Below the pieces are notes generated by a model. It was not told the DNA's origin, made no database searches, and worked only from the letters and a program-made list of their open reading frames with translations. This document shows positions 1 to 41,750 of a DNA stretch of 41,750 bases, in pieces. Made by a program: the position numbers and the translations under genes. The stretch lies in the IMG/VR virus record IMGVR_UViG_3300026510_000005, positions 1 through 41,750 of that record; one strand, written 5' to 3'. The stretch comes from a virus. The first letter of the stretch is position 1. The number at the start of each line of letters is the position of its first letter.

Positions 1-784
1 ATATGATTATTAGCTTCTTACCAGTGGACTTTAATAAATTTGGTCTATATAGAGGGAATACATATGCACGAAGTTTATTATTATATCTATATACATATGT
101 ATTTATAGAACCATTATAAACACCACCCAGTTTCTCTTGTAAGTATATAGGTACATTCATTACTTTCATAGTAGCTGGTATGACTATACTCTTATACACT
201 CTGTTGTTATCTGGTTTGATTATAGATATAGGCTTCTTACCTATACCGAACTTACCAGTAACTTTTGTTATACCTGCATCTAGAGTGCGAGCTATAGCTG
301 TTTCTACAGTACCATCTTTAATTATGATACCTTTGTTCTGCTGCTTTAAGAATAATACAGCTTCATCTACACATTCAGCATGTATAGTGAGTAATGCGTT
401 ATTTAAAGAGTCTTTATTACCTTTAATAGCATCAGCCGATATGTTCTTATCTTCTAGAGATATAATTAACTTATAGTCATCTATAGCTGTAGGTCCTGGT
501 AAGTTATGTTTAAGTCTTATCCTTAACTTATCTTTATTAGGTTTTATATCTTCTATATACTCACCTGCATGCATATTAAATACAATCTTTATTATATCAG
601 AAGTCTTAGAGTTAAAGTCTCTAAGTATATGTACGCTCTCTAATAACTTTATAGGGTAAGAAGTATGACCTATAAGTATAGTGGCTGTATACCATACATC
701 TCTTATAACATCAGGGTCTGCTAGAGCTACAGACATCATCTCTCTTTTAAGCCCTCCTTGAAGAGAGTAGTTGTCTACAGTCAT
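1..784 (-). CDS. Probable virion protein, C-terminus outside window
   Basis: The reading frame starts with ATG at 784, just after an A-rich Shine-Dalgarno stretch, and stays open to base 1, so the gene is cut by the left edge. About 261 residues are visible. They begin MTVDNYSLQGGLKREMMS and include DFNSKTSDIIKIVFNMHAGE near residues 55-75. I recognise no catalytic motif. It is the last visible gene of a minus-strand run of five closely packed genes whose other members look like virion components, so a tail or baseplate part is a reasonable inference, but the sequence does not prove it. Confidence 0.6.
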   Translation of the reverse strand, partial: MTVDNYSLQGGLKREMMSVALADPDVIRDVWYTATILIGHTSYPIKLLESVHILRDFNSKTSDIIKIVFNMHAGEYIEDIKPNKDKLRIRLKHNLPGPTAIDDYKLIISLEDKNISADAIKGNKDSLNNALLTIHAECVDEAVLFLKQQNKGIIIKDGTVETAIARTLDAGITKVTGKFGIGKKPISIIKPDNNRVYKSIVIPATMKVMNVPIYLQEKLGGVYNGSINTYVYRYNNKLRAYVFPLYRPNLLKSTGKKLIII

Positions 785-787
785 AGG

Positions 788-1747
788 TTATCCTTTTATA
801 TATTTAATAGTCTTTAATAACCAGATTAAGTTTTTAGTTATAGGTGTTGTATTTGCACGATAATAGCTAACTTCCAATACTGTAGAGCTAATATTGCCTA
901 ATAACTCATCATCTTTATAATTATTAGTTTCTGATAACACTATATTAGTATATAGTTTAAAGACTTCTTCTTCGATCTTTGTAACATCTTTAATAGTTTC
1001 TATAGCATCGTTGAAATCAAACCCATGTAATTTTCTTACTAATTTATTATAGTCGTCATATGTTAAAGGTTCTATATCTTCCTCTACTAATACTGTCTCT
1101 TCTACATCTGATTCTTCTATAGGTTTTGGTGCAGGTATAGGTTTAACCCTAGCGTTTAAAGCTGTTATAGAGTCTTCTAATAACTTCTTAGTATCAGAAC
1201 TTACATCTTCATCTATATACTTTAAGTAAGAGCCTAACATAGATGTAATATATGCTGTCTTTAACGCCATAGCTGTATATGATTCCTCTATATAGTCTAC
1301 TGACCTTTTAAGATTATTTATGAAACGTCCTGTATCCTGATAAGTTATAGATTTACTTTCTGCGTTATTACCAATTTTCTCTAGATGTTTAACTTGTGTT
1401 GAGTCTAGTATAATTAACTCATTGTTATATAGTTCTGATACTTCTTCTAAAGAAGCCATATCACTAAGCACTCTCTTTTGCTCTTCTTCGAATATAAGAG
1501 TAAGTTTATCTACAACATCTTTATTAAACCTTTTAAGATGGTTTCTTATATCTGTAGCTACTTTAGCTTCTATAGTAGAATTCAAAAGACCTGCTTTTGC
1601 GTCCTCGTATAACTCTTTAGTAAATATACTAGAGTCAGATGTGTATTTATCATTTACTGCTTCTAATAGTTGTTTATCTTCTTCTATAGTTAAATAGTAA
1701 CGCGTATTTCCAGTCTGGTCTTCTATCTCTTTTATAACTCTTAACAT
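788..1747 (-). CDS. Unknown 319-aa protein, probably virion-associated
   Basis: The gene starts with ATG at 1747, with AAAAGGAT about nine bases upstream. The protein is acidic and mostly helical in appearance. A linker near residues 203-225 is rich in proline, glutamate and valine (RVKPIPAPKPIEESDVEET) and separates a helical N-terminal part from a smaller C-terminal domain. There is no signal peptide or membrane segment. It lies four bases before the next gene of the run and 15 bases after the previous one, so it is almost certainly co-transcribed with the putative structural genes. I do not recognise the family. Confidence 0.6.
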   Translation of the reverse strand: MLRVIKEIEDQTGNTRYYLTIEEDKQLLEAVNDKYTSDSSIFTKELYEDAKAGLLNSTIEAKVATDIRNHLKRFNKDVVDKLTLIFEEEQKRVLSDMASLEEVSELYNNELIILDSTQVKHLEKIGNNAESKSITYQDTGRFINNLKRSVDYIEESYTAMALKTAYITSMLGSYLKYIDEDVSSDTKKLLEDSITALNARVKPIPAPKPIEESDVEETVLVEEDIEPLTYDDYNKLVRKLHGFDFNDAIETIKDVTKIEEEVFKLYTNIVLSETNNYKDDELLGNISSTVLEVSYYRANTTPITKNLIWLLKTIKYIKG

Positions 1748-1762
1748 GTCGCTATCCTTTTA

Positions 1763-2443
1763 TTAAGCTAAACCTAATCTTTTTAATTTATCCATAGATA
1801 CCTTAGGTACCACCTTATTACCAGTTGTACGTATAGTTACTTCATTAGTACCTATATCTAAATTATTGGTAAGACGTCTTCTACCTTTGTTGTTGTTCTC
1901 TACATAGTAGTATAACTCTTTATCATTTTCTTTATATACTTCAGTCATACTAGTAGCTAAAGCATCTAATAACACTAAGTCATCATCTTCTTCTAACCCA
2001 TTACCTGTGTTAGGTCCTTTGTAGAATTTAAGTTTAAACTCTACAAACGCTTCTAATAGACCGTATACTACTCTTAACATCTCAGGGTCTTTTATATATA
2101 CATAGTTACCTTCATCATATAGTTTACTCATTTCATATATAGTTATTCTTGCCTCTACTTTATTATTAAGACCGTAGTCTACTTCTTTTAAGTCATCTTC
2201 AAACGTTTCAAAGATACCGTCTACTACAACAGATACATCTGTACCATATACGTTATCTTCACCATAAAACCCATATCCATCATTATTATTTAACGATAAT
2301 ATAGGTGTTATAGCTAGGTTTCTCTCTATATCATGTATGGTAGTTGCTTTAGGTACAAAACAAGTATACCTTACTTCATATATCCTACTATATAAGTCAT
2401 AGTTGGTCATCTTAAACATTTTCTTAAATATGGCATTATCCAT
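1763..2443 (-). CDS. Unknown 226-aa protein in virion gene run
   Basis: The start codon ATG at 2443 overlaps the TAA stop of the upstream gene by one base (TAATG), a sign of translational coupling; AAGGAGAC lies about four bases upstream. The protein starts MDNAIFKKMFKMTNYDLYSR and is rich in acidic and aromatic residues, with no transmembrane segment. Such mid-sized acidic proteins are common among tail and neck components of large myophages, but no diagnostic motif is visible and the role is inferred only from the neighbours. Confidence 0.6.
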   Translation of the reverse strand: MDNAIFKKMFKMTNYDLYSRIYEVRYTCFVPKATTIHDIERNLAITPILSLNNNDGYGFYGEDNVYGTDVSVVVDGIFETFEDDLKEVDYGLNNKVEARITIYEMSKLYDEGNYVYIKDPEMLRVVYGLLEAFVEFKLKFYKGPNTGNGLEEDDDLVLLDALATSMTEVYKENDKELYYYVENNNKGRRRLTNNLDIGTNEVTIRTTGNKVVPKVSMDKLKRLGLA

Positions 2444-3564
2444 TAACGTCTCCTTAACGAACTATTGTTGTTAGTCATCACATCCTTTATAATAAGTAGT
2501 AATATAGGTATAATCATATATTGTATCTCATCACTATAGGTATGTATATCATTTACTACTCTCTTTAAGATAATCTCATTTATGCTATCTCTAGCTATAT
2601 AACTAAAGACTAATGCCTCTATAGGTTCTGTAGGACTACCTTCCTTAAAAGCATCGTTGAATAATACAGTAGCTTTTATATTAAGGTCTTCATAGACTAG
2701 AGTGTTAAAAATAGGGTTAGGGTGTGCATTAAAACAATCAGGTCTTACATAGAGTAGACTTATATCTCTATTCAAGATAGCATTTAATATAGGGTCTATG
2801 CCTTTATCTCTAGAAGCTGGTAGAGTTATATCTATGATATCTTTATCTCTAGGGTTAGACATTCTTATAAATAACTCTATTAAAGGTATAGAGATATAAC
2901 CATTACTAACTAACATACCACTTCTATTATCTTTAAACTTAGATATATAGAACTTTCTTAAACTAATATCTTTATGCTTCAACCATGTAGCGTAAGTCCA
3001 TTCTTTATCTAAGAGTAAAGGTGAACCATTTATATAGTTAGAGTCTTTCTCGAAATGTAATGTCTCTATAACCTTAGAATCTACATTAGTAAAAGCATTA
3101 GGGTCTATATTCTCTCTAGCTATAAGGTTGAATGTTATATCATAAACATCTTGGTTATTATAGTTAAGGTTCTTTACTTCTGTAACTGTAAATAGACCCA
3201 TAGTAGCATTAACTAACTCTGCTTTAAATACATCATGTACTTTAGGTCTAAAGTGTAATACTGTGGCTTCACCTGTTCCTTCATTAGTGACTGATGAAGT
3301 AAGCTTTAATACATAATCTACAATCTTATCATATTGTTGTGCTACATTATTAGACTGTGTGTCTAGAGGGTTATTGGTATCGTCTTCACCTTTTACTTGT
3401 TTATAGTAGGTTATGCCTGACCAATCCATACCACCTACATACTCTTTCATCTTAGCTATAGGTGTATCTATATCTACAATACTAGCTGTAGATAACGTTA
3501 AAGGATCTTTTACTTCTATCACCTTATCTACATTAGGGTTAGATGTCTTTTTACTGGCTATCAT
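2443..3564 (-). CDS. Virion structural protein, GGxxW...YY family (373 aa)
   Basis: I place the start at ATG 3564 (MIASKKTSNPNVDK). A longer frame would begin with a TTG at 3579, but the AAAGG ribosome site falls inside those five extra codons and is correctly spaced for 3564. Residues about 38-60 read KMKEYVGGMDWSGITYYKQ followed by a D/N-rich stretch and a QQYDKI motif. A similar pattern (glycine-tryptophan, then YY, then Q-x-Y) recurs in virion structural proteins of several jumbo phages, from memory. The gene starts two bases from the end of the 475-aa gene upstream and overlaps the next gene by one base. Confidence 0.6.
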   Translation of the reverse strand: MIASKKTSNPNVDKVIEVKDPLTLSTASIVDIDTPIAKMKEYVGGMDWSGITYYKQVKGEDDTNNPLDTQSNNVAQQYDKIVDYVLKLTSSVTNEGTGEATVLHFRPKVHDVFKAELVNATMGLFTVTEVKNLNYNNQDVYDITFNLIARENIDPNAFTNVDSKVIETLHFEKDSNYINGSPLLLDKEWTYATWLKHKDISLRKFYISKFKDNRSGMLVSNGYISIPLIELFIRMSNPRDKDIIDITLPASRDKGIDPILNAILNRDISLLYVRPDCFNAHPNPIFNTLVYEDLNIKATVLFNDAFKEGSPTEPIEALVFSYIARDSINEIILKRVVNDIHTYSDEIQYMIIPILLLIIKDVMTNNNSSLRRR

Positions 3565-3565
3565 A

Positions 3566-4993
3566 TTATACCTTTCCAATATATTTACTAACTACATCAG
3601 AGTACATAACTATATACTCACTCTTTAACATACCAGGTAAGTTTAATTCAAACTCTAACTCTCTTACATCAGAACTTCTATCTAAATAACCTAAATCTTT
3701 TAAGTCGTTAAATACATCTTTGTTTTGTAACCTAGTTAAATCTACTTTAGGTAGATACGAACTATCATTTACTATACCTACTAAAACTCTAATAGGTCCT
3801 TTGCATTCTATCTCTGCGTTACTTATAATATTTAAAGCACTGTCTATCACTAGGTGTTCTGATGTTATAGTCTTACCACCACAATGTAACGTAATGTTAA
3901 ATATACTATGTTCTCCTATTAGGTAATTTTTCTCATCCTGTAATAGTTTTAATACAGCTGGGTCTAGTTTTAAATCCCCTAATGAGTTTAAGTTGAATAG
4001 TATTAACGATCCGTCAGTATTAGGCTCTAGTAGTACAGAGAATATAGTAGTATAAGGTGTATAGTTAGGTAAATCTACATGCCTATCCCATTCAGGTATA
4101 CGTATATAGTAACCCCCATCTTTCACACCATAGATATAATCTATTATAGGATTAATAGATTCGAAGCCATTATCCTTTAAATCTTTTACAGCTCTTATAC
4201 CTACATCATCAGGTATTAAAGAGTCAGGTATGACTGAATCATTAATGACGTAATCATATTTTATATCCATATATGTAGGTTTCTCATACATATATTTAAG
4301 AGTTAAGGTATACATATACGTAGAAGAGTCTCTATCGAACTCTACTTTATCATTAGCACTGTCTGAGGTTATAGTAGCTTGTACTAAACTATTGACTTTA
4401 AAACCATACTGTGCTCTACTTCCATCTATAGTAGATATGAGTGTAAATCTAGTATCTGTATTACTAGCCATATAGTCTTCTATATCAGAACCGCCAGCAT
4501 ACTTAACTATATTGAAAGCATTACTACCCATGAAGTACTTATATAATATACGTAAGTCAAAGACATCTGTATTTTCTATACGCATTAATCTTAAAGCGTC
4601 TTCTATGTTACTAGCCATGTTATCACTCTTAGTACGAAACTCCATAGTAAGAGTATTTCTCTTACCTATATGTAGTGTATCTACAGATATGTTATTAGAT
4701 TCATCTCTAAACACAGGTCTAGATTTAGGTTTATTTACATTACTGTTTACTAGAGTAGAGGGTTCGTATTCGTCGCTATAACTGCATGTTATTACTAATG
4801 GTCTTACACCATCTTTAGTATTGTCTGTATTACCAGCATCCCAATACTTATTAGCATAGTCTTTACCGTTCTTTGTTAAAGCTATCTTACCTTTAACATT
4901 AAGTATAGAGCATACTCCTTTTATAACGCTTTTAGCTACAGGTGTTTCTATGGTACTATGTGTGTCTAATATGTGTTCTCGTATATGTATCAT
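3566..4993 (-). CDS. Large virion structural protein candidate (475 aa)
   Basis: I chose ATG 4993 (MIHIREHILDTHST) because AAGGG lies eight bases upstream. The open frame continues to 5146, but that extension overlaps the start of a divergent gene at 5085 and has no ribosome site. The protein is beta-rich in appearance, with many short D/N/S/T turns, and has no membrane segment or enzyme motif. It is the first gene of the minus-strand run that continues to the window's left edge, so its promoter should lie in 4994-5084. A structural role is inferred from size, composition and neighbours. Confidence 0.6.
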   Translation of the reverse strand: MIHIREHILDTHSTIETPVAKSVIKGVCSILNVKGKIALTKNGKDYANKYWDAGNTDNTKDGVRPLVITCSYSDEYEPSTLVNSNVNKPKSRPVFRDESNNISVDTLHIGKRNTLTMEFRTKSDNMASNIEDALRLMRIENTDVFDLRILYKYFMGSNAFNIVKYAGGSDIEDYMASNTDTRFTLISTIDGSRAQYGFKVNSLVQATITSDSANDKVEFDRDSSTYMYTLTLKYMYEKPTYMDIKYDYVINDSVIPDSLIPDDVGIRAVKDLKDNGFESINPIIDYIYGVKDGGYYIRIPEWDRHVDLPNYTPYTTIFSVLLEPNTDGSLILFNLNSLGDLKLDPAVLKLLQDEKNYLIGEHSIFNITLHCGGKTITSEHLVIDSALNIISNAEIECKGPIRVLVGIVNDSSYLPKVDLTRLQNKDVFNDLKDLGYLDRSSDVRELEFELNLPGMLKSEYIVMYSDVVSKYIGKV

Positions 4994-5084
4994 AGTATTA
5001 TCCCTTCGTATATTTATATCATAAAATATCCTCTTATGAGAATAAAACCTTACTTGAAAATAACTATAACATAAGGATAAGCAT

Positions 5085-5882
5085 ATGAAAGAATTTTGCG
5101 TACTAGATAAAATAGAAGATATAGGTGATGTAGAAGGTAACTTCATAATAGATTTAGCTCAAGGTATAGCGGGTTTTATTAATACTATAGATGCTAAACT
5201 AAATAAGATAAAAGGTCAACATCTTTCTTATTTAGATAACTTACAGAATAGTGATTTGATAAGTGATATAAGTAAGAGAGATTACACAGAAGAGAAATTT
5301 AAACTGTTAAGAAATGAACCTATATATAAGGTACCAAGAAGTATAACGTTTTATGGTGTAAACGGTTTCTATATAGAGAGCTTACACAAACTATTGAAGT
5401 TTGATAATTATCTAGAAGACTCTATAAAAGAGATAAAAAGATTTAGAACTAAACCTAAATCTAGACTATCAGTATCTGGTCCTAGTTTAGATACTTTAGC
5501 TATAGAGACTGAGTTAAAAGAGATAGATAAAGATAAGAAGAAAGTTTTTGATGTTTCTGATACTTCTGAGTACGCTAAAGTAGGTAAGTACTTTGGTAAT
5601 GTTAAAACTATACATAAGAACATAGATAATATGGTAGACTTAGATGGTGAGATAAATGATAGATATCTTCATAGTATGAAAGTTGATGTAGAAAGACTAT
5701 CAAGTGAGTTGAAAAAACTTATAGATAGTTTAGATAAAGCCGATACTGTTATAAGTAAAGAAGCTATGAATAGTATATTACTAACAGCTACAGTAGCAGC
5801 TGATTATATAACTAGTATATCTAACCTATACTACATACATATAGAGTCTATCACATCTCTAGTAGCTTTAAAAAATAAATAA
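5085..5882 (+). CDS. Unknown helical 265-aa protein
   Basis: Divergent from the 475-aa virion gene, it starts at ATG 5085 with AAGGAT seven bases upstream. The protein is lysine-, aspartate- and isoleucine-rich. Long stretches compatible with helices or coiled coil occur around residues 120-240, for example the KELIDSLDKADTVISKE-like segment. There is no signal peptide or membrane span. It is a single-gene plus-strand unit that converges on the small 91-aa gene. The upstream 92-bp region includes TTGAAAATAACTA, a string also partly present before the plus-strand gene at 15953 (CAAAATAACTA). Function unknown. Confidence 0.6.
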   Translation: MKEFCVLDKIEDIGDVEGNFIIDLAQGIAGFINTIDAKLNKIKGQHLSYLDNLQNSDLISDISKRDYTEEKFKLLRNEPIYKVPRSITFYGVNGFYIESLHKLLKFDNYLEDSIKEIKRFRTKPKSRLSVSGPSLDTLAIETELKEIDKDKKKVFDVSDTSEYAKVGKYFGNVKTIHKNIDNMVDLDGEINDRYLHSMKVDVERLSSELKKLIDSLDKADTVISKEAMNSILLTATVAADYITSISNLYYIHIESITSLVALKNK

Positions 5883-5909
5883 AAAATAACTAAGTCAGAG
5901 AGGTAGCCG

Positions 5910-6185
5910 TTAAGCTGTCTTTCCGAACCCCCCATGAACTGCTTTTTGTAGTTCATTTTCTAGTGCCGAGATGATACCTATAGTATCATCTCTTTCTACT
6001 TTCTTCATACCAAAGGCATGATTCAGTCCTAAAGCACTTGTCATAAAGACAAAGCCTTTTACCAAAACATTGTAAGAATACGATTTTAAGTCAAGACTTT
6101 TAATCTCTACTTTAGAGACATCGTGTCTCTTAAGTTCAATTTTTATAAGTTTGATTATTAATTTATTTTCTTTAGTTCCGTACAT
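5910..6185 (-). CDS. Small basic 91-aa protein with early-type promoter
   Basis: The protein starts MYGTKENKLIIKLIKIELKR at ATG 6185 and ends in GGFGKTA. It is basic at the N-terminus, with a short hydrophobic patch near residues 44-58 (VFMTSALGLNHAFG), too weak to call a membrane span. The gene stands alone. An 18-bp AT-rich promoter-like motif shared with three other genes lies at 6271-6288, leaving an 85-base leader. Small single genes with early-type promoters in large phages often act on the host; that is inference only. Confidence 0.55.
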   Translation of the reverse strand: MYGTKENKLIIKLIKIELKRHDVSKVEIKSLDLKSYSYNVLVKGFVFMTSALGLNHAFGMKKVERDDTIGIISALENELQKAVHGGFGKTA

Positions 6186-6270
6186 ATTATATCCTTTATA
6201 TTATTATATACATCATATGTAGTGTATATATGTTATAAGTCTTCTTATAGAAGACATCTCTAATCCTAAT

Positions 6271-6288
6271 CACCTATATAATATATAA
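6271..6288 (-). promoter_or_regulatory. Early-type promoter motif, copy 1
   Basis: On the minus strand this reads TTATATATTATATAGGTG. It matches the motifs at 33957-33974 (one base different), 9132-9149 and 30925-30942. All lie on the minus strand upstream of a gene start; this one is 85 bases upstream of 6185. The TATATTA core resembles what I remember of early promoters used by phiKZ-type virion RNA polymerase. Promoter activity is inferred from recurrence, strand and position. Confidence 0.5.
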
Positions 6289-6304
6289 CTAAAAATATGA
6301 TGAT

Positions 6305-6334
6305 TGCACTATATCTAATTAAAGATATAGTGCA
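6305..6334 (-). terminator. Hairpin terminator after 386-aa gene
   Basis: A perfect 12-bp stem (TGCACTATATCT paired with AGATATAGTGCA) closes a six-base loop directly after the stop codon of the minus-strand gene ending at 6336. The downstream minus-strand sequence is AT-rich but has only a moderate U-run. Confidence 0.6.
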
Positions 6335-6335
6335 T

Positions 6336-7496
6336 TTACTTCCTTAACGCTTTTCTAAATATAGTATTAGAGAAAGGTGACTTATATATAGCTGAACCTA
6401 TATCACATTCTATAATAAAACTATAGGTAATGAACGGTGTGTCCATATCCTCTATAATAACTTTACAACTAGGGTTTAACTTAGCTATCTTTTTCAAGTT
6501 ATTAAAAGACGGCATATCTACATCTGGTATGAAAGGTATAGGTAGACCTTTCTCATAGATTACTTTTAGTTTCTTACCTGCTTTCTGATTAGGTACTATA
6601 TTACCATCTTTCCATAACTCATCTGTAATGTCTATAACTGTATAGAACTTATCTAACGTACCAGTCTTATATTTACCGTATATTAAATCTATCTTCTCTA
6701 GTCTTTCAAATGCTCTAAAGGCTAATACAGGTTCAGGTATCATCTCTACTAGAGGTACGTCTTCTGAGAACTTTAATATAGGTTTAGCTAACCTATGGTA
6801 ATCTATAGTATGAAACTCTAAATCATCTATACCCATATCTCTAAATAACATACCAGAAGCTACACTGTTAATGTTGTCTCTATATATACATATAGGGTTA
6901 TTGAAACCATCTAAGTTCTTATTAAACTTATCTGTTAGCTCTTCTAGTATAGGTAGCTTATCTTTTAAGTATATTACAGCATATAGAGCAGAAGACCTAT
7001 TTATCCCTAACTCGCCTGGTACATCTGTAAAAAGATGATACTTACCTTCACTCACACCACTATGTTTAGTAGGTATATAGTATAAGTTATTACCTAGTAG
7101 CAGAGGGTTAGATGTTCTCTTAGGGTTAAAGAACTTATTAGGTTCTATCTCTTTATTAAACTCTCCTGTATAACTATGTAATCCTGTTAAGTAAGTTCTA
7201 ATTACTTCTGGTATCGTAGCGTTCTTTATCTTACCTCTAGCTAGTTTTCTAGCATCATCGTCTAATATAGTTAACTCTACATATTCTACTCTTACTACAA
7301 CGTTTGCTTCAAAAGGTAATTCTGTACCTTTACCTATATAGTATTTGTCTACCTCTACACCTTTACTCTTATCTCTAGTAAACTTTTCATCGTTTGCATA
7401 AGTGCCGTTAGGTCCTATAGTTACTTTATCACCAGTATTAAAAGAATAACCTAAGTATGTTATAGTCTCATTATGTTGCATTACGTAGAATACCAT
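6336..7496 (-). CDS. Unknown 386-aa protein, probable virion component
   Basis: Starts MVFYVMQHNETITYLGYSFN at ATG 7496 with AAAGGAT about five bases upstream. The protein looks like mixed alpha/beta with many prolines and aromatic residues, such as PFIPDVDMP near residue 325. No catalytic motif or membrane span is visible. It is a single-gene unit ending in a strong hairpin, and its 60-bp upstream region is shared with the divergent 201-aa gene. The pairing with that possibly structural gene suggests a virion role, but this is weak. Confidence 0.55.
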   Translation of the reverse strand: MVFYVMQHNETITYLGYSFNTGDKVTIGPNGTYANDEKFTRDKSKGVEVDKYYIGKGTELPFEANVVVRVEYVELTILDDDARKLARGKIKNATIPEVIRTYLTGLHSYTGEFNKEIEPNKFFNPKRTSNPLLLGNNLYYIPTKHSGVSEGKYHLFTDVPGELGINRSSALYAVIYLKDKLPILEELTDKFNKNLDGFNNPICIYRDNINSVASGMLFRDMGIDDLEFHTIDYHRLAKPILKFSEDVPLVEMIPEPVLAFRAFERLEKIDLIYGKYKTGTLDKFYTVIDITDELWKDGNIVPNQKAGKKLKVIYEKGLPIPFIPDVDMPSFNNLKKIAKLNPSCKVIIEDMDTPFITYSFIIECDIGSAIYKSPFSNTIFRKALRK

Positions 7497-7556
7497 ATTA
7501 ATCCTTTGTCTTGTTATTTGAAAGCATATACAATAAATAGAAAGGTGATATAAAAT

Positions 7557-8162
7557 ATGAATAGATTTTATCTAGGTAAAAGCGGTAGGTTTAACGTTAA
7601 CGCACCTTATGATACATTAGTTAAGAGTAATGTAGTGTATAAGGTAACAGCTGATTCTTTTATAACTGAACTTATTAGAGATAGAAAGAAACTGTTTGAG
7701 ACGACATATAAGATAATAGGATTAACCAAAGAAGTATTTGAAGAAGACTTAGCAAACGATGTTGTTATATTAACATTAGTAGACTCTGCTGGTGATACTG
7801 TATATATACCTGAGTATAGAGTACAAGGTGGTTGTATACGAGATGGTGTGGAGTATGTAGAGAGAACCCTCCTTATAAACATAGGTGGTTTCCCTGTTAA
7901 TACTGACTTTACAGCTATGATGAGTAATGTGTCTGATGTAATAGAAAGCAATATAGGTGTCACTCCTGTATATGAGTTAGCTAACACTTCTATAGTAGAG
8001 ATGGTGAGTAATGCTGAGCATACTGACCTAACTAATGCTAGAGGTGCTGTAGAAACAGATAACAACTTAAAGAAGTTAAACGATGCTATAGCAGAGATAG
8101 TTAGGTTGAATAAGACTATATCAGATTTAGAATGTATAATAAAAGAAAAAGTAATACTATGA
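7557..8162 (+). CDS. Unknown 201-aa protein with C-terminal coiled coil
   Basis: ATG 7557 is preceded by AAAGGTGAT. The N-terminal 100 residues (MNRFYLGKSGRFNVNAPYDT onwards) look like a compact beta domain and contain TVYIPEYRVQGG near residue 82. The last 35 residues (about 165-199) have a heptad-like pattern of leucine and isoleucine consistent with a short coiled coil. Its stop codon lies within the arm of a bidirectional terminator shared with the convergent 287-aa gene. Such proteins occur among small tail or neck parts of large phages; the assignment is tentative. Confidence 0.55.
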   Translation: MNRFYLGKSGRFNVNAPYDTLVKSNVVYKVTADSFITELIRDRKKLFETTYKIIGLTKEVFEEDLANDVVILTLVDSAGDTVYIPEYRVQGGCIRDGVEYVERTLLINIGGFPVNTDFTAMMSNVSDVIESNIGVTPVYELANTSIVEMVSNAEHTDLTNARGAVETDNNLKKLNDAIAEIVRLNKTISDLECIIKEKVIL

Positions 8163-8190
8163 GTATATAGCCTATAAGCTATATACTCAT
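8159..8190. terminator. Bidirectional palindromic terminator
   Basis: A perfect 13-bp stem (ATGAGTATATAGC with GCTATATACTCAT) closes a six-base loop between two convergent genes. On the plus strand it is followed by a T-rich stretch. The left arm contains the TGA stop of the plus-strand gene. Confidence 0.75.
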
Positions 8191-8201
8191 CTACTTTTTA
8201 T

Positions 8202-9065
8202 TTATGGTATGACCATAAATAGTCTACATTTGTTATAGTATAACGTGTATACTATGTTACCTACTTTTATAAACCCGCCATGAGGTACGTTTATCTTTTC
8301 TTTTAAACCGTCTGGTATTACGAATGTGTCTGTACCTGGCATCAAATCAGATATACATTTAAATTCATCAGGTAGTAGATATATGTTACTTTCTACTTTA
8401 CCTTCTTTGGCTTTATTTAGCTTAGATATAAGCATGTTCCAGCCAGGGTCAGTTATATCATATACTTTCATAAGCTTAGATAGATTAGAACATACATCTA
8501 TCATTTTGACATCTCTAAAAGACATACCCACTAGTTCAGATATGAAAACGTCAGCTTCATCAGATATAGGTTCATCATTATATATCTCTGCTGGCTTTAT
8601 TACCAACAGTTCTATATAAGACTTAATTTTCTCTAAATCCCCTGCATGCTTCTTAACTTTTGTATTAGGGTATAGAGGAACGATATGTGTACCGTTTTCC
8701 ATATCCATACTTTCTAACATAGTATTATACAAACCTTTATTAGAGTTAACCTTATCACTTATAGTAAATACATTTAACTTACTATAATCCACCTCTTTAT
8801 TTTCAAACACTTTATTTCCACCTTCATCTTTTCTACCTGGAAAGGTTCTGTTCGTGAAGCCTTCGACCTTATAAGTTTTAGTACTTCTAGAGTTCCTAGA
8901 GTCCCTAGAGCGATCTCTTTCCTCACCTTCCATAACGTTTCTGGGAACATCTACGTCACGTCTTGCGTGTTTATCATAAAGATAATATCCATCAGGGTCA
9001 TGCTTAACATCACGTCTATAGTACAAACGCCCTGACATATCTTCATATATAACTTCTTCTCTCAT
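8202..9065 (-). CDS. Unknown 287-aa protein with early-type promoter
   Basis: I choose ATG 9065 (MREEVIYEDMSGRLYYRRDV), which has AAAGGGAATT upstream; the open frame extends to 9095 but those codons contain the ribosome site. The first 80 residues are highly charged, with many R, D and E residues including a run of RDSR/RSTK type, and are probably disordered. Residues about 95-287 form a more ordered domain. An early-type promoter motif lies at 9132-9149, about 66 bases upstream, and a conserved noncoding element lies behind it. It is a single-gene unit downstream of the capsid gene's terminator. Function unknown. Confidence 0.6.
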   Translation of the reverse strand: MREEVIYEDMSGRLYYRRDVKHDPDGYYLYDKHARRDVDVPRNVMEGEERDRSRDSRNSRSTKTYKVEGFTNRTFPGRKDEGGNKVFENKEVDYSKLNVFTISDKVNSNKGLYNTMLESMDMENGTHIVPLYPNTKVKKHAGDLEKIKSYIELLVIKPAEIYNDEPISDEADVFISELVGMSFRDVKMIDVCSNLSKLMKVYDITDPGWNMLISKLNKAKEGKVESNIYLLPDEFKCISDLMPGTDTFVIPDGLKEKINVPHGGFIKVGNIVYTLYYNKCRLFMVIP

Positions 9066-9131
9066 AATTCCCTTTCTTTTTTTAGTAATTAACATCTAGC
9101 TAACATGTTAATAAATAAGTATATCTACTTA

Positions 9132-9149
9132 CATTCTAATAATATATAA
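9132..9149 (-). promoter_or_regulatory. Early-type promoter motif, copy 2
   Basis: The minus-strand sequence TTATATATTATTAGAATG matches the shared motif TTRTATATTATWWKDRTG. It lies 66 bases upstream of the chosen start at 9065. The conserved CTTTAAGGTACC element is about 90 bases further upstream. Confidence 0.5.
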
Positions 9150-9230
9150 TAAGATAATTTTATAGAAATATTTATGTATATATGTATAGTTCATTTATAC
9201 CACTATAGGTAATGTATCACGTTATGTATA

Positions 9231-9350
9231 GATAATGGCTTTAAGGTACCATTCTGTTTGATTATAGTGTATATACGTTATGGTTCAGTAGTGTATATAG
9301 AAACGTATATATGGTGTATGATTGATGATGTTGATATATAGTGTAAAATA
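9231..9350 (-). repeat. Conserved noncoding element, copy 1
   Basis: Within a 358-bp noncoding gap, this stretch shares several blocks with 31005-31110 and, less fully, 34038-34130. On the plus strand the core is GATAATGGCTTTAAGGTACC, followed by CAGTAGTGT, TAGAAA and a GATGTTGATATATAGTGTAA-like block in the same order as in copy 2. Inverted arms ATATACGTT and AACGTATAT could form a hairpin here. It sits between the capsid terminator and an early-type promoter. Whether it is a protein-binding site, an RNA or an upstream promoter element cannot be told. Confidence 0.55.
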
Positions 9351-9392
9351 TACATAATACGCATAGAATGAAAATGAGCATAGAAAAAAGTT

Positions 9393-9416
9393 ATACCACC
9401 CAATGAAGGATGGTAT
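9393..9416 (-). terminator. Terminator of the capsid gene
   Basis: The minus-strand transcript would read AUACCAUCC, a six-base loop, then GGGUGGUAU (one G-U pair) followed by AACUUUUUUC, a classic intrinsic terminator eight bases after the capsid stop codon. Confidence 0.75.
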
Positions 9417-9423
9417 AGTAACG

Positions 9424-11436
9424 TTATATAACGTTTTGGTTACTAGTGATTTTACCTAGTGACGCATTAAGTTGTGTAACTTCAAATCTATGTAAAATAG
9501 ATAGAGTATTTACAGCTCTGTTTCTTGGAACGATGAATGTACCATCTATCTTGTCAAATCTACCTGTAACAACGATATCAGGTTTAGCAAGTCTCATACC
9601 GAAGTTTAGAGGCGTTGGTTCATTAGAGTTAAACTCTGTATCAACAGGATAAACAAAGATATCTGATTTATAAGTATCTACTTCAGTCATAGCTATTTTA
9701 ACTACAACACCTGCTACTTCAATTTCTGTAGGCATGAATGCAAGTAAGTCTGTACCAAATGTGATACCGATACCTGGTTTACTTCTACCATATGCTTTAG
9801 AAAGAGCAGAGTAGTTTGTATCAAATAGAATTGCTGGGATAACTTCTTTAATTCTAGCAGTAATAAGAGCAGCAATATCTTCTTCTCTTTTACCATGTTC
9901 TTCACCATCTAGCATATCAGCAAGATCTATAGATGTAGACTTATTATATGGTTCTACTGCAACAGATGTAATAGTTTTTGTTCTACCACCATTTGCAGCT
10001 GTACCCGCACTACCAAGAACTTCGTTCAATGCTTTTTGTTGGATGTCTCTTCTTCTAGTAAGAGATTTGATAGTAGCAACAGAAAGAACTCTTGTTAAAG
10101 CATGTGGTCCTTTGTTATCAGAAAGGATAGTTCTTTCATAAACATCTAGAGCACCATAAGGAATTCCGATTCTTTGTGCAACTTCATTTACATCAACAAC
10201 GTTTGCGATAACTCTTAAGTCAGCATTTGTTACTGTTTGGTAAAGGTCATAACCTGTTAGGTCTAATTGTACACCTATATCAGCAGCAGTTTTACCGTCA
10301 CCATCTAGCATATCTACTGATTGTCCATCTACATCTATAACTTTAATAAGTTTGATAGTTGGTTTTCTAACACCCCAGTCACATGTAACCATGTTACCGT
10401 TACCATTGATATCAAGAGCATATACAAGTCTAAGACCAGCAGGTACGCCAGCTAATTCAACAGGTGCAGTTCCATCATTTTGTTTAATAGTTGCAGGGTC
10501 TATAACTAATGCTTCTGTAGAGATGTTAAGAACGATATCTTTAGAATCTCCAGAACCACCAGTGATAATTTCATTCATAGGTAATGAAGAAACATCTAGT
10601 TTCAATTTATCAGCACCAACAGTACCGTAAATGTAAGTTATACGACCACCGATATCTAAGTTAGTTTCGTCTGCGAATACACCTTCAGTTACAAGCTTAG
10701 CTGTATGAGAGATAGTAGTTAGGTCAAACTTAGTATCAAACTTGATTGGAGCTGTAGAGATTGTCTCACCTGTTGTTGGGTGTTTAAAAGTATCGTTAGT
10801 GAAATCTACATCTAGAAGATGTTCAGTCTCAGCTGTTTTAACAGGTACTAAAAGGTTAGCATCACTTCTAACAGTACTAGGGCTTCTAAGACCAGCAAGA
10901 ATAGAGTTCTCATTGATTCTTGTAGAACCACTTATGTTTACATCATCTCTTTTGAATTTAGTTTTGTTAAATCCATAGATAAGGCTAAGAAGAACACCTT
11001 CAGCATTTGCCGGAACGTTAACAGTTGGGTACATTTGATCAAGACCAGCATCACCAGTCATAGTGTTAGCAGCTAGAGAGAAAGCAAATGGAGCAACAGC
11101 TGATTCTTTACGAGGATCAAATAGCTCTAAGTCAAATGTTGGAGTAGAAAGATAATTTTCTGTATCAGCATCAGGTAGTAATTTAACACCTTCATCTAGT
11201 GCTCTATATGGTACTAGACCTGTTGTTTGTTCTACCATAGATAGAGCAGAGGCAGCAGCAGCTAGACCTACAGATACAGCTTCTACATCAAATTTTTCTA
11301 GTAGATCATGATCAACATCACCTGTCAAACTTTCTACATCACCGATTGTACCTATTTCTTTAAGTACCTCTTTTGATTTTAAACCAGTAACTGGCAATAA
11401 TAACTCTTTAGACTCTTTAATACTAATATTTTTCAT
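9424..11436 (-). CDS. Major capsid protein, phiKZ type (670 aa)
   Basis: Residues about 130-205 carry the pattern I associate with phiKZ-type capsid proteins: DQMYPTVNVPANAEGVLLSL, then K-F-K-R, then SPSTVRSDANLLVPV. The length (670) is close to the roughly 750 residues of phiKZ gp120. The first 60-70 residues are acidic and helical and run into an AAAASALSMVEQ segment; in phiKZ the equivalent N-terminus is removed by the head protease at S/A/G-x-E sites, so a propeptide is plausible. Codon use differs from most neighbours: isoleucine is mostly ATT/ATC rather than ATA, as expected for a very highly expressed gene. It follows the 171-aa gene by 15 bases and ends at a strong terminator. A tail sheath is the main alternative but fits less well. 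Confidence 0.75.
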   Translation of the reverse strand: MKNISIKESKELLLPVTGLKSKEVLKEIGTIGDVESLTGDVDHDLLEKFDVEAVSVGLAAAASALSMVEQTTGLVPYRALDEGVKLLPDADTENYLSTPTFDLELFDPRKESAVAPFAFSLAANTMTGDAGLDQMYPTVNVPANAEGVLLSLIYGFNKTKFKRDDVNISGSTRINENSILAGLRSPSTVRSDANLLVPVKTAETEHLLDVDFTNDTFKHPTTGETISTAPIKFDTKFDLTTISHTAKLVTEGVFADETNLDIGGRITYIYGTVGADKLKLDVSSLPMNEIITGGSGDSKDIVLNISTEALVIDPATIKQNDGTAPVELAGVPAGLRLVYALDINGNGNMVTCDWGVRKPTIKLIKVIDVDGQSVDMLDGDGKTAADIGVQLDLTGYDLYQTVTNADLRVIANVVDVNEVAQRIGIPYGALDVYERTILSDNKGPHALTRVLSVATIKSLTRRRDIQQKALNEVLGSAGTAANGGRTKTITSVAVEPYNKSTSIDLADMLDGEEHGKREEDIAALITARIKEVIPAILFDTNYSALSKAYGRSKPGIGITFGTDLLAFMPTEIEVAGVVVKIAMTEVDTYKSDIFVYPVDTEFNSNEPTPLNFGMRLAKPDIVVTGRFDKIDGTFIVPRNRAVNTLSILHRFEVTQLNASLGKITSNQNVI

Positions 11437-11451
11437 ATTCGTTGTTCCTTT

Positions 11452-11967
11452 TTAAATATATTTAAATAGTTGCTGTGTTAGGTTTACAGGCGTACGTCCT
11501 GTACAGACAACTTCATTATAAACTTGTAAAGTTATAAGCGTGACAAAAAACTTTCTAGCATCACCATTTACAAGATTCTTTAGAAAACCGTCATCTATAA
11601 CTATAACGCTTCCTTTGTTTATGTTATCTCTAAGCTCTTTTACATAACCATTCTCTAGAACACAGTTTATTAAATCTGTATGGTTATTAAGAGAGTTTAA
11701 ATCTACCATATTTATGTTGGAAAGAAAAGAAAGTAACATAGATTCAGGTTTTCCCACCTTGTCTTCTAGATACTTGGCTTTCATACCTTTAGATATAGAC
11801 CTGTTATAGTAACCATTAATGTTATATAACAACCTTTTATCTAAAGTGGGTAGAGGTTCTAACAAGACATCAAGCTCTTCAGCTGTACATGCGGTTATTC
11901 TTTCTACATCTATTCCTAGTTGGGTTATTAAACCCTCTATACTCTTCGGTATTATTGTTAAGTACAC
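11452..11967 (-). CDS. Unknown 171-aa protein upstream of capsid gene
   Basis: The frame has no ATG at its 5' end. It starts with GTG at 11967, nine bases after AAGGAG, so I accept the GTG. The protein begins (V)YLTIIPKSIEGLITQLGI and is helical in appearance, with LLLEPLPTLDKRLLYN-like repeats of leucine and no membrane span. It is co-transcribed with the capsid gene, 15 bases away, which suggests a head-assembly or head-completion role by position only. An out-of-frame ATG ATG CTG TGT ACT TAA mini-frame overlaps the start. Confidence 0.6.
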   Translation of the reverse strand: MYLTIIPKSIEGLITQLGIDVERITACTAEELDVLLEPLPTLDKRLLYNINGYYNRSISKGMKAKYLEDKVGKPESMLLSFLSNINMVDLNSLNNHTDLINCVLENGYVKELRDNINKGSVIVIDDGFLKNLVNGDARKFFVTLITLQVYNEVVCTGRTPVNLTQQLFKYI

Positions 11968-12079
11968 AGCATCATACTCCTTTTTAATATTGTAAATAAG
12001 ATATATTTCAAATAATCTAAACAGTTTTTATCAGAACTCTATTCGTTGACAGAAATAACAATAGAAGAAGGGAGGATTA

Positions 12080-13594
12080 ATGAATAAAGATAATACTATA
12101 TTACTAACAATTATAACTTTATTATACAGGAATTCATTAATTAAATCTGATAGTTCTTATACAGACCTAGTAAATGACTTGATAGACCTTATATCTAAAG
12201 CTAAGGTTGGTTACGGTGACGACAATGCTTTGGTTATTAGAAATAGTCTAATAGAACTAATAAGAAATATTATAGAGGAGAACCAAGATAAGTCTGCTAT
12301 ACTAATGAGTGTTAGAAGTATAGTGGACGATGATATGTATTCTGTATTCGCTAAAGGTATAGAGGAGGAGTATGATAATGATTCATTATTAATAAATTCT
12401 ATTAACAACCTATTAAATTTTGTAAATGAATACTATGTAGCTAAAAAGTCTCAGAGCTTATTATCTAAAGCTGGTATGCATCTTAAATCTAATAGAGAAA
12501 GTTCTACATCACCTAGAGAGTATGTACAGGAAGTTATAAACGAGTTAGAAGAAATAGTGATGAGTAAGAGTGGTGATGTAGATGGTATTACTGAAACCAT
12601 AGACTTAGTTAATGATGGGTTTGATACTATAGTTGATGCTATGAAAGAAGACTCTAAAGGAGAGAACGTATATAGGTTAGGATGGGGTAAGTATAACGAC
12701 ACTCTACAAGGTGGGTTAAGACCAGGTGAATACTTTAACATCTCTGCTTTATCGCATAACAACAAGACAGGTATATTTGATACTCATATAGTAGCTATCG
12801 CTTATTATAACAAACCTATAAAACCTATAGAGGGTAAGAAGCCTACTATACTAGTGTTTAAAACAGAGGATGAGTTAAGCAAGACTTTTACCTTTATGTT
12901 TAAACTTCTGAAAATGACAGAGGAGGGTATAAACCCTAACTTGAAGGATTATACTAGAGAGGATGTAAAGAAATTCCTAGCTGATAGATTGTTGAGAAAT
13001 GGCTGGAATATTATATTTCATAATACTGACCCTTCTATGCTAACTTATAGGAGTGTGATGAAAAGAGTATATGATTTAGAAGCTAAAGGTCATGAGATAA
13101 AGGTATGTGGTATAGATTACTTAACTAAGATGTCTACTGTAGGATGTACTATGGGCCCTCATGGTACTGATAAGAGAGATTTAGTTAAACGTCTAATGAC
13201 ATTCTTTAAAGCTAGAAACTGTGTAATAATGTCACCGTCACAAACTAACACTGCTGCTAATAATTTGTTAGAAGATGGTATAGAACCATATGAGCTACCA
13301 AAGATTATAGCTGAAAGAGGAATGTACGCTGATAGTAGACAACTACATCAAGAGTTTGATTTATCTACACAACAGCAGAAGTTTGTTAAAGGTGGGAAGC
13401 CCTACTTAGCTATAATGAGGGAGAAGCATAGAACTGCTCCTGAGATACTAGAAGAACATAAGAAATATCTAATATTACCATTCCCTAGTAATGGTGGCCC
13501 TATACCTATGGACTTAGATACAAAACCTATAGGTTATAGGAATTTAGACCAGTTAATGAAGCATGCAAATGAGTCTAATTCTATGATTAAATAA
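12080..13594 (+). CDS. DnaB-like replicative helicase with altered P-loop
   Basis: Residues about 209-230 match the DnaB RecA-fold entry (LQGGLRPGEYFNISALSHNNKT). K229-T230 occupy the Walker A lysine-threonine positions, but the usual glycines are replaced (S-H-N-N-K-T). A Walker B-like strand VCGIDYL with D346 corresponds to the IDYLQL motif of DnaB, and CVIMSPSQTN at 381-390 corresponds to the sensor strand SQLNR. MREKHRTAPE near 447-456 fits the C-terminal basic motif. The 200-residue N-terminal helical part does not resemble the normal DnaB N-domain. ATG 12080 has GGGAGG upstream. The role is 5'-3' unwinding at the phage replication fork, known for the family. A small gene follows 17 bases later. 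Confidence 0.75.
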   Translation: MNKDNTILLTIITLLYRNSLIKSDSSYTDLVNDLIDLISKAKVGYGDDNALVIRNSLIELIRNIIEENQDKSAILMSVRSIVDDDMYSVFAKGIEEEYDNDSLLINSINNLLNFVNEYYVAKKSQSLLSKAGMHLKSNRESSTSPREYVQEVINELEEIVMSKSGDVDGITETIDLVNDGFDTIVDAMKEDSKGENVYRLGWGKYNDTLQGGLRPGEYFNISALSHNNKTGIFDTHIVAIAYYNKPIKPIEGKKPTILVFKTEDELSKTFTFMFKLLKMTEEGINPNLKDYTREDVKKFLADRLLRNGWNIIFHNTDPSMLTYRSVMKRVYDLEAKGHEIKVCGIDYLTKMSTVGCTMGPHGTDKRDLVKRLMTFFKARNCVIMSPSQTNTAANNLLEDGIEPYELPKIIAERGMYADSRQLHQEFDLSTQQQKFVKGGKPYLAIMREKHRTAPEILEEHKKYLILPFPSNGGPIPMDLDTKPIGYRNLDQLMKHANESNSMIK

Positions 13595-13611
13595 AATAAG
13601 GAGTTTTGTAT

Positions 13612-13875
13612 ATGACTTTAGAAGATGAAGATTATATAGAAGATAAGATTCGTAATTTACTAGTAGATAATTATAGTGTTAGAGGTGTTCTGTCTTTACA
13701 ACTATTGAACATTATAAAGAGGGAGACTGATGGTGATTTAGTTGGATATATGTTAGATCGGTTTGATACAGATGTGGAAGTAGATGAGAGTGATGTTGTA
13801 GAAGTTACAGAGTTGTCTAAGGATACTTTAATAAATTTATTAACAGTAATGTTAAATGGTAGTGATGTCTTATAA
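13612..13875 (+). CDS. Acidic 87-aa protein downstream of helicase
   Basis: Start ATG 13612 (MTLEDEDYIEDKIRNLLVDN) has AAGGAG eight bases upstream; a TTG two codons earlier lies inside the spacing and is unlikely. The protein is very acidic, with runs such as DTDVEVDESDVVEVTE. Its placement 17 bases after the helicase gene suggests a cofactor or loader-type partner, but there is no motif to prove it. The coding end forms one arm of a palindromic terminator. Confidence 0.6.
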   Translation: MTLEDEDYIEDKIRNLLVDNYSVRGVLSLQLLNIIKRETDGDLVGYMLDRFDTDVEVDESDVVEVTELSKDTLINLLTVMLNGSDVL

Positions 13876-13887
13876 GACATCACTACC
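13858..13887. terminator. Perfect palindromic bidirectional terminator
   Basis: Arms GGTAGTGATGTCT and AGACATCACTACC enclose TATA, giving a perfect 30-base palindrome between convergent genes. The left arm is coding for the last residues of the 87-aa protein. A T-rich stretch follows on the plus strand. Confidence 0.75.
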
Positions 13888-13896
13888 ATATTTCTT

Positions 13897-14790
13897 TTAA
13901 TCTATATCTTCTTCGAAAGCTTTTATCTCTCTTTCGTATTTAGTTATACGTTCTTCGTAATACTCTATAGCGTTCTCTATCTTTAAATCACCACCACCTT
14001 GGTTTTTGTTTCTAAGGTTAGTTAGCTTTAGTTCGAATAGAGACTTCTTGTTCTTCATAGCCTCTATACGTTCTATCTTAAAGTCTTCCCACGCTCTACG
14101 CATAACGAATATAGGGCTACCTAGGAAACCTGATGTACCCACGGAGAACTTTTTATCAAAACCTTTAGCGTGTAGACCGAAAGAGTTCTCGTCAGATACT
14201 TCTACTTCATCATCTAGTTTTCTTAAATCTTTTATAGTAGACTTAACTTCACCGTTTAACTCTTTATAGTTTTGTTTAATAACAGCTATGTCTTTAATAA
14301 ACTCTCTGTTCTTTAAGTTATAGATAAACTTCTCATCTTCTACTGTATATAAGATATAAAGAGATAAGTCTTCTAAAGAGAATACTATAGAAGATAGTAT
14401 AGTGATAGTACCTATGATGCCCATTTCTCTAGATGACATTACTTCTACATCTATAGTGTCTGGTAACATATCCATAACTAATGGTTTAATATCTTCTAGA
14501 CCAGTTATAACTTCTGTTAAGAAAGACTTTAGCTCATGTATAGCTTTCTCTGGGTCTCCACTCTTCTTAATACCTAACTGTTTAAACAAACTAGTTAGTT
14601 TCTTAGTTTGGTTAGGTGTTAGCGTGTTCTCAGATGTTAGCTCTGAGAGCATTATGTAGTTCTTAAGTACATTTGCTCTAGCGTTTATAGTTATGTTATC
14701 GAGCATATCTATGATATTACCTTTAACGATATCTTTGTCTTTGAAACTCTTGTAGTTGAATAGTGATTTATATAGTTGTGTTAATATCAT
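13897..14790 (-). CDS. Unknown helical 297-aa protein
   Basis: ATG 14790 has AAAGGAAC upstream. The protein begins MILTQLYKSLFNYKSFKDKD and is strongly helical, with a lysine/glutamate-rich C-terminus (residues about 245-295) compatible with coiled coil. A glycine/serine stretch (VGTSGFLGSP) occurs near residue 218. It follows the 349-aa gene by ten bases, so the two are one transcription unit. Neither has a motif I recognise. Neighbouring plus-strand virion genes suggest a structural or assembly role; this is a guess. Confidence 0.55.
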   Translation of the reverse strand: MILTQLYKSLFNYKSFKDKDIVKGNIIDMLDNITINARANVLKNYIMLSELTSENTLTPNQTKKLTSLFKQLGIKKSGDPEKAIHELKSFLTEVITGLEDIKPLVMDMLPDTIDVEVMSSREMGIIGTITILSSIVFSLEDLSLYILYTVEDEKFIYNLKNREFIKDIAVIKQNYKELNGEVKSTIKDLRKLDDEVEVSDENSFGLHAKGFDKKFSVGTSGFLGSPIFVMRRAWEDFKIERIEAMKNKKSLFELKLTNLRNKNQGGGDLKIENAIEYYEERITKYEREIKAFEEDID

Positions 14791-14800
14791 TTATGTTCCT

Positions 14801-15850
14801 TTATATCATACCAGCTTGGTATTTCATTATATCTAATAGCTCTTCGTTACCTGATGATTTCTTTATAGCTTTAAACGTCATACTAGCAGAAGATATATTT
14901 GATTTAGATTTTAAATCGAATATTAACATCTCATGATCTGTATCTACTCTAGTCAACGACATAGCTTTAAAGCTTTCAAATACATGTTTTCTCATCTTGT
15001 TCTTATCTAAAGAACCACCTATAGATAGCTCTAGTTCATTAGTTACTTCTTTAGAGATGATTAGCATACTGTAGTACTCGTCGAGACCGCCTGTACCTCT
15101 AGCTCTCTTTAAAGAAGAATTAGTGGCTCTTTCTGATATAAACTTAGATAGTTCTGTTTTAGACTTTAATCTAGATTTCTTATACTCTCTAATCATATCA
15201 TTAGCGAATATGAAATCACCCCAGAACGATAATAGTTTAGCTCTTAAGTCTTCTACTCTGTTCAGGAATAGTTTGTCTCTACCGTTAGTAGTAAGATGTA
15301 ACTTTAACTCTGTAGAAGGTACATAGATAACATCAGCTATAACCATAACGTTTATAATAGAGGACTTATCTTTTTTATCTTCAGTATATTTATAAGTTAG
15401 TTCTAACTCTCTGATGAATATAGGTTGTTTGTTTTTATCATCATACATAGCCTCTACATCTAGAGGTAGGAAAGGTTGTTCTTTATCTGTTAAAGAGTCT
15501 AAAGACTCTATACCGAAAGAACCCATATCTTTAGGTAGTACTTGTCTACTAGATAGTAGTTTTAAAGAACGTTCAGCTTTAGTACCCATTATATTTGTAG
15601 CTACATCAAACGCTTTAAGATATAGGTTAGAAAATGTATCCATATTTAGGTTAATTATATTATTAACATCAGGGTTATGACGTAGGTCTTCAGATAGTAT
15701 AATTAACGGTCTTATAATAAGGTCATCAGCCATCTCTATTAACGTATCTGTAGATCTATACCTATTTCTATCACTTACTTCTTTCTCACCAGTAGCGAAC
15801 TCACTCATATCTATGAAGCCCTTTACAGCATCTCTCAAACTTGTTAACAT
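14801..15850 (-). CDS. Unknown 349-aa protein, first gene of unit
   Basis: ATG 15850 is preceded by TAAGGATGT. The protein begins MLTSLRDAVKGFIDMSEFAT. It contains a central beta-rich part (FIRELELTYKYTEDKK, INVMVIADVIYVPS, residues about 145-180) and a basic helical region (EYKKSRLKSKTELSKFISER, about 217-236). There is no membrane span. It is divergent from the 358-aa virion gene and co-transcribed with the 297-aa gene. No family recognised. Confidence 0.55.
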   Translation of the reverse strand: MLTSLRDAVKGFIDMSEFATGEKEVSDRNRYRSTDTLIEMADDLIIRPLIILSEDLRHNPDVNNIINLNMDTFSNLYLKAFDVATNIMGTKAERSLKLLSSRQVLPKDMGSFGIESLDSLTDKEQPFLPLDVEAMYDDKNKQPIFIRELELTYKYTEDKKDKSSIINVMVIADVIYVPSTELKLHLTTNGRDKLFLNRVEDLRAKLLSFWGDFIFANDMIREYKKSRLKSKTELSKFISERATNSSLKRARGTGGLDEYYSMLIISKEVTNELELSIGGSLDKNKMRKHVFESFKAMSLTRVDTDHEMLIFDLKSKSNISSASMTFKAIKKSSGNEELLDIMKYQAGMI

Positions 15851-15952
15851 ATGTACATCCTTATAGGTATTTAATTTTTAATTAATTCATAATAAATATC
15901 GTTATAAGGATGAATATAGTATTTTCTGAAACCAAAATAACTAAGGGATATC

Positions 15953-17029
15953 ATGACAGAATTAGAAAATATAGCCGATAAGATATCAACATCTTCCTCT
16001 GTGAGTAGTGTGGAACGTAACCTTACAGATAAATTATACGGTATGGGTATGAATGAAGCTCTAGAACATATGCCTGTAAATAACGATGCTACAGGATATA
16101 CATTCTTTGTTAAACCACAACTTAACCTTAGTACTGATAATATAAAAATACATTCTAAACTAGCACAACTATTAACTAAAGATGATGGTGTGCATAGATT
16201 CGTTAGATGTACACTAGACCCTCATTTATATTATAAGGATGTCTTTAAAGGTAAAGAAACTGCTGGTGTTAAGAGTGCATTAGTAGACCATACTTCTCCA
16301 TTCATACACGTAGTTAATAATACATTAGAGAGCATAAGTGGATGGCCTGATCCTGTGTTACCTACTTATGTTTCACCTGCTGGTGTAAGGAAAGAGCAAT
16401 ATGGGTACACAGATGGTGTTAGAGAAATATATAACAACTATACTCTAGATATAAACAACAGGAATATCGCTCAAGACCCTATAACATTATTATTCGATAT
16501 GTGGGAAACATATATGTCTGGTGTTTTTGCAGATGACTTTATTAGCCCTTATCCAGAGTTTATAGTTAACAGAGAGTACGACTTCAATACTAGAGTGTAT
16601 AGGTTTATACTAGACATAGACGGTAGGAGTATAAAGAAGATAGCTCTATCAGGTGCATCTTTCCCTATAAACCTACCTATGGGTAAGTTCTTCGATAGCA
16701 GTAGAGATGTTACATTAAGAGCACAATCATTATCTATAAATACACGACTTGAATCATTCGGTGCTATGTATAACGATTATAAATATATGTTATCTTTTAA
16801 CCTAACAGTAGCAGGGTTTAATCCAGAAGCTGCTAAGTTAATATTTAACAGAATGCCATATAAACCTAATAAGAGTAAAGCTAATAGTTCTAATCTAGTA
16901 AGAGTGCCTGTAAGTCTATACAGTAAGTTTAAATACCGTATGATACCTATAATAGATTTAGAACTTATGACGTTAGATTTCTATGTAGATAAGAATCTAC
17001 TAAGCGTAGAGTTAAAAAAGGAGAAATAG
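15953..17029 (+). CDS. Virion structural protein (358 aa)
   Basis: ATG 15953 has AAGGGATATC upstream. Residues about 48-60 read GYTFFVKPQLNLSTDN and residues 80-92 HRFVRCTLDPHL; this FxKPxLNL pattern recurs, from memory, in virion structural proteins of several large myophages. The rest is beta-rich with a WGP/SGW-type segment near residue 130. The next gene starts at the base after its stop codon, so the pair is tightly coupled. A baseplate or neck component is the most likely role, but I cannot say which. Confidence 0.6.
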   Translation: MTELENIADKISTSSSVSSVERNLTDKLYGMGMNEALEHMPVNNDATGYTFFVKPQLNLSTDNIKIHSKLAQLLTKDDGVHRFVRCTLDPHLYYKDVFKGKETAGVKSALVDHTSPFIHVVNNTLESISGWPDPVLPTYVSPAGVRKEQYGYTDGVREIYNNYTLDINNRNIAQDPITLLFDMWETYMSGVFADDFISPYPEFIVNREYDFNTRVYRFILDIDGRSIKKIALSGASFPINLPMGKFFDSSRDVTLRAQSLSINTRLESFGAMYNDYKYMLSFNLTVAGFNPEAAKLIFNRMPYKPNKSKANSSNLVRVPVSLYSKFKYRMIPIIDLELMTLDFYVDKNLLSVELKKEK

Positions 17030-19849
17030 ATGAGTTATATAAATAAAGAGGTTATATACGACCCACATGCGACTATTACAGAACTAGGTAGTTTTGTAGA
17101 AGAACAAGGTCATAGGTTTGATACTGCTACTGGGTTAGGTATGGCTATAGAAGCTATAGGTTATGTAACCAGTACAGCTTTACAAGAGATGGTATTAGGG
17201 AACCAATCAATATTCCCATCATTAGCTACTAAGACAGAACATCTGCTTAGACATATTACAGATGATGAAGAGGTAGACTTATTTGCTACACCAGCAGAAG
17301 CTACTATGAAACTATATATAAACATTAACGATCTAATACATAATGGTATCTCCACACCTATAGAGAATGAAAAGACTATAAGTTACACTTGTGTTATAGC
17401 TAAGAATAGTATAATCACAGTAACAGATACTCCTTTCTTAATACTTGACGATGTAAACGTAAGATTATTAGTAGACAAAGATAACAATAAGTCTTTATCG
17501 ATTCTATATAGTGGAAGTAATGAATCTTCTACTTATACTGGTATAGGTGTCTTGCCTTCTAACATAGTTTTATCGGAGGATATAGCATGGGGTGTATTCT
17601 ACATACCCATGAAACAGTTAGACAAGACTCTTAATAAAGTAACTGTTGTACAAGATGATGACATAGATGTTACTATAGGTATAAAAGACTCTTACTCTCA
17701 TAGTGAACTCTATATGGATAAAGGTGGTGTGGTTACAAAACTAAGTAAAGTATTCTCTAAAGAAGCTATAGATATAAACAAACCATCTATACTCATAAGT
17801 GTATATGATGATACTGTTAGATATAGAGTACCTAAACCTTTTCTATATAACAACTCTATACAAGGTGATATATACATATATACCTACACTACTAAGGGTA
17901 AGATAGAGTTACCTCTAAGTTCTTTTTCTGGTAGTGACTTTACGTTTAGATTATTTAACATAAATAAAGAGTTGAAGTATACAGTTACAGACAATATGAC
18001 TATATTAGCTACTAGTGACTCTATAGTAGACGGTGGTGTGAATAGAAGACCATTTAAAGATATTAGAAGTAAGATAATAAACAAGACTACTTCTAATATA
18101 ATATCTCCCACAACAGAAGCTCAACTGATAGAGGTAGCTAAGAAGAAAGGTTTCTCTATATTTAAGAAACTAGACACTATAACAGATAGAACATATCTGG
18201 CTGTAAGAAACTCATCTGTTTACTCAGAATCTAAATTACCTACAGAGTTAGATATATTCTTAGCTAATGTAAAGTTATCTACTTCCCCTAATGTAATAAC
18301 CGACGGTAATTTCATATACGTTAAGGAAGGCGCTTTATTCACACAGAAAGGCGATGAGTGTATACCTCATGAGATGCCTAATGCTAATAGATATGATACT
18401 ATTAAATACCTTAATGAGATAGAAGTATTTGAATGTCCTTTCTATTACACAATAAGCAGTGATAAGAGTGTAGTGGAGAGTAAGGTATACGATTTAAGGA
18501 AACCTAAGATAAAAGATATAGCTATAGTGAGTAGAAACGAATACTTGTTAGTTAGCTGTAATATAACATCGTATAGGATAATAAAAACAGTTAATGGTTA
18601 TGATTTCTATTTAGAAGTAGCAGGTGACTCTAACTATACGAGTATAGAAGGTGATACAGTTATACAATTAGGTTTTATAACTGGGTCTGGTGGTGAGGTT
18701 AGATATGAAACTACACCTATAGTTATACAAGAAGACGATAATGACTTCTCAGCGTTTGCAGGTAAGACATTACATAAAGCTGTTATAACTACAGACTTCC
18801 TTATAAACAATGGTATAAAGCTATTTAACGACTTAGACACTACTAACTCATTAACTGTGATACCTTTATCTACTAGAGTGAATACTTACATAATGTCTGG
18901 TAACGCTAACATAACCAATCACTTAGACGTACCTTTAAACGCTACAGGTTTTGAAAAGAGTAATATAACAAACGGGACAGGTAGGGTTGTTATTACTAAA
19001 CAAAGTATTGATGTAGAGTTGGGTAAAGAGATTACAGGTCTATGGTCTGGAGCTAACGGGTTATATAATGAAGATAGGTTTCTTAAATATGATTCTGATA
19101 TATATAAAAGATATGATGAGGATGTCTATGAGCAGTTCGATGGATGTTCTTATAAGATAGAAGATACTACAGGTGACGGTAAGTGTGATACTATAGGACA
19201 GAATAAGTTACATAGTGAAGGTGATATTGTTGAAATAGATGGAGATAAAGTTATAGAGCATTTTAAAGGTGAAGTTATATTACATAACGGTATACCTGTT
19301 AATAATAGTTCAGGTATAGATATATTTGCAGACATCATACTCGTTGATTATAGATACAAGTATATAGGTATCACTGGATATGAGGATCATGTTAATTATA
19401 AACTAGATCAGTTAGTAGAATGGTGTCTTGTAGACCTTAAGAGTATAGATGATAGTATGTTAGAAAGAACTAGGTTGTTATTCAGACCTAGTAAAAACCT
19501 TTCTGCTATTAAAACTAACTTTGGTCTAATAGATGGTTTAGTTAAACCTAAGATGGATATATACTATAGTGATAATATAGAGTTAGATGTTAATTATGAT
19601 ATAATAATTAATACTGTAGGTAAGTTATTAGATGTATACTTCGGTAAAAGATATATTGATATAAATGATATGGAAGCTGCTGTTATGAGAGTACTACCTA
19701 ACTCACCTCTTAGTGTTAAGATTGAGCACCCTAATATAAATAGTAATATTATAAATGTAGAGAATGATAATAGATTTAGATTGTCTAAGAAGTTCTCTGT
19801 AAACAATGAGTTGATTTATGATATAGATTTAAACATAAAAAGAATATAG
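17030..19849 (+). CDS. Very large virion protein, probably baseplate or tail (939 aa)
   Basis: ATG 17030 directly follows the upstream stop and has AAAGGAG within the end of that gene. At 939 residues it is the longest protein in the window. It is beta-rich with many D/N/T turns. It has a CDTIGQNKLHSEGD-type glycine/aspartate stretch near residues 725-740, just after a run of tyrosine/aspartate-rich sequence (DSDIYKRYDEDVYEQFD, about 687-703). The C-terminal 200 residues look like a separate alpha/beta domain. Size, composition and coupling to the 358-aa virion protein suggest a baseplate wedge or tail protein; there is no enzyme motif. Confidence 0.6.
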   Translation: MSYINKEVIYDPHATITELGSFVEEQGHRFDTATGLGMAIEAIGYVTSTALQEMVLGNQSIFPSLATKTEHLLRHITDDEEVDLFATPAEATMKLYININDLIHNGISTPIENEKTISYTCVIAKNSIITVTDTPFLILDDVNVRLLVDKDNNKSLSILYSGSNESSTYTGIGVLPSNIVLSEDIAWGVFYIPMKQLDKTLNKVTVVQDDDIDVTIGIKDSYSHSELYMDKGGVVTKLSKVFSKEAIDINKPSILISVYDDTVRYRVPKPFLYNNSIQGDIYIYTYTTKGKIELPLSSFSGSDFTFRLFNINKELKYTVTDNMTILATSDSIVDGGVNRRPFKDIRSKIINKTTSNIISPTTEAQLIEVAKKKGFSIFKKLDTITDRTYLAVRNSSVYSESKLPTELDIFLANVKLSTSPNVITDGNFIYVKEGALFTQKGDECIPHEMPNANRYDTIKYLNEIEVFECPFYYTISSDKSVVESKVYDLRKPKIKDIAIVSRNEYLLVSCNITSYRIIKTVNGYDFYLEVAGDSNYTSIEGDTVIQLGFITGSGGEVRYETTPIVIQEDDNDFSAFAGKTLHKAVITTDFLINNGIKLFNDLDTTNSLTVIPLSTRVNTYIMSGNANITNHLDVPLNATGFEKSNITNGTGRVVITKQSIDVELGKEITGLWSGANGLYNEDRFLKYDSDIYKRYDEDVYEQFDGCSYKIEDTTGDGKCDTIGQNKLHSEGDIVEIDGDKVIEHFKGEVILHNGIPVNNSSGIDIFADIILVDYRYKYIGITGYEDHVNYKLDQLVEWCLVDLKSIDDSMLERTRLLFRPSKNLSAIKTNFGLIDGLVKPKMDIYYSDNIELDVNYDIIINTVGKLLDVYFGKRYIDINDMEAAVMRVLPNSPLSVKIEHPNINSNIINVENDNRFRLSKKFSVNNELIYDIDLNIKRI

Positions 19850-19858
19850 TAAGCGGAT

Positions 19859-19878
19859 ACTGTAGAGAAATCTACAGT
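19859..19878. terminator. Bidirectional hairpin terminator
   Basis: ACTGTAGA and TCTACAGT form an eight-bp stem with a GAAA loop between convergent genes. Outer bases GTAAG/CTTAC extend the stem through a bulge. The right arm overlaps the end of the minus-strand 247-aa gene. Confidence 0.6.
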
Positions 19879-20615
19879 CCACTTACTTCTTTTATTTTCA
19901 CGATTAAAGCATTTCTTAATTCTAATATATGTATAGTAGACTTACTTAAAGCTACTTCCATATTATCTAATATAATACCACCTACAGGTATGTTGTCTTT
20001 ATCAGGAGCTTCCATAACAGCCCTGTTAAACCCATCGTATACTTGTTTGTTAATAGGGTCTCCTAATATCAATCTATAGATGTTCTCATTTATAAGAGCA
20101 GTAGGGTACTTATTAACTATTACAGCTAGAGAATCTACTAATATCTTATCCTTTATGAAACCATGTAATGCATCAGGGTGTTCGGAGAGTACTGTTTTAA
20201 GAGATAACTCTTTAATATCTTTTACTTTATCATCTACGACAGCACTAAGGAAGTTGTTCTCTTCTAACCATTCTACTTCAGCTGGGGTAAGTATTGGTCT
20301 GTTAATAATCTCATCAGATGCTAATAGTTCAGAATATGCTGATATAAGTTTAGTAGCATGAGCTAATGATATAATAGTATATCCATCGTTACTAAGAATA
20401 AAGTTTTCTAACGCATGTATAACAGGTCTAGCATTATTAGGTTCTATCACACTACCTATCATAAGCATATTTAACTCATCTTCTAATATACCACCAGTAT
20501 CTCTTATTATACTAGCTAGACCTATAGAGTTTATACTATAAGTCTTTTCTAATATCTCTATATGGTCTCTGGCTTTATCTACAAAACCTTTAATCTCTAA
20601 AGCTGTATGTTTCAT
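19872..20615 (-). CDS. Unknown helical 247-aa protein
   Basis: ATG 20615 has AAAGGC upstream. The protein starts MKHTALEIKGFVDKARDHIE and is almost wholly helical in appearance, with many leucine and isoleucine positions and no membrane span. It lies 12 bases after the 107-aa gene and ends the minus-strand unit that starts with the metalloprotease gene. Two other helical proteins of similar character (20628-20951 and 25005-25838) lie near it. Function unknown. Confidence 0.55.
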   Translation of the reverse strand: MKHTALEIKGFVDKARDHIEILEKTYSINSIGLASIIRDTGGILEDELNMLMIGSVIEPNNARPVIHALENFILSNDGYTIISLAHATKLISAYSELLASDEIINRPILTPAEVEWLEENNFLSAVVDDKVKDIKELSLKTVLSEHPDALHGFIKDKILVDSLAVIVNKYPTALINENIYRLILGDPINKQVYDGFNRAVMEAPDKDNIPVGGIILDNMEVALSKSTIHILELRNALIVKIKEVSGL

Positions 20616-20627
20616 AACTAGCCTTTA

Positions 20628-20951
20628 TTAAATTATTTTAGATACAAATACTACAGTATCTTTTATCAAATCAGCATAGTCTTCACAAGCGTCATCTATA
20701 TCTTCTGTAACTATATCTTCTAGTAATATAAGACCATGTTCAGGTGTATATGTAAATGCTAACTCTTTATGTCTTTCCAATCTAGATAAAACATCTCTTG
20801 TTAAATCTACATCTAGGATATGCTTCTCGTTTAATTTATCAATCATATCTTTCTTACATTTAGTTTTACCTCTACTTAGTAACACTATAGATATACCTAT
20901 AGCAATAGCAACATTCTCTATCTTCTTATCTCTTAGTAAACTTGTTATCAT
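20628..20951 (-). CDS. Unknown 107-aa protein coupled to metalloprotease
   Basis: The ATG at 20951 overlaps the end of the metalloprotease gene by four bases, the usual ATGA coupling. Residues about 13-26 (NVAIAIGISIVLLS) form one short hydrophobic stretch that could be a weak membrane segment or a buried helix. The middle is basic with KTKCKKD and the C-terminus is acidic (VTEDIDDACEDYADL). Tight coupling suggests that it works with, or is a substrate of, the protease; that is inference. Confidence 0.55.
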   Translation of the reverse strand: MITSLLRDKKIENVAIAIGISIVLLSRGKTKCKKDMIDKLNEKHILDVDLTRDVLSRLERHKELAFTYTPEHGLILLEDIVTEDIDDACEDYADLIKDTVVFVSKII

Positions 20952-22258
20952 TTTAATCTTTCCTTTAAGTAATGTAAATCATTTTCACTTAATGTTTCTA
21001 AAGTATTATATAGTTTAGTAACATTAGCTGTCCCGTTAAAGTAGTTGTATATAGACTCTATTAAATAAGGTTGCGTCAATAATTTATCTAGGTACGCCTC
21101 TACTCTATCTATACTATCTAACACGCCCTCTATTTGTTCAGGAGGTATAAGTTTCTCTCTTAACCCACGTACCATGTTTCTCTTAATCTTATCTAGTCTA
21201 TCTTTAGCATCATCGTATGTAGTGTTATTAGAATCAGATGTTCCCATTAACAACGTTATGGCTGTTATAAGACCAGTAAGTACAACATCAAAGATTAAAG
21301 TTCCATGTACAGCTATGAGTATATGCAAAGGTATGAAAAAGAATAAGTATACTGTAGACATTATAGTATTGAATAAATCACTATTAGTGGTAAATGTTAA
21401 AGAACGTTTAGGGTCCACTGCCATCATCTTAGCTAGTGCTGATGCTAACGACTCACCATATCCAAATGATGTGGCAAAACTATCAGCTTGTCTTTCAGAG
21501 TCTGAGAAAGTATTCTTTATATAATCTATTTCTGACTTAATCTCTCTAGTTATAATCTTAACGCTATCTCTAGAAGTAAGGTCTACTTTAGACTTACCTA
21601 TTTTTAATGTAGTCTTGCTCTTATCACCACCTATCCATTTGGCTAAACTCTCTTCATGAGATATAGAATTCCCAGATATTTTATGCATATACATGATAGA
21701 TGTAAAACTATGACCTACCTCATGTAGTATTGCAGCCATTACTTCTCTAGGTGATAAGTTATACATACCTATTAAAGAGCTGAAGTCTAAGTACACCTTA
21801 GATATAGCTTTCTTCTTTAAACCATATATCTTAGCTTTCTTATAATCAATAGTGACACCAGTTACAAAAGACTTTCTTGTATTCTCTAAAACAGACAGGT
21901 AGCCTTTTAAGAAATCTCTTTGTTTTTTAGAGACGGAAACATCATTTTCATATTCCTCAGCTATCTTCTTATGCATAACGGTGTTTCTACTTATAGATGT
22001 ATTACCATCTATAGTTGTAGATATAGTACACGCCCCACAAGCTAGGTCGGTACCAAACTCTATATTAAGACCAAACCTTTTAGATAATACATCGGCTAGA
22101 GAATCTAACTTCTTCTTAGTAAAAGTAGACCTAGCGCTCTTTGCTATGTCACTACTACCTTTTAAGAAGACATGTATATCGTTATAGATATCAAATCCTT
22201 TCTCTAACTCTTTATCTTTTGTATTAAAATCTAATAGTTCTATATCAAAACCATCCAT
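20948..22258 (-). CDS. Membrane-anchored HExxH zinc metalloprotease (436 aa)
   Basis: Start ATG 22258 (MDGFDIELLD) has AAGGATG upstream; a longer frame to 22309 has no ribosome site. Residues 176-183 read AAILHEVGH, a classic HExxH zinc site with H179, E180 and H183. Seventy residues later SERQADSFA supplies E255 in the E-x-x-A-D context that gives the third zinc ligand in M48-like (gluzincin) peptidases. Residues about 299-340 are strongly hydrophobic and should form two membrane passes, placed after the catalytic domain. The last 90 residues are charged and helical. The family role, cutting membrane or nearby proteins, is known for M48-type enzymes; the phage substrate is unknown. CGAC near residues 74-77 could be a second metal or disulphide site. 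Virion processing and host-membrane modification are both possible. Confidence 0.7.
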   Translation of the reverse strand: MDGFDIELLDFNTKDKELEKGFDIYNDIHVFLKGSSDIAKSARSTFTKKKLDSLADVLSKRFGLNIEFGTDLACGACTISTTIDGNTSISRNTVMHKKIAEEYENDVSVSKKQRDFLKGYLSVLENTRKSFVTGVTIDYKKAKIYGLKKKAISKVYLDFSSLIGMYNLSPREVMAAILHEVGHSFTSIMYMHKISGNSISHEESLAKWIGGDKSKTTLKIGKSKVDLTSRDSVKIITREIKSEIDYIKNTFSDSERQADSFATSFGYGESLASALAKMMAVDPKRSLTFTTNSDLFNTIMSTVYLFFFIPLHILIAVHGTLIFDVVLTGLITAITLLMGTSDSNNTTYDDAKDRLDKIKRNMVRGLREKLIPPEQIEGVLDSIDRVEAYLDKLLTQPYLIESIYNYFNGTANVTKLYNTLETLSENDLHYLKERLK

Positions 22259-22306
22259 TGTAACATCCTTTTCTAGTAAAAATTTAATCATTAAAAAAAA
22301 ATAAGT

Positions 22307-22331
22307 CATATAGGAAACGAATTCCTATATG
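22307..22331 (-). terminator. Intrinsic terminator after repeat-rich gene
   Basis: CATATAGGAA pairs with TTCCTATATG around a five-base loop, and the minus-strand transcript then runs into a stretch of eight U residues. It ends the unit 22338-23743 just before the metalloprotease gene. Confidence 0.7.
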
Positions 22332-22337
22332 CTTATA

Positions 22338-22943
22338 TTATACTTCTGTATGTAGTGAAGCTAGGTAGTAACCGTTGTCTCCAAAAGGGCTTAGTACACT
22401 CTTAAGTATACCAGAGTCTTGGAAATGAGGTTCTATTACTTCTGTCTTTATAGCTAACATGCTGATAAGAGCATTGTATGCACCTCTGACATTATAGTCT
22501 TCCCAATCGTTATCGTGTCGTAAAGCATTACCGTCTACGACCTCAGGATGCTTCTCAGCAAGCTCTAAGAGTTTATCTGGTACTTTGTGTGGCACTACAG
22601 ATAAAGCGTTTTTGATAGCTTGGAATAATACCTTCTGTAATGTGATAGAAGACTTACTATTTTTGAAACCTTCAGCTAGGTTTCCGAAAGAGTTACCTAG
22701 GTTATTTAGTACTTTATCAAAAGCAGGGTTTTCAACTTCAGTAGTTCCAACATCTTCTTTAACTTCTTTAACTTCAGTAGTTCCAACATCTTCTTTAACT
22801 ACAGTTTCTTCTTTAACTTCTTCAACTACAGTTTCTTCTACTGTTTCTTCAACTTCTTTAACTACAGTTTCTTCTACTGTTTCTTCAACTTCTTTAACTA
22901 CAGTTTCTTCTACTGTTTTCTTTGGTGATCTCTTCTTAGCCAT
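22338..22943 (-). CDS. 201-aa protein with acidic N-terminal tandem repeats
   Basis: ATG 22943 has AAAAGGAC upstream. After MAKKRSPKK, residues 11-70 are made of repeated blocks: EETVVKEVEETV occurs about twice with a partial third, and KEDVGTTEVKEV occurs twice. The DNA repeats are nearly exact, so copy number may vary. Residues 71-201 form a unique helical domain (NPAFDKVLNNLGNSFGNLAE onwards). There is no membrane span. The charged repeat arm is probably disordered or coiled and may act as a tether. It lies 41 bases after the 252-aa gene. Function unknown. Confidence 0.6.
   Translation of the reverse strand: MAKKRSPKKTVEETVVKEVEETVEETVVKEVEETVEETVVEEVKEETVVKEDVGTTEVKEVKEDVGTTEVENPAFDKVLNNLGNSFGNLAEGFKNSKSSITLQKVLFQAIKNALSVVPHKVPDKLLELAEKHPEVVDGNALRHDNDWEDYNVRGAYNALISMLAIKTEVIEPHFQDSGILKSVLSPFGDNGYYLASLHTEV
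22730..22925. repeat. Tandem coding repeats in 201-aa gene
   Basis: Two kinds of direct repeat are visible on the plus strand. One holds ACTACAGTTTCTTCTACTGT followed by TTCTTCAACTTCTTTA, twice plus partial copies. The other holds TTCAGTAGTTCCAACATCTT, twice, about 42 bases apart. Both keep the reading frame. Confidence 0.8.
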
Positions 22944-22984
22944 TGTATGTCCTTTTAGTTTGGTATATGTTCAGATAATAAATA

Positions 22985-23743
22985 CTAGAAAGTAGCCACA
23001 AAGTCTTCTAGTCTTTTTATACCGCCTGGTTTGTTAATATTAAACGTAGGTATATTGTATCGTTCTGCTAGTAGAAGTACATCTACATTAAACCCCATAG
23101 TATCGAAGTCTATCCTATCTCCAGGTTCTTCACCACCAGGTGTGTTAAGTATAATAAACGACAGAGGTGTCTCTAAATCTGCACCTAATGCTATGTGTGC
23201 GTTAAGCCCTAACATCTGTTTAGCTATATCTTGCCAACCTTTAAATTTCTCTAGGTCAGTATTCTTGAAACGTCTCTTCTTAGCCTCTAATGCTATAGCT
23301 ATAGCGTCATTACTTACTTCTGTTAAAGTAGGTTTGAAAGTTATACCTTTCTTCTTATAGCTTAAGTAATGTTCAGCTCTACTAAATATAGTAGAAGCCC
23401 ATGTGTAGAATTCCTCCACAAAGCTTAAGTCTTTAGTACGTAACGTAAAGCCTTTACCGTTGATGGTGGCTAATATAGGTTTGAGTATCTCTTCTTGTTC
23501 AGGTGTGGGTAAATCGCCCATACATGAAAACAATCTATTGAAAGCTTTAAAAGATTCTCTGTTAGCTTCCTTAGGTACGATATCTATTTCCTTTAGCTTA
23601 TACTTCCAGCTATCGTCTTCTTTATTATCCATTACCTCTAATACACTATCACCATTAGTGTCTGATATCTTGGCCATATCGGCTACAGCATTATCCTCAA
23701 CTACTACACCTGTATCCACATCACTTCCATATTCATTACTCAT
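22985..23743 (-). CDS. Unknown 252-aa protein
   Basis: ATG 23743 has AAAAGGAAG upstream. The first 45 residues are acidic and probably disordered (MSNEYGSDVDTGVVVEDNAV...). Residues about 65-252 look like a compact helical domain with LPTPEQEEILKPILATINGK near 80-98. There is no membrane span or enzyme motif. It lies between RNA polymerase beta-prime C upstream and the repeat-rich gene downstream on the same strand. A head scaffold or virion role cannot be excluded. Family not recognised. Confidence 0.55.
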   Translation of the reverse strand: MSNEYGSDVDTGVVVEDNAVADMAKISDTNGDSVLEVMDNKEDDSWKYKLKEIDIVPKEANRESFKAFNRLFSCMGDLPTPEQEEILKPILATINGKGFTLRTKDLSFVEEFYTWASTIFSRAEHYLSYKKKGITFKPTLTEVSNDAIAIALEAKKRRFKNTDLEKFKGWQDIAKQMLGLNAHIALGADLETPLSFIILNTPGGEEPGDRIDFDTMGFNVDVLLLAERYNIPTFNINKPGGIKRLEDFVATF

Positions 23744-23797
23744 GTTACTTCCTTTTATGTTTTTTGTTTATTTCATATAACGCCCATAGGGGACTTT

Positions 23798-25015
23798 TTA
23801 TTTAAATAAGTCTTCTTTATCTATAGGTACTATACTCTTAACTACGGCGTGAAACTTACTAAGAGATGAAGATAAAGCTTTACCACCAGTGGTTATACTT
23901 GTTAGTATAGCAGGATTATATACCTTAGACGCTACAACACCTACACATTTACCACATACGTTATTGCCTTTAGACACACAATACATATAATCTCGCATCT
24001 CTACCTTAGACCCTACAGGTAGATCTTTTATAAGATTACCTTTTGTATCGAAACGTATATTAACTATATAAGGCTTATTAGCTTCTGAAAGGGTTATAGT
24101 ATAACCTCTCTTAGAACCACAGTCAGGTTTATCTATCTTAAAAGCTCTAGTAGCGCCAGATAGATACTTAGCTATAAGACCTGTTTGTTGTGTCTCCATA
24201 CCTCTAGAGGCAGAACCAGAACGTATAGCGTTATTTATATCAGCTATCTTACCAGCATCTAATGGTGTACCTTCTGATAAAGACTCTTCTATATATCCTG
24301 TCTCTTCACCTTCTACTAAAGCTATAGGCTTCCCTATAGATATAAACTTATTCTTCCTACTTACATTCATGATTTTCTTAGAAGTAACTATACCCATAGT
24401 AGGGTCGTCTTTCATATAGTCTGCATCATAGGCCTTTAACTTTTCATCTATAGCTAACATCTTTAACTCATCTTTAAAAACATCTTTACCATATTTATCT
24501 TCTGCTTCTTTTAATAGTTTCTTCTTATAAGCTTTAATACCAGGAGGAGGTGTTATAGTCTTCTCTGTATTAGAGTGGACTACTAACTTAGCTAAAGCCT
24601 GTGTAAACTGTATAGCTTTTATATAATCCTTATATTCTGCTATAGTTATCTTACCTTCACCACCATCTATCAAGTCTTTAACTACATACTCTTTAAATAT
24701 ATTACTATAAGTATACTGTCTGTCTTGGTAAGGTATCTTACCGTTAAAAGGACCTATTATCTTTATCATGTTATCTAGATATCTAAAAACAGTGACTTTC
24801 TTAGGTTTATTATTTATATCAGCTGTTATATAAGTGTCTGGTCCTACTATAGGGGCTTTACCTAAATCAAACTCTTCACCTTCTAATGTATAAGTGTTAT
24901 TATCTTTATTATAATACTTATTGCTCTTATAAGGTATACCTAATATAGACTTTAACCACGCTAACTCTTTATGGTAACCTAACGCTATACATCTTAGTAT
25001 ATATTTATCCAACAT
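23798..25015 (-). CDS. RNA polymerase beta-prime, C-terminal piece (405 aa)
   Basis: Residues about 240-301 follow the order seen in bacterial beta-prime after the trigger loop: SEGT, then RSGSASRG, then TGLIAKYLSGATRAFK ending in DCGS, which matches the TxxSGYLTRRLVD...DCGT block. C299, C346, C354 and C357 (with VSKGNNVCGKCVG) match the second zinc-binding site of beta-prime. The VGVVASKVYNPAILTSITTG stretch corresponds to the GVIAAQSIGEPGTQ region but with the sequence changed. phiKZ-type phages encode beta and beta-prime as several separate proteins, so a 405-aa piece is expected. It would form part of the active core with the N-terminal piece at 29411-30898. Whether it belongs to the virion or the non-virion enzyme cannot be told. 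ATG 25015 overlaps the upstream gene by 11 bases. Confidence 0.75.
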   Translation of the reverse strand: MLDKYILRCIALGYHKELAWLKSILGIPYKSNKYYNKDNNTYTLEGEEFDLGKAPIVGPDTYITADINNKPKKVTVFRYLDNMIKIIGPFNGKIPYQDRQYTYSNIFKEYVVKDLIDGGEGKITIAEYKDYIKAIQFTQALAKLVVHSNTEKTITPPPGIKAYKKKLLKEAEDKYGKDVFKDELKMLAIDEKLKAYDADYMKDDPTMGIVTSKKIMNVSRKNKFISIGKPIALVEGEETGYIEESLSEGTPLDAGKIADINNAIRSGSASRGMETQQTGLIAKYLSGATRAFKIDKPDCGSKRGYTITLSEANKPYIVNIRFDTKGNLIKDLPVGSKVEMRDYMYCVSKGNNVCGKCVGVVASKVYNPAILTSITTGGKALSSSLSKFHAVVKSIVPIDKEDLFK

Positions 25016-25838
25016 CTTTTAACCCTTTATGTTCTAGAGTAAGTTTTAATTTATCCAACATAGGTAGAATAAACGTATGTAGATTCTCGGAGTATTCATC
25101 TGGTATTCTATCTGCTATAGACATAAATGCTACTGTACTATCATATCTGTTAGAAGAGAAAGCTATAATAGCTATAATGTTATTTATAAGTCTAGTAGAT
25201 TCTACATATAGTAAATTGTTATGCTTAGATACCATAACGTTTATAGGTTCCCCTATGCTTTCAGAGATTATCTCTAAATCTTCTTCATCTATATCACCAG
25301 CTATAGATCTAACTATGTTCTTTAAAACACTTTGTAGTACATTGTCTTTAAGGCCAGATTCATCATTACCTTTTAACATATCTTCTAATAACTCTATAGT
25401 ATAATCTTCTACTGTGAATATCTCAGCAGTAATGATATCTATGTTATCCAAGGTATGCATATGTCTTAGTAAGAAAGCTAACTTCTCTAAGTTACTAGGA
25501 TAGTTCTCTAGCATATTATAAGCTTCGCTCTTTAGCTCTGGGTCTTTATTATTTAAATCAGCTAGTCCTTTTAAGAAGTCAGCTTTATCTTGTAATGTAG
25601 CGTCGTTGCTTAGAACAATACCTATAATAGATAGTAGTTTATTAACTGTTGTTTTGTATAGCTCTATAGTGTTTCTATAGAAAGTATTTACGTCTTTATT
25701 ATCTAATAAGTCTGTTATGTTATTAGATAACTCTATATGGTGTGTGTTATATCCATAAACCTCCGTTAGAGTGTTCTCAATCTTATTTAGGAGTATATAA
25801 TCAGCATCTGATACAAACCCTATTATGTGTTCTAGCAT
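25005..25838 (-). CDS. Unknown helical 277-aa protein upstream of beta-prime C
   Basis: ATG 25838 has AAAGGATGTGTC upstream. The protein starts MLEHIIGFVSDADYILLNKI and is almost entirely helical by composition, with acidic surfaces (DEEDLEIISESIGEP near 198-212). There is no membrane span. Its last codons overlap the start of RNA polymerase beta-prime C by 11 bases, so the two are coupled and may act in one complex. phiKZ polymerases contain an additional subunit not related to bacterial ones; this gene is a candidate only by position. Divergent from the 141-aa gene. Confidence 0.55.
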   Translation of the reverse strand: MLEHIIGFVSDADYILLNKIENTLTEVYGYNTHHIELSNNITDLLDNKDVNTFYRNTIELYKTTVNKLLSIIGIVLSNDATLQDKADFLKGLADLNNKDPELKSEAYNMLENYPSNLEKLAFLLRHMHTLDNIDIITAEIFTVEDYTIELLEDMLKGNDESGLKDNVLQSVLKNIVRSIAGDIDEEDLEIISESIGEPINVMVSKHNNLLYVESTRLINNIIAIIAFSSNRYDSTVAFMSIADRIPDEYSENLHTFILPMLDKLKLTLEHKGLKDVG

Positions 25839-25908
25839 GACACATCCTTTCTTGTAAATAATTCATAAAACCATATTAGAATGACAATTATTAAAACAAG
25901 GATGTAAC

Positions 25909-26334
25909 ATGTCTAAAGCAGATAAACGAGTAGCTAGAGAGAGAAAAAAGAAAGAGACGTCTAAAGAGAAAGAGTTTGAAAATATAAAAGCTGACATAGA
26001 GGAAGCTAGAAGTACTGTTACTTCTTCTATAAAAGCTAACTTAAGCGTTATAAAGAACGGTATAGATGCTGTAGAGGCTGATAGAAGTTCTGAAAACAAC
26101 TCAGTGTTATACGATATGCTAAAACGTAAAGAGACTATACTTACTAAAATGCTAGAAGGTGTTGGTGAGATTAACGTTAGTATAGAAAAGAGTATTGGTT
26201 CATTCATGGATGAAGACTCTTTAGAATGTGTTGTGGAGATAGGTGAGAATATAGGTAACTATAACATGCTGTTAAACGAGAATGTTAATGTTATGGAAGA
26301 GGTGTTTGATTTAATAGGGGGTAAAGATGATTAA
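25909..26334 (+). CDS. Charged helical 141-aa protein
   Basis: ATG 25909 has AAGGATGTAAC upstream. Residues 1-35 are very basic with alternating K/R/E (SKADKRVARERKKKETSKEK). The rest is helical with regularly spaced hydrophobic residues, so a coiled coil is likely. It begins a plus-strand unit and overlaps the next gene by eight bases (GATGATTAA). Its role is unknown; the coupling links it to the frameshifted pair. Confidence 0.55.
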   Translation: MSKADKRVARERKKKETSKEKEFENIKADIEEARSTVTSSIKANLSVIKNGIDAVEADRSSENNSVLYDMLKRKETILTKMLEGVGEINVSIEKSIGSFMDEDSLECVVEIGENIGNYNMLLNENVNVMEEVFDLIGGKDD

Positions 26335-27763
26335 ATTAACAAGTATAGCTAAGAAAGAGCTTATAGAGAAGATAGGTATATTACAACCTAACATTAAAGA
26401 TATAGATGATGGTTTAGCCAACTACTCTGATATATTAAAACGTATACTAGAAGACGAAGATACTTCTGTAGAGTTAGCGGAGAAAATTAGAGAGATAATG
26501 ATAGGTGATATAGTAGACCCTTTGAACGCTATACGTTTCCTTATCTCTGAAGGGCTATATAACAAAGAGACTAGTGAAGGTAAATTAGAAGAAGACTTTA
26601 AGATAAATGATGAAGAAGTAGGTATAAAATCTATTAAGATAAAAACATCTGGTAATCTAACAGGTTCTAATGCTGTTGAGTCAGCTAGAGCTTCTTTAGG
26701 TATACGTGAGAGTAAAAAGATTACTTTATTTACATCTGGTTTCTGGATAGCTATAGGTAATATAAGTAATATAGATATCATAGATTTTGAAAGACGTTTA
26801 ACAGAGATGTCTTTAGAAGTAAGAGAATCTATGTTAGGTTTAGAGTTTACATCAGATGTAAGTTTTTATACAGAGATCATTATGGACTTTGTAGAAGATC
26901 ATCTTATAGCTTCATCTTTAGATGTAGATAATGAAGAGATACGTAAATATATACTTATGGCTGATGTAGAGATGTTATACGGTGGAGTAATAGACGCTAT
27001 AAACCCTAGAGGTTTCACCAACTTCTTTAAATGCTCTAATGCGTTAACTGTAGTAGATAATACAGATGAGGAAGACGAGATAGGTGTAGCGGTCGGTGAG
27101 GTGTTAAAATGTGATGAAACATTTACAGCTAGGTTAAAAGCTACTAACTTACTTAAAGTAGCTAGTGATAAACTAAATAGTGAGCAAAGGTTAATATTAC
27201 TTGGTTCTAAGAACTCTACAGATATAGAGACATTAGCTAAATATAAAGAGAGTTTTAATATAGACGCTTCACCTATAACTATAGACGATGATGACATAAA
27301 GTTCTTTTTGATATTAAAAGATGCTAGTTTGTCCGATGTAGTACTAGCAGGTAAGTTCTGGAATGATAATATAGCTGAAGCTTTGAATAACTTATCTCTA
27401 GGTGATGATGATAAACTTAAGATAAATGCATATAAAAAATATTATACCGCTCAAGCACTAGCTATATATGCACCTTATATAGATAAGTTAATTCTATCTG
27501 ATGGTAGTGAGATAGATGATATGGGTAGTATCATAGGCGTACTAGCTGAGATAAGTGATAATGATGTATTATCTAAAGGTCTTTCGGAATACGTTAGTAA
27601 GTATATAGATAGTAGGATTATATCTATATATGCTGTACCTGAATTTACTTGTTCTAAATGTAATGAATCTTTCAGTAGTGAAGAAGCTAAAGAAGACTTT
27701 AAAGGTTTCATACCTATAAACTTGAGAAAGTATTTTTTTACACTTCTCACTCTCAGAGGGTAG
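26327..27763 (+). CDS. 478-aa protein with CxxC near end, upstream part of frameshift pair
   Basis: ATG 26327 overlaps the preceding stop. The protein is acidic and helical for most of its length. Near the C-terminus C442-S-K-C445 is followed by an acidic linker and INLRKYFF, a zinc-ribbon-like half site. Directly after Y-F-F the zero frame gives only TLLTLRG and a stop, while the -1 frame is open for another 157 residues. The two FF codons form a perfect slippery heptamer, T TTT TTT, at 27733-27739. This suggests that the 478-aa form is the termination product and that a 628-aa fusion is the second product. The CxxC plus a short aromatic end recalls T4 gp26-type baseplate hub assembly proteins, a weak inference. 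Confidence 0.65.
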   Translation: MIKLTSIAKKELIEKIGILQPNIKDIDDGLANYSDILKRILEDEDTSVELAEKIREIMIGDIVDPLNAIRFLISEGLYNKETSEGKLEEDFKINDEEVGIKSIKIKTSGNLTGSNAVESARASLGIRESKKITLFTSGFWIAIGNISNIDIIDFERRLTEMSLEVRESMLGLEFTSDVSFYTEIIMDFVEDHLIASSLDVDNEEIRKYILMADVEMLYGGVIDAINPRGFTNFFKCSNALTVVDNTDEEDEIGVAVGEVLKCDETFTARLKATNLLKVASDKLNSEQRLILLGSKNSTDIETLAKYKESFNIDASPITIDDDDIKFFLILKDASLSDVVLAGKFWNDNIAEALNNLSLGDDDKLKINAYKKYYTAQALAIYAPYIDKLILSDGSEIDDMGSIIGVLAEISDNDVLSKGLSEYVSKYIDSRIISIYAVPEFTCSKCNESFSSEEAKEDFKGFIPINLRKYFFTLLTLRG

Positions 27764-27781
27764 ATGGTACATCTAAAGTGT
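27733..27781 (+). promoter_or_regulatory. Candidate -1 ribosomal frameshift signal
   Basis: T TTT TTT at 27733-27739 has both TTT codons in the zero frame. Directly after it ACACTT (27740-27745) pairs with AAGTGT (27776-27781), enclosing an inner hairpin TAGATG-GTA-CATCTA (27761-27775). The spacer to the outer stem is zero, shorter than usual, so the exact stimulator is uncertain. A -1 shift at the second TTT continues as YTSHSQRVDGTSKVS into the next frame. A one-base sequencing loss in the T run would look the same. Confidence 0.5.
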
Positions 27782-28212
27782 CTACGTTAATATCTTACTT
27801 TGGTACTCGTGAAAACGCTACTAAAGATATCATGGATAATTTAACAGTAGACACTACTTTATCTACATCACTAGAGGGTGAGGAATATAAAAGATATATA
27901 TTATATAAAAGTACAGGAGTGGGTATTAACGATGAGATAGATGGTGATATAAAAGAGAAGCTATTTACATCTTTAGCTTACGAAGATTTATATAGTAATA
28001 AACCTAACAAGCTATATAATATTATAGAAGAGTATGCACAAGCAGGTATATTATCTCTATTCGGTATAAGTTTAGATAAGTTCTTAGAATTATCACATAT
28101 GGACTCTAAGATATTAGTAGAGTCTGCTATGCGTATGAATAAGGAAGCTACTGAGACTGAAGAAGATATGTTAAAGAAACTAAAACTAGGTAAGGATGGT
28201 AAAGATGGTTGA
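27778..28212 (+). CDS. Downstream (-1 frame) part of frameshifted protein
   Basis: The frame is -1 relative to the 478-aa gene and open from 27739 without a stop. The first possible start in it is GTG 27778, which has only a distant GAGGG and no good ribosome site. Residues from the GTG read (V)STLISYFGTRENATKDIMDN and continue as a helical domain (about 70-120: YAQAGILSLFGISLDKFLEL) ending in a lysine/glycine-rich tail. It is most easily explained as the C-terminal domain of a 628-aa fusion made by frameshifting, or as a gene separated from its N-terminus by a one-base error. Independent start from GTG is possible but poor. Confidence 0.55.
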   Translation: MSTLISYFGTRENATKDIMDNLTVDTTLSTSLEGEEYKRYILYKSTGVGINDEIDGDIKEKLFTSLAYEDLYSNKPNKLYNIIEEYAQAGILSLFGISLDKFLELSHMDSKILVESAMRMNKEATETEEDMLKKLKLGKDGKDG

Positions 28213-28855
28213 ATCGTATAATATATACATAGATATAGATTCTATACTAGACTTTAGATTAAAAGTTATAGAGACATTAGGTTTTAACATAATACCTCTT
28301 ATAGAGTCTAAGGATTGGTTTAACAGAATTGCTGACTCTATACTAGGTATAGATGATGTCTTTATTAGTAATATAATAGAGTCAGATAGAAAAGGTATGT
28401 TTACTTACTGTTTAAGGACTGATATAAAAGATATAATAGCTGAAGCCTATAAAGATGCTTATAACTATGGTATAAGTATAGATGAAGACATCTATATAAA
28501 CATAGACATAGATATGAAGGGTATAGTGTTAGAACCTGAATCTAAAGAATTATTCCTTAGGTCTTTAGGTATAATGATACCTAGTACTATGAATATAGAG
28601 CTAATAGACTCTTTTAAACCTAGTAAGTACCAATCTATAATAATGTATAACTCTAATAGTTTCATAGATACACTCATGGCTTTAGATATTAACTATATGG
28701 ATAAGAAGTTATATACACCTATGCTTACCTATATGGCTGTTAGTGGGTTGAACGTTAAAGAAGTAATAGAGAGTCTGGAGGAGATAACATCTGTATTTAT
28801 AGATGTAACATATACAGATGTTAAATACTTCTCTGTGCCAGAAGTGATAAAATAA
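28205..28855 (+). CDS. Unknown acidic 216-aa protein
   Basis: I choose ATG 28205 (MVESYNIYIDIDSILDFRLK) because AAGGA lies nine bases upstream; a closer ATG at 28196 abuts that site. The start lies inside the end of the preceding frame, so it is coupled. The protein is rich in isoleucine, aspartate and tyrosine, with IYINIDIDMKGIVLEPESKE near residues 96-115. It is mixed alpha/beta with no membrane span. It is the last gene of the plus-strand unit that carries the frameshift pair. Function unknown; a virion or assembly role is suggested only by the unit. Confidence 0.55.
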   Translation: MVESYNIYIDIDSILDFRLKVIETLGFNIIPLIESKDWFNRIADSILGIDDVFISNIIESDRKGMFTYCLRTDIKDIIAEAYKDAYNYGISIDEDIYINIDIDMKGIVLEPESKELFLRSLGIMIPSTMNIELIDSFKPSKYQSIIMYNSNSFIDTLMALDINYMDKKLYTPMLTYMAVSGLNVKEVIESLEEITSVFIDVTYTDVKYFSVPEVIK

Positions 28856-28858
28856 AAA

Positions 28859-28890
28859 AATGATTAGATACTATATAGTATCTAATCATT
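28859..28890. terminator. Palindromic bidirectional terminator
   Basis: Arms AATGATTAGATAC and GTATCTAATCATT form a perfect 13-bp stem around a six-base loop between convergent genes. A-rich sequence precedes and T-rich sequence follows, so it can end transcripts from both sides. Confidence 0.75.
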
Positions 28891-29421
28891 ATTCTTTATT
28901 TCTCTTAACATTCTATCCCAGCCTTTTAATACTGTTCCTTTTTCAAACTCGTCTATATAATCATCTGCATCTGAGTATATATGTGTAGTCTTTAAAGACT
29001 CTGTGGATACACCTGTTGCAGCTTCTCTATATCTGAAGTTATGACTGAGTTTTCTATTACCTTGTATTAGTCTATCTGTATAAGGTAGGTCTAGGGTTTG
29101 TTTAACCAACCTTCTTCTAGTATATGGATTGACTCCCATGTATTCTCTCATACGTTTAGATAGCCTATCTAATCTTGTAGCTTTTATTAGGTGTATGGTT
29201 TCACCTTCATGTAGTGCTTCATCCAGTCTACTTACAGACCTTTTAGCTTCTCGTATACGTTCATCACTGTATCTATCATACCAATCTTTTAATAATGTAT
29301 TATTACCTACATCAAGATTCTCTCTTACATTACGTATGTAGTCTAAGTCTGACTGTGTACGGGAAGTGATATTTCTATCTTCTATCTTTCTAGCTAACCC
29401 ACTAACAGCTTCAACTCTCAT
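28882..29421 (-). CDS. Basic 179-aa protein coupled to beta-prime N
   Basis: ATG 29421 overlaps the end of the RNA polymerase beta-prime N gene by 11 bases, with GGAGGAAG upstream. The protein is rich in arginine and helical (MRVEAVSGLARKIEDRNITS onwards), with several R-R-x-L or K-R-M-R stretches near residues 105-130 that could bind nucleic acid. Coupling suggests a transcription accessory protein, possibly a polymerase partner. No family recognised. Its last 9 bases form an arm of the shared terminator. Confidence 0.55.
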   Translation of the reverse strand: MRVEAVSGLARKIEDRNITSRTQSDLDYIRNVRENLDVGNNTLLKDWYDRYSDERIREAKRSVSRLDEALHEGETIHLIKATRLDRLSKRMREYMGVNPYTRRRLVKQTLDLPYTDRLIQGNRKLSHNFRYREAATGVSTESLKTTHIYSDADDYIDEFEKGTVLKGWDRMLREIKNND

Positions 29422-30898
29422 ACTTCCTCCTTACCACTCTTAATTTATTGGCTATATTTAACGGTGCAGTAGGTCCTATCCATATTTTACCATATACACC
29501 ACCTGGTGATTTAGGGTCGTTCACGCTTGTGTATGGGTCTAATGGTTCGAACAAATCATATACATATTGTGATAGTGGTAAGAACGTATATAGTAAATCT
29601 CCATCATAATCCCAGTTAGGTAGTTTAGCTAATGCTGTGGATACCTCCATAGTATCATCGTTTATGTCGCTCTTTATCATACTCAGACGTAGTCTTAATA
29701 TAGAACCTGATAATAGACCTGGGTTACGACCTACTATTATACCTTGGTACCCTCTTCCATCATCTAGCCTAGTATTACTATTATTTATAATACTAGTCAT
29801 GATATCGTATATCTCTTGGTCAAACTTTACTTTAGCATCACGTATCTTCTTATGTGTTCTCCTTAGAGACATCTTTCTTAGTAATACGTTAGCTATGTGT
29901 AACCTAAACATGACTATAGAGTTTCTATAAGGCATATGTACTTCTCTTATATCTGTAATAAGATTACTAGGTATACATACGTTCCTGCTAGAGAAATCTA
30001 GTTTACTAGACATACCCATCTTTCTACCTACTCCTGGCTTACCAGATATCAGGTCTTTAACATGTACAGTGTATATACAACTGCTCTTATAGTTAACAGA
30101 AGCCATCTGGTTCAGCATTGCGTTTTCGTCTTTAGGATTATCTACATATCCTAATAGTAAGTTACGTATAGCATTAAAGGTAGGAGTGATCTTATTATTA
30201 CCAGAAGCACCTGTCTTATATACTAGCTTACCATTTATTATAGGTATATAGCTAGTATGTACTTTATTACTATCTAGACTATCTAAGAACTCTATAATCT
30301 CTCTACCTGCATTTCCGCCTTTTATCTCAGCTATCACTCTAGATATCTTTATAAAGTTCCTACTGAAATATCGGAAGTTACGCTCATAACCTTTTAAAGA
30401 TGTGATTCTATCTATAATCAACTGATCTACTGTAGACATAGCAGAGTTCTTTCTAGCTGATGCAGATGATAGATAGTTTAATACACTGAACTTCTTACCA
30501 CTACAAGGTGTATCATCGTTTTCTTTCTCTACACCTTCTTTTCTTTTATTCCCCATTACCTTAGTGTCTACGAAAGCATATATAGCAGGGTTAATAAACT
30601 TAACACCTTTTACTTTAGACTTAAACCATGTAGTGGGTGATAGATCACTGTTATCCGCTCTTTGTACTTCACTCCCACATGTGTTACATATACTACCTAA
30701 CTTCCAACCACCTCTAGTAGTACGACATTTACATTCAGGTACTGCTGTAAGTGTAGGATCTATCTCTGTTAGCATAAGTTTCTCTAGTACGTTAAGGTGT
30801 TTAGTCTTCTCTACTATATCGTACTCGTTTACCACTATCTTATATCTACTATCTTTAAATTCTTTATCTAAATCTAAAGATATCATAATGTTACCCAT
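29411..30898 (-). CDS. RNA polymerase beta-prime, N-terminal piece (495 aa)
   Basis: C56-x-C58 and C71-x-x-C74 with a K-x-G between (ECKCRTTRGGWKLGSICNTC) match the N-terminal zinc site of bacterial beta-prime. N428-W-D430-Y-D432-G-D434 is the catalytic NADFDGD loop with A and F replaced by W and Y; the three aspartates that hold the magnesium ions are kept. FLPLSQ follows, as VPLS does in bacteria. At 495 residues the protein ends about 60 residues after the active site, as expected for a split beta-prime. It pairs with the C-terminal piece at 23798-25015. ATG 30898 has AAAAGGATT upstream and an early-type promoter motif 26 bases before it. The enzyme would transcribe phage genes without host polymerase. 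Confidence 0.8.
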   Translation of the reverse strand: MGNIMISLDLDKEFKDSRYKIVVNEYDIVEKTKHLNVLEKLMLTEIDPTLTAVPECKCRTTRGGWKLGSICNTCGSEVQRADNSDLSPTTWFKSKVKGVKFINPAIYAFVDTKVMGNKRKEGVEKENDDTPCSGKKFSVLNYLSSASARKNSAMSTVDQLIIDRITSLKGYERNFRYFSRNFIKISRVIAEIKGGNAGREIIEFLDSLDSNKVHTSYIPIINGKLVYKTGASGNNKITPTFNAIRNLLLGYVDNPKDENAMLNQMASVNYKSSCIYTVHVKDLISGKPGVGRKMGMSSKLDFSSRNVCIPSNLITDIREVHMPYRNSIVMFRLHIANVLLRKMSLRRTHKKIRDAKVKFDQEIYDIMTSIINNSNTRLDDGRGYQGIIVGRNPGLLSGSILRLRLSMIKSDINDDTMEVSTALAKLPNWDYDGDLLYTFLPLSQYVYDLFEPLDPYTSVNDPKSPGGVYGKIWIGPTAPLNIANKLRVVRRKYES

Positions 30899-30924
30899 AT
30901 CTAATCCTTTTATATTAATAGCTA

Positions 30925-30942
30925 CATAATAATAATATACAA
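30925..30942 (-). promoter_or_regulatory. Early-type promoter motif, copy 3
   Basis: The minus-strand sequence TTGTATATTATTATTATG fits TTRTATATTATWWKDRTG. It ends 26 bases before the start codon of the RNA polymerase beta-prime N gene. It is the least exact of the four copies. Confidence 0.4.
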
Positions 30943-31004
30943 ATAAAAATACTTTAGCGTATAAGATAATGGGTGGTATGGGTAGTGTATAAGGGTAGGG
31001 GGAG

Positions 31005-31110
31005 ATAATGTCTTTAAGGTACCGTTACGTTCGTTTAAACACTACACACGCTACGCTTCAGTAGTGTTTGTAGAAAGGGTATGTATAGATGCTGTTGATA
31101 GTGTAATGTT
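31005..31110 (-). repeat. Conserved noncoding element, copy 2
   Basis: This has the plus-strand core GATAATGTCTTTAAGGTACC, then CTTCAGTAGTGT, TGTAGAAA, and a GATGCTGTTGATAGTGTAAT block, in the same order as copy 1 (9231-9350). Arms AAACACTAC (31037-31045) and GTAGTGTTT (31061-31069) form a perfect nine-bp stem with a 15-base loop. It lies between the Rep-like gene and the beta-prime N promoter. The end of the Rep-like gene has no other clear terminator, so this hairpin may serve, but it lacks a U-run. Confidence 0.55.
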
Positions 31111-32116
31111 AAGTATATAAATTATCTATGATTACATCTTCTACATCTCTTAACCATTCTTCGTCTATCATATACTTATTTAACTTAGGGAACATTTTCT
31201 TTCTTCTTTTATAATATGAAGTATCAGACAGATGATTCCCTCTATCGTCGTATCTTAAATCATGTAGATAGTTATCCATAACCCTCTTACTAATATTTCT
31301 ATTCCCAAATTTCATTATTCTAAACCTCTCTATAAATTCTTTTAACTTATTAGAGTCTATATTCCCATCAACAAGTATAAAATCTATACCTTTCTTATAT
31401 AGCTTATACTCTATACGTATTATATCAATATCCAAGTTATTCTTATATTTCTTATCATACATACCTATTACAATCTGATTAGTAGAACGTGCTCTATCGT
31501 TAACAAAATTACCATCCTGTATAATTCTGGATTTAGAATAACGATTTCTCTCACGTACTTCTAAAGCATACCAAGATCTATATAAACCGTTTTCTTTTAT
31601 AATATCATATTTAAAGAAGTCCTCATCTATTATATCTACTGCTATCTCTAAACGCATATGGTCCATATGTAAGCCATATCTATCTATATGACTAAATACC
31701 ATATCTCTCATATCTCTTCTATAATAAGTTATATCATTTATAGAACCATCATAATCATACTGTGTTAAACCTATGAATTCAAAGATTATATAATATTCAT
31801 TATTCTCTCTACGTATCTTATAGGAAAAAGCCCTAGTACCATAATGTTCTACTCTGAATACACTACTTGTTAGATAACTCTCTATTAACAGAGGAGTTTT
31901 AAAGAGATGTTCTGGTAGTTTAGATATATCTAGATCTTCCATAGGTTTAGTAAGTTCCCTCTCTAGAACAAACCTAGTAGTGTATATATCAAATGTGCCT
32001 ATATCTACATTATCTTCTATATACGTAAGTATAGATCTTACTTCTTCTATAGTATCTAACCTTACTTTAAATTCATGTGTGTCTATATTTATATTATGTA
32101 TATTTGCGTGTTCCAT
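31109..32116 (-). CDS. Rep-like protein resembling rolling-circle initiators (335 aa)
   Basis: ATG 32116 has AAGGG about 11 bases upstream. Two blocks resemble the replication-initiation-factor (Rep_trans, PF02486-like) pattern: MRLEIAVD at 154-161, where these proteins have TRxDxAxD, and GMYDKK at 218-223 followed by IIRIEYKL at 232-239, where they have YDKxxE...RxExxL. These proteins nick a plasmid or filamentous-phage origin with a tyrosine; I cannot pick that tyrosine with confidence. The C-terminus is basic (YYKRRKKMFPKLNK). The gene stands alone next to 600 bp of hairpin- and iteron-bearing noncoding DNA, as in small plasmid replicons. It could be an acquired plasmid gene or an unrelated phage protein. 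Confidence 0.45.
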   Translation of the reverse strand: MEHANIHNINIDTHEFKVRLDTIEEVRSILTYIEDNVDIGTFDIYTTRFVLERELTKPMEDLDISKLPEHLFKTPLLIESYLTSSVFRVEHYGTRAFSYKIRRENNEYYIIFEFIGLTQYDYDGSINDITYYRRDMRDMVFSHIDRYGLHMDHMRLEIAVDIIDEDFFKYDIIKENGLYRSWYALEVRERNRYSKSRIIQDGNFVNDRARSTNQIVIGMYDKKYKNNLDIDIIRIEYKLYKKGIDFILVDGNIDSNKLKEFIERFRIMKFGNRNISKRVMDNYLHDLRYDDRGNHLSDTSYYKRRKKMFPKLNKYMIDEEWLRDVEDVIIDNLYT

Positions 32117-32273
32117 ATTATTAAACCCTTATACGTTTTATATTCATACATATCTGTAAATATAAAAAATATTTATAGGGTCAAATATGTATACGAAAAA
32201 GGGTTCTAAAATAGGGTCTAATTTAGCACTAATTCTCCCCTGTGTATATTACAGCAACCTAGACAACAATCTC

Positions 32274-32316
32274 AAATCCTCGCAAACCCCCAGCACAGCG
32301 TGCTTTGCGAGGATTT
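32274..32316. repeat. Hairpin with C-rich bulge
   Basis: Outer arms AAATCCTCGCAA and TTGCGAGGATTT (12 bp) and inner arms AGCAC and GTGCT enclose an AGC loop. The left side carries an unpaired ACCCCC. The asymmetric bulge makes it unlike the terminators elsewhere in the window. It could be an extruded nick site or a structured RNA. Confidence 0.65.
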
Positions 32317-32345
32317 CAACACCTCCAATTTCTTGCAATCTCAAA

Positions 32346-32376
32346 AACACCAATAATTCGTCTAAAAATTGGTGTT
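32346..32376. repeat. Second inverted repeat near Rep-like gene
   Basis: AACACCAAT and ATTGGTGTT form a perfect nine-bp stem with a 13-base loop containing ATTCGTC. It is preceded by CAATCTCAAA, which also precedes the C-rich hairpin. Confidence 0.6.
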
Positions 32377-32391
32377 AATTTACACATATTT

Positions 32392-32470
32392 AAGTAGTAA
32401 TTCTAGTAGTAATTTAAGTAGTAATTCTAGTAGTAATTTAAGTAGTAATTCTAGTAGTAATTTAAGTAGT
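32392..32470. repeat. Tandem 24-bp iterons (3 copies plus partial)
   Basis: Each 24-bp unit is made of two 12-bp halves, AAGTAGTAATTC and TAGTAGTAATTT, so the array can be read as six copies of WAGTAGTAATTY followed by a partial AAGTAGT. The copies are exact. There are no spacers between them, so this is not a CRISPR array. Confidence 0.85.
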
Positions 32471-32707
32471 CTTTATCCTTCTTGTTGTTGTTATAGTAGT
32501 ATTAGTTATATCCTTCTACCTATGTGCGTTAGTGAGTGGAGTAAGCATGAGTAAGATTATTTATGTATAGTCTTCTATGTTAATGTGTAGCTATGGGTTT
32601 TTATTCCTTATATATATTTCTATACGATGGTTATATATAGTCATCGTGGTAAGTAAAAGTACATACTATGTATGAGTGTAGTGCTAAAAGTAAAAAAGAA
32701 AAACCTA

Positions 32708-32735
32708 CACACATTCCCTATGTAAGGGATGTGTG
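32708..32735 (-). terminator. Intrinsic terminator after 389-aa gene
   Basis: CACACA-TCCCT and AGGGA-TGTGTG pair with one bulged T and a five-base loop; the right arm lies in the gene's last codons. The minus-strand transcript then enters a U-rich run. Confidence 0.6.
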
Positions 32736-33887
32736 CATGACTAAGTGATCATATATAAACTTTTGTTTCATGTTTTGTTTTATAGCTAATGCTACAGCTA
32801 TAGCGTCGCCTTTTTCCACCAGCTGGATGAAGGCTTCTTCTCTTAGCGATAGATGTCCTGTTAGACATATAGCTAAGAGTTCTTCTTTAGTCCCATTCTC
32901 TAACATCTTTTTAAATACTTGATACTCTTTAGATTTTACAGAGGGATCTTTCTTAACGATTATAGCATTAATCATAGTATCATCTGTTTTATAGAACGGT
33001 AAGCGTCTAACGTTTAGCACTCTATATTTTTCATCTCTCTGTACAGCTGATAGTTTACTATCCTCTATTTGAGTATATAGCATATCTGTAGCTCGTGTGT
33101 TATCACTGTATGTGGTATAGTCCACCACAGCTTTTAATAACCCTTTATGGTTATTTATATAATGCACAATGGTCTTTGTGTATAGCTCTCTATCCGCTAT
33201 CTCACCTATAAGATATGAGAAAAATGCCTCTATCTTTTTAACCACTGTGTATTTTAACATATCTTCTAACTCTTTTGGAGTTAGATGTTCAAAGAGTAGA
33301 GACTTTCCATCCGAGGCATAGCCTTTTAAAGACGGTATGGTACCCATACCGTCTTCTTCGTAGTGGAATTTTATCATGGTTAAACACATGATGTCAACAT
33401 CTATGATGTGTCTATATACTCTTAACGGGCACCCTTTATAGATATATCTCGTATCGTCTATTATAGACATCATACACATATCTACTTCGCTGTTATATAA
33501 CTCCATGCATGCTAACGTAAGCTTAAGTTTACGGCTCTTTAGTATATAAGGTGTATGTCCGACGTATATTTTATTACGTACTATGTAACTCACAAGAGCC
33601 CGCTCCAATATATAAGAATTAACTTCATAATTACCTAACCAGTTTTCCACTGTCTTTATGTCTAAGTTAGATATAAAATCATATAGTTTTCTGGTATCCC
33701 TCCAATCCAAACATAAAGCAAACGCTCTAACTAGTAAGGGTTCAGATGTTTCTATAGCTGCATCTTGTTTATCTCCAAGGAGATATTCGTATGCTATAGC
33801 ATACTCCTCTATCACATGTTTGTCTTCATCAGACATACCGTCTACTCCACCTAACTTCTCTATGACTATTGCTTTATATTCATTCAT
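32718..33887 (-). CDS. Unknown 389-aa helical protein with early-type promoter
   Basis: ATG 33887 has AAGGGATAAGAG upstream. The protein starts MNEYKAIVIEKLGGVDGMSD and is helical throughout, with repeated patterns of hydrophobic residues that suggest helical-repeat (HEAT/ankyrin-like) structure, for example LLAICLTGHLSLREEAFIQL near residue 340. There is no membrane span. An early-type promoter lies 69 bases upstream and the third noncoding element behind it. It is a single-gene unit. Early timing plus unknown family makes a host-directed role possible, but this is inference. Confidence 0.6.
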   Translation of the reverse strand: MNEYKAIVIEKLGGVDGMSDEDKHVIEEYAIAYEYLLGDKQDAAIETSEPLLVRAFALCLDWRDTRKLYDFISNLDIKTVENWLGNYEVNSYILERALVSYIVRNKIYVGHTPYILKSRKLKLTLACMELYNSEVDMCMMSIIDDTRYIYKGCPLRVYRHIIDVDIMCLTMIKFHYEEDGMGTIPSLKGYASDGKSLLFEHLTPKELEDMLKYTVVKKIEAFFSYLIGEIADRELYTKTIVHYINNHKGLLKAVVDYTTYSDNTRATDMLYTQIEDSKLSAVQRDEKYRVLNVRRLPFYKTDDTMINAIIVKKDPSVKSKEYQVFKKMLENGTKEELLAICLTGHLSLREEAFIQLVEKGDAIAVALAIKQNMKQKFIYDHLVMHTSLT

Positions 33888-33956
33888 CTCTTATCCCTTT
33901 AGTACTATAATTACATCTATACTAGGTTATATAATAACCAAACTCCGACCCTAAGC

Positions 33957-33974
33957 CACTTATATAATATATAA
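33957..33974 (-). promoter_or_regulatory. Early-type promoter motif, copy 4
   Basis: The minus-strand sequence TTATATATTATATAAGTG differs from copy 1 at one base, and flanking TTTAG upstream and TTAGG downstream are also shared with that copy. It ends 69 bases before the start of the 389-aa gene. Confidence 0.55.
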
Positions 33975-34037
33975 CTAAATATAGTTTATATACAATGTTC
34001 ATTTATGTACATATGGGTATTACTGTGGGTGTTACCT

Positions 34038-34130
34038 AGAAAAGGGCTTTAAGGTGCCATTGTGTGCGTTTAAAAGGGTATCCTATCTTACTTTATAGAT
34101 GTAATCTGTAGTGTATAAATAGTGAGTAAA
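34038..34130 (-). repeat. Conserved noncoding element, copy 3 (diverged)
   Basis: The plus-strand core GGGCTTTAAGGTGCCATT and a GCGTTT tail match copies 1 and 2; further on only GATGTAATCTGTAGTGTATA resembles their last block. The CAGTAGTGT middle block is missing. It lies between the terminator of the small-membrane-protein unit and the early-type promoter at 33957. Confidence 0.45.
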
Positions 34131-34138
34131 AAAATATA

Positions 34139-34175
34139 ACTCTAATAACTAGAATGGAGACCTAGTTATTAGAGT
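34139..34175 (-). terminator. Terminator of the membrane-protein/internal-head unit
   Basis: ACTCTAATAACTAG and CTAGTTATTAGAGT form a perfect 14-bp stem with a nine-base loop, directly after the 65-aa gene. The minus-strand transcript then has a run of seven U residues. Confidence 0.75.
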
Positions 34176-34179
34176 AAAC

Positions 34180-34377
34180 TTACTTCTTAGACTTCTTAGA
34201 CTTCTTAGCGTTTACAGGTACATCTTCAGTATCTAGTAAATCATCTACAGGTGTTACATCTTTACCGCCCATTAGCTCTTCAGCTTTATTCTTTAATGTT
34301 ACTATTAACATACCTACTGTATCTCTAAAGAAATACCCTACTACTGCACCTACTATCATTCCTAATATAAATCCCAT
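34180..34377 (-). CDS. Small membrane protein (65 aa)
   Basis: Residues 2-25 (GFILGMIVGAVVGYFF...) form one N-terminal glycine-rich membrane segment. The rest is charged and ends in a lysine/serine tail (KKSKKSKK). It lies three bases after the 56-aa gene's stop. Together with the two genes before it, it forms a set of three small membrane proteins. Holin, spanin or envelope-interacting roles are all possible; no endolysin is in the window. Confidence 0.6.
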   Translation of the reverse strand: MGFILGMIVGAVVGYFFRDTVGMLIVTLKNKAEELMGGKDVTPVDDLLDTEDVPVNAKKSKKSKK

Positions 34378-34380
34378 TGT

Positions 34381-34551
34381 TTACTCCTTTGTTATGTTTA
34401 CATCACTAGATGTGTTTTGTATAGACTGTACTACGTCTGTAGACATCGTAGATATACTAGATGTGATGTCTTTAGCTATTTCAGGATTAGATACTGAATA
34501 GAACATCCCACCTAAGAAACCTATGAATACTACAAATAATAATTTAATCAT
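34381..34551 (-). CDS. Small membrane protein (56 aa), easily missed
   Basis: ATG 34551 overlaps the stop region of the 113-aa gene by eight bases. Residues 2-19 (IKLLFVVFIGFLGGMFYS) form a single N-terminal membrane segment, followed by a 37-residue polar tail rich in S, T, N and D. The stop is directly before the next gene. Coupling on both sides and a clear membrane segment support it as a real gene despite its size. A short N-anchored periplasmic protein is the simplest reading. Confidence 0.6.
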   Translation of the reverse strand: MIKLLFVVFIGFLGGMFYSVSNPEIAKDITSSISTMSTDVVQSIQNTSSDVNITKE

Positions 34552-34885
34552 TTAATTCACCATCATTACCTTTCACACTCTTTAGTACATTACTATAAGT
34601 GTCTGTAGCTGATTCTATAACATCATCTATAGTGTTATTCTTATATATGTGTGTTAGTATAGACAGGCCTAGTGCTGCTATTAGTAAAGTAGTAAATAAG
34701 CGTTTCATCCATTTGTGTTTAGGAGCATACTTATCTTTCATTAGCACTTCATGGTTAGCTAACTTAGTGTTTATAGTTTTAGCTACCTCGTCATCTATGG
34801 CATGTTTTATATCTTCGAAGAGTGTTTCATAATTAATACCATCATCTATAGGTATAAGGGATGTATCTCTTTGGTCTTGTGACAT
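34544..34885 (-). CDS. Single-pass membrane protein (113 aa)
   Basis: ATG 34885 has AAAAGGATAC upstream. Residues 1-60 are polar (MSQDQRDTSLIPIDDGINYE...). A basic stretch (KHKWMKR) precedes a membrane segment at about 63-81 (LFTTLLIAALGLSILTHIY), then a short acidic tail. By the positive-inside rule the N-terminus should be cytoplasmic. It is the first of three coupled small membrane genes, downstream of the internal-head cluster. No family recognised. Confidence 0.6.
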   Translation of the reverse strand: MSQDQRDTSLIPIDDGINYETLFEDIKHAIDDEVAKTINTKLANHEVLMKDKYAPKHKWMKRLFTTLLIAALGLSILTHIYKNNTIDDVIESATDTYSNVLKSVKGNDGELND

Positions 34886-34935
34886 ATGTATCCTTTTAAT
34901 ATAGTTTTTAATATGCTCATAAAAAATTATAGAAG

Positions 34936-34967
34936 TCTAGATATCCCTTTATAAAGGAATATCTAGA
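34936..34967 (-). terminator. Hairpin after the 429-aa internal-head gene
   Basis: TCTAGATATCCCTTT and AAAGGAATATCTAGA pair along 15 bases with one mismatch that becomes a G-U pair on the minus-strand transcript. It lies eight bases after the stop codon, and the following sequence is T-rich on the minus strand. Confidence 0.6.
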
Positions 34968-34974
34968 GGTAGTT

Positions 34975-36264
34975 CTATTTATCGTCTTTGTCGTCTTTTA
35001 CATCTTTAAGGTAAGCTTTAGCTAGACCCATAGTGTAACCAACTGCTTTGTATAGACCCATAGATGTATGGAATGCTATCCAAGGAGAAGCAGATACTAG
35101 GTTTTTACCCATTTTCTCACCAGCTTTAACGGCAGCTTTAACATTATCACTAGCAGTATCAGCCACTTTGATGTTAGAGAAAGTATTAGCAAGAGATTCA
35201 GCATCATCGTACATTTCAAATGCAGTGTTTACTAAGTCTTTGAAGTTCTCGTTAGTATTTTCAGCTCTTTTGAGACCATCTTTAAGGAATGCAGAGTTAA
35301 GACCTTCAAGAGTTTTAACTTTATCAGCTTTAACTTTAACAGTACCTGTAAGGATACTTTTTTCGCTAGTACCAACAACATAAAGTTTATTACCACCAGA
35401 ACGGATAATTTTAAAGTCTTTAGATTTCTTAAACTTCTTCATAGATGAAGCATCTACTTTTTCTAATGCTTTCATGGTATCTTTATCTTTTAATACGGCT
35501 GATAAAGAGTCTTTTATACCAGTACTAATTTTATTAGAATCAATTAATGACATTTTACCATCTGTTACTGCTTTAAGTCCTTTAGCAGCATCTTTGATAG
35601 TTTTATTAACAGTTACTACGAAGTTATCTTCACCACCAGAGTAAAGTACATCAAGTACTGTAGTGTCTAAAACTACTTTATCGCCAGATAGTTTGCCTGC
35701 TGCTGTTGCTGGCGCTGCTAGTTTCTTAACAATACCAAACTTAGAAGCTTTTAAAGTTTCATTACCTGTAGAAGATGCATCTACGTCTTCAATCAATTTC
35801 TCGATAGTACCTTTTCTAAAAGATACTAAGTTCAAGAATTTAACGAACATCTTTTTAAAGAATGAGTTTGCTTTAATAAGTCCAGCTTTAATTTTAGCCC
35901 AGATTTTCTTAAAGAACTCTTTAATACCTTCAACATCTTTAGCATAAGCTGTTGTTGCGTCTACATAAGTAGCTTCAGTATCAATACCAAATGCTGTTTT
36001 CATATCAGAGTTAGCTGCAATCATAGTTGTTGCAATACCAGCTCTAAATGCTGTAAGTTGGTTATCAGATAGAGACTCTTGGTCACCTACTGTAAGTGTT
36101 TCAAATGTTTCGTCCATAGCGACAAGACCTGAGATAGTTGAAAGTGTTGATTCAACATCTTGAGCATCATGTGCTAGTTCTTCTGTGTCAGCTACTAATG
36201 CTTCTGTATCAAAGCTTTCTAACTCTACACTTGGTTGTTCTTCGACTAATGTTTCTAAATCCAT
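34975..36264 (-). CDS. Internal head (inner-body) protein paralogue A (429 aa)
   Basis: ATG 36264 (MDLETLVEEQ) has AAAAGGAATC upstream. It shares with the next two genes an acidic N-terminal part with a DTEE...ES...L pattern and ESLSDNQLTAFRAGI (ESITESQL in the others), a lysine-rich amphipathic core FFKKMFVKFLNLVSFRKGTI at 135-154, and a C-terminal PWIAFHTSMGLYK. Tandem paralogues of this size and plan are typical of phiKZ-type internal head proteins, which fill the inner body and are cut by the head protease (known for that group). Codon use is of the high-expression type (mostly ATT/ATC for isoleucine). It is the most diverged of the three. Such proteins are injected or packed with the DNA. 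Confidence 0.65.
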   Translation of the reverse strand: MDLETLVEEQPSVELESFDTEALVADTEELAHDAQDVESTLSTISGLVAMDETFETLTVGDQESLSDNQLTAFRAGIATTMIAANSDMKTAFGIDTEATYVDATTAYAKDVEGIKEFFKKIWAKIKAGLIKANSFFKKMFVKFLNLVSFRKGTIEKLIEDVDASSTGNETLKASKFGIVKKLAAPATAAGKLSGDKVVLDTTVLDVLYSGGEDNFVVTVNKTIKDAAKGLKAVTDGKMSLIDSNKISTGIKDSLSAVLKDKDTMKALEKVDASSMKKFKKSKDFKIIRSGGNKLYVVGTSEKSILTGTVKVKADKVKTLEGLNSAFLKDGLKRAENTNENFKDLVNTAFEMYDDAESLANTFSNIKVADTASDNVKAAVKAGEKMGKNLVSASPWIAFHTSMGLYKAVGYTMGLAKAYLKDVKDDKDDK

Positions 36265-36367
36265 AATAGATTCCTTTTCGTTTTAAAATATTTTTTTCAG
36301 TGTGTGCATCTAGATATACACTTAACAAAATCATCTTGACATATTAGTATGTCATAAAATAAATAAA

Positions 36368-36401
36368 AGGTACAGATGAGAAATTAATCTCATCTGTACC
36401 T
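36368..36401 (-). terminator. Strong hairpin between internal-head genes
   Basis: AGGTACAGATGAGA and TCTCATCTGTACCT form a perfect 14-bp stem with an AATTAA loop, after the 424-aa gene. The minus-strand transcript continues with UUUUAUUU. It could end or attenuate transcription before paralogue A. Confidence 0.7.
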
Positions 36402-36418
36402 ATAGTATAGAATTATAC

Positions 36419-37693
36419 TTATTTATCTTTTCCTTCTTTTAAAGCTTCTTTAGATAATGCTATAACACCACCTATCTCTTTATATAGAGCCATAGAAGAT
36501 TTAAACGCAAACCAAGGTAATATTGATATTGTATTTTGGATACCTTTCTTAGCAGTATTGAATGTCGCTTTCTTGTCGGCATCATTTTGACCAAAGTCTT
36601 TAACGCCTGACATTACGTCATCCATATCATCGCTTATACTCATAACATCACCTACTATAGCGAAAATATCATCTACTGTAGATTTGAAATCGTCATTAGC
36701 TTTTTCAGCAGATTTAAGTAGAGCTACAAGGTTAGATTGACTTACACCTTTAATAGATGAAGGTTTACCAGTGGGAGTAAGTGTAAACTTCTTAGCTTTA
36801 CCTTTAGTATCTATAGATATACCAGGAAGTTTTAAACCCCATGCACCAGCGGGTATAAATATATCCACTTTTTCTTTAGCTATAACAGTTTTCTCATTAA
36901 CTTTAAAAACACCTAAGCCTCTTAAAGCGTTTTTAAGTTCTGCAAATTTACTCATACCTATAGATGGGAAGTTACCTTTTAGGTCAGATTCTGCACTCTT
37001 TTTGACTTCTTTAGCTCTTTCACCTAGGTCTTTAACACCAGCAGTTAAAGCTTTAGTAGAATCTATAATAGCAGTAGCGTTATAAATCTCTTTATAATCA
37101 CTTATGTCTACTTCACTACTTACATCTTTTTTACCAATAAAATCGTGGAATGCGAAACTATTAGCTAGTTTTTTACTTTTGATTTCAGTCTGTACAGAAG
37201 AAGAAGCTTCCATATCTTCCATCAATTTCTCGATAGTACCTTTTCTAAATGTTACTAAGTTTAAGAACTTAACAAATAGTTTCTTAAAGAATGCATTAGC
37301 TTTAATCAAAGCCCTCTTAAATTTTTCCCACATTTTCTTAGCGAAATCTTTAATACCTTCTAGGTCTAAAGCCAATGCAGAAGAAGGAACTACTATATCA
37401 GATTCTAAATCAATACCCATAACAGTTCTAGCGTCAGCGTTAGCATTTTGAAGACCTGAAACTACACCAATTCTAAGAGCAGTAAGTTGAGACTCTGTGA
37501 TAGACTCTCTGTCAGCATTAGATAGGATAGTTTCATACTCTTCTACCATAGGTGTAAGACCCATAAGTGTACTAAAAGCACTCTCTGTATCTGTTTCTAA
37601 CTCTACCATCTCTTCTACGTCAGATAGTAATGATACTGTATCATCTACTGCTGTTACAGTAACCTTCTTTTCTTCTAATGTTTCTAAATCCAT
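36419..37693 (-). CDS. Internal head (inner-body) protein paralogue B (424 aa)
   Basis: ATG 37693 (MDLETLEEKK) has AAAAGGAAC upstream. It shares MDLETL with paralogue A and DVEEMVELETDTES with paralogue C. The core FFKKLFVKFLNLVTFRKGTI and the end LPWFAFKSSMALYKEIGGVI fix it as a member of the same family. The middle differs strongly in all three, as expected for internal head proteins that diversify. Several S/A/G-x-E sites could be cut by the head protease, but I cannot pick the true one. A terminator hairpin follows. Confidence 0.65.
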   Translation of the reverse strand: MDLETLEEKKVTVTAVDDTVSLLSDVEEMVELETDTESAFSTLMGLTPMVEEYETILSNADRESITESQLTALRIGVVSGLQNANADARTVMGIDLESDIVVPSSALALDLEGIKDFAKKMWEKFKRALIKANAFFKKLFVKFLNLVTFRKGTIEKLMEDMEASSSVQTEIKSKKLANSFAFHDFIGKKDVSSEVDISDYKEIYNATAIIDSTKALTAGVKDLGERAKEVKKSAESDLKGNFPSIGMSKFAELKNALRGLGVFKVNEKTVIAKEKVDIFIPAGAWGLKLPGISIDTKGKAKKFTLTPTGKPSSIKGVSQSNLVALLKSAEKANDDFKSTVDDIFAIVGDVMSISDDMDDVMSGVKDFGQNDADKKATFNTAKKGIQNTISILPWFAFKSSMALYKEIGGVIALSKEALKEGKDK

Positions 37694-37743
37694 AATTTAG
37701 TTCCTTTTATTTATTTATTTATGTTCATAATAAACTATATAGT

Positions 37744-38958
37744 TTACGTCTTAGTCTTTATAGCTTCTTTACCTAACTTAATTACACCACCTATCTCTTT
37801 ATATAGATTGAGAGTACATTTAAACGCAAACCAAGGTAATGATGACAATGTACCCTTTATTCTCCTAGAGGTATTATTAATAAAGAACCGTTTAGATTCA
37901 TCATGTTCTTTAAGAGCACCTATACCATCTAACAGACTGTCTATACGTTCAGCTATATCCATCATATCGTCTACTACATCGAATGTATCATCGACTATAG
38001 ATTTAAAATCGCCGTTAGCTTTACCAGCAGACTTTAAAAGAGATATAAGACTCTTTTGGTTTACACCTATAATAGAGGTAGGTTTACCTTTACCATTTAG
38101 AGTATGCTTATTAGTCTTACCTGTTTTAGTTACAAGTAGCCCATGTATCTTTAGACCATAAGTACCAGCTGGTATGAATACGGAACCTTTAGCCATTTTA
38201 CTACCACTTGCAAGAAAACTACCAGTATGCTCTAAGCCTTTAGATACATTGTTAAAAACAGTTATGTCTATATCGCTAGTAGTGTCACCGTTTTCTATAG
38301 CCTTCTTTAAGGCTTTAGCTAACAACTCTATGATTTCAACAGAGTTATTCAAATACTTTAACGTGTCTTTAGAGGAGTTTATGTTATGTACTTCTTTATA
38401 GTTAGATAAATCTACTTCTTTACCTGTTAGCTCTGTACTAAAAGTAAGATGTAATGATAAACCTTCTGCTAGTTTCTTATTCTTTATCTCTGTGTTTAAA
38501 GTAGAAGCAGACTCTACTTCCTCTAATAGACTCTCTATAGTACCTTTCCTAAAAGATACTAAGTTTAAGAACTTAATAAATAGTTTCTTAAAGAGTGTGT
38601 TAGCTTTGATTAACAAATGTTTAAACTTCTTCCAACTATCTTTAAGGAAGTCTTTAATAGACTCTAAGTCTAAAGCTAATGCAGAGTTAACGTTTCCAAT
38701 AAAGTCTTCTGTATCTATAGAAGTTGCTACACTTACTCTAAGAGCGTGTAGCTGAGACTCTGTAATAGACTCTCTATCTATATTAGTTAAGATGGTGTCA
38801 TATCCATCTTCTAATAGAGGTAGTTTATATAAAGAGTCAAAAGTACTCTCTGTATCTGTTTCTAACTCTACCATCTCTTCTACATCTGTTAGGTACTCTG
38901 TACTATCTACATAACTCTCACTAATTTTAGAAGTATTATCTAGTGTGTCTAAATGCAT
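37744..38958 (-). CDS. Internal head (inner-body) protein paralogue C (404 aa)
   Basis: ATG 38958 (MHLDTLDNTS) has AAAAGGTAAT upstream. Core LFKKLFIKFLNLVSFRKGTI and end LPWFAFKCTLNLYKEIGGVI tie it to paralogues A and B, and B is clearly the closer relative. Its codon use has more ATA for isoleucine than A, which suggests lower expression. Its stop codon falls in a 16-base palindrome (TAAACTATATAGTTTA, 37731-37746) that is too short to call a terminator. Confidence 0.65.
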   Translation of the reverse strand: MHLDTLDNTSKISESYVDSTEYLTDVEEMVELETDTESTFDSLYKLPLLEDGYDTILTNIDRESITESQLHALRVSVATSIDTEDFIGNVNSALALDLESIKDFLKDSWKKFKHLLIKANTLFKKLFIKFLNLVSFRKGTIESLLEEVESASTLNTEIKNKKLAEGLSLHLTFSTELTGKEVDLSNYKEVHNINSSKDTLKYLNNSVEIIELLAKALKKAIENGDTTSDIDITVFNNVSKGLEHTGSFLASGSKMAKGSVFIPAGTYGLKIHGLLVTKTGKTNKHTLNGKGKPTSIIGVNQKSLISLLKSAGKANGDFKSIVDDTFDVVDDMMDIAERIDSLLDGIGALKEHDESKRFFINNTSRRIKGTLSSLPWFAFKCTLNLYKEIGGVIKLGKEAIKTKT

Positions 38959-38971
38959 ATTATTACCTTTT

Positions 38972-39292
38972 TTATCTTATAATTTTAATAATATTTACTA
39001 AGTCTTCTATAGTTAGGCTCTCTAATAACACTTTTAGTAAAGTTTTGTTATCATAATCACGACTTCTAACCTTTAAGTCTGTTAGGTCATATTTTGTCTC
39101 ATCTGATCTTAAGAATAATGATATAGTATCTTTACCCATCACATTAGTACCGTTATATAAATCTTTTAATACAGATTTAACATTAGGTGGAGCTGATATA
39201 GAGCCATTCAACCTCTGTAATATAAGGTGGTTTAAGTTTTTGTTCTTAACGTCTATTAAAACGTCTGGTATAGTATGTGGTGTGAATTTCAT
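38972..39292 (-). CDS. Unknown 106-aa protein
   Basis: ATG 39292 (MKFTPHTIPDVLIDVKNKNL) has AAAAGGATAC upstream. It is a soluble-looking alpha/beta protein ending in LTIEDLVNIIKIIR. It lies 13 bases before the internal-head cluster on the same strand and after the DNA polymerase terminator, so it starts that unit. No family recognised. Confidence 0.55.
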   Translation of the reverse strand: MKFTPHTIPDVLIDVKNKNLNHLILQRLNGSISAPPNVKSVLKDLYNGTNVMGKDTISLFLRSDETKYDLTDLKVRSRDYDNKTLLKVLLESLTIEDLVNIIKIIR

Positions 39293-39336
39293 GTATGTAT
39301 CCTTTTATATAATTTAATCAAAGAATAAAATAGGGT

Positions 39337-39365
39337 GGTTACTAGGAGTATTATTCCTAGTAACC
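39337..39365 (-). terminator. Terminator of DNA polymerase gene
   Basis: GGTTACTAGGA and TCCTAGTAACC form a perfect 11-bp stem with a seven-base loop, with the right arm in the gene's last codons. A minus-strand run of UUUUAUUC follows. Confidence 0.65.
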
Positions 39366-41456
39366 TTGGTCTGTAAGTATACAACCTTCCTTTATGTATA
39401 TACCTAATATCTCTAATAGCACATAGTGTCCCTTTAATAGTCTTGATATTAATGTGTGTGAATCTACCATATGCTCTAACTCTACAGGTAGACCTCTAGC
39501 TTTGATTACAGTAAGAGGGTATAATAACCTACCTATATCATTCTTAGGATGTTTAATAACAAACTCTTTAAACTTATCCTTTATGCTAACATCTTCTATC
39601 TCTTCTATCATATCTAACAACTTACCTTTCTTTATAGGTATAGATACAGCTATGAATGGTAATAGATGTGATTTACCATACTTCTCTTCAAATACAGCAT
39701 CGTATAGTCTACTATGGTATATGTTAGTACTTACCCATTTACTAGGGTCATTCTTCATAGCTTTATAAGTATTATTTATCTTATCCATCTTGAATACAGA
39801 GGCGTCCCCTTTATATAACCTGTCTAATATGTTACGTTCTAGACCTGCTACTCTACCTAAGATATCTTCAACGTCTAGTTGTTCACCTGTACTTAGTATA
39901 GTTGTTATATGGCTAACTAGGTTTGTAAAGTCGTCTCTTATATATTGGTCGTTATTAGAACTTATTAGAGTATTACCTTTTATCTCTAGTTTAGGTTCTT
40001 CATATACTAACCCTTCTTTCATCATTATGTTAGATATATAATGCTTAGTAGAGTTAGCAGAACCAAATACAGGAAAGAAGTATTCATTCTTCATAGCTAG
40101 CTTGTCTCTATTCTCAGTAGCTACATTTAGATTAGTGGTTAGTTGTCTTAATAGATGTGATACCACACCAGAGTTAAACATCATGTATATAGAGAAATAC
40201 CCTATACCCTTTTCACTCATGTCATATCTACCGAATTTATCTTCCACTCTATGTCCATACCACCCGCATGTACTATCTGTATCTGAGTGTGAAACAGCTT
40301 CCATTACCATCTCTTTTATATAAGATATGTTGATAGGCATAGTCTTACTCTTGAGGTAAGTGTCGATATAATCTTTAAAGTGCTCTAGAGCGTCATTTAG
40401 ACCTATTACTGTGGAGATTAAGTTGTCCCTGATTGCTCTAGGGTAACTCTTATAATCAGTACCTAAACCTTTTATCTTATTAAAGACAATATGATGTGCT
40501 ATATTTATAGTAAATTCATCATAGTCCTTTAACACCTCTACATCATCTGATAAAGACATATGAGGTTTAGATAAAGACTCTAACATGTTCCTAGTGAACT
40601 TAGGGTTAACCTTCTCCATATGGAATAAGTCATAAGTGAACAGTATGAGAGAACGTTCTTCAGGTTTTAACTTGCTAACAAACGACTCTATACTACTTAA
40701 GTACTTAGGGTTATCCCAAGAGTCAGTTATAGAATGTTTAACCATACCCATAACTTCTTCTACTGTAGGGTCTTGTATACCATACTTAAGGTTAGTGGTT
40801 ATTACTTTATCTCTATCCATTTCTGTTAGTAGAGATAGGAAGTGGTTAATTACAGACTCAGGGTCTTTATATAGTCTTCTACCTGCTACCATAGACTCTG
40901 TAACCATATTAGCTAATGAAGCTGCCATACGTGTAGTAGAAGCTAGAGCTGTATGTGACGCAGGGTTATAGAATATAGTAGACATAGATAGGTAAGCACC
41001 TGATAGTGAGTTATTACGTAACTTAAAAGCTTTCTGTAAAAGGTTGTTAATAAGAAAGCCTAACTTATCACCTTTACCTTCACATATAGCTGCTTCTTTC
41101 TTCTTACCAGAACGTTTAGATAGACCGTCTTGTATAAACAACCCTTGGTAGGATGGTTCTTTTCTATCGTAACAAGTGAAAGCAGGTGTCATAGACTCGT
41201 TATTAGTCTTATGATGCTCTATGTATTCTAATAGTCCTACAGCAGCATCTCTTCTGTCTAGGCTATTTTCTCTCTCTACGAATGTAACTTGTGGGTTCTT
41301 TACATCTCTGTCTTTTAACATCTCTTTATAAACAGCATTAGCTTCTTCACCATTTATATCATAGGTCTTCTCTATAAAGGTAACTAACTGCTCCCTTGCT
41401 TGGTTATAAGGGTCTACATCATTATCATACTTATCTACATCATCTACAAATAGCAC
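39357..41456 (-). CDS. Family-B DNA polymerase, C-terminal (palm/thumb) part (699 aa)
   Basis: S391-D-T-D-S395 is the motif C (YxDTDS-type) metal site of family-B DNA polymerases. Residues 142-150 with K-A-F-K-L-R-N-N-S, followed by a ThrThrArg at 174-176, match motif B (KxxxNSxYG). I see neither motif A (DxxSLYP) nor an exonuclease domain, so those parts must be in a separate gene outside the window; split family-B polymerases are known in phiKZ-related phages, as I recall. The 240 residues between motifs B and C are longer than usual and suggest an insertion. The start is GTG 41456 with AAAGGAG six bases upstream. The role is phage genome replication. Confidence 0.6.
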   Translation of the reverse strand: MLFVDDVDKYDNDVDPYNQAREQLVTFIEKTYDINGEEANAVYKEMLKDRDVKNPQVTFVERENSLDRRDAAVGLLEYIEHHKTNNESMTPAFTCYDRKEPSYQGLFIQDGLSKRSGKKKEAAICEGKGDKLGFLINNLLQKAFKLRNNSLSGAYLSMSTIFYNPASHTALASTTRMAASLANMVTESMVAGRRLYKDPESVINHFLSLLTEMDRDKVITTNLKYGIQDPTVEEVMGMVKHSITDSWDNPKYLSSIESFVSKLKPEERSLILFTYDLFHMEKVNPKFTRNMLESLSKPHMSLSDDVEVLKDYDEFTINIAHHIVFNKIKGLGTDYKSYPRAIRDNLISTVIGLNDALEHFKDYIDTYLKSKTMPINISYIKEMVMEAVSHSDTDSTCGWYGHRVEDKFGRYDMSEKGIGYFSIYMMFNSGVVSHLLRQLTTNLNVATENRDKLAMKNEYFFPVFGSANSTKHYISNIMMKEGLVYEEPKLEIKGNTLISSNNDQYIRDDFTNLVSHITTILSTGEQLDVEDILGRVAGLERNILDRLYKGDASVFKMDKINNTYKAMKNDPSKWVSTNIYHSRLYDAVFEEKYGKSHLLPFIAVSIPIKKGKLLDMIEEIEDVSIKDKFKEFVIKHPKNDIGRLLYPLTVIKARGLPVELEHMVDSHTLISRLLKGHYVLLEILGIYIKEGCILTDQGY

Positions 41457-41511
41457 ATTAAGCTCCTTTAGGGTATATAATCAAATAACGAATAAGCAGA
41501 AAAAAAAGTAG

Positions 41512-41533
41512 AGTGGGTACCGAAGTACCCACT
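41512..41533 (-). terminator. Intrinsic terminator before DNA polymerase gene
   Basis: AGTGGGTAC and GTACCCACT form a perfect nine-bp stem with a four-base loop (UUCG on the transcript), followed by CUACUUUUUUUU on the minus strand, a textbook terminator. Confidence 0.85.
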
Positions 41534-41537
41534 ATTA

Positions 41538-41750
41538 CTATATACGTCTTTTAATAAACGTAGAGTTGGAAGCTGTTCTGCGACCACCTCTTCTGTCTAC
41601 ACCACCACTATGGCGTACCATACCAGAAGCTGCGTTGCTAGATGATACAAATCTTCTAGTATCGTCTAAGCTATAACCGCCTCTTCTTTCTCTTTCATCT
41701 CCTGTGATAGGTGATTCCATATTAAGTACATATCCATTAGCAGATAATGC
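41538..41750 (-). CDS. C-terminal end of an arginine-rich protein (partial)
   Basis: The frame is open from the right edge to a TAG at 41538, giving 70 visible residues; ATG 41720 is internal and has no ribosome site. The visible part is very rich in R, G and S (RERRGGYSLDDTRRF, GGVDRRGGRRTASNS) and looks disordered, as in RNA-binding or DNA-packing tails. It ends at a strong terminator. Function unknown. Confidence 0.5.
   Translation of the reverse strand, partial: ALSANGYVLNMESPITGDERERRGGYSLDDTRRFVSSSNAASGMVRHSGGVDRRGGRRTASNSTFIKRRI

Follow-up and report, generated by a model that had tools for sequence, protein, structure and literature searches.

The window, that is, the whole 41,750-base stretch of a virus record that was analysed, represents part of the genome of a phiKZ-like jumbo phage, as judged by protein matches: among its products there are counterparts of the phiKZ major capsid protein, of the phiKZ-type divergent DNA polymerase and DnaB-like helicase, of RNA polymerase subunits and of the phiKZ internal head proteins. 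No nucleotide similarity of the window to known phages was found, and searches of IMG/VR and genome contigs with the window's own proteins gave no close relatives, so that all comparisons were made with distant relatives. The gene pair considered here is accompanied by the following features (TAC, tail assembly chaperone; SD, ribosome site).

26327..27763, plus strand: upstream gene, frame 0, 478 aa, a gp77 homologue and proposed TAC-N (phrog_4585, tblastn, SD and fold)
27650..27661, plus strand: CxxC (C442, C445) before FF, a layout like that of T4 gp26 (CPECG...EFF), with the columns conserved in homologue alignments
27733..27739, plus strand: slippery heptamer T TTT TTT; its last base, 27739, closes the second Phe codon and is also the first base of TAC, with which the -1 frame resumes (from the letters; TTT TT(T/C) in 32/33 homologues)
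27740..27763, plus strand: frame-0 tail TLLTLRG followed by TAG (27761-27763), a stretch read in both frames (from the letters)
27739..28212, plus strand: -1 extension of 157 residues past Phe-Phe plus stop, proposed TAC-C (from the letters and an HMM of relatives)
27740..27781, plus strand: nested hairpin, ACACTT/AAGTGT enclosing TAGATG/CATCTA, present and unsupported as a stimulator (z = 0.06 against shuffles)
27778..27780, plus strand: GTG, the ORF-caller start of the second gene, judged not real (SD only -3.4 kcal/mol; relatives' starts inconsistent)

The upstream gene starts from an ATG preceded by a strong ribosome site (SD -9.9 kcal/mol). Its 478-aa product belongs to PHROG 4585 (E = 9e-43), the profile of which is also matched by all 24 homologues scanned and the function of which is listed as unknown in the database, and tblastn with this protein gave matches in 38 phiKZ-like phage records. 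The protein has divergent homologues in four laboratory phages: gp77 of phiKZ, gp074 of PhiPA3, gp136 of 201phi2-1 and HOV27_gp081 of Goslar. No Pfam match was obtained for the window protein or for any of 24 family members.

Frame 0 reads TAT TTT TTT ACA over the T-run, and from 27703 onwards the -1 frame meets no stop codon until 28210-28212. The original prediction had placed the end of the 478-aa frame seven residues past the run, with a -1 frame open over the junction for 157 residues to 28212 and a joint product of 628 aa, and had described an upstream product ending in CxxC and YFF; the coordinates were confirmed from the letters, and the end reads CSKCN...KYFFTLLTLRG. The predicted slip product thus consists of 471 + 157 = 628 aa (26327-27739 in frame 0, then 27739-28209 in the -1 frame), so that the short and long forms would have 471 residues in common and the long form 157 extra ones. 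A run of seven T's is ordinary in this AT-rich window, where 10 matches are found against 13.4 expected on both strands; the run alone is therefore not unusual and the case is decided by comparison with homologues. Elsewhere in the window, a run of nine A's (22293-22301; T9 on the minus strand) lies near the 5' end of a minus-strand ORF, 20948-22309.

The junction in distant relatives

Junctions were inspected first in 24 loci, of which annotated phage records supplied 23. IMG/VR loci were added next, a narrower alignment being used to search for them. Removal of sequences more than 85% identical left a non-redundant set of 33 homologues, whose identity to the window is typically about 20%. 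Every one of the 33 has its second gene in the -1 frame, and this frame stays open backwards past the end of the first gene; 151-178 residues follow the slip point. Phe-Phe is coded TTT TTT or TTT TTC at the slip point in 32 of the 33, and because the same codon pair is kept so widely the T-run is more than a chance occurrence. The full heptamer T TTT TT(T/C) is found in 26 of these 32, where 8.7 would be expected to carry T before the Phe pair, and in the remaining six the base ahead of TTTTTT is G or A. All 32 use TTT for the first of the two Phe residues, whereas codon usage would predict about 11, TTC being commoner in most of the genes. These codon-usage probabilities multiply to about 1e-17, a figure that is no formal probability, since the sequences share ancestry. 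Furthermore, several GC-rich phages keep the site; in one of them (L049) the gene pair elsewhere contains 0 TTT and 24 TTC codons. The slip site of this GC-rich type (L049-L051, around 4146) is a run of nine T's in a gene pair otherwise without TTT.

The sole homologue without Phe-Phe is pVa-21 (L026, around 3560), which has A CTT TTT A and a -1 frame open for 162 aa, and in which the single TTT codon may be where the slip happens. Slipping of two tRNAs would be imperfect in this phage and in the six homologues with G or A ahead of TTTTTT.

The coding capacity of the junction was also compared among close pairs of relatives. In the overlap read in both frames silent change is reduced (pS 0.18 against 0.56-0.61 outside), as is expected if both frames are used. 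The -1 frame gave pN/pS of 0.36 from the upstream stop to codon 55 and 0.25 in the core, and the substitution pattern indicates that it is under purifying selection ahead of the annotated starts. In addition, an HMM built from the -1 products of 32 relatives, with the slip motif removed, ranked the window's -1 ORF best (E = 3e-9), the next window ORF having an E value of 0.29. In PCH45 (L014), PhiEaH1 (L016), Moabite (L022) and FBKp24 (L025) the frame-0 tail past the slip is 37-44 residues long, so that the two frames overlap over a long distance in these phages.

Starts annotated for the second gene vary from 29 to 260 nt past the slip and include ATG, GTG, TTG and CTG (24 loci). The phiKZ -1 frame has no ATG, GTG or TTG within 75 codons of the slip, and what the phiKZ annotation gives as PHIKZ076.4 is an 80-aa fragment of the -1 frame that begins 260 nt past it. 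Among the 33 homologues the median SD energy is -5.8 kcal/mol for the upstream gene and -3.0 for the best -1 start, and some in-frame -1 start with an SD of -5 kcal/mol or better exists in nine.

RNA signals around the site were examined as well. Stems ACACTT/AAGTGT and TAGATG/CATCTA had been pointed out past the window's T-run; they exist, as one nested hairpin, while a stimulatory role finds no support, the folding energy being average for shuffled sequence. When the 60 nt past the slip were folded in the 33 loci, no structure was common to them or exceptionally stable (mean z -0.43), and no SD-like stimulator upstream of the slip was consistent among them. A stimulatory structure or an SD-like element is not required by all known phage frameshift sites.

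The probable frameshift and its alternatives

A -1 programmed ribosomal frameshift in the window gene pair is very probable from comparative sequence evidence, namely the conserved slip sequence, the constant relative frame, the open -1 frame, the selection on it and the inconsistent starts. This agrees with the original prediction of a probable programmed frameshift joining the two genes, and the relatives, which were to be checked for the site and the split, keep both. Most ribosomes would terminate at the stop of the 478-aa gene, yielding the short protein, and a minority, with tRNA-Phe on the T-run, would move back one base into the -1 frame and make the 628-aa protein, composed of the first 471 residues of the short form and an extra helical C-terminal domain. 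Re-pairing of tRNA-Phe one base back on the T-run is the simplest reading of the slip mechanism, and we infer that the slip itself takes place in vivo.

Another explanation is that the two are separate genes, the second being translated from its own start (GTG at 27778 in the window) through a ribosome site belonging to it or by coupling with the stop of the first gene. The records do annotate separate starts, and the nine homologues with a comparatively good SD could be read in this way; however, the place and codon of the start differ among relatives, phiKZ has none nearby, and the downstream ribosome sites are generally weaker than the upstream ones. The GTG had been called a poor start, and its -3.4 kcal/mol against -9.9 for the upstream ATG bears this out. 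A good independent start in relatives, named as a possible refutation, was looked for and none was consistent. Moreover, separate genes would need neither the -1 frame in 33/33 homologues nor a T-run at Phe codons, and the -1 frame shows conservation and purifying selection ahead of the starts in question, so this arrangement is very improbable. Still less credible is a sequencing or assembly error, with eight T's in the run and one continuous gene. T-runs are error-prone and the window is a single metagenomic record, but in 32 other independent loci, many of them from isolate genomes, the two frames stand in this relation at the identical position, and several of the sites have only six T's. 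The eighth T, which was also raised as a refutation, may be dismissed as practically negligible, as relatives keep exactly the same site.

Transcriptional slippage, in which a U is added or dropped on the T-run in some mRNAs, is a further alternative to ribosomal frameshifting. Polymerases can slip on runs of 7-9 T's, and phiKZ-like phages transcribe with RNA polymerases of their own. Many sites, however, contain only six T's (G/A TTTTTT A) or end in C (T TTT TT C), which makes slippage of this kind less likely, and the site pattern fits re-pairing of tRNA-Phe better. Slippage during transcription is thus considered quite unlikely, and the ribosomal frameshift is preferred.

Comparison with tail assembly chaperones

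The predicted frameshifted pair is likely to be the tail assembly chaperones (TAC-N/TAC-NC) of phiKZ-like phages, on the basis of the modelled fold and the layout of the protein end and slip site. TAC-N, the short form, would coat the tape measure protein, TAC-NC, present in few copies, would recruit tail tube subunits through its extra domain, and both forms would then leave the virion. The AlphaFold2 model of the upstream protein is of moderate quality (pTM 0.70). A Foldseek search with it against viral models ranked its own family first, followed by T4-type 'baseplate hub assembly' and 'baseplate hub subunit' proteins (E 2e-5 to 1e-3, probability 1.0, target TM 0.47-0.62), and actinophage TACs appeared only as weak fold matches. 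No significant fold match to the upstream protein was found in the PDB. The downstream model has low confidence over its first half, and the downstream domain matched only its own homologues in BFVD, and those weakly. In sequence, hhalign of the gp77 family against T4 gp26 (PF12322) gave weak values (P = 0.006 and 0.07), and none of 24 members reached the Pfam gathering score of PF12322. As this sequence-profile match is weak, the proposed chaperone role rests mainly on the predicted fold and the layout.

The upstream model contains two similar strand-helix modules (approximately 130-235 and 317-438), each followed by conserved cysteines. An internal duplication of the protein seemed plausible from the modelled secondary structure, but the profile comparison did not establish it, being not significant (P 0.03; best shuffled control 0.09).

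The T4 chaperone pair reportedly corresponds to genes 26 and 51. T4-like gp26 (TAC-N) and gp51 (TAC-NC), which fall into PF12322 (T4_baseplate), resemble the phiKZ-type proteins in the CxxC...FF end and in fold (E ~2e-5); the end of T4 gp26, CPECG...EFFELL, has the same layout as that of the window protein. The likeness extends to cyanophages such as S-RIM8: in T4-like cyanophage gp26 the FF lies within TTTTTTC, where a -1 slip would lead to a C-terminal extension, mostly of 61-70 aa (81/83 candidate ORFs, 80 loci). In S-RIM8 (L062, 2465-3181) and in loci L064-L143 gp26 ends on TTTTTTC one residue before the stop, and at the -1 extension the S-RIM8 annotation has only a short (~45-aa) 'baseplate hub assembly catalyst'. 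The phiKZ-type proteins differ from the T4-like TACs in size, with short forms of 476-705 aa against 208-239 and extensions of 151-178 aa against 61-70, and also in having no Pfam match and in adjoining RNA polymerase genes. According to papers citing Vladimirov, Gautam and Davidson (2022, Virology 566:9), poly-T slip signals occur in the TAC-N genes of T4-like phages, some of which have separate short and long TAC genes instead.

Frameshifted tail chaperones from other phages may be compared similarly. In lambda gpG/gpGT, studied by Xu, Hendrix and Duda, a low-level -1 frameshift near the 3' end gives two products, neither of which is in the virion (PMC5009743). This is like what is proposed for the phiKZ-type pair, in that one gene yields two products by a -1 frameshift near its 3' end, although the lambda proteins are much smaller, use another slippery site and have no sequence similarity that could be seen. 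The TAC gene of Vandenendeviridae and Andersonviridae has a GTTTTT slip site (PMC12846349) and shares with the phiKZ type the poly-T at the end of TAC-N, the -1 frame open in every genome and the mis-annotated second gene, whereas it is small and lies directly upstream of the tape measure gene. Leptospira phage LE4 has consecutive accessions, A0A343LED6 and A0A343LED7, that match weakly the upstream and the downstream model, respectively; possibly the same split is present in this phage outside the phiKZ-like group.

The gene neighbourhood is a point against the chaperone reading. In the window, phiKZ, PhiPA3, 201phi2-1 and Goslar the neighbours are RNA polymerase genes and small genes of unknown function, and no tape measure gene is annotated beside the gp77 homologue in these five records; T4 gene 26 likewise does not lie directly upstream of gene 29. 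A real frameshifted pair with another role is also to be considered, for instance a loading chaperone for the virion RNA polymerase encoded by the neighbours. The adjacent RNA polymerase beta-type subunit genes and the weak sequence link to T4 gp26 speak for such a role, but the fold search yields T4-type baseplate hub assembly proteins and not polymerase chaperones, and the C-terminal CxxC...FF layout and the slip site are common to T4-like gp26, so a role apart from the tail is improbable. The 201phi2-1 record carries a mass-spectrometry note on gp138 and gp139 and none on gp136, the gp77 homologue, which is a hint that fits a chaperone. The size of the upstream product, regarded in the original prediction as a reason to doubt a tail assembly chaperone, may be reconciled with that assignment, as the fold search and the T4-like control suggest an enlarged form.

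Taken jointly, a -1 programmed ribosomal frameshift that makes the TAC-N and TAC-NC of phiKZ-like phages, with an unusually large TAC-N, is the reading we favour, with a probability of roughly 0.8.

Meaning for the phiKZ-like phages

Frameshifted tail chaperones are already well known; what differs here is the size, the lack of a Pfam match, the place beside RNA polymerase genes and the unannotated frameshift. In the phiKZ-type records examined two separate proteins are annotated, and neither a frameshift nor chaperones are mentioned. No published frameshift in phiKZ-like phages was found in a literature search that covered few subscription journals. As virion RNA polymerase genes surround the gene, and the short and the long form each reach two to three times the ordinary size, one may speculate, though with little likelihood, that in nucleus-forming phiKZ-like phages the enlarged pair has a job beyond tail length control, such as linking the assembly of the tail and of the virion RNA polymerase.

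The tail chaperone reading provides a likely function for gp77, a core gene of the phiKZ family whose function has been unknown. It also revises the annotation of the adjacent gene, since in none of the homologues examined does this neighbour resemble a gene of its own. Furthermore, the persistence of the slip site in proteins that are about 20% identical links the tail assembly of jumbo phages with the chaperone system of T4-like phages.
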